From positions 1-37,641 of the forward strand of contig JAADHJ010000033.1 of assembly GCA_013151915.1 (NCBI GenBank): a stretch of 37,641 bases of DNA, in the 5' to 3' direction. How positions within the stretch are numbered: the stretch's first letter is position 1; every line of letters begins with the position of its first letter. The DNA comes from Deltaproteobacteria bacterium (lineage in GTDB: Bacteria > BMS3Abin14). Below, piece after piece: positions 1 to 37,641 of this stretch. Below the pieces are notes generated by a model, which did no database searches, had not been told where the DNA came from, and saw only the letters and a list, made by a program, of their open reading frames with translations. A program made the position numbers and the translations under genes.

Positions 1-1
1 C

Positions 2-166
2 TTGCAGAAGTATTTTAATCGCGCCTATCGCAAGCTTGAGGAACGTTTGGAAGATAAGTGCCAAATTCCCGGCCTGATCGCGGTGATTTCCATTCCGACG
101 ACTACCGAAAAAGTGGACAGTTTGCCAGCGGAATCGGTGGACAGTTTGCGTCGGAATACCCAATGA
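2..166 (+). CDS. C-terminal fragment of an unidentified ORF running in from the left edge
   Basis: An open frame enters from the left edge and stops at the TGA at 164-166, giving about 54 residues. The first part is charged and helical (KYFNRAYRKLEERLEDK). The last part runs through two direct copies of GTGGACAGTTTG. Such repeats are typical of insertion-sequence ends, so this may be the tail of a transposition gene reading into the element end. The product cannot be named from this fragment. The ATG-initiated frame from 58 on the same strand is probably a shadow. Confidence 0.3.
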   Translation: MQKYFNRAYRKLEERLEDKCQIPGLIAVISIPTTTEKVDSLPAESVDSLRRNTQ

Positions 167-206
167 ACGCAAACAACATCAGTGCAATGGTTCCCCAACG
201 TTTCAT
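104..206 (-). pseudogene. Signal-peptide N-terminus truncated by a probable IS end
   Basis: An ATG at 206-204 follows a strong GGGAGGGAG ribosome site and encodes MKRWGTIALMLFAFIGYSDA, a short basic start followed by a hydrophobic core, which is a typical secretion signal. After about 21 residues the frame runs into the GTGGACA repeat unit on the other strand and reaches a stop near 104. The start codon lies 14 nt after the stop of the TIR-like gene, so the two probably formed an operon. The mature part of the protein is lost from this window and cannot be identified. Confidence 0.4.
113..148. repeat. Two direct repeats of GTGGACAGTTTG, probable IS end (IS21-like)
   Basis: GTGGACAGTTTG occurs at 113-124 and 137-148, exactly 24 bp apart. 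Multiple short terminal repeats and a TG...CA boundary are features of IS21-family ends. If the element ends at the GGACA at 139-143, it interrupts the minus-strand signal-peptide gene that starts at 206. The transposase genes would lie left of the window, so the family call is inference. Confidence 0.35.
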
Positions 207-219
207 GGCTCCCTCCCCC

Positions 220-1023
220 CTAATTCTCTTGGTTAGCTTTTCTCAATACTTCAGCTTTCTCAGTATATTCAACTACCATTTTGGCGATCGTGGCTCCCAA
301 TCGAGTAAACTCAAACATGGGCATTCCTTTCTCATCGATTACATTATCTATTCGCTTGGCAATTCTATTTACTAATAATCTCGTCGAAACATCTCCCAGG
401 CCATACTGTCCACCACCATGTGGTAGGGTAAAGTGTCCATCCGGAATACGGTCCTGAAGGCTGTAACCTATAAGGCTAAATTCACCCGGGGTTAAACTGG
501 AAAGAATTGTTTTGACTCTAAGGTCCTCCTCGTACTTCCGTTGCCCAATTCTATCCAATATCGCACTAGTTAATTTGTTTTTTGCCCCTTCAGTATCGGA
601 AAAATCTATATGCATATGTGGCACCATACTTACATCAAAAAGTGTCTTTTCTTGGTCATCTCTCACTATTAGTATTTCAGATGGATTCCTGCACGACAAA
701 GCTATACCGACTTCGTACATAACATTTCCGTTCCTGATATTTTCACCTGACCTCGCACCCCTGTCTACCATGGAGATATCCGCAAGGAAAAACTGGCAAT
801 GAGCAATACCTTCAATTATTTCAGTAAGAATAGAGTCACCTGATTTTGATAGGTCAACACGATTTGGTGTAAGTTTTTGACCATCTATTTCAACAGCTTC
901 TATCGCAGGTACAAATATATCTTGGAACCTTTTTTCATATGCAGGATCAAAACTCATGGCCATAAAAACCTCTGGCCTCAAATCAAGTTCCCAAAAGGTC
1001 GACAAAAATGCCTTCGGTAACAT
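220..1023 (-). CDS. TIR-like / nucleoside deoxyribosyltransferase-like protein
   Basis: This is a 267-residue soluble protein. The N-terminal half looks like a TIR/nucleoside 2-deoxyribosyltransferase-like fold: PEVFMAMSF (about 17-25), then GDSILTEIIEGIAHCQFFLADIS (about 62-84), then NGNVMYEVGIALS (about 98-110). The last has the conserved Glu (about 104) that in these families contacts the nucleotide ribose. The C-terminal half (about 145-267) matches nothing I recognise. Related TIR-like effectors degrade NAD or process nucleotides in anti-phage systems, so a defence role is possible, but no partner such as a cyclase or Argonaute is next to it. The start is supported by AAAGGGG upstream. 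The gene is more AT-rich than the core genes. Confidence 0.6.
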   Translation of the reverse strand: MLPKAFLSTFWELDLRPEVFMAMSFDPAYEKRFQDIFVPAIEAVEIDGQKLTPNRVDLSKSGDSILTEIIEGIAHCQFFLADISMVDRGARSGENIRNGNVMYEVGIALSCRNPSEILIVRDDQEKTLFDVSMVPHMHIDFSDTEGAKNKLTSAILDRIGQRKYEEDLRVKTILSSLTPGEFSLIGYSLQDRIPDGHFTLPHGGGQYGLGDVSTRLLVNRIAKRIDNVIDEKGMPMFEFTRLGATIAKMVVEYTEKAEVLRKANQEN

Positions 1024-1070
1024 AAATACCCCTTTCTAATTATTTACCAACTTTACGACAACATTTTTAC

Positions 1071-1241
1071 TTATTTGGGCGGATCACACACTGAACAAGG
1101 TCCATACCTAATCCTTGCTTCTTCAAGCTTTATCGGAATCCTACTCTTACTCAAATACCTGCACCCATCCCGATGATACTTCTTTCCTGTCCTGGTGATG
1201 TAGACAATTGTATCACCATCAACGACTGAGGGAGGGTGTGA
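1071..1241 (-). pseudogene. Remnant of a Cys/His-rich C-terminal domain (YHRDGCRYLSKS type)
   Basis: In minus frame the codons before the TAA at 1073-1071 read VYITRTGKKYHRDGCRYL followed by SKSRIPIKLEEAR and YGPCSVCDPPK. This small Cys/His-rich module is found at the C-terminus of secreted nucleases, metallo-beta-lactamase-fold and other proteins, and is thought to bind metal. The frame has no ATG/GTG/TTG start and is blocked by an in-frame stop at 1244-1242. It is therefore the 3' scrap of a larger gene, out of frame with the ARPP-1 remnant immediately upstream. Confidence 0.5.
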
Positions 1242-1437
1242 TTACCCTCAATTTGGGGACGACTCCTTCCTTTGACGCCTCGGTGATCCGAGCGGTGTTA
1301 TCGCTCAAGGCTTCGTCCAAGGTGATGTAATCAAACTTACTCTTCTTCTCGGTAAAAAGAGGGAACATATCCAGATTTCGGTGTAAGATCTTTTCACCAA
1401 TTTCCAGGTTCGAAAGGGTTTGCTGGACGATTCTCAC
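1219..1437 (-). pseudogene. Truncated ARPP-1 (DUF6569) protein, first ~70 residues
   Basis: The frame starts at GTG 1437 behind AGGAG with 6-nt spacing and encodes 72 residues. The stretches HRNLDMFPLF, FDYITLDEAL and ITEASKEGVVPKLRV match the N-terminus of ARPP-1 family proteins, which usually start with a similar 'N-x-x-x-FPL ... YxTLDEA ... V(P)xLxV' pattern and run to roughly 300 residues. Here the homology ends at the Val-Ile after KLRV and the frame stops 8 codons later, where a different gene remnant begins out of frame. It may still be translated but is clearly broken. The family's function is not firmly known. Confidence 0.55.
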
Positions 1438-1489
1438 AATCTACTCCTGGTCAGAACAATAAATTCCAAGGACAGGTATCAACATGAAT

Positions 1490-2266
1490 TTAATCGCCCA
1501 GGTAAACAACTAAATCTTCTCCCCACTTTAGGCCGGCAACTCCACTTGCGAGTTGTAATATCTGCCTTATTTGCGCTCGGCTGTAATTTGTGCCGACCCA
1601 TATCCCACTTCTTAACTGCTGGGAAAATTGACGTCCAAGATCGGGCCTGCCAGGGTATAGTTCATCCCTATCCTTGGCAGCAAATCTCCTGCTCCTCCCG
1701 TGCTTTCTTAGCGCAACGAATTTACCAGAGAAAGTTGAATCTCTTGATGAAAGCTTCTCAAAAACGTCAATCAATACATCCCGAGCACTACTACAGGTAT
1801 ATTCTTCACTGAAGAGCGTGAATCCAAAACCATGTATATCTTTGAACTCATCCCCCTCCCGACTCTCCGCACTTAGTTTATAATATCCTTTTCCAAGAGC
1901 AACGAAGTGAGATCCTGTTCCCTTGGAATTTGTTGACAGCGTGACAGACATCGTCTGATGAGGAGTTTTTCCTGATGTACGGATCAGCCCTTGTTGCTTC
2001 GCCCTATCCAATATTTCACGATAATGAAGAGCCTTTCCCGCCTGTTCAAGAATTCTGGAAGCAGCCTCCAGAAAAGACATCGGTCTGAACACTGCAACCC
2101 CAACGTCCTTCCTGGTGCCTTGTTCCTTAATTCCGCGCTTTTGCTCGCTTAGCCCAAACACCCTCCGCAACACTTCGTTAGGATGCTCGTCAAAATGAGC
2201 CATTCTTTGAACTATAGACTTCCACACCTCTAGATCGATCTCGATCTGCTTCGATAATTCCGCCAT
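1490..2266 (-). CDS. HARE-HTH domain protein
   Basis: This is a 258-residue protein. Residues about 64-131 (FLEAASRILEQAGKALHYRE to GKGYYKL) form a HARE-HTH winged helix, a DNA-binding module shared by restriction endonucleases, RNA polymerase delta and chromatin proteins. The N-terminal ~40 residues (EIDLEVWKSIVQRM...HPNEVLRRVFGL) look like a small helical or ribbon-helix-helix oligomerisation module. The C-terminal ~120 residues (FSGKFVALRKHGRSRRFAAK, then VGTNYSRAQIRQILQLASGV) are basic and unassigned. ATG 2266 has AAAGGA at 6-nt spacing; the ATG at 2284 contains that site and is unlikely. A role in DNA recognition or restriction is inferred. No methylase is adjacent. Confidence 0.6.
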   Translation of the reverse strand: MAELSKQIEIDLEVWKSIVQRMAHFDEHPNEVLRRVFGLSEQKRGIKEQGTRKDVGVAVFRPMSFLEAASRILEQAGKALHYREILDRAKQQGLIRTSGKTPHQTMSVTLSTNSKGTGSHFVALGKGYYKLSAESREGDEFKDIHGFGFTLFSEEYTCSSARDVLIDVFEKLSSRDSTFSGKFVALRKHGRSRRFAAKDRDELYPGRPDLGRQFSQQLRSGIWVGTNYSRAQIRQILQLASGVAGLKWGEDLVVYLGD

Positions 2267-2451
2267 AGCAATTCCTTTCTGCATTTATTTTATTTATACT
2301 TATTATGTTTCGCAAGCTTTGTCAAGCGATTTTTTGAGCCGCATTAAGGTCTTAAGGGATGATGGTGTTTCCTGCCGGGTAAAATCAGACCTTCAGTGGT
2401 CAGGCCGGCAGGTGATAAGTGGTCAGGTTTCGGTGCTGAATCTGGATGGGT

Positions 2452-2578
2452 TCCCCTCACTTGACCTCTCCTGACCAGGAGAGGGATTTCACGGAAATCG
2501 ACCTGTTGGGACCTTCAGCCGGGGATGAAAGTTTACTTTAATCCCTGCCGGGAAGTCCCAACGGTTCAGGTGAGGGGA
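2452..2578. other. Multi-hairpin structured region (candidate ncRNA or palindromic element)
   Basis: A 13-bp outer stem (TCCCCTCACTTGA at 2452-2464 with TCAGGTGAGGGGA at 2566-2578, one G-T wobble) encloses three hairpins. They are CCTCTCCT/AGGAGAGG (2465-2484), GATTTC/GAAATC (2485-2499) and GTTGGGAC/GTCCCAAC (2505-2562), the last with further inner pairing TTC/GAA and CCGG/CCGG. The hairpins abut with almost no unpaired bases, giving a four-way-junction plan. No U-tract follows. It could be a structured RNA or a palindromic mobile repeat. Confidence 0.4.
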
Positions 2579-3150
2579 TGCGACTTCCTCCGTGACCGAT
2601 GCCTGCCACGTCGTAGCCTTAACGAAGACAGGTGCCTCCAGTGAGTCGCGCTGCAAACGTGACGAACGGGTGGTGAAATACTCTGCCTTGTCGCAGTGAG
2701 CCGTTCCTTCACCCCCACCTCTGTCCTCCCCCCTCGAGGGGGAGGAAGGTTTAAGGTTTCATCCGTTTCAGATGTTTGCCCTATCCCCTGTATCCCCTCC
2801 ATCCCTGTCAAATCGTGCCTTTAGATGCAATGAGGTACGCATTATTGTGATGAACCAATTAGCTTTGAAGTCGAGCGATTAAACCCGGAAGCCGTCGCCT
2901 GGCGCCCCCTCCATTTCCTGCTCCCAGGCTACCCTTCGCAGCTTCGCCTGAGATTGCTTCACATAATTATCTGTTCGCAATGACAGGAACGGGTGTCCCA
3001 GGCAATGTGCATAAACTGCGCATACGGGGAATGATTTCCTCCCTGGATGCGCAAATTGTAACCGGCACGGTCAACAGAACCATCCGTCATGCACATCTTA
3101 AAATCTGATATTATATGATATTACAACAGGTTACAACGATTTGAAAAATA
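2579..3150. other. Non-coding stretch with short dispersed repeats
   Basis: No open frame here shows protein-like composition. It contains a CTCCCCC/GGGGGAG palindrome near 2723-2748, a copy of the GGTACGCATTATTGTGATGA repeat at 2834-2857, and an ATTGCTTC...TTCGCAATGACA repeat at 2952-2985. It ends with TTGTAACC (about 3056) and GGTTACAA (about 3129), an inverted pair upstream of the sigma-54-type promoter that could be an activator site. Confidence 0.4.
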
Positions 3151-3151
3151 T

Positions 3152-3167
3152 TGGCACGGGGGTTGCT
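3152..3167 (+). promoter_or_regulatory. Sigma-54 (-24/-12) promoter
   Basis: TGGCAC at 3152-3157, five G residues, then TTGCT at 3163-3167 matches the sigma-54 consensus TGGCAC-N5-TTGCW. The invariant GG (3153-3154) and GC (3165-3166) are separated by exactly 10 nt. The expected start is near 3178. No protein-coding gene lies downstream on this strand, but a terminator does, which points to a small RNA. The inverted TTGTAACC/GGTTACAA pair upstream is a possible enhancer-binding site. Confidence 0.6.
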
Positions 3168-3177
3168 ATAATACCGA

Positions 3178-3264
3178 ACGAAGGCTCCTTTCTCACCCCG
3201 GTCGCACGGCAGCGGCAACCCTTTCTCCCCTCCTTTAACCCTGCCGAGTGACCGGGATTTTTTT
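3178..3264 (+). ncRNA. Candidate sigma-54-dependent small RNA with anti-Shine-Dalgarno segments
   Basis: The predicted transcript is about 87 nt, from the sigma-54 start to the T-run. The 5' single strand contains GGCTCCTTTCTC (3183-3194). The 28-nt terminator loop contains CCCTCCTTT (3228-3236). Both copy the anti-SD tail of 16S rRNA (ACCUCCUUU...), so the RNA could pair with AAGGAGG ribosome sites such as those of glk and the PrpF-like gene here. CU-rich loops of this kind are used by several regulatory RNAs that block translation. No long ORF or homologous protein is seen. Existence and function are inferred from promoter plus terminator. Confidence 0.5.
3197..3264 (+). terminator. Intrinsic terminator of the candidate small RNA
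   Basis: CCCGGTC (3197-3203) and CGGCAG (3207-3212) pair with CTGCCG (3241-3246) and GACCGGG (3250-3256) around a 3x3 internal loop, followed by A and seven T at 3258-3264. The T-run lies only on the plus-strand side, so this terminates plus-strand transcription and is not the end of the minus-strand glycosyltransferase operon. Confidence 0.65.
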
Positions 3265-3295
3265 GTGTTTCGCACCCCGACGCCTCGTAATCCGC

Positions 3296-4618
3296 TCACC
3301 CGATCAGCCGCCGGTACATCCTTGCAAGTGATTCGGGTCCGACTCCAAGGACGTAAAGCCAGGTGACAAGCTGGTTGACGAAGGTCACCCGGAAGGCGCC
3401 TTTCTCCCTCCACTTCCTGGCGGAGGTTACCGCAGCCTCGTCAAGTAGGACTACCCGGCCCTGCCTACGGAGGTGCCGCATCAGCTGGTAGTCTTCCATG
3501 ATGGGCTGATCAGGAAAGCCTCCGGCCAGTCTGAACGCGGGTGCCCTGACGAAGAGCGCCTGATCCCCGAAGACGATCCCCAGACGGGAGCGCCGGTTGG
3601 CGAGCCGCTCGATGATTCTCATGGCAGTGGACCGGTGATCCACCGCGAAGCGGAAGGCGCCCGCGACGACATGCTCCCGGGACATGGCTTCCCCGATGAG
3701 CCGTTCGAAACCGTCCGGCAATCTTGTATCCGCATGAAGAAACAGGAGGATATCTCCATGTGCCGCCTCGGCCCCCCGGTTCATCTGAGCGACGCGCCCG
3801 GGGTGGGAATCGACGACATGAACCTGATATGCCCGGCAGATTTCCAGGGTTCTGTCGGTACTTCCGCCGTCAGAAACGATCACCTCGACCTCGGGGACCG
3901 CTTCCAACCCTTCAAGGAGGGAACCGATCCACTCTTCCTCGTTGAAGGTAGGAATGACAATGGACAGGGTAAGTTCCCGGTGCGTCTTCGGGGTCGCAGT
4001 GACGGCCCTTTCCCAGTGGACAAGGTCCTCCGGTTCGTCCACATCGTCCAGATCGTCGAGAAGTCCGAGGTCCAGACCGGTCCCGGCCACCGCGTTGATC
4101 GTTTCCGACAGGACCTGTCCGGTGCCCCAGGAGATATTTCGAAAAACCGCATCAAAAAGCCTCTCCGGTACTTCTGACCGGATGCCGATGAGGTAGTAGC
4201 CCCCATCGGTAGACGGTCCCAGGACGATCGGGTTGTCGTCCAGAAGGATCAGGGCCTCCTCTACATGGCCCCAACCAAGTTCAGGGCAGTCTGAGCCGAT
4301 CAAGACAACCTTCCGGCAACCGTTCGCAAACGACTCCCTGAAGGCCCGCTCCATCCTGGATCCCAGGTCGCCGTCTCCCTGGGGTACATAATCCAGGCTC
4401 TCACCCAGCCAGCCCTTCATGGCCGCCATGTCCCCCCCGGAAAAGCGGACCTGTATCTCTATAACACCGCCACCGGGGGGCTGAACGGCGGCCAGCGTGT
4501 GCTCGGTCATCTCCCGATGGAGATCGGCCGCCCCCTGCTCACCGAGGACGGAGATCAGCCGGGTCTTGGCTTTCCCCGGGACCGGATATCGCGTAAAGAG
4601 GATCAGGAGAGAAGACAT
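3296..4618 (-). CDS. Fusion of DUF2064 (TIGR04282) and family 2 glycosyltransferase (TIGR04283)
   Basis: This 440-residue protein has two nucleotide-sugar-type domains. Residues 1-210 are the DUF2064/TIGR04282 domain (LILFTRYPVPGKAKTRL at the N-terminus, IGSDCPEL, GPSTDGGYYLIGI), related to CofC/MobA-like nucleotidyltransferases. Residues about 216-440 are a GT-A glycosyltransferase of the TIGR04283 type (LSIVIPTFNEE, VSDGGSTDRT, FLHADTRLPDGF, GDQALFVR, MEDYQL). Such genes are commonly found beside arsenosugar-type radical SAM genes, as here, so a role in making a glycosylated organoarsenical or related product is inferred. The gene is last in the minus-strand operon, 15 nt after the membrane-protein stop. 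The ribosome site is weak, so translation may be coupled. Confidence 0.85.
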   Translation of the reverse strand: MSSLLILFTRYPVPGKAKTRLISVLGEQGAADLHREMTEHTLAAVQPPGGGVIEIQVRFSGGDMAAMKGWLGESLDYVPQGDGDLGSRMERAFRESFANGCRKVVLIGSDCPELGWGHVEEALILLDDNPIVLGPSTDGGYYLIGIRSEVPERLFDAVFRNISWGTGQVLSETINAVAGTGLDLGLLDDLDDVDEPEDLVHWERAVTATPKTHRELTLSIVIPTFNEEEWIGSLLEGLEAVPEVEVIVSDGGSTDRTLEICRAYQVHVVDSHPGRVAQMNRGAEAAHGDILLFLHADTRLPDGFERLIGEAMSREHVVAGAFRFAVDHRSTAMRIIERLANRRSRLGIVFGDQALFVRAPAFRLAGGFPDQPIMEDYQLMRHLRRQGRVVLLDEAAVTSARKWREKGAFRVTFVNQLVTWLYVLGVGPESLARMYRRLIG

Positions 4619-4633
4619 GGTATCAGGGTACCC

Positions 4634-5317
4634 TTAACCATCCCGCAGCCTTTGTCTGGCCTGTCGGGCAAGAACGGTGATTATGCCAAGCATCATGGCC
4701 ACGACAACGATAAGAACCCACGGAACGCGCCCTTCCGCAATGGCCTTGAAAAGGGCGGCGGACCCCACAACATAAAGGATCGTGCCGGGAAGCATGCAGA
4801 GCCCCGACCACATGACATATGTCCGGAATGAAACCTTCGTCAGTCCGAAACCATAGTTGAGAAGGTTGAACGGAAAGATGGGCACCAGCCTGGTGATGGC
4901 GATAATGATATCGCCGTGCTTTTCTGTGAGGTTGTCGAGCCTCTGGAACTTCTCATTCCTTGAAAGCCACCTGACTATGGCCTCCCGGGCAAAGTACCGG
5001 GAGACCAGGAAAGCCAAGCTCGCCCCCACCGTGGCGGCGATAATTACCGTGATGACCCCAATCCACGGACCAAAGAGAGCGGCGGCGACTATGGCAAGAG
5101 CGGATCCGGGAAGTGCGGCCACCGTAGCAACCGCGTAGATCAACATAAACGCGATGGGGCCCAGGATACCCAGGGAGTGTATCCAGTCCCGCAGTGCAAT
5201 CAGCTTGTCACCCACATGGAAAACCGAGGAAAGAACAACGATGGCAACGATGACGCCCAGGAGCAGGGCAGGCTTCCAAAGACCTGACTTCCTGTCGCGG
5301 ACTTTATCCTGAGTCAT
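4634..5317 (-). CDS. TVP38/TMEM64 (VTT/DedA-like) membrane protein
   Basis: This 227-residue integral membrane protein begins with a short basic cytosolic N-terminus and a TM helix (WKPALLLGVIVAIVVLSSV). The SNARE-associated/VTT core follows: GSALAIVAAALFGPWIGV, ATVGASLAFLVSRYFARE, then ITRLVPIFPFNLLNYGFGLT, where the conserved R-x-x-P...N-x-x-x-G pattern sits, and a final helix (VLIVVVAMMLGIITVLA). The VTT family includes lipid scramblases and proteins linked to selenite or metalloid handling; the substrate here is unknown. ATG 5317 follows GGAGA at 5-nt spacing. It lies between the radical SAM gene and the glycosyltransferase fusion, an arrangement seen in arsenic-related clusters. Confidence 0.8.
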   Translation of the reverse strand: MTQDKVRDRKSGLWKPALLLGVIVAIVVLSSVFHVGDKLIALRDWIHSLGILGPIAFMLIYAVATVAALPGSALAIVAAALFGPWIGVITVIIAATVGASLAFLVSRYFAREAIVRWLSRNEKFQRLDNLTEKHGDIIIAITRLVPIFPFNLLNYGFGLTKVSFRTYVMWSGLCMLPGTILYVVGSAALFKAIAEGRVPWVLIVVVAMMLGIITVLARQARQRLRDG

Positions 5318-5358
5318 TATAGTCTCCAGAATTTAAAATCCATGCTCCAAGGCCGGGG

Positions 5359-5396
5359 AGTCCAGAGTCGACAGTCCAGAGTCCAGAGTCCAGAGT
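5359..5396. repeat. GTCCAGAGTCC tandem repeat
   Basis: Degenerate tandem units of CCAGAGT/GTCCAGAGTCC lie between arsS and the TVP38 gene. A second block of the same unit is at 10301-10331. This low-complexity intergenic repeat has no coding potential. Confidence 0.6.
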
Positions 5397-5525
5397 AAAA
5401 GATCTTCGATACTTCCAAACACGTCCCAACCCCTTGCCTCTGACACCGATGTTGACGGGATTGCTTCACGCGGGTGTCGGTTCGCAATGACATATTACCC
5501 TCTGGACCCTGGACACTGAACCTTC

Positions 5526-5605
5526 CTTATCCTGTTGGACATTGGACCTTGAACGTTGAACGTTGAACCTTGAACGTTGGACGTTGAACCTTGAACCCTG
5601 GACCC
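5526..5605. repeat. Tandem GTTGAAC/GTTGGAC-type repeat overlapping the arsS 3' end
   Basis: Seven- to nine-base units of the TTGAACGTTGAAC type repeat through 5526-5605. The sequence continues into the arsS reading frame, where it is read as FKVQRPTFKVQRS. The same family of units recurs near 28353-28367, 30884-30940 and 31344-31380. It looks like an intergenic repeat that has expanded into a gene end. Confidence 0.65.
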
Positions 5606-6567
5606 ACCTTTGCCCCCACCAGAGCGCCCCCACAGGACGATCCACCGCCGGCAGTGCAGCCATAGCAATGGACTCCCGTAACGATCCTCCTCCCGGAAAC
5701 CGCAGTGAGATCAAACTTATCTATGTGGTCCGGCGCCCCGTGGTTCATGGAGTACCCAAGGGCCAGGTTGAAATCGCAATCGTAAAGAGAGCCGTCCCAA
5801 CAGACGCTTATCTGATAACGACACATCAGGCCGCCCAGCGTCCAGGGGTTAAAGGACCTTCGGAGAAGTTCCATGTATTCCGCGTCCTTCCTCTTAGCCC
5901 TGAGGTTATCTAAGAAACGTCCAATGGGCATATTCGTAATGGTCAACAGGCGGCTGAACCGGATACCGAATTTTTCGCCCAGCTCCCTGCGGTAGGCGTT
6001 TTCCAGCGCAGTCTGGTCACCGGGAAGGAAAGCGCCGCCGGGATTGTATACCAGGTTCAGCTGGGCATCCGGATCAACGCCGTAACCCATGGAATTCAGC
6101 ATCCTGATGGCTTTGACGCTTTTTCCGTACACTCCCGGACCCCGTTGAGCGCAGACATTTTCCTCGAGATAGCACGGCATGGACGCAACCAGTTGGACAT
6201 CCATCTCCCTGAAGGCCTCGGCAAGCCCCTCCAGTCCAGGCTCTAAAAACGCCGTCAGGTTAGTCCGGACCTGTACCTTGTGTCCCCCATTCCTCAGGGC
6301 GAAGATAAAGCGCCTGATATGGGGATTGAGCTCCGGGGCCCCCCCGGTAATATCCATAAGCCGGGGCTTTGCCTGTCCGGCCACATCCAGCACCCTTTCC
6401 ATGACCGGCCAATCCATAACCTCGGCGCGTCGAGGCGAACATTCCAGATGACAGTGGAGGCATGACTGATTGCACATCAGGCCGACGTTGACCTGAATAA
6501 CATCTATCCCGGTGGCGAAAAGCCCCTGAAACTGATCTCCGGACGCCCGTAGCTCAAATTCATTCAT
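5527..6567 (-). CDS. arsS: Radical SAM protein of the arsenosugar (ArsS) type
   Basis: This 346-residue protein has the radical SAM CX3CX2C motif at residues 32-39 (C-NQS-C-LH-C), the glycine-rich DITGGAPEL motif, and a C-terminal Cys cluster (CYGCTAGGGSSCGG) typical of ArsS-family auxiliary iron-sulfur ligands. ArsS is thought to add the deoxyadenosyl group of SAM to methylated arsenic en route to arsenosugars. The start at 6567 is chosen because GGAGGG precedes it by 6 nt; an upstream ATG at 6612 would put that site inside the gene. The last ~20 residues (FKVQRPTFKVQRS...) are encoded by a tandem DNA repeat and are not part of the family fold. No arsM is seen in the window. First gene of a three-gene minus-strand operon. 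Confidence 0.8.
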   Translation of the reverse strand: MNEFELRASGDQFQGLFATGIDVIQVNVGLMCNQSCLHCHLECSPRRAEVMDWPVMERVLDVAGQAKPRLMDITGGAPELNPHIRRFIFALRNGGHKVQVRTNLTAFLEPGLEGLAEAFREMDVQLVASMPCYLEENVCAQRGPGVYGKSVKAIRMLNSMGYGVDPDAQLNLVYNPGGAFLPGDQTALENAYRRELGEKFGIRFSRLLTITNMPIGRFLDNLRAKRKDAEYMELLRRSFNPWTLGGLMCRYQISVCWDGSLYDCDFNLALGYSMNHGAPDHIDKFDLTAVSGRRIVTGVHCYGCTAGGGSSCGGALVGAKVGPGFKVQRPTFKVQRSTFKVQCPTG

Positions 6568-6759
6568 TACACACCCTCCGCCATAATGGCCTCCCGAAAC
6601 TCTTCTGGACAAGGCTCAAACCGGTAATTCCCGGATATTATAATTCCGGATATTTATTTATTACAACAATTCCATAACTTTTCCCAATACGGCTCTCATT
6701 CAGCCACCTGGGTGTTATACTGTCTATAGCATCTCCCGCCTTGCAAAACGGCTCGAAGA
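6568..6759 (-). promoter_or_regulatory. arsS upstream region with AATTCC(C)GGATAT direct repeats
   Basis: Two near-identical direct repeats, AATTCCCGGATAT (6626-6638) and AATTCCGGATAT (6642-6653), lie 60-90 bp upstream of the arsS start. Their spacing, about 1.5 helical turns, would suit a regulator binding as a dimer. No known operator consensus is recognised. Confidence 0.3.
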
Positions 6760-6815
6760 GACTTTTCGCTTTCCGTTGAGTAAAAAGCCATTAACGGACT
6801 TTTTACGACTCTATC
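6760..6815 (+). repeat. GAT...ATC hairpin element, 3' partial copy (A1)
   Basis: The 3' third of the dispersed element (ACTTTTCGCTTTCCGTTGAG through to ACTCTATC) directly precedes a complete copy and is separated from it by exactly 6 bp (AAGGTT). Confidence 0.75.
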
Positions 6816-6821
6816 AAGGTT

Positions 6822-6954
6822 GATGACTTCGCAAGGAGTCATCAAAGCGCCCACTTAAGGGTGCCCAAATCGAAGATTTGTGAGGAAAGTGAAAATGACA
6901 CTTTTCGCTTTCCGTTGAGTAAAAAGCCACGAATGGACTTTTTACGACCCTATC
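6822..6954 (+). mobile_element. GAT...ATC hairpin MITE-like element, complete short form (A2)
   Basis: This 133-bp copy starts GATGACTTCGC and ends ACGACCCTATC. It carries a terminal hairpin GATGACTT/AGTCATC, a GCGCCC-type hairpin, AAATCGAAGATTT, and GGAAAGTG...CGCTTTCC. It is non-coding; peptides such as FYSTESEKCHFHFP read from it are artefacts that recur at every copy. It lies 254 nt upstream of tal-pgi in the same orientation as that gene. Confidence 0.75.
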
Positions 6955-6995
6955 AAAGTCATGAAGATATTGTGAGATAATACGGTTATAAATAT

Positions 6996-7208
6996 GGATC
7001 ATCCGGGAAATGAGTACCTGGATGTGGAGTGGATCATACTCCACCATTCGTCATCGTGCCTGTCCCGCCATAGCTCGAAGAGCGACAAGTCGCCCGGGAT
7101 TGCCGCGTCACTCTCGTCTCCCTCGATGCTCCTCGCAATGACAGCAAAATAATAATATAAGGTACGCATTAACCGGATGAACCAAAAATATAAATCTGGA
7201 GGTTCTTA
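6996..7208. repeat. tal-pgi leader region with three dispersed repeats
   Basis: The 29-bp segment 6996-7024 (GGATCATCCGGGAAATGAGT and on) is repeated at 31061-31089. The segment 7097-7143 is an ATTGC...CTCGCAATGACAG repeat also seen near 2952 and 5455. The segment 7161-7184 (GGTACGCATTAACCGGATGA) matches copies at 2834 and 31389. A TCTGGAGG ribosome site ends the region just before the tal-pgi ATG. Confidence 0.55.
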
Positions 7209-9995
7209 ATGAATAACATTCAAAAGGCCATGGAACTGGGCCAGTCCATCTGGCTCGATTATATTCGACGTTCGTTCATCACCTCGGGCGAACTTGAAGC
7301 CCTCATTGGCCAGGGGTTGATGGGAATGACCTCCAATCCGTCCATCTTCGAGAAGGCGATCACCGGCAGCTCCGATTACGACGCCGACCTGGCAAGACTT
7401 GCGGGCGAGGGGCTCACCACCGGGGAGATCTATGACGCCATAACTCTTCAGGATATCGGCATGGCCACAGACACTTTCAGGCCGGTTTACGATGCCACCG
7501 ACCAAGCCGACGGGTTCGTCAGCCTGGAGGTCAACCCCCTCCTCGCCGCCGATACCGAAAGTACCATCAGCGAGGGAGTAAGGCTATTCAACGCCCTGGG
7601 CAGGCCCAATGTCATGATCAAGGTCCCGGCCACACCCGAGGGATTTCCCGCCATCCGGACCCTCATCGGCATGGGAATAAACGTCAACGTCACCCTCATC
7701 TTTTCCGTCGGACAGTACCGTAAGGCAGCCGAAGCTTACCTGGCCGGCCTGGAAGATCTGGTATCCACCGGCGCGAAGCCGGTCACCGTCTCGTCGGTGG
7801 CCTCCCTTTTTGTCAGCCGCCTGGATACTGTTGTAGATGGAATGCTGGAGCGGATGGGGCTCGAGAATCCCCAGGGATGGACCGCCATCGCCAACGCAAA
7901 GATGGTCTATGCCGAGTTCCTCGATATCTTCAGCGGCCCCAGATGGAAAAAACTGGCTGAGGCGGGCGGGCGGGCGCAACGTCCCCTTTGGGCCAGCACC
8001 AGCACAAAAAACCCTCGCTATCCGGACACGATGTACGTGGATGAACTTCTTGGACCCCGGACAGTCAACACCCTGCCGATTGCAACTCTCCACGCTTTTC
8101 TGGACCACGGAGAGCCTGCCCTCACCCTTGCGACAGATTTCAAAGAGGCCAGGGAACACCTGAAACATATCAGGGAGCTTGGAATCAATCTGGACACCAT
8201 CATGGACACACTCCTCGCCAAAGGGATCGAAAGTTTTTCCGCTTCCTTCCGTTCCATCATGGCAGGGATTTCATCCAAGGCGGCTCAGCTCGCCGGGGGA
8301 GACAAGGCATTATGCATGGAGCTTGGGCAATACACCAAAGCCGTGGACCAAACCCTGGAAAGTATAAGGGACGACCGTGTGTTGGCGAGGATCTGGAGTC
8401 ATGACCACACAGTCTGGAAACCGGAACCTTCCGGGATCGCGGAAAGGCTTGGCTGGCTCAACTGCCCGGAAAACATGACCGGCGCGATTCCCCGGATCGA
8501 ACAGCTGGCCGACCAGGCCGGTGCCGCCGGATATACCCATGCCCTTCTTTTGGGAATGGGCGGTTCCAGTTTGGCCCCCTTCGTTTTCAGGCGGACTTTC
8601 GGGGTGGCGACAGGCCACCTCGACCTTGCGGTCCTTGACAGTACTGATCCTTCTGCGGTTCTGGAATATACCCAGCGGATGGACCCCGCGAAAACCCTCT
8701 TTATCGTCTCCACCAAATCGGGGACCACGACAGAGACCCTCTCCTTTTTCAGGTACTTTTACAACATTACCGCCATGGCGGTTGGTCCAGCCGCCGGAGA
8801 TCACTTTATCGCCATCACCGATCCGGGAAGCGCTCTGGAAAGGCTGGCATGGGAGCACGACTTTCGCCATATATTCCTGAACGATCCAAATATCGGCGGA
8901 AGATACTCGGTCCTTTCCTACTTCGGACTGGTCCCGGCCGCTCTCATCGGCATGGATGTTCACACCCTTCTCGACCAGGCGTCGAGGGTGGCCGAGAACT
9001 GCGTATCCTCCAACTGTCCCGTTGCCGGAGACAACGCCGGAGGCCGTTTGGGCGCGGCCATGGGTCATCTTGCCACGGCGGGGGTCGACAAGCTGACCAT
9101 CGTCGCGTCTCCAGCCGTCATGGCCTTTGGCGCATGGCTGGAACAGCTTCTGGCAGAGAGTACAGGCAAGGAGGGGAAGGGTATCCTCCCTGTGGATGCT
9201 GAAAGAATGGGTGAAGTGGATGTCTATGGGGATGACCGCCTTTTCGTCTACCTGAGACTTGATGGCGACGACACCCATGACGCGGCCATTGACAGGTTAT
9301 CCGGTGCCGGACACCCGGTGATCCGAATCAACATCAAGGACCTGTATGACCTGGGTGGGGAGTTCTTCCGTTGGGAGATGGCCACTGCCGTGGCCGGGCA
9401 CATCATGGGAATCAATCCGTTCGATCAACCCAATGTCGAGTCCGCCAAGATACAGGCACGCGTAATGCTTGAAGAGTTCAAGAAAGAGGGGAAACTTCCG
9501 GAACTCACACCCACCCTGGAAGAAAACGGGATGGTAGTCTATTCCAGCCGAAAATGGACTACCTTATCCGAGGCCCTGAATGGATTTTTGGCCCTCGCCC
9601 AGCCCGGAGATTACGCGGCCATTCAGGCGTACATAGCACCTACAGAGGGTTTTGCCGTGCTCCTGGATGAATTTCGCACCACGATCCGCGACCGGTGGAA
9701 GATCGCTACCACCGTTGGGTTCGGACCCAGGTTTCTCCACTCCACCGGCCAGCTGCACAAGGGGGACAGAGGCAACGGGCTGTTCATCCAGATCACGTCC
9801 GACGATACCACTGACGTTCCAATCCCCGATGAGACGGGATCGGATGTTTCAACAGTGTCCTTCGGGATCCTTAAAGCCGCCCAGGCGCTGGGTGACCGCC
9901 GGGCGCTGCTGGACGCCGGGCGCAGGGTTATCAGGTTTCACCTGACCGGGGACGTAGCCGACGGGATCCAGACACTGACGAGGGAGATTAATTGA
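7209..9995 (+). CDS. tal-pgi: Bifunctional transaldolase / glucose-6-phosphate isomerase
   Basis: This 928-residue cytosolic fusion has its two activities in order. Residues 1 to ~370 are transaldolase (MTSNPSIFEKAI near 40-51, and the Schiff-base lysine in VMIKVPATPEG, K138). Residues ~390-928 are a phosphoglucose isomerase of the short type (LLGMGGSSLAP, VSTKSGTTTETLSFFRYF, GGRYSVLSYFGL). It exchanges C3 units between sugar phosphates and interconverts glucose-6-P and fructose-6-P, linking glycolysis and the pentose phosphate route. The length is close to the ~950 residues usual for this fusion. GGAGG lies 5 nt upstream of the ATG. It converges with the small gene at 10005-10262. Confidence 0.95.
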   Translation: MNNIQKAMELGQSIWLDYIRRSFITSGELEALIGQGLMGMTSNPSIFEKAITGSSDYDADLARLAGEGLTTGEIYDAITLQDIGMATDTFRPVYDATDQADGFVSLEVNPLLAADTESTISEGVRLFNALGRPNVMIKVPATPEGFPAIRTLIGMGINVNVTLIFSVGQYRKAAEAYLAGLEDLVSTGAKPVTVSSVASLFVSRLDTVVDGMLERMGLENPQGWTAIANAKMVYAEFLDIFSGPRWKKLAEAGGRAQRPLWASTSTKNPRYPDTMYVDELLGPRTVNTLPIATLHAFLDHGEPALTLATDFKEAREHLKHIRELGINLDTIMDTLLAKGIESFSASFRSIMAGISSKAAQLAGGDKALCMELGQYTKAVDQTLESIRDDRVLARIWSHDHTVWKPEPSGIAERLGWLNCPENMTGAIPRIEQLADQAGAAGYTHALLLGMGGSSLAPFVFRRTFGVATGHLDLAVLDSTDPSAVLEYTQRMDPAKTLFIVSTKSGTTTETLSFFRYFYNITAMAVGPAAGDHFIAITDPGSALERLAWEHDFRHIFLNDPNIGGRYSVLSYFGLVPAALIGMDVHTLLDQASRVAENCVSSNCPVAGDNAGGRLGAAMGHLATAGVDKLTIVASPAVMAFGAWLEQLLAESTGKEGKGILPVDAERMGEVDVYGDDRLFVYLRLDGDDTHDAAIDRLSGAGHPVIRINIKDLYDLGGEFFRWEMATAVAGHIMGINPFDQPNVESAKIQARVMLEEFKKEGKLPELTPTLEENGMVVYSSRKWTTLSEALNGFLALAQPGDYAAIQAYIAPTEGFAVLLDEFRTTIRDRWKIATTVGFGPRFLHSTGQLHKGDRGNGLFIQITSDDTTDVPIPDETGSDVSTVSFGILKAAQALGDRRALLDAGRRVIRFHLTGDVADGIQTLTREIN

Positions 9996-10004
9996 CGTAC
10001 CCTC

Positions 10005-10262
10005 CTAACCCTCTACCAGTTTGGAATTTACCGAATCTATACGTTCGTAAAGTCTGTGATAAACGGTCACAACTTCCTTGAAATCTTCGCCTTTTTCAGG
10101 GCAGGAGAACGGGACGTCGACCTTGGTGACAACATCGTCCGTCTCCTTGCCGGGCGTCAGATACGCCATTACAGGTCTGCGGATAAACTCCAGGGCATAT
10201 TCATGGCATCCCGCACATACCGGACATTTTTCGAATTTCAACCGGCCGTCATCAAAACTCAT
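10005..10262 (-). CDS. Small CxxCxxC conserved-type hypothetical protein
   Basis: This 85-residue protein starts at ATG 10262 behind GAGGAG. A compact CPVCAGCHEY motif (about residues 18-27) could hold iron-sulfur or zinc, and a further Cys follows (VPFSCPEKGEDF). No family is recognised. It is convergent with tal-pgi, nine bases apart. The coding frame is clean and the ribosome site good, so it is probably a real gene. Confidence 0.55.
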   Translation of the reverse strand: MSFDDGRLKFEKCPVCAGCHEYALEFIRRPVMAYLTPGKETDDVVTKVDVPFSCPEKGEDFKEVVTVYHRLYERIDSVNSKLVEG

Positions 10263-10300
10263 GATGTCATCTCCTCACTATCAAGGTTACCGTGGTATTG

Positions 10301-10331
10301 GAGTCCAGAGTCCAGTGTCCGGAGTCCGGAG
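10301..10331. repeat. GTCCAGAGTCC repeat block
   Basis: Degenerate tandem units GAGTCCAGAGTCCAGTGTCC followed by GGAGTCCGGAG are of the same type as 5359-5396. They lie in the intergenic space upstream of glk. Confidence 0.55.
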
Positions 10332-10455
10332 CATGTCGGGAGGATTATATGGAAAAACCTGGACAAATCAAGAAGCAGTCCGGCCACAGGTGCCTCCACG
10401 CCCTTCTTTCTGGTTGAGACCCGTGATATTCTGGTAAATATGCGGGTGTATCGTT

Positions 10456-10608
10456 GATGACTTCGCAAAAAGTCATCAACGCGCCCCGCGTGGGGCGCCC
10501 GAATCAATGGCTTGCAGCGCAAGTCGTTGATTCGTGAGGAAAGCGGAAACGACGCTTTTCGCTTTTCGTTGAGCAAAAAGCCACGAATGGACTTTTGGCG
10601 ACCCTATC
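10456..10608 (+). mobile_element. GAT...ATC hairpin MITE-like element, long form with perfect target duplication (B)
   Basis: This is a 153-bp complete copy, GATGACTTCGC...GACCCTATC. It is flanked on both sides by ATCGTT (10450-10455 and 10609-10614), a perfect 6-bp target-site duplication. The long form carries the extra hairpin GACTTGCGCTGCAAGCC-like segment (10503-10533). The element ends 28 nt before the glk start and sits in the sense orientation, so it forms part of the presumed glk leader. Confidence 0.8.
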
Positions 10609-10636
10609 ATCGTTGTGTTTTGAAAGGAGGTTGCCC

Positions 10637-11632
10637 ATGCTCCTTGCCGGAGACATAGGCGGCACGAAGACTGTTCTGGCGGTATTCTCCCCTGAGATGG
10701 GGCCCAGAAAGCCACTGATGGAGGCCGTTTACCGAAGCGCTGATTATTCCAACCTGGAAGAAATATCGGCCGACTTCCTTGGAAAAGCCGGTTTTTCAGT
10801 CCACCGTGCCAGCTTTGGCGTCGCAGGCCCGGTAATCAGGGGGAAGGCCTCGGTGACAAATTTACGGTGGAACCTGGACAAGGATTACCTGAGCAGGCGG
10901 CTTCGTATTCCGGAAGTACACCTTCTCAACGACCTGGAAGCCATGGCCTACGCCCTCCCCGACACGGCGCCATCGGACCTGCGCCGGCTGAACATGGGCA
11001 CACCAGAGCCCCGCGGCACCATGGCGGTCATCGCTCCCGGGACCGGCCTGGGCGAAGCCTTCCTGACGTGGGACGGCAAACGTTACAAGGCCTTCCCTTC
11101 CGAGGGAGGACATGGCGATTTCGCCCCCAACACCCCCCTTGAGGGCGAACTTCTGAAAAACCTCCAGGGAAAAATGGATCACGTCAGCCTTGAAACGGTC
11201 TGCTCGGGAAGGGGTATACCCAACATTTACGGGTTCCTCAAGGAAGCTGGGTTCGGTGAAGAGCCCCCCTGGCTGTCAGAGCGGATTCAGGCAGCGGATG
11301 ACCCCACTCCCGTCATTATGAACACAGCCCTTGATGACTTTCAAACCAGTCCCCTGTGCACAAAAGCCGTTGAGATGTTCGTTTCCATCCTCGGGGCCGC
11401 GGCAGGAAACCTCGCCCTCACGGTCATGTCCACGAGGGGTGTTTTTCTTGGGGGCGGGATACCTCCCCGCATCCTTGCCGCGCTGCAGAACGGCCGTTTC
11501 ATGGAGTCGTTTGCCCGGAAGGGCCGAATGGGGGCTTTTCTGAAAAAGATTCCGGTACATGTTATTCTTAACCCCAAGCTCGCCCTGGTGGGGGCGGCCT
11601 GTTTTGGCATGGAGGTCAAAATAACGCCATAA
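10637..11632 (+). CDS. glk: Glucokinase
   Basis: This 331-residue cytosolic kinase of the bacterial Glk (PF02685) type phosphorylates glucose to glucose-6-phosphate. It shows the N-terminal phosphate loop LLAGDIGGTKTVLAVF, the catalytic-region LLNDLEAMAYALP, the second phosphate motif VIAPGTGLGEAFL, and FPSEGGHGDFAP, which contains sugar-binding His/Glu residues. LGGGIPPRIL lies near the C-terminus. The start at 10637 is set by AAAGGAGG 6 nt upstream; an earlier ATG at 10595 falls inside the repeat element and is rejected. Together with tal-pgi just upstream it feeds hexose into central metabolism. Confidence 0.9.
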   Translation: MLLAGDIGGTKTVLAVFSPEMGPRKPLMEAVYRSADYSNLEEISADFLGKAGFSVHRASFGVAGPVIRGKASVTNLRWNLDKDYLSRRLRIPEVHLLNDLEAMAYALPDTAPSDLRRLNMGTPEPRGTMAVIAPGTGLGEAFLTWDGKRYKAFPSEGGHGDFAPNTPLEGELLKNLQGKMDHVSLETVCSGRGIPNIYGFLKEAGFGEEPPWLSERIQAADDPTPVIMNTALDDFQTSPLCTKAVEMFVSILGAAAGNLALTVMSTRGVFLGGGIPPRILAALQNGRFMESFARKGRMGAFLKKIPVHVILNPKLALVGAACFGMEVKITP

Positions 11633-11695
11633 TTATCGGGAGCGGCCGGTCCGGAAACCCGCCGGCCGTAAAGTCGGCGGTCTCGGGATGGAAAG

Positions 11696-14530
11696 TTACC
11701 TGGGGGACAGGGTTTTCTTGATTTTCCTGACGAGATCGGCGGCCGAGTAGGGCTTCTGGATGAAGCCGGCCAGGCCATCGTGAGCAAATAGCCCCGACTC
11801 GAAGGGACCGGTAGCGATGGATTCATCGTAACCGGAGGAGAGGATGACCGGGATGTCCCCCCTGATGTTTTTCATCTCGTAGAACACCTCGTCGCCGCCC
11901 ATCTTGGGCATGGTCATGTCCAGAAGGACAAGGTCAATTTCGTCGAGGCGGTTTCTGAAGATCTTCAGTGCCTCCGGACCGTCAGGCGCGGTGAGCACCT
12001 GAAATCCTTCCGTTTCGAGCATGTCCCGTGCAAGGTCCCTGATTATCTCCTCATCGTCCACGACCAGTACGGTCCTGACACCCTCAAGATTTTCTTCCGG
12101 GGGAGGCTCCACAGGTTTATCACGAGGTTCTTCCGTAGCCGGCAGCAGCACCCTGAACGTCGCTCCTCTTTCGGGCTCCGACTGGATCCTGACACCTCCT
12201 CCGTGCCCTTTCACAATCCCCAGGACAGCCGCAAGTCCCATCCCCCTGCCAAACTCTTTCGTGGTGAAAAACGGCTCGAAGATCCTGTCCCAAATGGTTG
12301 AGGCCATTCCTCTCCCGGTATCCGAGATATCCAATAAAACGTACCATCCTTCAGACAGGTCACCGGCGAAACGGATCTGATCGAGGTAAGAACGATCGCA
12401 TTTCATCATTCCGGTCGTTACCACAATCACTCCCACGTCGTCGCCGATGGATTCCGCCGCGTTAATTATGAGATTCGTTACTACCTGTCTTATCTGAGAG
12501 ACATCCGCCTCAATGACGGGCAATGTGTCGGAAAGATGGTACGTGATGTTCACGTTCTTTCCCACGGCCGTGGCGAGGATCTTCTCCATCCCCTGAATTA
12601 CGGCGGACAGGTCCACATCATCCAGCACGAGGCGGCCTTTTCCGGAGTAGGCGAGCATCTGATTGGCCAACTCACCCGCCTGTTGAGCTGCATTAATGAT
12701 CTTTCGGGTATAGAAAATGGCAGGTGAATCGGGGGGAAGCTTCATCTCGGCCAGGCTGGCGTTTCCCAGGATGCCTGTGAGCATGTTGTTAAAGTCGTGG
12801 GCTATACCTTCGGCGAGGAGGCCCAGGCTCTCCATCTGGTGGGCGTGACGGATCCGATCCTCAAGTTTCCTGCGCTCGGTGATGTCGAGAATCGTCACGA
12901 CCATCCGGGCAGGGTTCCCTGATTCGTCAAAGGAAATCCGGGCACTTTCACTGACATAGCGCACATCACCGTCCGGACGGACGATCCTGTGCTCCAGGGA
13001 ATCAACATGTTTTCCCTTCAGAACGTCCTCTACTGCTTTCCGGACCATCTCCAGGTCCTCCGGGTGGACCCGATCAAGAAACGCGTCAAAGGTTCCATCG
13101 AACTGCCCAGAGGCAAGACCGAAGATGCGAAAGGCCTCATCCGACCCGACAATCCTACCCGAGACGAGGTTCCAATCCACGTTTCCCATGTGTGCGATGC
13201 GCTGCGCCCGCGCGAGGCTTTCCTCGCTCCGGCGAAGTTTCTCCTCCATTCCCTTACGCTCGGTGATATCCCGAACGACAGCCAGCATGGACTTTCGTCC
13301 AGCGATAATCACGGGGCGGGCATGGACTTCAATTTGCATCTCGGTCCCGTTCTTTTTCAGGTTTCTCGACAAGAACATTGCCCCCCCGTCCAGGACCTTT
13401 CGAACCTGTTCATCCACCCTGAAGACGAGGTCTGGAGCCGCCAGATTCTTAACCGTCATGTTCTTGAACTCTTCCTGACTGTAGCCGTAGTGATCCACCG
13501 CAGTCGCGTTGACATCAAGGATGCCCCCCTCCGAATCGAGGAGAAAGATGCTGTCAGAGGTAAAGTCAAAGAGCGTCCGGTACCTCTCCTCGCTCTCCCT
13601 GAGGACCGCCTCACCCCGTTTACGCCTCTCTATCTCCTCTCTGAGATGCCTGGTCCGTGTCCTGACCGCGGTCGACAGTAAAACGGTCCCGCCCCCCAGG
13701 AGGAGCACAAGCACAGCACAAAGAATGAAGACCAGCTTCAGCCACCCCGGCAGCCTTTGCCCGGCTCCCATTCCGAGCCAATTTTTTATGGATCTGTCGT
13801 AAAGGGAGTTTTCGTCAGCCTTCATTGCCCTCAGGTCCCTGTCCAGGGCAGACAGAATGTCCTGACTCTTCCCCTTGGGTGCGGCGAACCTGGGTTTAAC
13901 CGGATCGAAAATAATTGGAGTTTTTTCGATATCATACCCGCTGTCGTTTATGGCTCCGAAAAGGCGGTTGACAATGCCCGCGTCCGCTTTCCCTGCCTGG
14001 AGTGTTATGAAAACGTCAGGGTACGTGTCAACCAGAACGAATTTCGAGTTCAGTTCAAACTGCTCGGCCAGGGCACGGAACGCCAGATAATGGCTGTCGC
14101 CGCGAAGGACGGCCACCCTTTTTTCCTCCAGGTCCGGGAGGGACCGGATTCCACTGTTTTTCCCGACATATACCACTCCCCAGTTCATCAACACCGGTTC
14201 GGCGGAAAAATCGAATAGTTCGGCCCTTGCCTTGGAATAACCGATGGCCGGCATCAGGTCGATACGGTCATCCGCCAACTCTATGAGACACTCTTCCCAG
14301 ACACAGGGAACGAATTTAAGCTCCCACTTTTCCCGGGAGGCGGTGTGACGGAGAAGATCCACCTGGATCCCCTGGGGGTTTCCGGCCTCGTCCATAAACA
14401 CGAGGGGCTTGTTCTGGTAGATCCCGACCCTGATTGTTTTTGTTTTCGTAGCACTGTGGGAATAAGCCGGCCAGATAGCCGGGGACAGGAATAAAAATAG
14501 AAGCAGGGTTGTGACGGACTTTTTCCGCAC
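11696..14530 (-). CDS. Hybrid sensor histidine kinase with periplasmic solute-binding sensor
   Basis: This is a 944-residue membrane kinase. A signal peptide (1-26) is followed by a family 3 solute-binding sensor domain (about 32-250) facing the periplasm, a TM helix (about 263-287), two PAS domains (about 315-425 and 440-555), and a dimerisation/phosphoacceptor region with His578 in GIAHDFNNMLTGI. An ATPase domain follows (N-box NLIINAAES about 687-694, DISDTGRGM about 734-742, GRGMGLAAVLGIVKGHGGG). The C-terminal receiver has DD at 825-826, phosphoacceptor Asp871 (LLDMTMPKMGG) and Lys926. It likely senses an amino acid or similar small ligand and passes phosphate to an unlinked partner, because no response regulator with an output domain is adjacent. 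Confidence 0.92.
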   Translation of the reverse strand: MRKKSVTTLLLFLFLSPAIWPAYSHSATKTKTIRVGIYQNKPLVFMDEAGNPQGIQVDLLRHTASREKWELKFVPCVWEECLIELADDRIDLMPAIGYSKARAELFDFSAEPVLMNWGVVYVGKNSGIRSLPDLEEKRVAVLRGDSHYLAFRALAEQFELNSKFVLVDTYPDVFITLQAGKADAGIVNRLFGAINDSGYDIEKTPIIFDPVKPRFAAPKGKSQDILSALDRDLRAMKADENSLYDRSIKNWLGMGAGQRLPGWLKLVFILCAVLVLLLGGGTVLLSTAVRTRTRHLREEIERRKRGEAVLRESEERYRTLFDFTSDSIFLLDSEGGILDVNATAVDHYGYSQEEFKNMTVKNLAAPDLVFRVDEQVRKVLDGGAMFLSRNLKKNGTEMQIEVHARPVIIAGRKSMLAVVRDITERKGMEEKLRRSEESLARAQRIAHMGNVDWNLVSGRIVGSDEAFRIFGLASGQFDGTFDAFLDRVHPEDLEMVRKAVEDVLKGKHVDSLEHRIVRPDGDVRYVSESARISFDESGNPARMVVTILDITERRKLEDRIRHAHQMESLGLLAEGIAHDFNNMLTGILGNASLAEMKLPPDSPAIFYTRKIINAAQQAGELANQMLAYSGKGRLVLDDVDLSAVIQGMEKILATAVGKNVNITYHLSDTLPVIEADVSQIRQVVTNLIINAAESIGDDVGVIVVTTGMMKCDRSYLDQIRFAGDLSEGWYVLLDISDTGRGMASTIWDRIFEPFFTTKEFGRGMGLAAVLGIVKGHGGGVRIQSEPERGATFRVLLPATEEPRDKPVEPPPEENLEGVRTVLVVDDEEIIRDLARDMLETEGFQVLTAPDGPEALKIFRNRLDEIDLVLLDMTMPKMGGDEVFYEMKNIRGDIPVILSSGYDESIATGPFESGLFAHDGLAGFIQKPYSAADLVRKIKKTLSPR

Positions 14531-14667
14531 TGGGCTTTCTCCGGGGGGAGGGGGAGGGGGACCAGGAAGTTCTGGACGGCCGAAAGGCCGGCTTATGATG
14601 GAATCCCTCGCCCTGGAAGGCTATCACTTGCGGGGTGTGTTTACAAGGCGAAGGGCACCCTCCATTC

Positions 14668-15603
14668 CTATCGTCCGACAGCTCTCTTGCGCTGCGCTTC
14701 TCTTTCACTCCGGAATCTGGCCAGGTCTGCGTCTCCAGGGAACCTTCGTTCTCCTTCCGACAGGACCATTGCCGCCTCATTCGGCCGGTTCTGCCGATCC
14801 AGCGCCCGGGCGAGAAGGACCGACGTCTTCCCTCCAAGGGGGTCGGCAGGGTACTCCACGAGCAGCATTCTCGAGAGAGCCTCCGCCCGGGAAAAGTCGC
14901 CCGCCCGGAAGGAGGATTCCGCCCGGGCATAAAGCGTGGACGCCGGAATTCCGGAGGCCGCTTTCGCCTTGTAATACGCTTCTCCGGCCATTTCATCACT
15001 TATCGTGATTTCCGCAGAGTGGGGGGCCGGCGCCTCGGATTCGCCGTTTCGTTCCTCAATTCCCGGACCCTGCCCAACTCCCTGGACGGCCTCTTCTTTC
15101 TCGAGATCCATCGCCTTCTCCCCGAGGGCCTTGTTTCGGACCACGTTCGTGTCCATTTCTAGTTTGTACTGCCGGGCGGAGGGCGCTGGCATCTTCAGAC
15201 GAGTCTTCCGGGCGTTTTTGGGGGCCATGTCCGACCCAATGGGAAACTCAACCCGACCCCCGAAATACAGACCAACGGCGACCACTAAGACCAGCGCCAC
15301 GGAAAGGGCGGGGACGAACCGGAGGAAGGCCGGACCCGGTTTTTCCTGGGGTTTTTCCTGCCCGATCCGGGCCGGGATCGGCTCTTCCTTGACCGAAGCC
15401 ATGACCCGAGCCGTAAAGGAATCCCAGTATTGCGGCCCTGGACCGGGCGGACCCGCGGCACTATCGGCACGGACAAGGTCCTCCAACATCCCGGAACATC
15501 GGGGACACGTGTTCATGTGTTCTTCAATCCTCCCGCGTTCAGACCGCGGGAGTTCTTCATCGTGGTAGGCCATCAGCTTTTTCCTGACCCTGCCGCATCT
15601 CAC
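14668..15603 (-). CDS. Anti-sigma factor with zinc-binding N-terminus and membrane anchor
   Basis: This 311-residue protein carries a ZAS/zf-HC2 anti-sigma module at its N-terminus: H29-x3-C33-x2-C36 (EEHMNTCPRCSGML). A single TM helix follows (about 94-118, PALSVALVLVVAVGLYFGG), then a low-complexity linker and a TPR-like helical repeat region near the C-terminus (ASTLYARAESSFRAGDFSRA...LLVEYPADP). It should hold the ECF sigma factor at the membrane until a signal releases it. Its start overlaps the sigma gene stop by 4 nt (ATGA), so translation is coupled. The periplasmic TPR part may sense a protein partner. Confidence 0.85.
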   Translation of the reverse strand: MRCGRVRKKLMAYHDEELPRSERGRIEEHMNTCPRCSGMLEDLVRADSAAGPPGPGPQYWDSFTARVMASVKEEPIPARIGQEKPQEKPGPAFLRFVPALSVALVLVVAVGLYFGGRVEFPIGSDMAPKNARKTRLKMPAPSARQYKLEMDTNVVRNKALGEKAMDLEKEEAVQGVGQGPGIEERNGESEAPAPHSAEITISDEMAGEAYYKAKAASGIPASTLYARAESSFRAGDFSRAEALSRMLLVEYPADPLGGKTSVLLARALDRQNRPNEAAMVLSEGERRFPGDADLARFRSEREAQRKRAVGR

Positions 15604-16175
15604 GTTCCTTCACCTCCCTCAGGCAGGCCCTCGGCCGCCTGGAGACTCCCGAGGACTTTTTCCCTGGCCCGGGACAGCCTCGACATGACGGTTCCTATTC
15701 TGACCCCCGTGACCCTGGCGATATCCTGGTATGACAGGCCCTCTGCCGCCCTCAGATGAAGGGTGGTACGAAGCTCAAACGACAGGCTTTTCACGGCCGC
15801 CTCGATCCCGCGTCTCGACTCCCGGCTCTCCACCTCCTCCTCCGGATTGGGGGAAGGGTCCGGGGGCTGGAGCGCTTCGCCCGGTAAGAACCTGCGGGCC
15901 CTGTTGGTGGCCGTTCTGAGTATGTTGAGGCTCGTGTTGTAGGTAATTTTTCTGAGCCACGGCCTGAAGGGCCGGCGGGAATCGTAGGAACCCAGTGACC
16001 GGTATGCCCGGATGAAGGTCTCCTGGGCCGCGTCATCAGCATCAGCATGGCTGCCGGTGACGGCCCTCGCCATCTGGTAGACTGCCGCCCGGTGCCGGTT
16101 GACCAGTTCCTCGAACGCATCGAGATCGCCCTTTGCCGCCCGGGCCGCAAGGGCTTCGTCCCTGATTTCCCGCAA
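15600..16175 (-). CDS. ECF-type RNA polymerase sigma factor
   Basis: This 191-residue protein has sigma-70 region 2 at about residues 20-90 (AFEELVNRHRAAVYQMARAV, DADDAAQETFIRAYRSL) and region 4 at about 125-180 (LSFELRTTLHLRAAEGLSYQDIARVTGVRIGTVMSRLSRAREK), separated by a Pro/Glu-rich linker and without region 3, as expected for ECF sigma factors. The start is a TTG at 16175 with GGGAGGA upstream; no better ATG is in frame. It is co-transcribed with the anti-sigma gene and divergent from the vWA protein, which is a likely member of its regulon or a partner. Confidence 0.9.
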   Translation of the reverse strand: MREIRDEALAARAAKGDLDAFEELVNRHRAAVYQMARAVTGSHADADDAAQETFIRAYRSLGSYDSRRPFRPWLRKITYNTSLNILRTATNRARRFLPGEALQPPDPSPNPEEEVESRESRRGIEAAVKSLSFELRTTLHLRAAEGLSYQDIARVTGVRIGTVMSRLSRAREKVLGSLQAAEGLPEGGEGT

Positions 16176-16290
16176 TCCGATCCTCCCTTCATTTATTTAT
16201 ACCACACAGGAGCAGATTTTATTCCCCTCGAGCGTTCATGGAATAAACAGCCCCCTGCATGGGTATAGGAGGTAAAGAGGTCGATCCTCT

Positions 16291-16336
16291 CTTCAGTGGA
16301 GTAAAAAGCCATCAATGGACTTTTTACGACTCTATC
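16291..16336 (+). repeat. GAT...ATC hairpin element, 3' partial copy (C1)
   Basis: The 3' end of the element (CTTCAGTGGAGTAAAAAGCC to ACTCTATC) is separated by exactly 6 bp (AAAGTT) from the complete copy that follows. Confidence 0.7.
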
Positions 16337-16342
16337 AAAGTT

Positions 16343-16475
16343 AATGACTTCCCAAAAAGTCATTAACGCGCCCATTCGGGGGCGCTCAAATCGAAGATTT
16401 GTGAGGAAAGTGAAAATGACATTTTTCGCTTTCCGTGGAGTAAAAAGCCATCAATGGACTTTTTACGACTCTATC
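16343..16475 (+). mobile_element. GAT...ATC hairpin MITE-like element, complete short form (C2)
   Basis: This is a 133-bp copy, AATGACTTCCC...ACGACTCTATC. The first base is A where other copies have G. It ends 21 nt before the vWA-protein start codon and is in the same orientation as that gene, so the vWA ribosome site (AAAAGGAG) lies just outside its right end. Confidence 0.75.
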
Positions 16476-16496
16476 AAGATGAAAAGGAGAAACAAA

Positions 16497-17858
16497 ATGG
16501 AAACGGAAATTAGAAGACACGGGCTGTTTTTCGTTCTCTGGGGCCTGATGGCTGCCGGAGCGCTGATCTTTCATCTGTTCTCGGCCATCCCGGCCTCGGG
16601 TTCCTCCATCGGGCTGGAGGTAAAACCTGAGAACCGCACGATCCTGGTCCCGGGCGACGGTTCGGGAAACATCCTTATCCGGATAACCGCCCCGGATGAT
16701 CTTGGAACTCCCGACAGGCCCCTTCTGAACATGGCTCTCGTTCTGGACAAGAGCGGGTCCATGAGCGACCAGGGGAAGATCGAGTTTGCCCGGTTGGCGG
16801 CACATCAGCTTATCGACCGCCTTGGGCCGTCCGACATCCTGTCCATCGTCACCTACGACGACCGCGTCAGGGTTTTATCCCCCGCGGGGAAGGTTAAGAA
16901 CCGCGCCCGCCTGCATCGGATCATCGACAGCATCTACCCCGGTGGCAGGACGTACCTGTCCGGCGGGCTGGAAAAGGGGTTCGAGCAGGCGAGAAGGAGC
17001 CGGCGGAAGGGATACGTCAACCGTGTCCTTCTCCTCTCGGACGGACTGGCCAACGTGGGCAATGTGAACAGGGACCTTCTGAGAATAAGGGCCGGCAGCA
17101 TGTCGGAGTCGGGTGTGAGTGTTTCCACCTTCGGCGTGGGATACGATTTCGATGAAGATCTCCTGGCCTCCCTGGCCACGGGTGGGGGCGGCTCCTATTA
17201 CTACATCGCTGACCCCAGGGATATCGTTGCAGCCCTTTCGAAGGAATTTCAGATGGCTTCGGCAACAGTAGCTACGGACGTTCAGATCATCATCCGCCTG
17301 TTGAACGGCTGCCGGTTCGATTCCGCCATCGGTCACGAGTGGAGAAGGGATGGGGACTCGGTGATCATCCGGTTGGGAGATATGTCCGCCGGTGAGCGGA
17401 GAAGCCTCATGGCCAGGGTCAATGTCCCAGGGAAAGAACTCGGGGATCAGAGGGTGGCCGACGTGTACCTGCAATACCGGGATACGGCATCAGGACGGAT
17501 GACCCGATATAAACCTCACCGCGTTTCTCTTCGGTTGGTTCAGGATCCGATGGTCTATCGAAATAATTTCGACGACAAGATCCGCGAGGAGGGTGCCGTC
17601 CTCCAATCCAACGCCAGGATGAAAGACGCCGCCGCCCGGGTTGATCAGGGCGACCGGGAAGGCGCTCTGGGAATACTCAAGGAAGCGGCCAAGGCCCTGA
17701 AGAGTGTGCCGGCGACGGAGGCCACCAAAAAGGAGCTTGAAAAGAACGGATTCTACCAGAATCAGATCGGAGGGATGGACTCCATGGAGGCCGATGAGGT
17801 CAAGCAGATGCAAAAGGGTGTGAAGTACCGTGCCTACCGGGAGTTGAACCAACAATAG
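16497..17858 (+). CDS. vWA-domain protein, membrane-anchored or secreted
   Basis: This is a 453-residue protein. Residues about 9-34 form a signal or N-terminal anchor (GLFFVLWGLMAAGALIFHLF). A von Willebrand A domain spans about 76-260 with a complete MIDAS: D84-x-S86-G-S88 (LVLDKSGSMS), a Thr in GGRTYLSGGL, and VLLLSDGLANVG. A beta-rich domain and a helical C-terminus (AARVDQGDREGALGILKEAAKAL) follow. The fold binds metal-dependent ligands outside the cytoplasm. The start at 16497 has AAAAGGAG 7 nt upstream; an in-frame ATG at 16344 lies inside a repeat element and is rejected. It is divergent from the ECF/anti-sigma pair, a pairing seen with YfbK-like proteins. Confidence 0.85.
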   Translation: METEIRRHGLFFVLWGLMAAGALIFHLFSAIPASGSSIGLEVKPENRTILVPGDGSGNILIRITAPDDLGTPDRPLLNMALVLDKSGSMSDQGKIEFARLAAHQLIDRLGPSDILSIVTYDDRVRVLSPAGKVKNRARLHRIIDSIYPGGRTYLSGGLEKGFEQARRSRRKGYVNRVLLLSDGLANVGNVNRDLLRIRAGSMSESGVSVSTFGVGYDFDEDLLASLATGGGGSYYYIADPRDIVAALSKEFQMASATVATDVQIIIRLLNGCRFDSAIGHEWRRDGDSVIIRLGDMSAGERRSLMARVNVPGKELGDQRVADVYLQYRDTASGRMTRYKPHRVSLRLVQDPMVYRNNFDDKIREEGAVLQSNARMKDAAARVDQGDREGALGILKEAAKALKSVPATEATKKELEKNGFYQNQIGGMDSMEADEVKQMQKGVKYRAYRELNQQ

Positions 17859-17881
17859 GACAAAAACTCAGAACCTCTTTC

Positions 17882-17921
17882 CAACAGAGCATCGCGGGCA
17901 TACGCCCGCGATGCTCTGTTG
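17882..17921. other. 18-bp perfect hairpin after the vWA gene
   Basis: The arms CAACAGAGCATCGCGGGC (17882-17899) and its exact complement (17904-17921) surround an ATAC loop, 24 nt after the vWA stop. There is no T-run on either side, so it is not a standard intrinsic terminator. It may protect the 3' end, act with Rho, or be a palindromic site. 17925-18060 shows nothing else recognisable. Confidence 0.6.
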
Positions 17922-18063
17922 ATATACTTCAACAATCCTGATAACGGTCCATTTGCGGATAATGTCATGATCAGTATCTCCCGGGCGCCTCTTCTCTTCA
18001 CTGATTGGAACCTTGACAATCCAACCTTTTCATGAGAAGCAACTTTCATATGATATAGGTCGA

Positions 18064-18148
18064 CCTGCGTTAGGGGTGCTCGGGTTTCCGGGCTGAGAAT
18101 AAACCCTTACGAACCTGATCTGGATAATGCCAGCGAAGGGAAACGGAA
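18064..18148 (+). promoter_or_regulatory. TPP riboswitch (THI-box) aptamer
   Basis: This is the canonical thiamin pyrophosphate aptamer: GGGGTGC, then CCGGGCTGAGA, ACCCTTACGAACCTGATCT, GGATAATGCCAGCG and AAGGGAA in the right order and spacing. TPP binding should lower expression of the thi genes downstream. A terminator sits between the aptamer and thiG, so control is probably transcriptional. Confidence 0.95.
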
Positions 18149-18181
18149 TCAGATACACCTGATTAACGGTGATTTATTTGG

Positions 18182-18211
18182 CCGCTTCCCGCTGGGGAAG
18201 GGGTTTTTTTT
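18182..18211 (+). terminator. Riboswitch-controlled intrinsic terminator
   Basis: CCGCTTCCC (18182-18190) pairs with GGGAAGGGG (18195-18203) with one mismatch, followed by T8 at 18204-18211. It lies between the TPP aptamer and thiG, where ligand-bound RNA would favour it. Confidence 0.8.
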
Positions 18212-18256
18212 ATGCCGAAAAGAAATCGGGGTCTTTCGGGACCCGAGAGGGTGACG

Positions 18257-19030
18257 ATGATGGACGGACCGCTTGTAATAGGAGGGCGCACGTTTTCCTC
18301 CCGCTTGCTGATTGGGACGGGCAAGTTCTCCTCTCCCGAGGCGATGAAGGACGCCCTGAATGCATCCGGGACCGAGATGGTGACCGTGGCCCTCAGAAGG
18401 GTGGATCTGGAAAATCCCGGGGACAATATCCTCTCTTCCGTGGATCGGGACCGCTATATTCTGCTTCCCAACACCTCGGGAGCCCGGGACGCGGACGAAG
18501 CGGTGCGCCTCGCCCGCCTCGCGAGGGCTGCCGGCTGTGGTCTTTTCGTCAAGCTGGAAGTCACACCGGATCCCAACTATCTTCTTCCGGATCCGGTTGA
18601 AACCCTCAAAGCAGCCGGGGTCCTGGTCAGGGAAGGGTTCGTGGTTCTTCCGTATATCCCGGCCGATCCCATCCTGGCCAAGCGCCTGGAGGAGGTAGGT
18701 ACCGCCACCGTGATGCCGCTGGGTTCGCCCATCGGGTCCAACCGTGGATTGAGGACCAGGGACGCCATCGAGATTATTATCGAGATGGTCAATATACCGG
18801 TGGTGGTCGACGCCGGTCTTGGCGCACCTTCCCACGCCGCCGAGGCCATGGAACTGGGCGCTGACGCGGTCCTGGTCAACACAGCCATCGCCGTGGCCGG
18901 GGATCCCGCCGCTATGGCCCGCGCCTTCAAAAAGGGAGTCGAAGCGGGAAGAGAGGCTTTTCTCGCCGGCCTTGGCGGACCTCGGAAGAGGGCGGAGGCC
19001 TCCAGCCCCCTCACCGGATTTTTGAGGTAG
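18257..19030 (+). CDS. thiG: Thiazole synthase ThiG
   Basis: This 257-residue TIM-barrel enzyme forms the thiazole phosphate of thiamin from deoxyxylulose-5-phosphate, dehydroglycine (from ThiH) and the ThiS thiocarboxylate. The Schiff-base lysine is K99 in [12 protein letters not shown]. Other family blocks are [42 protein letters not shown] and [33 protein letters not shown] 18257 is preferred (GAGAGG upstream); the ATG at 18212 directly abuts the terminator T-run. It is first in thiG-H-S-E, under the TPP riboswitch, with a 3-nt gap to thiH. Confidence 0.95.
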
Positions 19031-19033
19031 AAA

Positions 19034-20146
19034 ATGACCTTCTTCGATGAGATGCAGCGACACCCATGGGCCCGGGTCCGGGAAGCCCTTATGGGCTGCA
19101 CCACCGCGGACGTGAAACAGGCGCTTTCGTCGACCCGACGCGGAATCCGTGAGATGATCAGCCTACTGTCACCCGCCGCCGACCCGATGCTCGAGGAGAT
19201 CGCATGGCAGGCACAGACCCTCACCAGGCAGCGATTCGGCAGGACCATGGGGCTTTTCGCCCCGCTGTACCTGTCGAGCAGCTGCACCAACTCCTGCGTC
19301 TACTGCAGCTTCAACACCGCCAACCCGATCCGGCGACTCACCCTCAACCCTGATCAGGCAAGGACCGAAGGCGCCTATCTGCATGACCAGGGATTCCGGC
19401 ACGTCCTGCTGGTCTCCGGAGAGGACCGGAAAGCGGTTGGACCGGATTATCTGGTAGAGGTGGTTAGACAGCTCAGACCGCTCTTTGATTCCATCTCCAT
19501 TGAGATCTACCCCATGAAAACCGACGAATACAGGAAATTGGCTGAGAATGGTGTTGATGGACTCGCCGTCTACCAGGAAACATACAACACCCTGCACTAC
19601 GACCAGGTGCACCGGGCCGGCCGAAAGAGGGACTTTCGCTGGAGACTGGAAACACCGGAAAGGGGCGGCGAGGCCGGCTTCAGGAGGATCGGGATCGGCG
19701 CCCTGCTGGGTTTGAGCGATTGGAGGATAGAGGCCGCTTTCCTGGCCCTCCACGCTCGTTACCTGATGCGCAGGCATTGGAGATCACAGTTGACCATCTC
19801 TTTCCCCAGGCTCAGGCCGGCTGTTGGAGGTTATTGTCCACCCTGTCCGGTGACGGATCGCGACCTTGTCCACATGCTGACCTCCTTCCGCCTCTTCCTG
19901 CCGGATGGGGGCCTCCTGCTTTCCACACGCGAATCACCTCTTCTAAGGGATCACATGATATCCCTCGGGGTCACCTCCATGAGCGCTGGGTCTCGTACCG
20001 AGCCTGGAGGATACACGCAGCGCGCCGGGTCGGACGAACAGTTTCAGATCTCAGACCACAGGAACCCGGATGAGATCGCGGACGTCATACGCGGCCAAGG
20101 CTATGAGCCCGTCTGGAAGGACTGGGACGCCGAGTTCGTCCGCTGA
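19034..20146 (+). CDS. thiH: 2-iminoacetate synthase ThiH (radical SAM)
   Basis: This 370-residue radical SAM enzyme cleaves tyrosine to dehydroglycine and p-cresol for thiazole synthesis. The cluster-binding motif CX3CX2C is at residues 84-91 (C-TNS-C-VY-C), followed by SFNTANPIRR. The family block YQETYNTLHYDQVHRAGRKRDF and a C-terminal GGYCPPCPVTDRD/TEPGGYTQ region are present. The length is normal. It makes an oxygen-sensitive product route, in line with an anaerobe. The stop at 20144-20146 is followed within 5 nt by a copy of the dispersed hairpin element, which separates it from thiS. Confidence 0.95.
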   Translation: MTFFDEMQRHPWARVREALMGCTTADVKQALSSTRRGIREMISLLSPAADPMLEEIAWQAQTLTRQRFGRTMGLFAPLYLSSSCTNSCVYCSFNTANPIRRLTLNPDQARTEGAYLHDQGFRHVLLVSGEDRKAVGPDYLVEVVRQLRPLFDSISIEIYPMKTDEYRKLAENGVDGLAVYQETYNTLHYDQVHRAGRKRDFRWRLETPERGGEAGFRRIGIGALLGLSDWRIEAAFLALHARYLMRRHWRSQLTISFPRLRPAVGGYCPPCPVTDRDLVHMLTSFRLFLPDGGLLLSTRESPLLRDHMISLGVTSMSAGSRTEPGGYTQRAGSDEQFQISDHRNPDEIADVIRGQGYEPVWKDWDAEFVR

Positions 20147-20151
20147 TATGT

Positions 20152-20284
20152 AATGACTTCGCAAGAAGTCATTACATGCGCCCGGAGAGGGCGCTCAAAT
20201 CGAAGATTTGCAAGGAAAGTGAAAATGACACTTTTCGCTTTCCGTGGAGCAGAAAGCCACGAATGGACTTTTTGCGACAATATC
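20152..20284 (+). mobile_element. GAT...ATC hairpin MITE-like element inside the thi operon, short form (D)
   Basis: This is a 133-bp copy, AATGACTTCGC...GACAATATC, inserted just after the thiH stop. The flanks ATATGT (20146-20151) and AAATGT (20285-20290) match at five of six positions, consistent with a decayed 6-bp target duplication. It is in the operon's sense orientation and ends 41 nt before thiS. Confidence 0.75.
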
Positions 20285-20325
20285 AAATGTATTCCCGTAA
20301 AAGGAGTGCGAAAGGAGATTACCCA

Positions 20326-20526
20326 ATGGAGATAAGGATAAACGGCGAAAATAAAAAAGTGGCCGGTCCGCTGACGGTAGCGGAACTCCTCCAGGAACTT
20401 GCTGTCGACCCGGATACGGTGATCGTGGAACGGAACCTGGACATATTGAACCGGGAAAACCACGAGGCTCAACCACTTGAGGACGGCGATACCCTGGAGA
20501 TAATTCAGATGGTATCCGGTGGTTAG
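20326..20526 (+). CDS. thiS: Sulfur carrier protein ThiS
   Basis: This 66-residue ubiquitin-like sulfur carrier ends in the required Gly-Gly (IIQMVSGG), whose C-terminus is adenylated and thiocarboxylated before handing sulfur to ThiG. The sequence MEIRINGENKKVAGPLTVAE and VERNLDILNRENHE is typical. The ATG at 20326 follows AAAGGAG; longer in-frame starts lie in the repeat element and are rejected. The reading overlaps the thiE start by 8 nt, so the two are coupled. No thiF is in the window. Confidence 0.92.
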   Translation: MEIRINGENKKVAGPLTVAELLQELAVDPDTVIVERNLDILNRENHEAQPLEDGDTLEIIQMVSGG

Positions 20527-21208
20527 CGCCAAAAGAAAGAAAAGGGAGGAAGCCTTCCGGGGCGTGGATCTCTATCCGGTGACCTGCGAAAAGCTGTCGT
20601 CGGGAAGGTCGAACGTGGAGGTTCTCGACGGGCTGATCCGGGGGGGCGTACGAATCGTCCAGCTGAGGGACAAGGATGCCCTCAAGAGGGATCTGTTCCG
20701 CATGGCCATGCGCTTCAGGGAGATTACATCGAAAGCCGGGGTCCTGCTGGTAATCAACGACTACGTAGACATCGCCCTTGCCGTGGACGCGGACGGGGTT
20801 CACTTGGGCCAAGACGATCTCCCGGTGGAAGCGGCACGCAAAATAGCCCCTGATCTTCTCATGGGGGTATCGACGCACACCCTGGATGAGGCGCTGGCCG
20901 CCCAGGCAAGGGGGGCGGACTACGTCAACATCGGTCCCATATTTCCCACCGGCACAAAGGGAGGGATGAACCGCTTCTTGGGGCCGGAAGCCGTAATCGG
21001 GATAGGTAGCTGCCTTGAAATCCCGTTCACCGTCATGGGAGGTATTAAGCAAGCCAACATTCACGAGGTACTCGCACGGGGAGCAAAGCGAATCGCGGTG
21101 GTCACTGCCCTCACCCAGGCCCCGGACATCGCCGCGGCTGTACGGACACTGAGGGGCGTCATTTCGAACAGAAGTGAAACATCACCCTCCTGGACCGGAC
21201 ACCACTGA
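20519..21208 (+). CDS. thiE: Thiamin phosphate synthase ThiE
   Basis: This 229-residue TIM-barrel enzyme joins hydroxymethylpyrimidine diphosphate and thiazole phosphate to give thiamin phosphate. Family motifs are GVRIVQLRDKD, LVINDYVDIALAVDADGVHLGQDDLP (diphosphate/Mg site), GVSTHTLDEA and NIGPIFPTGTKGG. The GTG start at 20519 overlaps the thiS stop. The N-terminus is basic (AKRKKREE) and extends slightly beyond the family core. Last gene of the riboswitch-controlled operon. Confidence 0.93.
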   Translation: MVSAKRKKREEAFRGVDLYPVTCEKLSSGRSNVEVLDGLIRGGVRIVQLRDKDALKRDLFRMAMRFREITSKAGVLLVINDYVDIALAVDADGVHLGQDDLPVEAARKIAPDLLMGVSTHTLDEALAAQARGADYVNIGPIFPTGTKGGMNRFLGPEAVIGIGSCLEIPFTVMGGIKQANIHEVLARGAKRIAVVTALTQAPDIAAAVRTLRGVISNRSETSPSWTGHH

Positions 21209-21220
21209 AGGAAAACCCAG

Positions 21221-21457
21221 TTAACTTCTGAAGTTAACTACCTCCACTATCCCTTTCAGGATCAGAAGCACCCATGGGGCGCCGTGTATTGTGAAATCGA
21301 GCCAATCAAGGGGCCGGACCAGCTTTCCCCTGACGAGCATACTGAGCTTCTCCCAGATATGGGGAGGGGCGAAAGGCGCGAGACCCAGCGTCAGGCAAAC
21401 AACAATCAGGACCGTCCAATCCAGTCTCGCAAGCCATTGAGCAAATAGATGGAACAT
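21221..21457 (-). CDS. Small two-helix membrane protein
   Basis: This is a 78-residue protein. Two hydrophobic segments (WTVLIVVCLTLGLAPF, APWVLLILKGIVEVV) flank the conserved-looking LAPFAPPHIWEKLSMLVRGKLVRPLDWLDFTIH. Similar short proteins occur in many proteobacteria and are sometimes labelled 'RND transporter', but no transport function is established. AGGAGG is 8 nt upstream of the ATG, directly after a 12-bp hairpin. It is convergent with thiE. Confidence 0.65.
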   Translation of the reverse strand: MFHLFAQWLARLDWTVLIVVCLTLGLAPFAPPHIWEKLSMLVRGKLVRPLDWLDFTIHGAPWVLLILKGIVEVVNFRS

Positions 21458-21472
21458 GAAAAAAACCTCCTG

Positions 21473-21501
21473 TTTGATGGACTCTTTTCGAGTCCATCAA
21501 A
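21473..21501. other. 12-bp perfect hairpin adjacent to a ribosome binding site
   Basis: TTTGATGGACTC (21473-21484) and GAGTCCATCAAA (21490-21501) form a perfect stem with a 5-nt loop. On the minus strand it sits 2 nt upstream of the AGGAGG of the small membrane protein gene. On the plus strand it is followed by TTCTTTT and could act as a weak terminator. Either reading would make it regulatory. Confidence 0.55.
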
Positions 21502-21577
21502 TTCTTTTACCTTCACCAATTGAAAGGGTCAACCGAAGAATTGTGCTAAACTCTTTATTCGAAGGAGGACATTTTGC

Positions 21578-22729
21578 ATGTCAGGACACCTTGTCCTTGT
21601 GGGGGGTGGCCATGCCCACCTCACAACCTTGTCTAATATCCGAAAGTTTATCGCTCGCGGGCACCGGGTGACCGTCATCGGTCCATCACCTTACCATTAC
21701 TACTCCGGTATGGCTCCAGGAATGATTTCCGGCCTGTACCGAACCCAGGATATCCGCTTCAACATCCGGAAGATGGTGGAAGACCGGGGAGGCGAATTTG
21801 TCCTTGACCGGGCCGGGGGAATCCGGGCTCGATCCCGGGAGGTGCTTTTAAAATCGGGGGGCAGAATCTCTTACGATGTCGTCTCTTTCAACATCGGGAG
21901 CCGTGTACCGCTGGAAAGCATCACATCGAACAACGGTACGGTAATTACCGCCAAGCCCATCGAGAACCTGGTGAGGGGCAGAATGGCGGTCCTGGATTCC
22001 CTGAAAGGCGCCGCCTCTCGTAATCCAGCCAGACTTGTTGTCGTGGGGGGGGGTCCCGCAGGAGTGGAGATCTCGGCGGCCCTTTGGAAGCTGGCCGCGG
22101 ACGCCGGCAGGGAGGCCAGGGTCATCCTCGTCGCAGGAGGCAGCCTGTTGCGGAATTTCCCCCGCAAAATGCATGAACTGGCCCTCCATTCTCTCAAAGA
22201 CAGAGGGATAAAGGTAATCGAAGGCCCTCATGCCCAATCGATGGATGGGAGAGTGGTTTCCCTGTCGGACGGGACAGATATAGAGGCCGATCATATCTTC
22301 CTCGCCGTCGGGGTCAGAGCGACAGAGTTCTTCATGAACACCTTCGTTCCAACCGGTGAAGATGGCGGACTCCTTGTCAACCCTTACCTGCAAAGCATTG
22401 AATTTCCAGAGATCTTCGGAGCCGGGGACTGCATCACTTTTCTGGGAAGGGGTCTGGCAAAGGTGGGAGTCTATGCTATCCGCCAAAACCCGGTCCTGTA
22501 CCACAATCTTCTAGCGGCGCTGGAAGGAACTTCTCTGAGGCAATTTAAACCCGGCAACCCCCATTTCCTCGTTCTGCTCAACATGGGAGATGGTACCGGA
22601 ATCTTCAGCCGGGGAGAATGGGTCTGGCAGGGACGATTGGCGTTCCGGCTCAAGGACTTTATCGACAAGCGTTTCATGAGAAAGTTTCAACTGTCAGGAG
22701 AACCGGATGAGCCCCTGGGGGAAATATAG
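21578..22729 (+). CDS. FAD/NAD(P)-dependent oxidoreductase (SelD-associated / NDH-2-like)
   Basis: This 383-residue two-dinucleotide-binding flavoprotein has FAD motif LVLVGGGHAHLTTL at the N-terminus, the NAD(P) motif RLVVVGGGPAGVEISAALWKLA near 150-170, and ILGAGDC-like FGAGDCITF near the C-terminus. The GHAH...PSPYHYYSGMAPGMISG start is characteristic of the family that is fused to or found beside SelD (TIGR03169), related to type II NADH dehydrogenases. No selD is adjacent. The substrate is unknown. GGAGG lies 9 nt upstream of the ATG. It is followed in the same direction by the PrpF-like gene 33 nt later. Confidence 0.8.
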   Translation: MSGHLVLVGGGHAHLTTLSNIRKFIARGHRVTVIGPSPYHYYSGMAPGMISGLYRTQDIRFNIRKMVEDRGGEFVLDRAGGIRARSREVLLKSGGRISYDVVSFNIGSRVPLESITSNNGTVITAKPIENLVRGRMAVLDSLKGAASRNPARLVVVGGGPAGVEISAALWKLAADAGREARVILVAGGSLLRNFPRKMHELALHSLKDRGIKVIEGPHAQSMDGRVVSLSDGTDIEADHIFLAVGVRATEFFMNTFVPTGEDGGLLVNPYLQSIEFPEIFGAGDCITFLGRGLAKVGVYAIRQNPVLYHNLLAALEGTSLRQFKPGNPHFLVLLNMGDGTGIFSRGEWVWQGRLAFRLKDFIDKRFMRKFQLSGEPDEPLGEI

Positions 22730-22762
22730 AAACCAGAGGCCGTTTTGGAAAGGAGGAACCAA

Positions 22763-23920
22763 TTGCAACGGCGGATTCCTGCAGTTCTAATGAGAGGTGG
22801 CACAAGCAAGGGCCTGTTTTTCCTGGAAAACCATCTTCCCCAGGATCAGGAAGCCCGGGATCGGGTAATCCTGGCAGCCTACGGCAGTCCTGACCTCAAC
22901 CGTCGCCAGATTGACGGCGTCGGCGGCGGGGTATCTACAACAAGCAAGACGGCCATCATCTGCCGCTCAACCCATCCTGATTATGATGTTGTCTACCATT
23001 TCGGCCAGGTTTCCATCGACCGTCCTGTGGTGGACTACCGAGGCAACTGCGGCAACATTTCCTCCGCTGTTGGGCCCTTCGCGGTGGACGCAGGGCTGGT
23101 GGAGGTCAAGGAACCTATGACCACCGTCCGCATCTACCAGAAGAACACCGGCCAACTCATCGTGGCCGAGGTCCCCGTGAAGGATGGCCGGTACAATTCC
23201 GAGGGGGACTATGCGATTGCCGGGGTCCCCGGCACCGGGGGCAGAGTCAATCTCGATTTCATAAACCCCGGTGGATCCTTTACCGGCAGGCTGTTTCCCA
23301 CCGGTAATCTCGTGGACACCATGGAAATCCCACCCTTTGGCGACGTCCGGGTAACCCTTATCGACGCCGGAAACCCAGCCGTCCTGATCCTCGCCGAGGA
23401 CATCGGGCTCCTTGGAACAGAGATAGGTGAGGTTGAAAACACCCCGTCCACCTACAACACCCTCGAGCTCATCCGTTGCCGGGCATCCGTTCTCATGGGC
23501 CTCGCCGCCACACCGGAGGAAGCGGGGCGAAAGAGCCAGGCCGTTCCGAAAGTGGGTTTTGTAGGGCCGCCCCGGAAGTACACGGCCCTTACCGGGCAGG
23601 TCGTGACCCAGGATCAGCTGGACCTCGTGGCCAGGGTCATGTCCATGGGAACGCTCCACCGGTCTTTTCCCGTTACAGCCTTCATCTACACAGCGGGGGC
23701 GGCAAAGATCCCTGGAACCGTGGTATCAGAGGTCGTCAGGGGAAATGCCTACGAAAAAGGGACGGTTCGCATCGGACATCCGGGAGGAGTCATTGAGGCC
23801 GGTGCCCAGGTGGAGGAACAGCGGGGTTCCTACCACATTCTTAAAGCCACCATGGGAAGAACAGCTCGCCGGCTCATGGAAGGTTATGTTTTCGTTCCTG
23901 AGAGGTACTTTTCAGGATAA
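22763..23920 (+). CDS. PrpF-like 2-methylaconitate cis-trans isomerase family protein
   Basis: This 385-residue protein of the PrpF family (diaminopimelate-epimerase-like fold) isomerises aconitate-type tricarboxylates. Diagnostic stretches are IPAVLMRGGTSKGLFF at the N-terminus, GVGGGVSTTSKTAI, RGNCGNISSAVGPFAVD (with the catalytic-region Cys) and FPTGNLVDT. The start is a TTG at 22763 with AAAGGAGG 6 nt upstream; a TTG at 22745 includes that site and is rejected. No prpB/C/D is nearby, so the real substrate may differ from 2-methylaconitate. Confidence 0.85.
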   Translation: MQRRIPAVLMRGGTSKGLFFLENHLPQDQEARDRVILAAYGSPDLNRRQIDGVGGGVSTTSKTAIICRSTHPDYDVVYHFGQVSIDRPVVDYRGNCGNISSAVGPFAVDAGLVEVKEPMTTVRIYQKNTGQLIVAEVPVKDGRYNSEGDYAIAGVPGTGGRVNLDFINPGGSFTGRLFPTGNLVDTMEIPPFGDVRVTLIDAGNPAVLILAEDIGLLGTEIGEVENTPSTYNTLELIRCRASVLMGLAATPEEAGRKSQAVPKVGFVGPPRKYTALTGQVVTQDQLDLVARVMSMGTLHRSFPVTAFIYTAGAAKIPGTVVSEVVRGNAYEKGTVRIGHPGGVIEAGAQVEEQRGSYHILKATMGRTARRLMEGYVFVPERYFSG

Positions 23921-23966
23921 ATCAAAAGGAACTTCGTACTTAACACCTGAAACTTGACACCTGCCT

Positions 23967-24989
23967 CTACCCATCATACTTAGCGATGAATCTCTCCAAC
24001 TCCCTCACATTTTCCATGGACCCCGCAAAGAAGGGAACCCTCTGGTGCAGCTCCGAAGGATCCACATCCAGAACCGACCCCGTGCCCGTGCTGGCCGACC
24101 CGCCGGCATGCTCCACAAGGAACGCCATGGGGGCACACTCGTAAAGGATGCGGAGCTTGCCATGGGGCTTCTTTGGGTCCTTGGTGTCGGCCGGATACAT
24201 GAAGATTCCACCCTTGATCAGGGTCCTGTGCATGTCCGCCACCATGGACCCGATGTATCTGGAACTGTAGGGACGCCCGGTGGCCTTGTTCTTTTCCTTG
24301 ATATGGTCGATATACCGCCTGACCCCATCGGACCAGTATGGGTAATTCCCCTCGTTGATGGAGTAGATATCTCCTTTTTCGGGGATCCTGATAAACGGGT
24401 GGGACTCCAGGAACTCACCGACAGACGGGTCCAGGGTGAACCCGTGTACACCATTGCCGGTGCTGATTACCAGTATTGTGCTGCTGCCATAGACGACGTA
24501 ACCGGCCGCCACAAGCTTCCTCCCCGGCTGAAGGAGGTCTTCTAAGACCCCCTTGTCACCATCGCTGACCTTTCTGTATATGGCGAAGATAGTACCTATG
24601 TTGACGTTGACGTCGATGTTGGAAGACCCATCCAGCGGATCGAACGCGATGGAGTATTGCCCGGATCTGTACCCGTCGGAGATGAGAATGGCATCGGTCT
24701 CCTCCTCCGTTGCCATAATGCAGAAATGACCCGACCTGCCCAGGATGTTGATGAATACGGCGTTGGCAAAATCGTCAAGCTTCTGAACCTCCTCGCCCTG
24801 GACATTCCTCTCCCCGGTCAGGCCAAGGATCTCTACCAACCCCGCCTTATTGACCTCTCTGGAAACGATCTTGGCGGCAAAGGCAATCTGGTTGAGAATC
24901 CCGGTCAACTCCCCCGTGGCCTGGGGGTACTCCTTCTGTTTTTCAGAAATATGCCTGGTCAGATTAACACCGATCATGCTGTCGGTCAT
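23967..24989 (-). CDS. fbp: Fructose-1,6-bisphosphatase class I
   Basis: This 340-residue cytosolic enzyme hydrolyses fructose-1,6-bisphosphate to fructose-6-phosphate in gluconeogenesis. The metal-binding signature DPLDGSSN is at residues 117-124, preceded by TEEETDAI. The Y-x-G-S-S-T-I-L-V stretch and the C-terminal KLRILYECAPMAFLVEHAGG motif (substrate site) are intact. GGAGGTG precedes the ATG. The length is normal. Together with tal-pgi and glk in this window it supports sugar-phosphate interconversion. Confidence 0.95.
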   Translation of the reverse strand: MTDSMIGVNLTRHISEKQKEYPQATGELTGILNQIAFAAKIVSREVNKAGLVEILGLTGERNVQGEEVQKLDDFANAVFINILGRSGHFCIMATEEETDAILISDGYRSGQYSIAFDPLDGSSNIDVNVNIGTIFAIYRKVSDGDKGVLEDLLQPGRKLVAAGYVVYGSSTILVISTGNGVHGFTLDPSVGEFLESHPFIRIPEKGDIYSINEGNYPYWSDGVRRYIDHIKEKNKATGRPYSSRYIGSMVADMHRTLIKGGIFMYPADTKDPKKPHGKLRILYECAPMAFLVEHAGGSASTGTGSVLDVDPSELHQRVPFFAGSMENVRELERFIAKYDG

Positions 24990-25369
24990 GTTTCACCTCC
25001 CTGGATCAAAGCTCTTTTCCTCTGACGCTTATTGTGACGGATTAAATACCTGTACCCGAAGGGTGAAAATTATAACAGAAATCGGGGACGATAAAAAAGG
25101 GGCTTTAATAACCCTCTTTCATTCTTCCGAAAGCGAGTGAGTCACGCCAATGGTATAACCGTCAAGGGCAAAGAACTGAAGAAATTTTTTACAAAGTTGT
25201 CAAGGTTGATAATTTTCCTTTGCAAAAAACCCTCGCATTCCTATAATATCGCCCATTAATATCGCCAATCGGAAAGTCGTCGCCGGGACCTGCTTCAAAC
25301 ACTCCCACCGGACGGCTTAACCGGCCACCGGCCTTTCATGCCGGATCACAAAATCGAAAAGACGGGGAT
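24990..25369. other. Intergenic region with a sigma-70-type promoter
   Basis: No gene is seen in this 380-bp stretch. It separates divergent fbp (minus) and the 609-aa gene (plus). A good -35/-10 pair, TTGCAA and TATAAT, occurs at 25220-25247; the rest is AT-rich near 25080-25210 and otherwise featureless. Confidence 0.5.
25220..25247 (+). promoter_or_regulatory. Sigma-70-type promoter for the 609-aa gene
   Basis: TTGCAA (25220-25225), 16 bp, then a perfect TATAAT (25242-25247). The predicted start near 25254 would leave a leader of about 115 nt before the ATG at 25370. Confidence 0.5.
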
Positions 25370-27199
25370 ATGAACAAAATACATCATCCATCATCAAACG
25401 GCGCACACACCTTCTTCATACCGGTTATGGGAATTGGGTTCACTGTCGACTCTCCCATCAGGGTCGCGAAGTACGGTATCTCCTCGACGATTTCCCTCGT
25501 CGACGATACCTTCATCGAGCAGATGCGCAGGTTTCATTGTGAACGGGTGGGGGAACCCTATGAGGAGATTCCCAAGAGCGAGCACGACCACCGGGCCAAG
25601 CGGATCACCGCCTACCTCAACCTCATTGACAGGCTTGTTAAAACAGGGGTCGAGGAGCTTAGGAGTTCCCCCTTCGAGCCGGGCAGCGAGATTACCCGAT
25701 GTTTTGAGCTGCTTCCGGACTGTTCCTTGAAATCATCCTACCTCGAAATGCTCGGCACCGGCGATGTCGCCGAGAGGAGGCGGAGACAGGAGGCGCTGCG
25801 CCGCCGGATTGTCCCGGGAAGCATAGATGTCAATATCATGACCAAACTTGACCGGGACTATTTTCGAAAGGGGAAGGCGCTTCCCCATGAATTCTCCGAT
25901 GCGCTTGCCGCTTTACGAGGTTATGCCAATAGTACCTTAAGATCCTCCATCGTGTTTTCCGCGGGTCTGAACCCCCGTCTCTACAGCTATGCCGCCAACT
26001 TCAACGATTTCCTCCCCGATGAGACAAAACCCCTGAAGAAGCAGATCGTTCTTAAGGTGAGCGATTACCGATCAGCCGTGGTTCAGGGCAAGTTCCTTGC
26101 AAAACGGGGCCTTTGGGTCTCCGAATACCGTATTGAATCCGGCCTCAACTGCGGAGGTCACGCTTTCCCGTCCAAGGGAAACCTTATGGGGTCGATTCTC
26201 GAGGAGTTCAAGCAGAAGAAAGAGGAACTGATCGGCCAGCTTCACAAGCTCTATTCTACAGCCCTTTCGTCGCGTGGATTGTCCCCCACGCCTGATCCTT
26301 ATGAGGTCCGCTTCAGGGTATCGGGAGGGGTTGGGACCGCCGAGGAGCACGAGTTTTTACGAAAATTCTACGGGATAAGCAAAGTTGGATGGGGCACCCC
26401 GTTCCTCCTGGTCCCTGAGGTAACAAACGTTGACAATGAACATATCGAAAAGCTCATCAACGCCGACGACGACGATGTTTACCTGAGCGCATCTTCACCC
26501 CTGAATGTACCATTCTGGAACCTCCGGACATCCGCCAGCGAGGAAGCGCGCCGGCAACGAATCCGGGAGGGCCGGCCGGGCAGCCCCTGTCCCAAGGGTC
26601 ATGCCAGGATCTTCAACACGGAATTTACCACGCACCCGGACTGCATTGCTTCAAGAAGCTACATCAGTAAGAAGCTGCCTCACATGGAGGATGAGGAGCT
26701 TACGGAGGAACAGTTCAACTGGATTAAAGAGGACGTTCTGGCCAAATCGTGTCTCTGCCACGACCTCTCAGGAGGCGCAACGCTTGAAAATGGGATCGAT
26801 CCCAAAGCGACACCCGCCATATGCTGCGGGCCCGCCATCGTAAACTTCTCGAAAATCGCCACTTTAGAGGAGATGGTGGACCATATTTACGGGCGGCTTT
26901 CCCTGCTGACCAGTTCGGACCGGCCTCACATGTTCATCCGGGAGCTGTCCATCAACCTGGACTATCTGAAGGGCGAGATGGAAAAGTTCTCCCTGGGCCT
27001 CATGAACACAGCTCCAAAGTATTTCCGGGAATTCAAGGATAATCTGGCTACCGGCATTGAATACTACATGAAGCTTGCCGAACAGTTCGTGGAGGAGAAA
27101 CGGACACGTTTTCTCGACGACCTCAGAGAACAGAAGGAAGTCCTGGAAAACCTGTTTGCCGTAATGGCCCGGGAACCGGACCTCAATGCCGCCGGCTAG
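25370..27199 (+). CDS. Conserved-type protein of unknown function, 609 residues
   Basis: I do not recognise this protein. It is soluble and long. The N-terminus PVMGIGFTVDSPIRVAKYGISSTISLVDD resembles the first strands of TIM-barrel flavin enzymes such as nitronate monooxygenase-like proteins, but no clear FMN motif is seen. Conspicuous parts are SGLNCGGHAFPSKGNLMG near 257, RRQRIREGRPGSPCPKGHAR near 390-410, and two Cys-containing stretches KSCLCHDLSGGA and PAICCGPAIVNFSK near 460-490. These could bind a cofactor or cluster. The last ~100 residues are helical. It has its own promoter and ends overlapping the stop of the convergent DUF2007 gene by 4 nt. Confidence 0.6.
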   Translation: MNKIHHPSSNGAHTFFIPVMGIGFTVDSPIRVAKYGISSTISLVDDTFIEQMRRFHCERVGEPYEEIPKSEHDHRAKRITAYLNLIDRLVKTGVEELRSSPFEPGSEITRCFELLPDCSLKSSYLEMLGTGDVAERRRRQEALRRRIVPGSIDVNIMTKLDRDYFRKGKALPHEFSDALAALRGYANSTLRSSIVFSAGLNPRLYSYAANFNDFLPDETKPLKKQIVLKVSDYRSAVVQGKFLAKRGLWVSEYRIESGLNCGGHAFPSKGNLMGSILEEFKQKKEELIGQLHKLYSTALSSRGLSPTPDPYEVRFRVSGGVGTAEEHEFLRKFYGISKVGWGTPFLLVPEVTNVDNEHIEKLINADDDDVYLSASSPLNVPFWNLRTSASEEARRQRIREGRPGSPCPKGHARIFNTEFTTHPDCIASRSYISKKLPHMEDEELTEEQFNWIKEDVLAKSCLCHDLSGGATLENGIDPKATPAICCGPAIVNFSKIATLEEMVDHIYGRLSLLTSSDRPHMFIRELSINLDYLKGEMEKFSLGLMNTAPKYFREFKDNLATGIEYYMKLAEQFVEEKRTRFLDDLREQKEVLENLFAVMAREPDLNAAG

Positions 27200-27417
27200 C
27201 TCCCCAGAACATCCAGCGCCTTTTCCACATCTTCCTCCCTGACCTGGAGCTCCACCTCCCCCAGCAGGCCGGGGTACAATGCGTTTGCATAAAGGTTCCG
27301 GATAAACCCCTCTATCCCCTCCGATTCCAGGAGGGATTTTTCAATTTCGGCTTCCATGATCGTCCCATGGGTCGATATGGTTACAAGATTTTCCTTCATC
27401 ATTTCCCACTCATTCAT
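27196..27417 (-). CDS. DUF2007 putative signal-transducing protein
   Basis: This 73-residue protein matches the DUF2007 pattern: LVTISTHGTIMEAEIEKSLLESEGIEGFI, then a loop and GEVELQVREEDVEKALDVL. These small alpha/beta ferredoxin-like modules occur widely; a signalling or metal-linked role has been proposed but not shown. It is convergent with the 609-aa gene, overlapping by 4 nt. Confidence 0.75.
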   Translation of the reverse strand: MNEWEMMKENLVTISTHGTIMEAEIEKSLLESEGIEGFIRNLYANALYPGLLGEVELQVREEDVEKALDVLGS

Positions 27418-27507
27418 GGCAAATCATCCCCGGCATAAAAACCCCTCCGGGTCTTGCTGCCGAAAACCCCATAATGGATTTACGGTACCGCGACAGGGCA
27501 CATTGTT

Positions 27508-27567
27508 TCACCACAGTGCCGCCGCTTGCAGGTTGCACCACAGAAGGGTTTTAAAGGAGGATTTTAC
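27508..27567. repeat. TTTCACCACAGTGC...AAAGGAGG repeat module, copy 1
   Basis: TTTCACCACAGTGCCGCCGC with TTGCAGGTTGCACCAC and GGGTTTTAAAGGAGGATTTT repeats at 30984-31040 with only a few changes. It is non-coding and palindromic in part (CCGCTTGCAGG/GCACCAC). Confidence 0.55.
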
Positions 27568-27661
27568 AGAGAGAGTATAGCCTTAATAAAAAACTACCGA
27601 CCCTTGGTTTTACCCTGTGTAACAACCCTGCCTGTCCTGAGCAAGCGGAGTGCGTCGAAGG

Positions 27662-27687
27662 GTGGTGTGACCTTCGAACGGTCACGC
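27662..27687. repeat. GTGACCTTCGAACGGTCAC palindromic repeat, copy 1
   Basis: GTGACC and GGTCAC form a short hairpin around TTCGAAC. The same 26 bp recurs at 31282-31307, again beside a TGTCCTGAGC/CTTCGACAAGCTCAGGACA-type sequence. Confidence 0.5.
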
Positions 27688-27772
27688 TGTGTAAATGGGC
27701 TTTGAAAGTGATGGTTTCACATCCAGATACCCATTTTCAAGTTGAGAGATTTCAAAAGTGAAGGTCAACAGT

Positions 27773-27904
27773 ATGGCAAAGGTCATAGTAAAGCTACAGA
27801 ACAGGACCATTCGAGAGGTGCGTATCGAAAGAGACCCATCCAATGAGGTCCACTGGAGAATCCGGCTGAAAAGCCAAAGGACATTGCCCACTTTGAAGGG
27901 ATGA
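27773..27904 (+). pseudogene. FHA-domain N-terminal remnant
   Basis: A 43-codon frame from ATG 27773 begins MAKVIVKLQNRTIREV and contains ERDPSNEVHW. FHA proteins characteristically begin MAKxIxKxxxxxIxE and continue into GRxPxNDIxI. Here the pattern breaks after the DPSNE stretch and the frame stops at 27904. It is best read as the decayed first strand pair of an FHA phosphopeptide-binding domain. It is too short to function alone. The region around it is repeat-rich. Confidence 0.35.
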
Positions 27905-27962
27905 TCCTCGTGAATCCGGATAAGGCAAAGAGACCCTGATCGCAGGAATAAATATTTATCTC

Positions 27963-28139
27963 TCAGGTTTCGGGAGCGTCTTCCGGTACATCCTCAGCAG
28001 GCTGCTCTTGAGAAAGTTCCGAATTCTCCTCGGACTTTGCGTTTTTCCTGTCCAGTTTACGCTGTCGTTTTTCCTCTTTCTTCTTTTTCTTGGCTATCTC
28101 TTTCTGTCGTTTTTCAAACCCATAGTTATTTCGCGCCAT
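27963..28139 (-). CDS. Small lysine-rich protein
   Basis: This 58-residue protein has the N-terminal pattern MARNNYGFEKRQKEIAKKKK, then a highly basic helix (KKEEKRQRKLDRKNAK) and an acidic tail (EENSELSQEQPAEDVPEDAPE). Proteins starting this way are common in deltaproteobacteria and relatives; nothing certain is known of their role, though the charge pattern suggests nucleic-acid or ribosome contact. The ATG at 28139 has AAAGGA upstream; earlier starts read into repeat DNA. Two short modules flank it. Confidence 0.65.
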   Translation of the reverse strand: MARNNYGFEKRQKEIAKKKKKEEKRQRKLDRKNAKSEENSELSQEQPAEDVPEDAPET

Positions 28140-28367
28140 TCTGCCATCCTTTTGGGTAATGCCTGTATAGTGGTGTAAAAAGAGAGCCGGGGGCAGGCCG
28201 CCTTCTGCAGAATGATTTGAGGCAAAACAACCCATAATGGGAGAGAGGACCTACGCCATAAACAGGATACCAGCAAGTTATCGTATTGACCAGAAGATTT
28301 CCGCCGTAGTCCCTGGGGTGGGGGGACATAGAACCTATCCCAGTATCAAATGACCAACGTTCAATGT

Positions 28368-28504
28368 TCATCAACGCGCCCACTGAAGGGCGCTCAAATC
28401 AACGGCTTGCAGCGCAAGTTGTTGATTTGTAAGGAAAGTGAAAATGACACTTTTCGCTTTCCGTTAAGTAAAAAGCCACGAAAGGACTTTTTATGACCCT
28501 ATCA
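28368..28504 (+). mobile_element. GAT...ATC hairpin MITE-like element, 5'-truncated long form (E1)
   Basis: This copy lacks its first ~20 bp and starts at TCATCAACGCGCC. It has the long-form hairpin GGCTTGCAGCGCAAG and ends GACCCTATC at 28504. It is separated from E2 by a 6-bp linker (AAAGAT). Confidence 0.7.
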
Positions 28505-28510
28505 AAGATG

Positions 28511-28662
28511 ATGACTTTGTAAAAAGTCATCATTGCGCCCACTGAAGGGCGCCCAAATCAATAACTTGCGTTGCAAGTCATTGATTTGTAAGGAAAGTGA
28601 AAATGACATTTTTCGCTTTCCGTGGAGTAAAAAGCCATGAATGGACTTTTTACGACCCTATC
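28511..28662 (+). mobile_element. GAT...ATC hairpin MITE-like element, complete long form (E2)
   Basis: This is a 152-bp copy, GATGACTTTGT...ACGACCCTATC, with the long-form hairpin AACTTGCGTTGCAAGTC. It lies upstream of lexA, 206 nt from its start, in the sense orientation. Confidence 0.75.
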
Positions 28663-28868
28663 AAGGTCCAACGGGGGAAAACGGACGTCCTTCGATCCCG
28701 CCGACGGCGGGACTTCGGACAAGCGGGGCGCGGGAGCACGGGGGAGGGCGGCATGGGAGTATGGGTATAAGGACGTATTGAAGAGCAACCGAAAAAATGC
28801 AATCATTGTTGTGTTCCCGGTCGATGTTGGATCCTGGATTTTAAATTGACCACCCCGGAGGTACTGAC

Positions 28869-29471
28869 GTGGGCCCTTTAACCCCCAAGCAGAAACTGGT
28901 TCTGGATTTCATCCGCTCCCACATCAAGGATGAAGGCTACGCCCCTTCCCAGAAGGAAATTGCCGAAACGTTCGGTTTTCGATCCCTGGGAACCGTCCAG
29001 AGCTACCTGGTACGCCTGGAAAAGGAGGGGTTTCTTACCCGGAAATGGAATGCCCGGAGGGGCCTGAGAGTCCCCAACACGGTGGGGCGGGGATATGAAC
29101 TCCCTTTGGCCGGAACCGTGGCGGCGGGGAAACCCATCGAGGCGATCGAGACACCCGACACCCTTGAGGTGCCCCACTCCATGGCCGGTACCGGGGAGAA
29201 TTTCGTTCTCCGCGTTAAGGGTGATTCCATGATCGAGGATGGCATCCTGGACGGGGACTTCGTTATTGTAAGGAAGCAGGGGACCGCCGACAATGGTCAG
29301 ACAGTCGTAGCGCTCATGGAGGGTGAAGCCACCGTCAAGCGCTTTTTCCGCAAAGCGGATAAAATCGAGCTGCGCCCCGCCAATCCAAAGATGGAACCCA
29401 TTGTGGTCGAGAAAAACGAGGACTTTCGAATAGAGGGAGTGGTGATCGGGATTATCCGATATTGCGGGTGA
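28869..29471 (+). CDS. lexA: LexA SOS repressor
   Basis: This 200-residue dimeric repressor has an N-terminal winged helix (about 1-65: LTPKQKLVLDFIRSHIKDEGYAPSQKEIAETFGFRSLGTVQSYLVRLE), followed by the S24 autoprotease domain. The autocleavage site is A86-G87 (GTVAAGKPIE) and the catalytic dyad is S120 (KGDSMIEDG) and K157 (ATVKRFF). The start is a GTG at 28869 with GGAGGT 7 nt upstream. RecA-stimulated cleavage would de-repress the DNA-damage regulon. I see no recognisable LexA operator in the 200 bp upstream, which is repeat-rich. Confidence 0.93.
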   Translation: MGPLTPKQKLVLDFIRSHIKDEGYAPSQKEIAETFGFRSLGTVQSYLVRLEKEGFLTRKWNARRGLRVPNTVGRGYELPLAGTVAAGKPIEAIETPDTLEVPHSMAGTGENFVLRVKGDSMIEDGILDGDFVIVRKQGTADNGQTVVALMEGEATVKRFFRKADKIELRPANPKMEPIVVEKNEDFRIEGVVIGIIRYCG

Positions 29472-29565
29472 TCCAATCGAAAATCCAGAACCCAGGGTCG
29501 CTCTCGACCGGGTGCGGGAAAAATGCGGAATGAACTCCTTGAGGAAGAGTACGGTGTGACAAGCC

Positions 29566-30861
29566 TCAATGTAGGGTGGGTAGGCTTTCTGGACAACGTC
29601 TAAGTGGTTTTTCAGGTCGAAGCATTGCGAGAAGCATCGCAGCCGCCGCGGCGAGACCTGCGCCGATGAGGAAGGCCGTCCGCGCGCCGAGGGTAGCCCA
29701 AAGAACCCCGAAAACGAGGCTCGCCGGAAGAGCGGCCAGACCGACAGCGGCATGATAAAGGCCGTAGGCTCTGCCACGGCTTGAGGGCGGGACGAAATCC
29801 GGGATAAAGGCGCGTTCGGCCCCCTCCGTGAGACCGTAATATAGACCATAGAGGATGAACAACGCCCACATCGTCTCCAACCTTCCGGCCCATGGCATGG
29901 CAAGATACACGACGATGTAGACAACCCATCCGGAGGTGATGGCCGGCCGCCTCCCCAGCCGGTCGGAAAGGCTCCCGCCAGGCAGGCTGAAGGCGGTCTT
30001 GGAGATATGCAGGGTCACCCACAGGGCAATGACATACCCCATGCCAAGCCCGAACCTTTCTTTCGCAAAGAGCACCAGAAAAAGGTCGGAACTGTTGCCC
30101 AGCGCAAACAGGGTAACGGCGGCAAGAAAGAGATAGAACCTGGGGGAAAGTGACGATCGGGAACGTCCGGCGACTTCCACTACCTCCACACGACCCTCCG
30201 GGATGCCGGAGACTTCGGGTTCCCTTACAGACTTCCAGAGGACCGCCACTCCCCCCAGAGCCGGCAAAATTGCGAGAGCGAAGAGCCACCGCAGCGCGCG
30301 CATCTCTTCTACGTCCGCTGCTCCATTACCCCGCGCCCATAGCAGGGCACTGCCCAAAAGGGCATAAAGGAAGGCGGCCGCTGCCAGAGGGCCCGCCACC
30401 GCTCCCGCATGGTCCATCATCCGGTGAAAGCTGAAGGCAACACCCATGCTCCCTTCATCAGTCGATTCACTGATCAGGGCATCCCTCGGGGAAGTTCGGA
30501 TGCCCTTGCCCACACGGTCCATAAAGCGGAAGATAATCACCTGCCATCCGGCCCCCGCCATGGCCATGAGCGGTCTTGTGATGGAGGAGATCCCGTATCC
30601 CGCCAGCGCCAGCGGTTTCCTGACCCCGAGGGAATCGCTTAACCTTCCGGCATAAAGCTTCAAAATACTGGAGACACTGTCGGCAAGGCCGTCCATGAGT
30701 CCGATATAAACGGCGGCCATGGATACGGGTACCAGTCCAGTGAAGAATACAGGGAGAAGAGGGTAGATCATCTCGCTGGAGAGATCATTCAAAAAGCTGA
30801 CGACCCCCAGCCAAAAAACGTTCCCACGAACGGCGTCTCTAATATCCTGTTTCTCGATCAT
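29566..30861 (-). CDS. MFS transporter, 12 TM
   Basis: This 431-residue inner-membrane transporter of the major facilitator superfamily has about 12 predicted helices. The cytoplasmic loop between TM2 and TM3 (GRLSDSLGVRKPLALAGY) and the matching loop in the second half (GGSLSDRLGRRPAITSGWVVY) are the family's Asp/Arg-rich signatures. The RVGKGIRTSPRDALISEST stretch is common in a subgroup of predicted exporters. The substrate cannot be told. The start at 30861 (MIEKQD) is favoured by GGGAG just upstream; the ATG at 30891 is weaker. It converges with lexA, 94 nt apart. Confidence 0.85.
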   Translation of the reverse strand: MIEKQDIRDAVRGNVFWLGVVSFLNDLSSEMIYPLLPVFFTGLVPVSMAAVYIGLMDGLADSVSSILKLYAGRLSDSLGVRKPLALAGYGISSITRPLMAMAGAGWQVIIFRFMDRVGKGIRTSPRDALISESTDEGSMGVAFSFHRMMDHAGAVAGPLAAAAFLYALLGSALLWARGNGAADVEEMRALRWLFALAILPALGGVAVLWKSVREPEVSGIPEGRVEVVEVAGRSRSSLSPRFYLFLAAVTLFALGNSSDLFLVLFAKERFGLGMGYVIALWVTLHISKTAFSLPGGSLSDRLGRRPAITSGWVVYIVVYLAMPWAGRLETMWALFILYGLYYGLTEGAERAFIPDFVPPSSRGRAYGLYHAAVGLAALPASLVFGVLWATLGARTAFLIGAGLAAAAAMLLAMLRPEKPLRRCPESLPTLH

Positions 30862-30983
30862 CGCCATCTCCCACACCCATACAATGTCCAAGGACCAACG
30901 GGATAATGAACGTTCAGTTCAATGTTCAATGTTCAATTTTAAACATGATGAAACAACCGAAACCTGAAATCTGGAACCTGTTA

Positions 30984-31040
30984 TTTCACCACAGTGCAGC
31001 CGCTTGCAGGCTGCACCACGGGGTTTTAAAGGAGGGTTTT
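30984..31040. repeat. TTTCACCACAGTGC...AAAGGAGG repeat module, copy 2
   Basis: Second copy of the module at 27508-27567 (TTTCACCACAGTGCAGCCGC, then GGTTTTAAAGGAGGGTTTT). Both copies are in the same orientation, about 3.5 kb apart, flanking lexA and the MFS gene. Confidence 0.55.
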
Positions 31041-31060
31041 AAAAAACAAATACTAATCTT

Positions 31061-31396
31061 GGTTCATCCTGGAAATGAGTACCTGGATGAAGACCAGGAT
31101 TTTGAAAAAACTAACTCAACACAGGGTACACAGGGTTTCACAGGGTTCATTCAAATCGACTCTTTTGGTAGCTTTGTGTCTGCTTATGCACAGGTCAGGA
31201 ACAAGTTAACGAAGTTTCGCGAAGTTTAAAACCAGGACCTTATGGTTAGATCTTCTCTGCGAAACCTCCCTTTAAAACCCTGTGGTGTGACCTTCGAACG
31301 GTCACGCCCTTCGACAAGCTCAGGACAGGCTGTGGTGAGTTGGCTTTGGACCTTGGACGTTCTTTATCCCGTTGGACACTGCAAGTAAGGCGCACA
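31061..31396. other. Repeat-rich gene-free stretch
   Basis: It holds the copy of the 6996-7024 repeat (GGTTCATCCTGGAAATGAGT, 31061-31089), a tandem CACAGGGTACACAGGGTTTC segment (31123-31150), the 26-bp palindromic repeat (31282-31307) and a GTTGGAC-type unit (31344-31380). The GGCGCACATTATTGTGCTGA repeat (31389-31412) overlaps the stop end of the HgcAB-like gene. Confidence 0.5.
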
Positions 31397-33175
31397 TTAT
31401 TGTGCTGAACCTAAAGATAAGGCCTCTTCCGCACATTGGGTGACACAGGCATTACACGCAAAACATTCCAACTGTTTTTGAATTCTGATCCTGCTTTTAT
31501 CTATAATCCCAAATACGCCTTTCGGACAAACCATAAAACAGACCCGGCAATTATTACATCTATTTACATCCTGGCGAATTCTTCCAGAGCTAAAGGCTTC
31601 GGCTGAAAAAATATGCCCGAAAGAGGCCATTCCAAGTTTATGCATTAACCATTCGGCCTCTGACGGGTTGCCTGCCACAATGCCTCTCAAATCGAAGCCA
31701 AACCAGATGTTTATTACACTGACTATTATCATTGTTTTCCAATGGCTGAATACAGGCATGTTCAATATAAAAATGGAAAACATAGAGATCAAGATGACTT
31801 CTATTCCGGATAAGACAGCTGCTTTGAGCCAGCCACTTTTCCCCGGGATTAAAGGAAATCCGGCATAAAGCATAAAGCCCGTTATCCAGAAAAAGGCGCT
31901 GAGGGAGAAAAACATATCTGGTTTTATTAACAACGTACTTATTCCCATTACAATCCAGACAATGAAGTTCATTGAAAGCAGCATTTCCAACCTGAATAAT
32001 AAAGGGAACTCGGCTTTGTTATGCTCAAATACTATTTTACGGTTTTTTAAGAACAAAGGAATGTTTTTAGAATATGCCGGACCGAAAAGTCCAGTTCGTC
32101 CTGTCTCTTTCTTAAGAAGGTTGCAGTCAATACCCGGCGCTGAAAATTGCGGCAGAATAATTTTATGGTGATCAACTCTTTCATTAATTCGGCTCGTTTT
32201 AATAATCGTTATTACTGAATGCGCGTTTAATTCTCCCCCACAAGATGCACACCATACATTAATACCGTTTGCAGGTGCCACCAGCAGGAAAACATTTTCA
32301 CCTTTTAATGATCTCTCAACCCGTCGTACAGTAAGATGAAAATTACTGGTAAGAATCACAGGTGAGTTTCTGTCCGGCTTGCCTATGATTCGAAGGCCCG
32401 GTTCAACGGGATTTGGAAACCAGCGACCGATAAAATCCCATACGGATTTAATAAGTGAAAAATCATCTTTCGGTTTGCCTGCTCCGGGCAATACAGTTTC
32501 ATCGGGGTTGTCATCCGCTGGTTTTTGGGCCGAAAGCACAATGAAGCTATCCAGGAATGAACGACTCTCCCCGATGATGGTTAAGCCTGATTCACTTATT
32601 TCTTCCGAAATTCCAGGTATTGCTTTTGTACCGGTTTGGGCAATGACATAGGTCAAAATGATTAAAGGGAAACGAACTAAGAAGTGGATTATCCTTTTTA
32701 GTGGTTTTTCAGGCTGAACTTCTGCGGCAATTACAAGCATGCCGTTCGGTTTCAATAATCTCTTGATCTGATTTAACGTTAATGCTCTTTCTTCAGCATA
32801 GAGTTCACTGAAAACAAGAGTCGATACAATCAGATCGAAACTATTTTCATCAAAAATCGAACCTATTTCAGCAGCCCCGGCATTATGAAGGGTAATCCTA
32901 TCCTGCATCCCACTGTTGGCAATCTGTTTTCGAGCGACCGCTAACATTCCAGTTGATATATCCACGCCTGTTGTGATAGCTCCTGCCTTTGCAGCATCTA
33001 TAATCAGTGAGCCCGTTCCACAACCGATATCAAGTATTTCCATGCGAGGTTTTACGTGAAGTTGTACAATTTCCCTTCTGATCTTTTTTGCGTGGCCCAA
33101 CGAAAGAATATTAATGCCCTTATCATAACGTTCGGGCCGGTTCTCAAGTATTTTCATGAAGACATAAGAAAACAT
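31397..33175 (-). CDS. Fusion: SAM methyltransferase + HgcA-like corrinoid domain + TM + HgcB-like ferredoxin
   Basis: This is a 592-residue protein. Residues ~20-215 are a class I SAM methyltransferase (motif I EILDIGCGTGS, 47-56; LLKPNGMLVIAAE, about 140-152). Residues ~260-380 resemble the corrinoid domain of mercury-methylating HgcA: PVILTSNFHLTVRRVERSL, VAPANGINVWC with the cap Cys309, HHKIILPQFSAPGID and GLFGPAYSKNIPLFLK. The usual WC(A/S)(A/S)GK continues here as WCASCGGE, adding Cys312. About four TM helices span 394-495. The C-terminus is a 2x[4Fe-4S] ferredoxin (Cys540, 543, 546, 550 and 571, 574, 577, 581), like HgcB. HgcAB-like fusions are known but their substrate is not. The tail GSAQ-stop lies in a dispersed repeat. 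AT-rich. Confidence 0.85.
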   Translation of the reverse strand: MFSYVFMKILENRPERYDKGINILSLGHAKKIRREIVQLHVKPRMEILDIGCGTGSLIIDAAKAGAITTGVDISTGMLAVARKQIANSGMQDRITLHNAGAAEIGSIFDENSFDLIVSTLVFSELYAEERALTLNQIKRLLKPNGMLVIAAEVQPEKPLKRIIHFLVRFPLIILTYVIAQTGTKAIPGISEEISESGLTIIGESRSFLDSFIVLSAQKPADDNPDETVLPGAGKPKDDFSLIKSVWDFIGRWFPNPVEPGLRIIGKPDRNSPVILTSNFHLTVRRVERSLKGENVFLLVAPANGINVWCASCGGELNAHSVITIIKTSRINERVDHHKIILPQFSAPGIDCNLLKKETGRTGLFGPAYSKNIPLFLKNRKIVFEHNKAEFPLLFRLEMLLSMNFIVWIVMGISTLLIKPDMFFSLSAFFWITGFMLYAGFPLIPGKSGWLKAAVLSGIEVILISMFSIFILNMPVFSHWKTMIIVSVINIWFGFDLRGIVAGNPSEAEWLMHKLGMASFGHIFSAEAFSSGRIRQDVNRCNNCRVCFMVCPKGVFGIIDKSRIRIQKQLECFACNACVTQCAEEALSLGSAQ

Positions 33176-33399
33176 AGTTTATGACTCTACCATTTTTAGT
33201 TCCTTTGATTCGAATTCCGCCTAACGATGAGTTTTACCTGCTGCAAGGTAACTGGGCACAGTACTTTCGGATTAAAATAATTTAATGCGGCGTAAGAAAA
33301 CAGGTTTCGCAGCCAGGTACTTATTTTTGCGATGATCCAATAAATTTGGATTGGAATAGAGCCCTGTAGTCAGGTGCGAACTTTTATTAGAACATTTTT
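33176..33399. other. AT-rich spacer between methyltransferase genes
   Basis: These 224 bp contain no recognisable promoter, repeat or RNA. The base composition matches the AT-rich neighbours rather than the rest of the window. Confidence 0.4.
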
Positions 33400-33990
33400 T
33401 TACATCTGTTTAAAACCTGTAATTTTAACTCCAATTATATTCTCAGTAACTTTACAATTCAATGATTTCGTTTCTTTTATTAATTCTCTTAATTCATCAG
33501 GAGTATAGGCTGCATCAATTGAAGTAATAAGCCCTGGTCGTATTTCTTTGGGTTTTGTATTAATCAACAGAAACCATTTCACAAATATATTCATATCTCT
33601 TCTCAAGTCTGAGATAAAAAATTTTCCATTCGATTTTAAGACTCGGCATATCTCGTTAAATGTATTTTCAGGATCATGCCACTCGTGAAGAGAACCATTT
33701 GTAAAGACTGCATCAAACAAATTATCTTCAAAGGGCATTTTATCACCCATGCCTTCTATATATTCAACTCGGTCTGTCAAATTGTATTCATTTGCATTAC
33801 GTTCCGCGATTTTTAGCATATCATTACTAATATCTAATGCGTTAAGAGTTGTATTTTGAGTTTTTGTTAGCCATTCAAGTCCAAGGTATCCAGGACCTGG
33901 ACCAACTTCAAGTGCTGATCCTTGTGTTATTCCACTTTTAATGATGTCATTTGTCTCAATCCAACCTTGATAGGGTCGCAAAAAGTCCAT
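33400..33990 (-). CDS. Class I SAM methyltransferase, C-terminal part of a gene split by a mobile element
   Basis: The open frame of 196 residues has the SAM fold: ALEVGPGPGYLGLEW (motif I), LNALDISNDMLKIAE, GDKMPFEDNLFDAVFTNGSLHEW and CRVLKSNGKFFISDLRRD. However, the start codon and first eight codons (MDFLRPYQ) are the end of the inserted hairpin element, not native. The native gene starts at 34220, beyond the element; removing 33969-34120 and one 6-bp repeat rejoins ...RRLRDKG to WIETNDIIKS in frame. The fragment lacks the native helical N-terminus and has no ribosome site, so activity is doubtful. The family is common in methanogens and anaerobes; the substrate is unknown. Confidence 0.8.
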   Translation of the reverse strand: MDFLRPYQGWIETNDIIKSGITQGSALEVGPGPGYLGLEWLTKTQNTTLNALDISNDMLKIAERNANEYNLTDRVEYIEGMGDKMPFEDNLFDAVFTNGSLHEWHDPENTFNEICRVLKSNGKFFISDLRRDMNIFVKWFLLINTKPKEIRPGLITSIDAAYTPDELRELIKETKSLNCKVTENIIGVKITGFKQM

Positions 33991-34120
33991 TTATGGCTTT
34001 TTGCTCTACGGAAAGCGAAAAGTGTCATTTTCACTTTCCTTACAAATCAACAACTTGGATGCAAGTCATTGATTTGGGCGCCCATCAGTGGGCACATTGA
34101 TGACTTTTTGCGAAGTCATC
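33969..34120 (-). mobile_element. GAT...ATC hairpin MITE-like element disrupting a methyltransferase gene, long form (F)
   Basis: This is a 152-bp complete copy on the minus strand. Perfect 6-bp repeats AACCTT flank it at 33963-33968 and 34121-34126. Its ends are imperfect inverted repeats: GATGACTTCGCAAAAAGTC at one end and GATAGGGTCGCAAAAAGTC at the other. It has the usual chain of hairpins and no ORF. It is sense-oriented relative to the interrupted gene. Confidence 0.88.
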
Positions 34121-34220
34121 AACCTTTATCTCGTAATCTTCGTTGCATTTGATCATAGATGTTTACATTAAAATCACCTTGAATTCCTTGATCGGTTTCA
34201 GTTACCCTTGGTTTAGTCAT
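34119..34220 (-). pseudogene. N-terminal fragment of the split SAM methyltransferase
   Basis: From ATG 34220 (AAGGA upstream) the frame reads MTKPRVTETDQGIQGDFNV, then NIYDQMQRRLRDKG, and meets a TGA formed by the element junction. This is the missing N-terminus of the methyltransferase at 33400-33990: the last codons GAT AAA GGT continue directly as TGG ATT GAG on the other side of the element. The start lies 22 nt after the stop of the upstream methyltransferase gene, an operon-like spacing. Confidence 0.8.
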
Positions 34221-34242
34221 ATCATATTTCCTTTTAATCCTG

Positions 34243-35022
34243 TTAAGGAACTGACCCAAAAGCGAATAATCGTTGAAAATGAAGAATTATCCCTCTGCCC
34301 GTATCGTCCTTTTCTATTTCTTGAAGCAGCTTTTGTTTGAATAGACGCTTCTGGCCTGCCCCTAACGGACTCAAATACATTGGCAACCCAACTGAATCAA
34401 AAAAGTCGTAAACCTGTGAAGCCATTCTAAATCTGAAATCATTTTGCACCTTCTTTACAGAAATATCCTGGTATCCAACGGCCCGCAACATACTTTTATA
34501 GTCCTTTTCATCTGTAACAAACCATGGAAACTTCCAAGCATGATAATATTCTTCAAGTCCAAGCGCCGTAACTGCCAGTCGAGTATAATAAATAAGGGGA
34601 TGGTTCTCATTCAGCAAAGGAAACTGCAAACCAATGTGCCCTTTCGACTTTAGCGCTGTATGGATATCCAGGAGAACTTTTTTATTCTCTGGAACCCAGT
34701 GCAAGACCGAATTAGAAAAAACCACATCAAATTCATGCTGAAACTGGATATTCTCAGCATCCAATACGAGAAATTCGATATTCGAGGTGCCGGCAGCATG
34801 AGCCTTTGCTTGATTGATCATCGATGATGATGCATCAATTCCCAGGACAAATCCCTGATTACATCGAGATGCCAATTCGGCGGTGAGATTGCCTACCCCA
34901 CAACCTATGTCCAGAATTTTATAGTGTGGTTGAAGCCGGACAGTATTGATAAGCGTTTTTCCCACTTCTGCCTGTAAATCTGAAATCGCAGCGTATTTTG
35001 AACCATCCCAATCAAAAACCAT
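34243..35022 (-). CDS. Class I SAM methyltransferase (trans-aconitate methyltransferase-like)
   Basis: This 259-residue protein shows motif I at residues 36-46 (ILDIGCGVGNL), the acidic motif II (VLGIDASSSMINQAKAHA), LVLDAENIQFQHEFDVVFSNSVLHWV and a C-terminal helical domain (QVYDFFDSVGLPMYLSPL). The LHWV stretch and the overall order resemble trans-aconitate 2-methyltransferase (Tam), but also other small-molecule methyltransferases. The substrate is not known. First in the minus-strand order methyltransferase, split methyltransferase, HgcAB-like fusion. AT-rich relative to the window. Confidence 0.8.
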   Translation of the reverse strand: MVFDWDGSKYAAISDLQAEVGKTLINTVRLQPHYKILDIGCGVGNLTAELASRCNQGFVLGIDASSSMINQAKAHAAGTSNIEFLVLDAENIQFQHEFDVVFSNSVLHWVPENKKVLLDIHTALKSKGHIGLQFPLLNENHPLIYYTRLAVTALGLEEYYHAWKFPWFVTDEKDYKSMLRAVGYQDISVKKVQNDFRFRMASQVYDFFDSVGLPMYLSPLGAGQKRLFKQKLLQEIEKDDTGRGIILHFQRLFAFGSVP

Positions 35023-35131
35023 TTTTCACCTTGTATTATTGTGCCTCATTAGAAGCCCAACCAGGTATTTGACACAAAATCTCCGTTTGCCCGGTATGGA
35101 TCACCTCACGGCAGGCCGGCATATATGCGCC

Positions 35132-36679
35132 CTAACCTTTCCCGGTATCCCGGGTGGGTCTTTTTATAAAAAGGACGAGTACCAGCGAGGAAAGGAGCAT
35201 CATGGCCACGAGGAAGAAAGCATCGTTGAAACCCAGCATTCGCGCCTGGAATATGAGCTCGCGGTAAATCCCGGCGTCGGGAGGGAGGGAATGGAGACCC
35301 TTCCAGGACAAAACGGCCGCTGTTTTCGCCTTGGCCATGGCGTAGGACGGGTCCAGGACGGAAAGGTGATCCACGAGCCTGGACTGGTGGAACTGCCCTC
35401 TTCTTGCCGCCATGGTTCCCGCGAAGGCAATACCCACACTTCCCCCCAGGTTGCGCAGCATGTTGTACATGGAGGTAGCTCCCCCCATATTTTCCTTGGG
35501 GATGGGCGACAGGGTCAGGATTGTGAGGGGAATAAAAATCAAGGGCATTCCGATGCCCAGGGTCACCCTCGGCCAGACGAAGGTCCAGAAATCGGTGTCC
35601 AGATTAAACAACGACATGGCATACGTCGTACCGGCACATATGAGAATCCCTACCGTCAACACCTTTTTAGGGTCTACCCTGGTGACCAGGATACCCGCTA
35701 TAGGCATTACCATAATTGCGATGAACCCGCCGGGGCCAAGGACAAGCCCGGCCTGCAGCGATGTATATCCCATGAGGGTCTGAAGGAAGATGGGAAGGAG
35801 GATGAGGCTGCCGTATAGATTGAACATGACGAAGAACATGACCACGCTGCCGCTGGTAAAGCTCCTCTTTTTAAACAGCCCCAGATTGATAACGGGCTCG
35901 TCGGTGAACATTTCGTTAAGGACCAGGAAGATCAGGCAGACAGCCGAGATGATGGCAAATCCTGAAACATAAGGAGAGGCGAACCAGTCCTTCCGCTGTC
36001 CGGTGTCGAGGACATACTGCAGGGCGCCCAGTCCCACCGCCAGAAAGAAAAAGCCCATGTAGTCGATTTTCATCCTCTGTCGCTTCATGTAGGACGGGTC
36101 GTGGATGAAGAGGACGCTCAACAGGATTGAAAGAAGACCTATTGGTATATTGATGTAGAAGATCCAGCGCCAGGAAAAGTTGTATGTGATATACCCCCCG
36201 AGGAGGGGCCCGACAATGGGGCCGACCAGGACCCCCATCCCGAACAGCGCCATGGCCATCCCATGCTCTTTCTTTGGAAAGGCCTCAAGGAGAATAGCCT
36301 GGCTCACAGGAACGAGCCCCCCACCTCCCAACCCCTGGAGAACCCTGAATGCGATGAGACTCTGCAGACTCCAGGCGGCCCCGCACATAAAGGAACTCGC
36401 GGTAAATATGAGGATAGACCCGATCTGGTACCTTTTCCTCCCGAACAGCCTGCTCAGCCACCCGGACAAGGGGATGACGATGGCGTTGGAGACGAGGTAG
36501 GCGCTGATGGCCCAGGTTGCTTCGCCGATGCTCGCAGACAGTGCCCCCCGAATGTGATCCAGTGATACGTTGACGATGGACGTATCGATGATCTCGATAA
36601 CACTCGGCAGCATGACTACAATGGCCACGAGCCACTTGTTGGTTTGGCTGGTTCGATCAGTCACGCGATTCCTTCGCAT
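35132..36679 (-). CDS. DHA2-family MFS efflux permease (EmrB/QacA-like)
   Basis: This 515-residue inner-membrane drug:H+ antiporter of the 14-TM DHA2 type has RALQGLGGGGLVPVS-like FRVLQGLGGGGLVPVSQAI, LVGPIVGPLLGGYITYNFSWRWIFYINIPIG (motif C and TM5), and the C-terminal MLRNLGGSVGIAF block. It is preceded on the same strand by an HlyD/EmrA-type gene, so together they form a tripartite-type exporter needing an outer-membrane channel. The ATG at 36679 has no clear ribosome site; a GTG at 36664 has AAGGA 5 nt upstream and may be the real start. The next gene downstream is a methyltransferase, 109 nt away. Confidence 0.9.
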   Translation of the reverse strand: MRRNRVTDRTSQTNKWLVAIVVMLPSVIEIIDTSIVNVSLDHIRGALSASIGEATWAISAYLVSNAIVIPLSGWLSRLFGRKRYQIGSILIFTASSFMCGAAWSLQSLIAFRVLQGLGGGGLVPVSQAILLEAFPKKEHGMAMALFGMGVLVGPIVGPLLGGYITYNFSWRWIFYINIPIGLLSILLSVLFIHDPSYMKRQRMKIDYMGFFFLAVGLGALQYVLDTGQRKDWFASPYVSGFAIISAVCLIFLVLNEMFTDEPVINLGLFKKRSFTSGSVVMFFVMFNLYGSLILLPIFLQTLMGYTSLQAGLVLGPGGFIAIMVMPIAGILVTRVDPKKVLTVGILICAGTTYAMSLFNLDTDFWTFVWPRVTLGIGMPLIFIPLTILTLSPIPKENMGGATSMYNMLRNLGGSVGIAFAGTMAARRGQFHQSRLVDHLSVLDPSYAMAKAKTAAVLSWKGLHSLPPDAGIYRELIFQARMLGFNDAFFLVAMMLLSSLVLVLFIKRPTRDTGKG

Positions 36680-36687
36680 TTCTAGTC

Positions 36688-36779
36688 AGGGGACGTAGTT
36701 AAGTTGTTAAGTTGTCCATGAGCAACCTGAAATTCAGTTCCGGCAGGGCCAACAACTTAACAACTTAACTACGTCCCCT
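36688..36779. repeat. 28-bp perfect inverted repeat between emrA- and emrB-like genes
   Basis: The arms 36688-36715 (starting AGGGGACGTAGTTAAGTTG) and 36752-36779 are perfect complements, separated by 36 nt. Each arm contains two AAGTTG sub-repeats. GGGGACGT-type palindromes are often REP-like elements mobilised by IS200-like (RAYT) enzymes; none is in the window. It could also be a folding attenuator between the two efflux genes. Confidence 0.75.
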
Positions 36780-36788
36780 AAACTAAAA

Positions 36789-37641
36789 TCATTCGCCGGT
36801 CAGGATGGTCGGTACCACCGACATCCCCACTCTCAGGTATGGAATTACCTTCTGGATGTTGTCGAAAACCATCTTCACGGGGATTCGCTGGACCACCTTG
36901 ACGTAGTTGCCGCTGGCATTTTCAGGAGGAAAGAGGGAAAACGCCGATCCGGTGCCGGCCATAATGCTGTCCACATGCCCGTCAAACCTTTTTGAGGGAA
37001 AGGCATCGAGTCTGATCCTTACCCGTTGGCCCGGCTTAATCAGGTGAAGCTGGGTTTCCTTGTAGTTCGCCAGGATGTATGCCTTGTCAAAGGAAACCAC
37101 TGCCAGGAGCGGCTGGCCGGCCTGTACCTGATTTCCAATTTCCACCGATTTTTTGGTCACGAAACCGTCAGCCGGGGCTGTAATCTTCGTATAGGACAGG
37201 TTGAGCTTGGCCAGTTCCGCCTGCGCTTCCCTTCTCTGGATTTGGCCTTCCTGACTCTTTATTGACTGAAGGAACCGGACAGCCATGGCTCTCTCAGCCT
37301 TCAGGACCGCTTTTGCCTGGAGAACCGCGCTGGAATGGGCCCGGACCGTGGCCGTCGCCTGCTCTTTCCGTTTTTCGGCCGCATGAAGGACCGCGGCTGC
37401 TACCTCGAAACCGGTCCTGGCCCGGTCATAACGGTCCCTGGGTATGACCCCCTTGCCCAGGAGGTTCTGCGCCCTTTTCAGATCTGTGTCAGCCTGGTCC
37501 CGAACCGCCCGTTTGGCACGGATCTCGGCCTCCCGGACCGCCACGACGGCCTTAAGCTCATCCCCCGCGATGATCGTTCTTTTCAAAAACGCCCTTGCCG
37601 ATAAAACCCGTTTTTCCTGTGCCTTCGCCTGGGCCTTGAGC
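36789..37641 (-). CDS. HlyD/EmrA-type membrane fusion protein, 5' end outside window
   Basis: The open frame continues to the right edge, so the protein's N-terminus, with the TM anchor, is missing. About 284 residues are visible. A long coiled coil comes first (EIRAKRAVRDQADTDLKRAQ... RREAQAELAKL), then the lipoyl/barrel half ITAPADGFVTKKSVEIGNQVQAGQPLLAVVS, and the beta-barrel YILANYKETQLHLIKPGQRVRIRLDAFP with SGNYVKVVQRIPVKMVFDN near the end, the standard EmrA order. The TTG at 37586 is an internal codon, not the start. It probably pairs with the DHA2 permease downstream for efflux. Confidence 0.88.
   Translation of the reverse strand, partial: LKAQAKAQEKRVLSARAFLKRTIIAGDELKAVVAVREAEIRAKRAVRDQADTDLKRAQNLLGKGVIPRDRYDRARTGFEVAAAVLHAAEKRKEQATATVRAHSSAVLQAKAVLKAERAMAVRFLQSIKSQEGQIQRREAQAELAKLNLSYTKITAPADGFVTKKSVEIGNQVQAGQPLLAVVSFDKAYILANYKETQLHLIKPGQRVRIRLDAFPSKRFDGHVDSIMAGTGSAFSLFPPENASGNYVKVVQRIPVKMVFDNIQKVIPYLRVGMSVVPTILTGE

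What the first reader, a model, noticed from the sequence alone, without database searches (positions are those of the whole stretch)
3152..3264. Sigma-54-driven ~87-nt RNA with two anti-Shine-Dalgarno segments
A near-perfect -24/-12 promoter is followed, with no ORF, by a transcript ending in a strong terminator. CTCCTTTCT in the 5' strand and CCCTCCTTT in the terminator loop both mimic the 16S rRNA 3' tail. Several genes in this window use AAAGGAGG. A nitrogen- or stress-linked regulator acting on many ribosome sites is plausible.
Basis: partly seen in the sequence, partly recalled or inferred. Interest (0 to 1): 0.8.

Follow-up and report, generated by a model that had tools for sequence, protein, structure and literature searches.

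The report
Sigma-54-driven pyrimidine-loop small RNA
A short stretch between two genes most likely makes a small regulatory RNA, switched on by the sigma-54 transcription machinery and preserved almost letter for letter in related bacteria, whose C/U-rich parts look made to cover the ribosome-binding sites of messenger RNAs; which messengers it controls is not yet known.

Summary
At 3151-3264 there is a perfect -24/-12 element, a predicted start at 3178, no conserved ORF, and a strong hairpin ending in seven Ts. Eight copies exist in 7 of 12 genomes of the phylum (one family). All keep the -24/-12 promoter. The 16-nt 5' segment GAAGGCTCCTTTCTCA and most of a 23-24-nt C/U-rich terminator loop do not vary, whereas stems vary compensatorily and flanks are unrelated. 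Upstream lie activator-like sites (TGCGC-N7-GCGCA), usually paired. Six copies sit upstream of an outer-membrane-protein/aminotransferase/serA cluster; two, including the window's, stand alone beside a convergent gene, so this is an RNA gene and not a leader. No Hfq was found in the 12 genomes. Best explanation: a new Hfq-independent sRNA that masks Shine-Dalgarno regions, under a dedicated enhancer-binding protein. The gene and promoter class are well supported. Anti-SD action is inferred: no conserved target was established, the activator is unidentified, the nitrogen link is unproven, and transcription was not tested. Resemblance to rhizobial NfeR1 and myxobacterial Pxr is functional only.

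The parts
3006..3022 (+). Distal upstream activator-like site TGTGCATAAACTGCGCA (TGCGC-N7-GCGCA, 9 of 10)
   Evidence: 8 of 8 copies have a site with at least 8/10 at -150 to -70; shuffles average 1.0 of 8 copies, maximum 5
3048..3064 (+). Proximal activator-like site, only one half well matched (TGCGCAAATTGTAACCG); shared with copy G001b; fuller matches near -93 in most of the other copies
   Evidence: alignment; inferred
3151..3167 (+). Sigma-54 (-24/-12) promoter TTGGCACGGGGGTTGCT
   Evidence: TTGGCA and TTGC kept in 8 of 8 copies
3178..3264 (+). Predicted small RNA, about 87 nt
   Evidence: start from promoter spacing, end from the T-run; no transcript data
3180..3195 (+). Invariant 5' segment GAAGGCTCCTTTCTCA (anti-SD-like segment 1, weak 5-pair mini-hairpin)
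   Evidence: 16 of 16 columns invariant in 8 copies; copies were located by this string, but it is also invariant in the blastn-found alignment
3197..3256 (+). Terminator hairpin with long stem; arms vary compensatorily
3216..3238 (+). C/U-rich loop CAACCCTTTCTCCCCTCCTTTAA (anti-SD-like segment 2)
   Evidence: ACCCTTTCTCCCCTCC invariant in 8 copies; the A-run before it and the T/A run after it vary
3257..3264 (+). AT tail of the intrinsic terminator (T-run 3258-3264)

Best explanation
A stand-alone sRNA gene. An unidentified enhancer-binding protein binds one or two palindromic sites about 95-145 bp upstream, DNA bending (IHF-like site in most relatives) brings it to sigma-54 polymerase at TTGGCA/TTGC, and an ~87-nt RNA is made, ending at its own terminator. 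The unpaired 5' segment (CUCCUUUCUC) and the large terminator loop (CCCUUUCUCCCCUCCUUU) pair, without Hfq, with purine-rich Shine-Dalgarno regions of a set of mRNAs and block translation. Shown by sequence comparison: promoter conservation, RNA conservation, structure, independence from neighbours, no detectable Hfq. Inferred: transcription, the activator, pairing, targets, repression.
For: 8 copies in 7 of 12 phylum genomes; promoter kept in all, spacing to RNA 28-29 nt; segment 1 16/16 invariant, loop core invariant, flanks 25-27% identical; same fold in all 8 copies, with two predicted pairs changed on both sides; conservation starts at the predicted +2/+3; site pairs at about -133 and -93 in context A; whole unit also found away from the serA cluster; no ORF shared between copies; Hfq in 0 of 12 genomes, 5 of 14 controls positive; GGA occurs only at the hairpin's 3' base, so not a CsrA sponge; NfeR1 precedent: repeated invariant aSD seeds in unpaired regions with variable stems, Hfq-independent (PMC10746234 passages).
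Against: No conserved target: a 20-mer complement of the loop, up to 3 mismatches, finds only the RNA genes and 3 non-conserved places in 7 genomes. Candidate target segments drift: GAGAAAGG at the hydrogenase small-subunit start in 3 of 8 genomes where the start was readable. Any C/U-rich RNA will pair with SD regions, so pairing energies are weak evidence. No expression data. The window copy lacks the IHF-like site at the shared place and has only a half proximal site. Own 16S tail not read. Activator unknown among about 20 PF00158 matches per genome.
Confidence: 0.66

Rival explanations
1. Protein-binding (titrating) RNA: the invariant pyrimidine segments bind and sequester a C/U-binding protein (cold-shock type, S1-like or other), as CrcZ does to Hfq, rather than pairing with mRNAs.
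For: Invariance extends beyond a typical 6-8 nt seed and no conserved target was found; sigma-54-driven titrating RNAs exist (CrcZ: recalled; start of one abstract seen in the listing).
Against: No Hfq and no CsrA-type GGA in loops; the segments hold 9-, 8- and 7-nt matches to the recalled anti-SD tail.
Confidence: 0.18
2. Leader/attenuator of the downstream operon (outer-membrane protein, aminotransferase, serA, hisZ, purA): sigma-54 transcription mostly stops at the terminator and some reads on.
For: 6 of 8 copies lie just upstream and on the same strand as this cluster.
Against: The other two copies (window, G001b) face a convergent gene yet keep site, promoter, RNA and terminator; distance from RNA to the first gene varies from about 80 to several hundred nt, with unrelated sequence; no alternative antiterminator helix was evident in the predicted folds.
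Confidence: 0.08
3. Sponge for another, purine-rich regulatory RNA.
For: C/U-rich invariant segments could pair with a GA-rich sRNA; not excluded by any search.
Against: No such RNA seen; the near-full 20-nt complement occurs only at the gene itself and 3 unconserved places.
Confidence: 0.05
4. Not expressed; a chance promoter and hairpin.
For: No transcript data; promoter pattern hits genome-wide at 1 mismatch do not exceed controls.
Against: Block-wise invariance bounded by predicted start and terminator in 8 copies.
Confidence: 0.03

Closest known systems
alpha-r14 family / NfeR1 (rhizobia)
   Same: Several copies of an ultraconserved anti-SD motif in unpaired regions, stems variable, Hfq-independent (PMC10746234 passages)
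   Different: Motif CCUCCUCCC in three hairpins; promoter without sigma-54 signature, activated by LsrB and repressed by NtrC; here CUCCUUUCUC / CCCUUUCUCCCCUCCUUU, one main hairpin, sigma-54 promoter; no Rfam family matched
Pxr (myxobacteria)
   Same: About 100-nt sRNA with an upstream sigma-54 promoter in bacteria without an Hfq homologue; paralogous copies exist (PMC5568312, PMC5684412 passages)
   Different: Three stem-loops, gene downstream of the regulator nla19; here two hairpins and no activator gene nearby; sequences not compared, Pxr sequence not at hand
Sigma-54-controlled sRNAs Qrr, GlmY/GlmZ, CrcZ, NrsZ
   Same: Sigma-54 promoter with upstream activator sites, sometimes IHF (recalled)
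   Different: Mostly Hfq-linked, other motifs (recalled); no Rfam family matched here
RsaE/RoxS-type C-rich sRNAs (Firmicutes)
   Same: C-rich single-stranded seeds that cover SD regions (recalled; a RoxS paper seen in the listing only)
   Different: Different promoter class, motif and phylum (recalled); no Rfam match

Membership tests
Sigma-54-dependent transcription units | -24/-12 element with consensus TGGCAC-N5-TTGC | tested here: met
   window exact; 8 of 8 copies keep TTGGCA-N6-TTGC
Sigma-54-dependent transcription units | Enhancer-binding-protein site(s) upstream | tested here: met
   palindromic site in 8 of 8 copies against shuffled mean 1.0; binding itself not testable
Sigma-54-dependent transcription units | Loss of transcription without rpoN | not testable with these tools
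   experiment
NtrC regulon | TGCAC-N7-GTGCA (recalled) or TGC-N11-GCA sites and nitrogen control | tested here: inconclusive
   17-bp geometry fits TGC-N11-GCA (motif as quoted in PMC10746234) but the half-site is TGYGC, and no NtrC-consensus site at 9/10 lay upstream of 21 examined sigma-54-like sites
alpha-r14 / NfeR1 | Three hairpins each with CCUCCUCCC | tested here: not met
   sequence and folds; motif CCUCCUCCC absent
Pxr | Sequence homology and three stem-loops | tested here: inconclusive
   two hairpins predicted here; Pxr sequence not compared
Any Rfam 15 family | Score at or above gathering threshold | tested here: not met
   only a TPP riboswitch elsewhere in the window; best sub-threshold match within the RNA 16.5 bits against 50
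Anti-SD trans-acting sRNAs (functional class) | Single-stranded motif complementary to SD | tested here: met
   (tail recalled, own 16S not read)
Anti-SD trans-acting sRNAs (functional class) | Demonstrated mRNA targets | tested here: inconclusive
   no conserved target established
Hfq-dependent sRNAs | Hfq present in the genome | tested here: not met
   0 of 12 genomes, several incomplete

The most novel reading that the evidence does not exclude
A phylum-wide riboregulator wired to one dedicated enhancer-binding protein whose site occurs almost only at this gene, acting without Hfq as a multi-seed mask of Shine-Dalgarno regions on an energy/redox set of mRNAs (weak leads: [NiFe] hydrogenase subunits, ATP synthase c, glutamate dehydrogenase, serA), with the intrinsic terminator loop itself used as the main seed.
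Probability: 0.2. Interest if true: 0.72.

Novelty: new member of a known kind. Interest (0 to 1): 0.52.

Why it matters
It would be a new sRNA family, in a phylum without detectable Hfq, with a promoter, activator sites and seeds all readable from the DNA. It joins two things that the papers seen here describe apart: sigma-54 control (Pxr) and repeated invariant anti-SD seeds (NfeR1). It offers a clean case for asking how a C/U-rich RNA picks targets when nearly every mRNA carries a partial match.

Tried and rejected
Considered and rejected: small ORF (no ORF shared by the copies); CsrA sponge (GGA only at hairpin base); operon leader (context B); phage origin (20 exact 15-mer hits in viral contigs, none followed by the rest of the RNA); a homologue outside the phylum (G238, 25 bits: the stretch shows neither the loop core nor a -24/-12 element). 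Upstream-site hits TACGCATAACTTACGCA were set aside as LexA-type sites near lexA/polymerase IV-like genes (names recognised by eye).

Led nowhere: (genome contigs, one weak hit, organism not identified); the activator (no site at 9/10 convincingly next to an activator gene; none upstream of other sigma-54-like sites, one weak 8/10 at L078); targets: GAGAAAGG-N3-14-ATG gave 257 matches against 132 reversed controls in 7 genomes, the listing being cut off before G004, G005 and G009. Of 20 hits that I chose from that listing and fetched as regions, 5 opened an ORF of at least 100 aa from that ATG: L201, L202, L204, L208, L213; orthologues of each other only for ATP synthase c (L202 in G000, L213 in G001). 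Among the 30 automatic loci, the hydrogenase small subunit recurred (L178, L188) but the segment drifts. Group energies put the hydrogenase large subunit first of 24 groups; this set is biased by how loci were fetched and by its strong SD. In one search the top row (L020) is the RNA gene's own antisense and was disregarded. Alignments used wrong strands or ranges and were replaced.

Full report
Observation. The window is part of contig 33 of a 2.27-Mb draft genome, 60 contigs. Between two minus-strand ORFs (1490-2284, HARE-HTH domain; 3296-4618, DUF2064 plus glycosyltransferase 2) lies a 1-kb gap. In it, TTGGCACGGGGGTTGCT (3151-3167) is an exact sigma-54 element. Genome-wide the looser pattern TTGGCACNNNNNTTGCW gives 3 exact hits in this genome; at up to 1 mismatch hits (17) do not exceed reversed-pattern controls (18), so promoter matches alone would not carry the case. 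The RNA 3178-3270 folds with z -4.0.

Conservation. blastn found further copies in 6 of 60 relatives, 7 places: G001 twice, G002, G003, G004, G005, G009 (the other hits there are short and weak). A covariance model from these 8 copies finds 8 copies in 7 of the 12 genomes of the phylum, which is one family, and in 386 genomes nothing else credible (G238 at 25 bits has no promoter or loop core). In the 8 copies TTGGCA and TTGC are kept while most spacer letters change; the 16-nt segment 1 is 16/16 invariant; the loop core ACCCTTTCTCCCCTCC is invariant; the stretch between -12 and the RNA is 40% identical, upstream -250 to -160 25% (7 copies, one with masked bases left out) and downstream 27%. 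The stem changes on both sides in places (2 of 20 predicted pairs) and every copy folds alike.

Absence in five genomes (G006, G007, G008, G010, G011) is not informative: the aminotransferase next to the ancestral site is at a contig edge (G010), partial (G011), found only as a distant paralogue (G006, G008) or not found (G007). Of the 8 genomes with the full gene, two (G000, G010) have the contig start close upstream; in all 6 others the RNA lies upstream.

Context. Context A (6 copies): RNA, then on the same strand a secreted beta-barrel-like protein (Phenol_MetA_deg above cut-off in G002, weaker in two others at E up to 1, none at 1e-3 in the two), class-V aminotransferase, serA and in most hisZ and purA. 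In G003 the region is partly masked. Context B (window, G001 second copy): beside the DUF2064/glycosyltransferase gene, which is convergent. G001 holds both. So the unit of activator sites, promoter, RNA and terminator occurs as a whole in a second place, which fits a trans-acting RNA gene.

Control. Upstream of all 8 copies lies at least one 17-bp palindrome TGCGC-N7-GCGCA with 8 or more of 10 letters, against a shuffled mean of 1.0 copies. In context A sites fall at about -133 and -93 from TTGGCA (some below the 8/10 mark); in the window at -145 (full) and -103 (half). An IHF-like site at -29 reaches 8/9 in 5 of 6 context A copies, not in context B; shuffles give 1.2 copies on average, at most 5, so this is suggestive only, apart from the fixed position. 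A genome search for the activator site at 1 mismatch returned 8 places in 7 genomes, 4 of them at this gene. Geometry equals NtrC's, half-site differs, so a nitrogen role is possible but unproven. There are 21 and 20 PF00158 matches in G000 and G001, none on the contigs carrying the RNA.

Function. Hfq (PF17209) was found in 0 of 12 genomes. The unpaired segments contain CUCCUUUCU, CCUUUCU and CCUCCUUU. A Shine-Dalgarno-masking sRNA is the most economical reading, after NfeR1 (passages of PMC10746234), with Pxr as precedent for sigma-54 control without Hfq (passages of PMC5568312 and PMC5684412). Targets remain open: the long loop complement is not conserved anywhere else; energy ranking of 361 start regions and 24 orthologue groups among 571 gives only weak leads (hydrogenase subunits, serA, a class II aldolase-like gene, ATP synthase c by Pfam, glutamate dehydrogenase in G009; names other than ATP synthase c and serA recognised by eye).

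Literature. Searches on sigma-54 with small RNA and anti-Shine-Dalgarno and sigma-54 with Deltaproteobacteria or Geobacter small RNAs listed no description of this RNA; that is a limited search of open papers, by listing only. Passages of PMC4414408 were also seen: there a predicted sigma-54 promoter of the sRNA EcpR1 proved non-functional, a warning that such a match needs an experiment. The organism's name was not determined.

Noticed in passing
window 31397-33175 (-): One 592-aa ORF joins a CpaM-type methyltransferase (NF043040) with an HgcAB-like corrinoid/ferredoxin fusion (NF043039), both above cut-off, with NVWCASC in the cap-helix place (cap-helix motif recalled). A one-chain methyltransferase plus HgcAB-like protein may be worth its own study.
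   Followed up: partly
window 18062-18158 (+): TPP riboswitch (RF00059, 68 bits) ahead of thiG at 18212.
   Followed up: no
window 6884-6913 and L150 (G000 contig 11, near its start): The same stem-loop sequence GGAAAGTGAAAATGACACTTTTCGCTTTCC occurs at both places: perhaps a dispersed repeat.
   Followed up: no
window 27553, 29021, 31028 (+): AAAGGAGG sites not followed by a start codon, two in TTTTAAAGGAGG settings.
   Followed up: no
L113 (G004), L114 (G005), L112 (G001): TTGACTTACGCATAACTTACGCATAT-like direct repeats ahead of lexA / polymerase IV-like genes: a possible SOS box of this phylum.
   Followed up: no
L228-L234, L236: [NiFe] hydrogenase small subunit has an unusual GAAAGGGGGA-type SD in several genomes; GAGAAAGGGGGA in G003, G005, G009.
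   Followed up: partly
window 7209-9995 (+): Transaldolase and phosphoglucose isomerase domains in one 928-aa ORF.
   Followed up: no

Follow-up and report, generated by a model that had tools for sequence, protein, structure and literature searches.

The protein described here is a relative of the mercury-methylating HgcAB complex. A 2024 report named SAM, unexpectedly, as the methyl donor for HgcAB; in the purified protein the methyl group of SAM goes to Co(I), a Cys thiolate sits on methyl-Co(III), and the HgcB clusters are the electron route (PMC11588087). HgcA has five transmembrane (TM) helices, and full HgcAB activity needs at least one C-terminal HgcB Cys (PMC7305189). Mutation of HgcB Cys73 abolishes mercury methylation, and loss of both C-terminal cysteines cuts it by 95% (reported in PMC7305189). 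Published work treats fused HgcAB as a non-methylating paralogue (PMC7438021, PMC7573106). Strains with fused HgcAB were negative in Hg assays (PMC5893877, PMC7319479), and no MeHg was obtained from M. methylutens and P. furiosus, both of which carry it (PMC5893877). Two NCBIfam families, CpaM (“corrinoid protein-associated methyltransferase,” NF043040) and “HgcAB-like fusion protein” (NF043039), already imply by their names both halves of our protein and their association; the latter probably takes in the fused HgcAB of the Pyrococcus/Methanococcoides type.

Our window comprises the first 37,641 nucleotides of contig JAADHJ010000033.1 from a Deltaproteobacteria bacterium (assembly GCA_013151915.1). 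On its minus strand, an ORF at 31397-33175 with an ATG start and an intact frame encodes a polypeptide of 592 amino acids that joins CpaM, an HgcA-like corrinoid/TM domain, and an HgcB-like ferredoxin (ORF call, NCBIfam, Pfam, and AF2). All features given for this protein lie on the same strand. The CpaM-type class I SAM methyltransferase domain (residues 3-218; 32522-33169), recognized by NF043040, conserved residues, AF2, and hydropathy, contains the SAM loop ILDIGCGTG (residues 47-55) and a hydrophobic helix (residues 158-179, from AF2 and hydropathy). A linker (residues 219-241; 32453-32521) fills the gap between the NF043040 and NF043039 matches and leads into the HgcAB-like region (residues 242-587; 31415-32452), which is delimited by NF043039 and by a Foldseek match to the published HgcAB model 9a0b_A. 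Within this region lie (i) a Rossmann-like corrinoid-binding domain (residues 254-376; 32048-32416), assigned from Pfam CdhD and the CFeSP gamma C-terminal domain (2h9a/4djd); (ii) in it the cap helix NVWCASCGGELN (residues 306-317; 32225-32260), with the invariant Cys309 as predicted cobalt ligand; (iii) four TM helices (residues 392-417, 419-438, 448-469, and 475-493; 31697-32002), from AF2 secondary structure and hydropathy; and (iv) a 2x[4Fe-4S] ferredoxin domain (residues 533-588; 31412-31579; NCBIfam, Pfam, and Cys motifs) with two CxxCxxCxxxC motifs, Cys 540/543/546/550 and 571/574/577/581. This bears out the initial annotation, which had read one ORF with a SAM methyltransferase, an HgcA-like domain, about four TM helices, and a two-cluster ferredoxin; its numbering of Cys309 is also correct, NVWC being residues 306-309.

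The AF2 model (pLDDT 91, pTM 0.90) shows an alternating beta/alpha domain at residues 260-377, four long helices at 392-493, and the ferredoxin. Foldseek aligns it with 9a0b_A over 322 columns (target of 329 residues; E=2.6e-11), and UbiE/Coq5-type methyltransferases are also matched. The CdhD corrinoid domain was found by Pfam at residues 254-374 (E=6.6e-18), and a profile built from four relatives matches this domain to the one at the C terminus of CFeSP in 2h9a, 4c1n, and 4djd, with the cap Cys facing a CFeSP Thr. The predicted beta/alpha fold is of the corrinoid type, so that the objection of a missing Rossmann corrinoid fold falls away; with the expected fold and with profile scores that set the protein beside HgcA, the kinship proposed in the initial annotation stands. 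The HgcA of the same genome has five hydrophobic peaks, against four TM helices in the fusion. With an even number of TM helices, the ferredoxin would emerge on the side of the corrinoid and methyltransferase domains, as the fusion requires.

Profile scores assign the protein to HgcAB-like (357.3 bits over residues 242-587; cut-off 285) and CpaM (266.7 bits over residues 3-218; cut-off 180), not to HgcA or HgcB. Since both halves exceed their NCBIfam cut-offs, the kind of protein is already known and is not an unrecognized one; the three-part polypeptide is the variant. The HgcA, HgcB, and CdhD comparison suggested earlier gave a CdhD match, whereas the true HgcA model (NF040863) scores 124 bits, far below its cut-off of 275, and the HgcB model (NF040864) 38.8 bits against a cut-off of 99. 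PRK04165 (CFeSP gamma) matches the C-terminal domain only, at 78.5 bits, and its cut-off of 306 is not reached. The protein has the corrinoid-TM domain and dicluster ferredoxin in a single ORF that characterize HgcAB-like proteins, and its CpaM part is fused to an HgcA-type corrinoid protein, as expected of a family found adjoining or fused to such partners. In the phylogeny, the fusion groups with HgcAB-like sequences and falls outside the HgcA clade, which has a long stem and 100/100 support.

The initial annotation also emphasized an altered cap in which GK is replaced and a second Cys forms CxxC. Both changes exist: the cap reads NVWCASCGG where HgcA has N(V/I)WCA(A/S/G)GK, with the Cys kept and the Lys lost. 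However, neither is special to this protein. Across 75 HgcAB-like sequences, Asn306, Trp308, and Cys309 are invariant (Cys309 in 75/75), and because Gly313 takes the position of the HgcA cap Lys in 74 of the 75, this Lys has been lost family-wide. The cap varies at residue 312 (Thr in 22, Ala in 16, Cys in 13, Lys in 6, and others), which is Arg, Glu, or Ala in the sister fusions; the CxxC is thus incidental, unconserved even in the closest relatives, and we reject it as a redox or metal site common to the family. Canonical HgcA also varies at the cap, as in L012 (NVWCAAGEG), whose HgcB is normal.

The strongest evidence against mercury as the acceptor comes not from the cap but from the other end of the protein, together with the negative Hg assays. 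The fusion ends 11 residues past its last cluster Cys in the tail AEEALSLGSAQ, with no GVGC and no further Cys, and a search for a GVGC-like motif in HgcAB-like tails found none in 81. All canonical HgcB proteins examined have GVGC at the Cys73 position (GVAC in the partner of L022) and a Cys-containing tail. In addition, the genome that holds the fusion carries a canonical hgcA on another contig (NVWCAAGK; 445 bits, above cut-off) and a canonical hgcB (GVGC plus CECC; 116 bits, above cut-off). Mercury methylation, if it occurs in this organism, therefore has its own genes. The sequences make the organism a putative Hg methylator through that pair and offer a natural side-by-side comparison with the fusion. 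At this second locus (G000:C59:41324-42531; L002, L165), the canonical pair stands beside genes for a LivF-type ABC ATPase and a TauE-like protein. A mercury methylase in one chain, with CpaM supplying the methyl group for Hg(II), would agree with the shared HgcAB fold, the invariant NVWC, and SAM donor chemistry (PMC11588087). We consider it improbable in view of the HgcA score (124 against 275), the position outside the HgcA clade on its long stem, the absence of Cys73 and of the C-terminal cysteines on which Hg methylation depends (as reported in PMC7305189), the lack of MeHg from fused-HgcAB M. methylutens and P. furiosus (PMC5893877), and the canonical pair already present. The suggestion that the acceptor is something other than Hg(II) is thus probably right, and CpaM-HgcAB-like genes should be left out of mercury-methylator counts in hgcA surveys.

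CpaM and HgcAB-like proteins behave as a single system. Of 290 genomes sampled (CpaM threshold, E<=1e-45), 8 carry CpaM and the identical 8 carry HgcAB-like, always adjacent or fused (Fisher 9e-16, the genomes not being fully independent). One of the eight HgcAB-like matches, the shorter protein of G016 (227 bits), lies below the family cut-off of 285. Canonical-type HgcA without CpaM was found in 17 other genomes of this sample. Among 32 genomes chosen for HgcAB-like, 31 have CpaM, and over 80 loci the pairwise distances of the two families correlate (r=0.873; 0 of 2,000 permutations as high), indicating co-inheritance. Around the same 80 loci we found no recurrent neighbor other than CpaM, the remaining clusters that recur having the look of antisense shadows of both genes; no conserved neighbor points to an acceptor. 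Fusions form two clades in the tree, a bacterial one (n=11; bootstrap 98, SH-aLRT 94) and an Asgard pair (100/100). A single clade of both, and hence a single origin of all CpaM-HgcAB fusions, is rejected by the AU test (p=0.0077). At least two independent events have thus joined CpaM to the N terminus of HgcA-type proteins. A further form, CpaM-HgcA, exists in L022 and L160 beside a separate Cys-tailed HgcB; these proteins finish in membrane segments rather than in a ferredoxin.

No observation argues more strongly for an action of CpaM on the corrinoid domain than these repeated, independent fusions. Because SAM methylates purified canonical HgcAB in the absence of CpaM (PMC11588087), a corrinoid protein with this fold may do without such a partner, and CpaM could instead act on the acceptor; this is the main doubt about the mechanism. 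CpaM might methylate the acceptor, another small molecule, or a lipid, while the HgcAB-like part is charged directly by SAM or by another donor; the likeness of CpaM to UbiE and phospholipid methyltransferases in sequence and fold and its hydrophobic helix at residues 158-179 would fit such a role. We regard this as rather unlikely, since CpaM never occurs without an HgcA-type partner in the 290 genomes and since three architectures repeatedly show it attached straight to the N-terminal side of the corrinoid domain.

We favor, with a probability of roughly 0.6, the reading that the fusion is a single-chain, membrane-bound, SAM-dependent corrinoid methyltransferase with an acceptor other than Hg(II). 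Its chain has exactly the parts that the HgcAB cycle calls for: the methyltransferase that uses SAM, the invariant cap Cys, the predicted corrinoid fold, and the dicluster ferredoxin. In the proposed cycle, electrons from the C-terminal 2x[4Fe-4S] ferredoxin would bring the cobalt of the corrinoid to Co(I), to which the N-terminal CpaM domain would pass CH3+ from SAM, and Cys309 would then ligate methyl-Co(III) from below (“Cys-on”); the methyl group would finally be passed to the acceptor. The idea that SAM may charge the corrinoid internally gains credit from the repeated CpaM fusion, the strict co-occurrence, and the SAM chemistry of HgcAB (PMC11588087). Likewise, the presence of a dicluster ferredoxin, with the HgcB clusters as precedent (PMC11588087), is consistent with the ferredoxin as corrinoid reductant, and the invariance of Cys309 (75/75) argues for a Cys-on corrinoid. 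We infer that cobalt rather than another target is methylated by CpaM. A search of this genome for the CFeSP gamma subunit found none, which makes methyl supply from the Wood-Ljungdahl pathway through CFeSP unlikely, and a link to that pathway was rejected.

As for the acceptor, a trans thiolate is expected to favor carbanion or radical over cation methyl transfer (work summarized in PMC7305189), so that a soft electrophile, meaning a metal or metalloid species, would be the likeliest class. A nucleophilic acceptor (thiol or pterin) in the manner of the MtaA/CmuA corrinoid methyltransferases, perhaps as part of C1 or methyl-sulfur metabolism, runs counter to that expectation. It would fit the neighborhoods of two bacterial fusions: that of L031 has an MtaA/CmuA-like gene (TIGR01463 E=3e-38, under the cut-off of the model) immediately downstream, and that of L023 has genes of the URO-D superfamily immediately upstream. 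Such neighbors occur at 2 of the 11 bacterial fusion loci and are absent from the window and the other loci, and we hold this alternative to be quite unlikely here. The adjoining genes themselves (L031:7016-8167 and L023:2809-5140) are a lead toward another acceptor.

Three variants among the relatives were observed in passing. The CpaM-HgcA architecture (L022:757-2615 and L160:924-3000) scores under both the HgcA and the HgcAB-like cut-offs. L081, L084, L097, and L139 form an HgcAB-like subclade; the three examined (L081, L084, and L097) have Cys-rich tails (CSCPTC) after the ferredoxin and are possibly, from these motifs, another metal-handling variant. The L081 genome has no CpaM. Finally, 34 of 62 unfused HgcAB-like proteins (L009, L052-L102) lack the second Cys (543) of the first cluster motif; the three remaining Cys residues could hold a site-differentiated [4Fe-4S] or a [3Fe-4S] cluster.

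The fusion has spread horizontally. Eight homologues share 58-82% identity over the HgcAB-like part, so the fusion is not a chance product; their MAGs are labeled Spirochaetes, Desulfarculaceae, Desulfobacteraceae, Caldithrix, and Bacteroidetes. Within the phylum of the window, the fusion occurs in 1 of 12 genomes compared, namely, this one. The GC content of the fusion gene and two neighboring methyltransferase genes is 0.34-0.42, lower than in the window as a whole (0.53) and in flanking genes (0.55-0.62), and horizontal acquisition is the simplest reading. Its sporadic presence might also suggest a decayed or nonfunctional paralogue; however, the intact 592-residue frame, the eight cluster Cys residues, the retention of all catalytic motifs, the confident fold, and full-length fusions 65-81% identical in several phyla make this very hard to sustain.

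Upstream on the same strand lie a small SAM methyltransferase gene (33400-33990, minus strand; NCBIfam, Pfam), which is of low GC and is not a conserved neighbor, and a Tam/BioC-like SAM methyltransferase gene (34243-35022, minus strand; NCBIfam, Pfam), also of low GC. From the contig beyond (33400-37641 plus L164, G000:C33:33000-52000), same-strand genes resembling an efflux set (TetR, TolC-like, HlyD, EmrB) lead into these two methyltransferase genes and then the fusion; this order is not conserved elsewhere. A dispersed, REP/MITE-like repeat of about 94 bp, single or tandem (28415-28505, 28574-28667, and 33964-34057; 55 matches in the genome), flanks a stretch that contains lexA, the fusion, and genes for an MFS protein and a methyltransferase. 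A 609-amino-acid ORF at 25370-27199 has no Pfam match at E<=1e-5.

In the literature searched, which omits many journals, we found neither CpaM nor the three-part protein treated in any paper. What the present analysis adds is the recognition of the three-part fusion as a clade, the evidence that fusion occurred repeatedly and independently, the figures for strict co-occurrence, and the finding that the mercury-handling Cys motif of HgcB is absent throughout the family. A SAM methyltransferase fused to HgcA-type corrinoid proteins points to SAM charging as a general property of the superfamily, and also to a nonmercury reaction that may be ancestral to mercury methylation; with all parts in one chain, the fusion provides a single protein for testing SAM charging. 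Chances seem evenly balanced that this is a one-chain enzyme in which SAM is coupled to a membrane corrinoid with a Cys ligand and to an integral ferredoxin, serving an undescribed organometallic or metabolite methylation that occurs in anaerobes from many phyla and for which CpaM is the dedicated SAM:Co(I) methyltransferase.

Compared with known systems, the fusion shares with the HgcAB-like family (NF043039) an HgcA-like corrinoid and TM domain joined to a ferredoxin and an NVWC cap without Lys; it differs in having CpaM in the chain, a short tail after the second cluster, and all eight cluster Cys residues, whereas Cys543 is absent in 34 of the 62 unfused members. CpaM (NF043040) itself is usually a separate gene immediately upstream, while here it makes up residues 3-218 of one chain. 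With the HgcA and HgcB pair (NF040863 and NF040864), the fusion has in common the fold, the invariant cap Cys, the two-cluster ferredoxin, and, by analogy with canonical HgcAB, a presumed SAM donor, but it lacks the cap Lys, the fifth TM helix, HgcB Cys73, and the Cys tail, belongs to a separate clade, and has CpaM attached. The CFeSP gamma subunit (CdhE/AcsC) of the Wood-Ljungdahl pathway has a homologous C-terminal corrinoid domain; unlike it, the fusion has no TIM barrel, is predicted to be membrane bound, and carries its cap Cys where CFeSP has Thr. Finally, the CpaM-HgcA proteins beside a separate HgcB (L022, and L160 of Lokiarchaeota) likewise have CpaM N-terminal to an HgcA-type protein, but they have no ferredoxin in the chain, their separate HgcB has extra cysteines, and the CpaM-HgcA chain of L022 has a fifth hydrophobic segment like HgcA.
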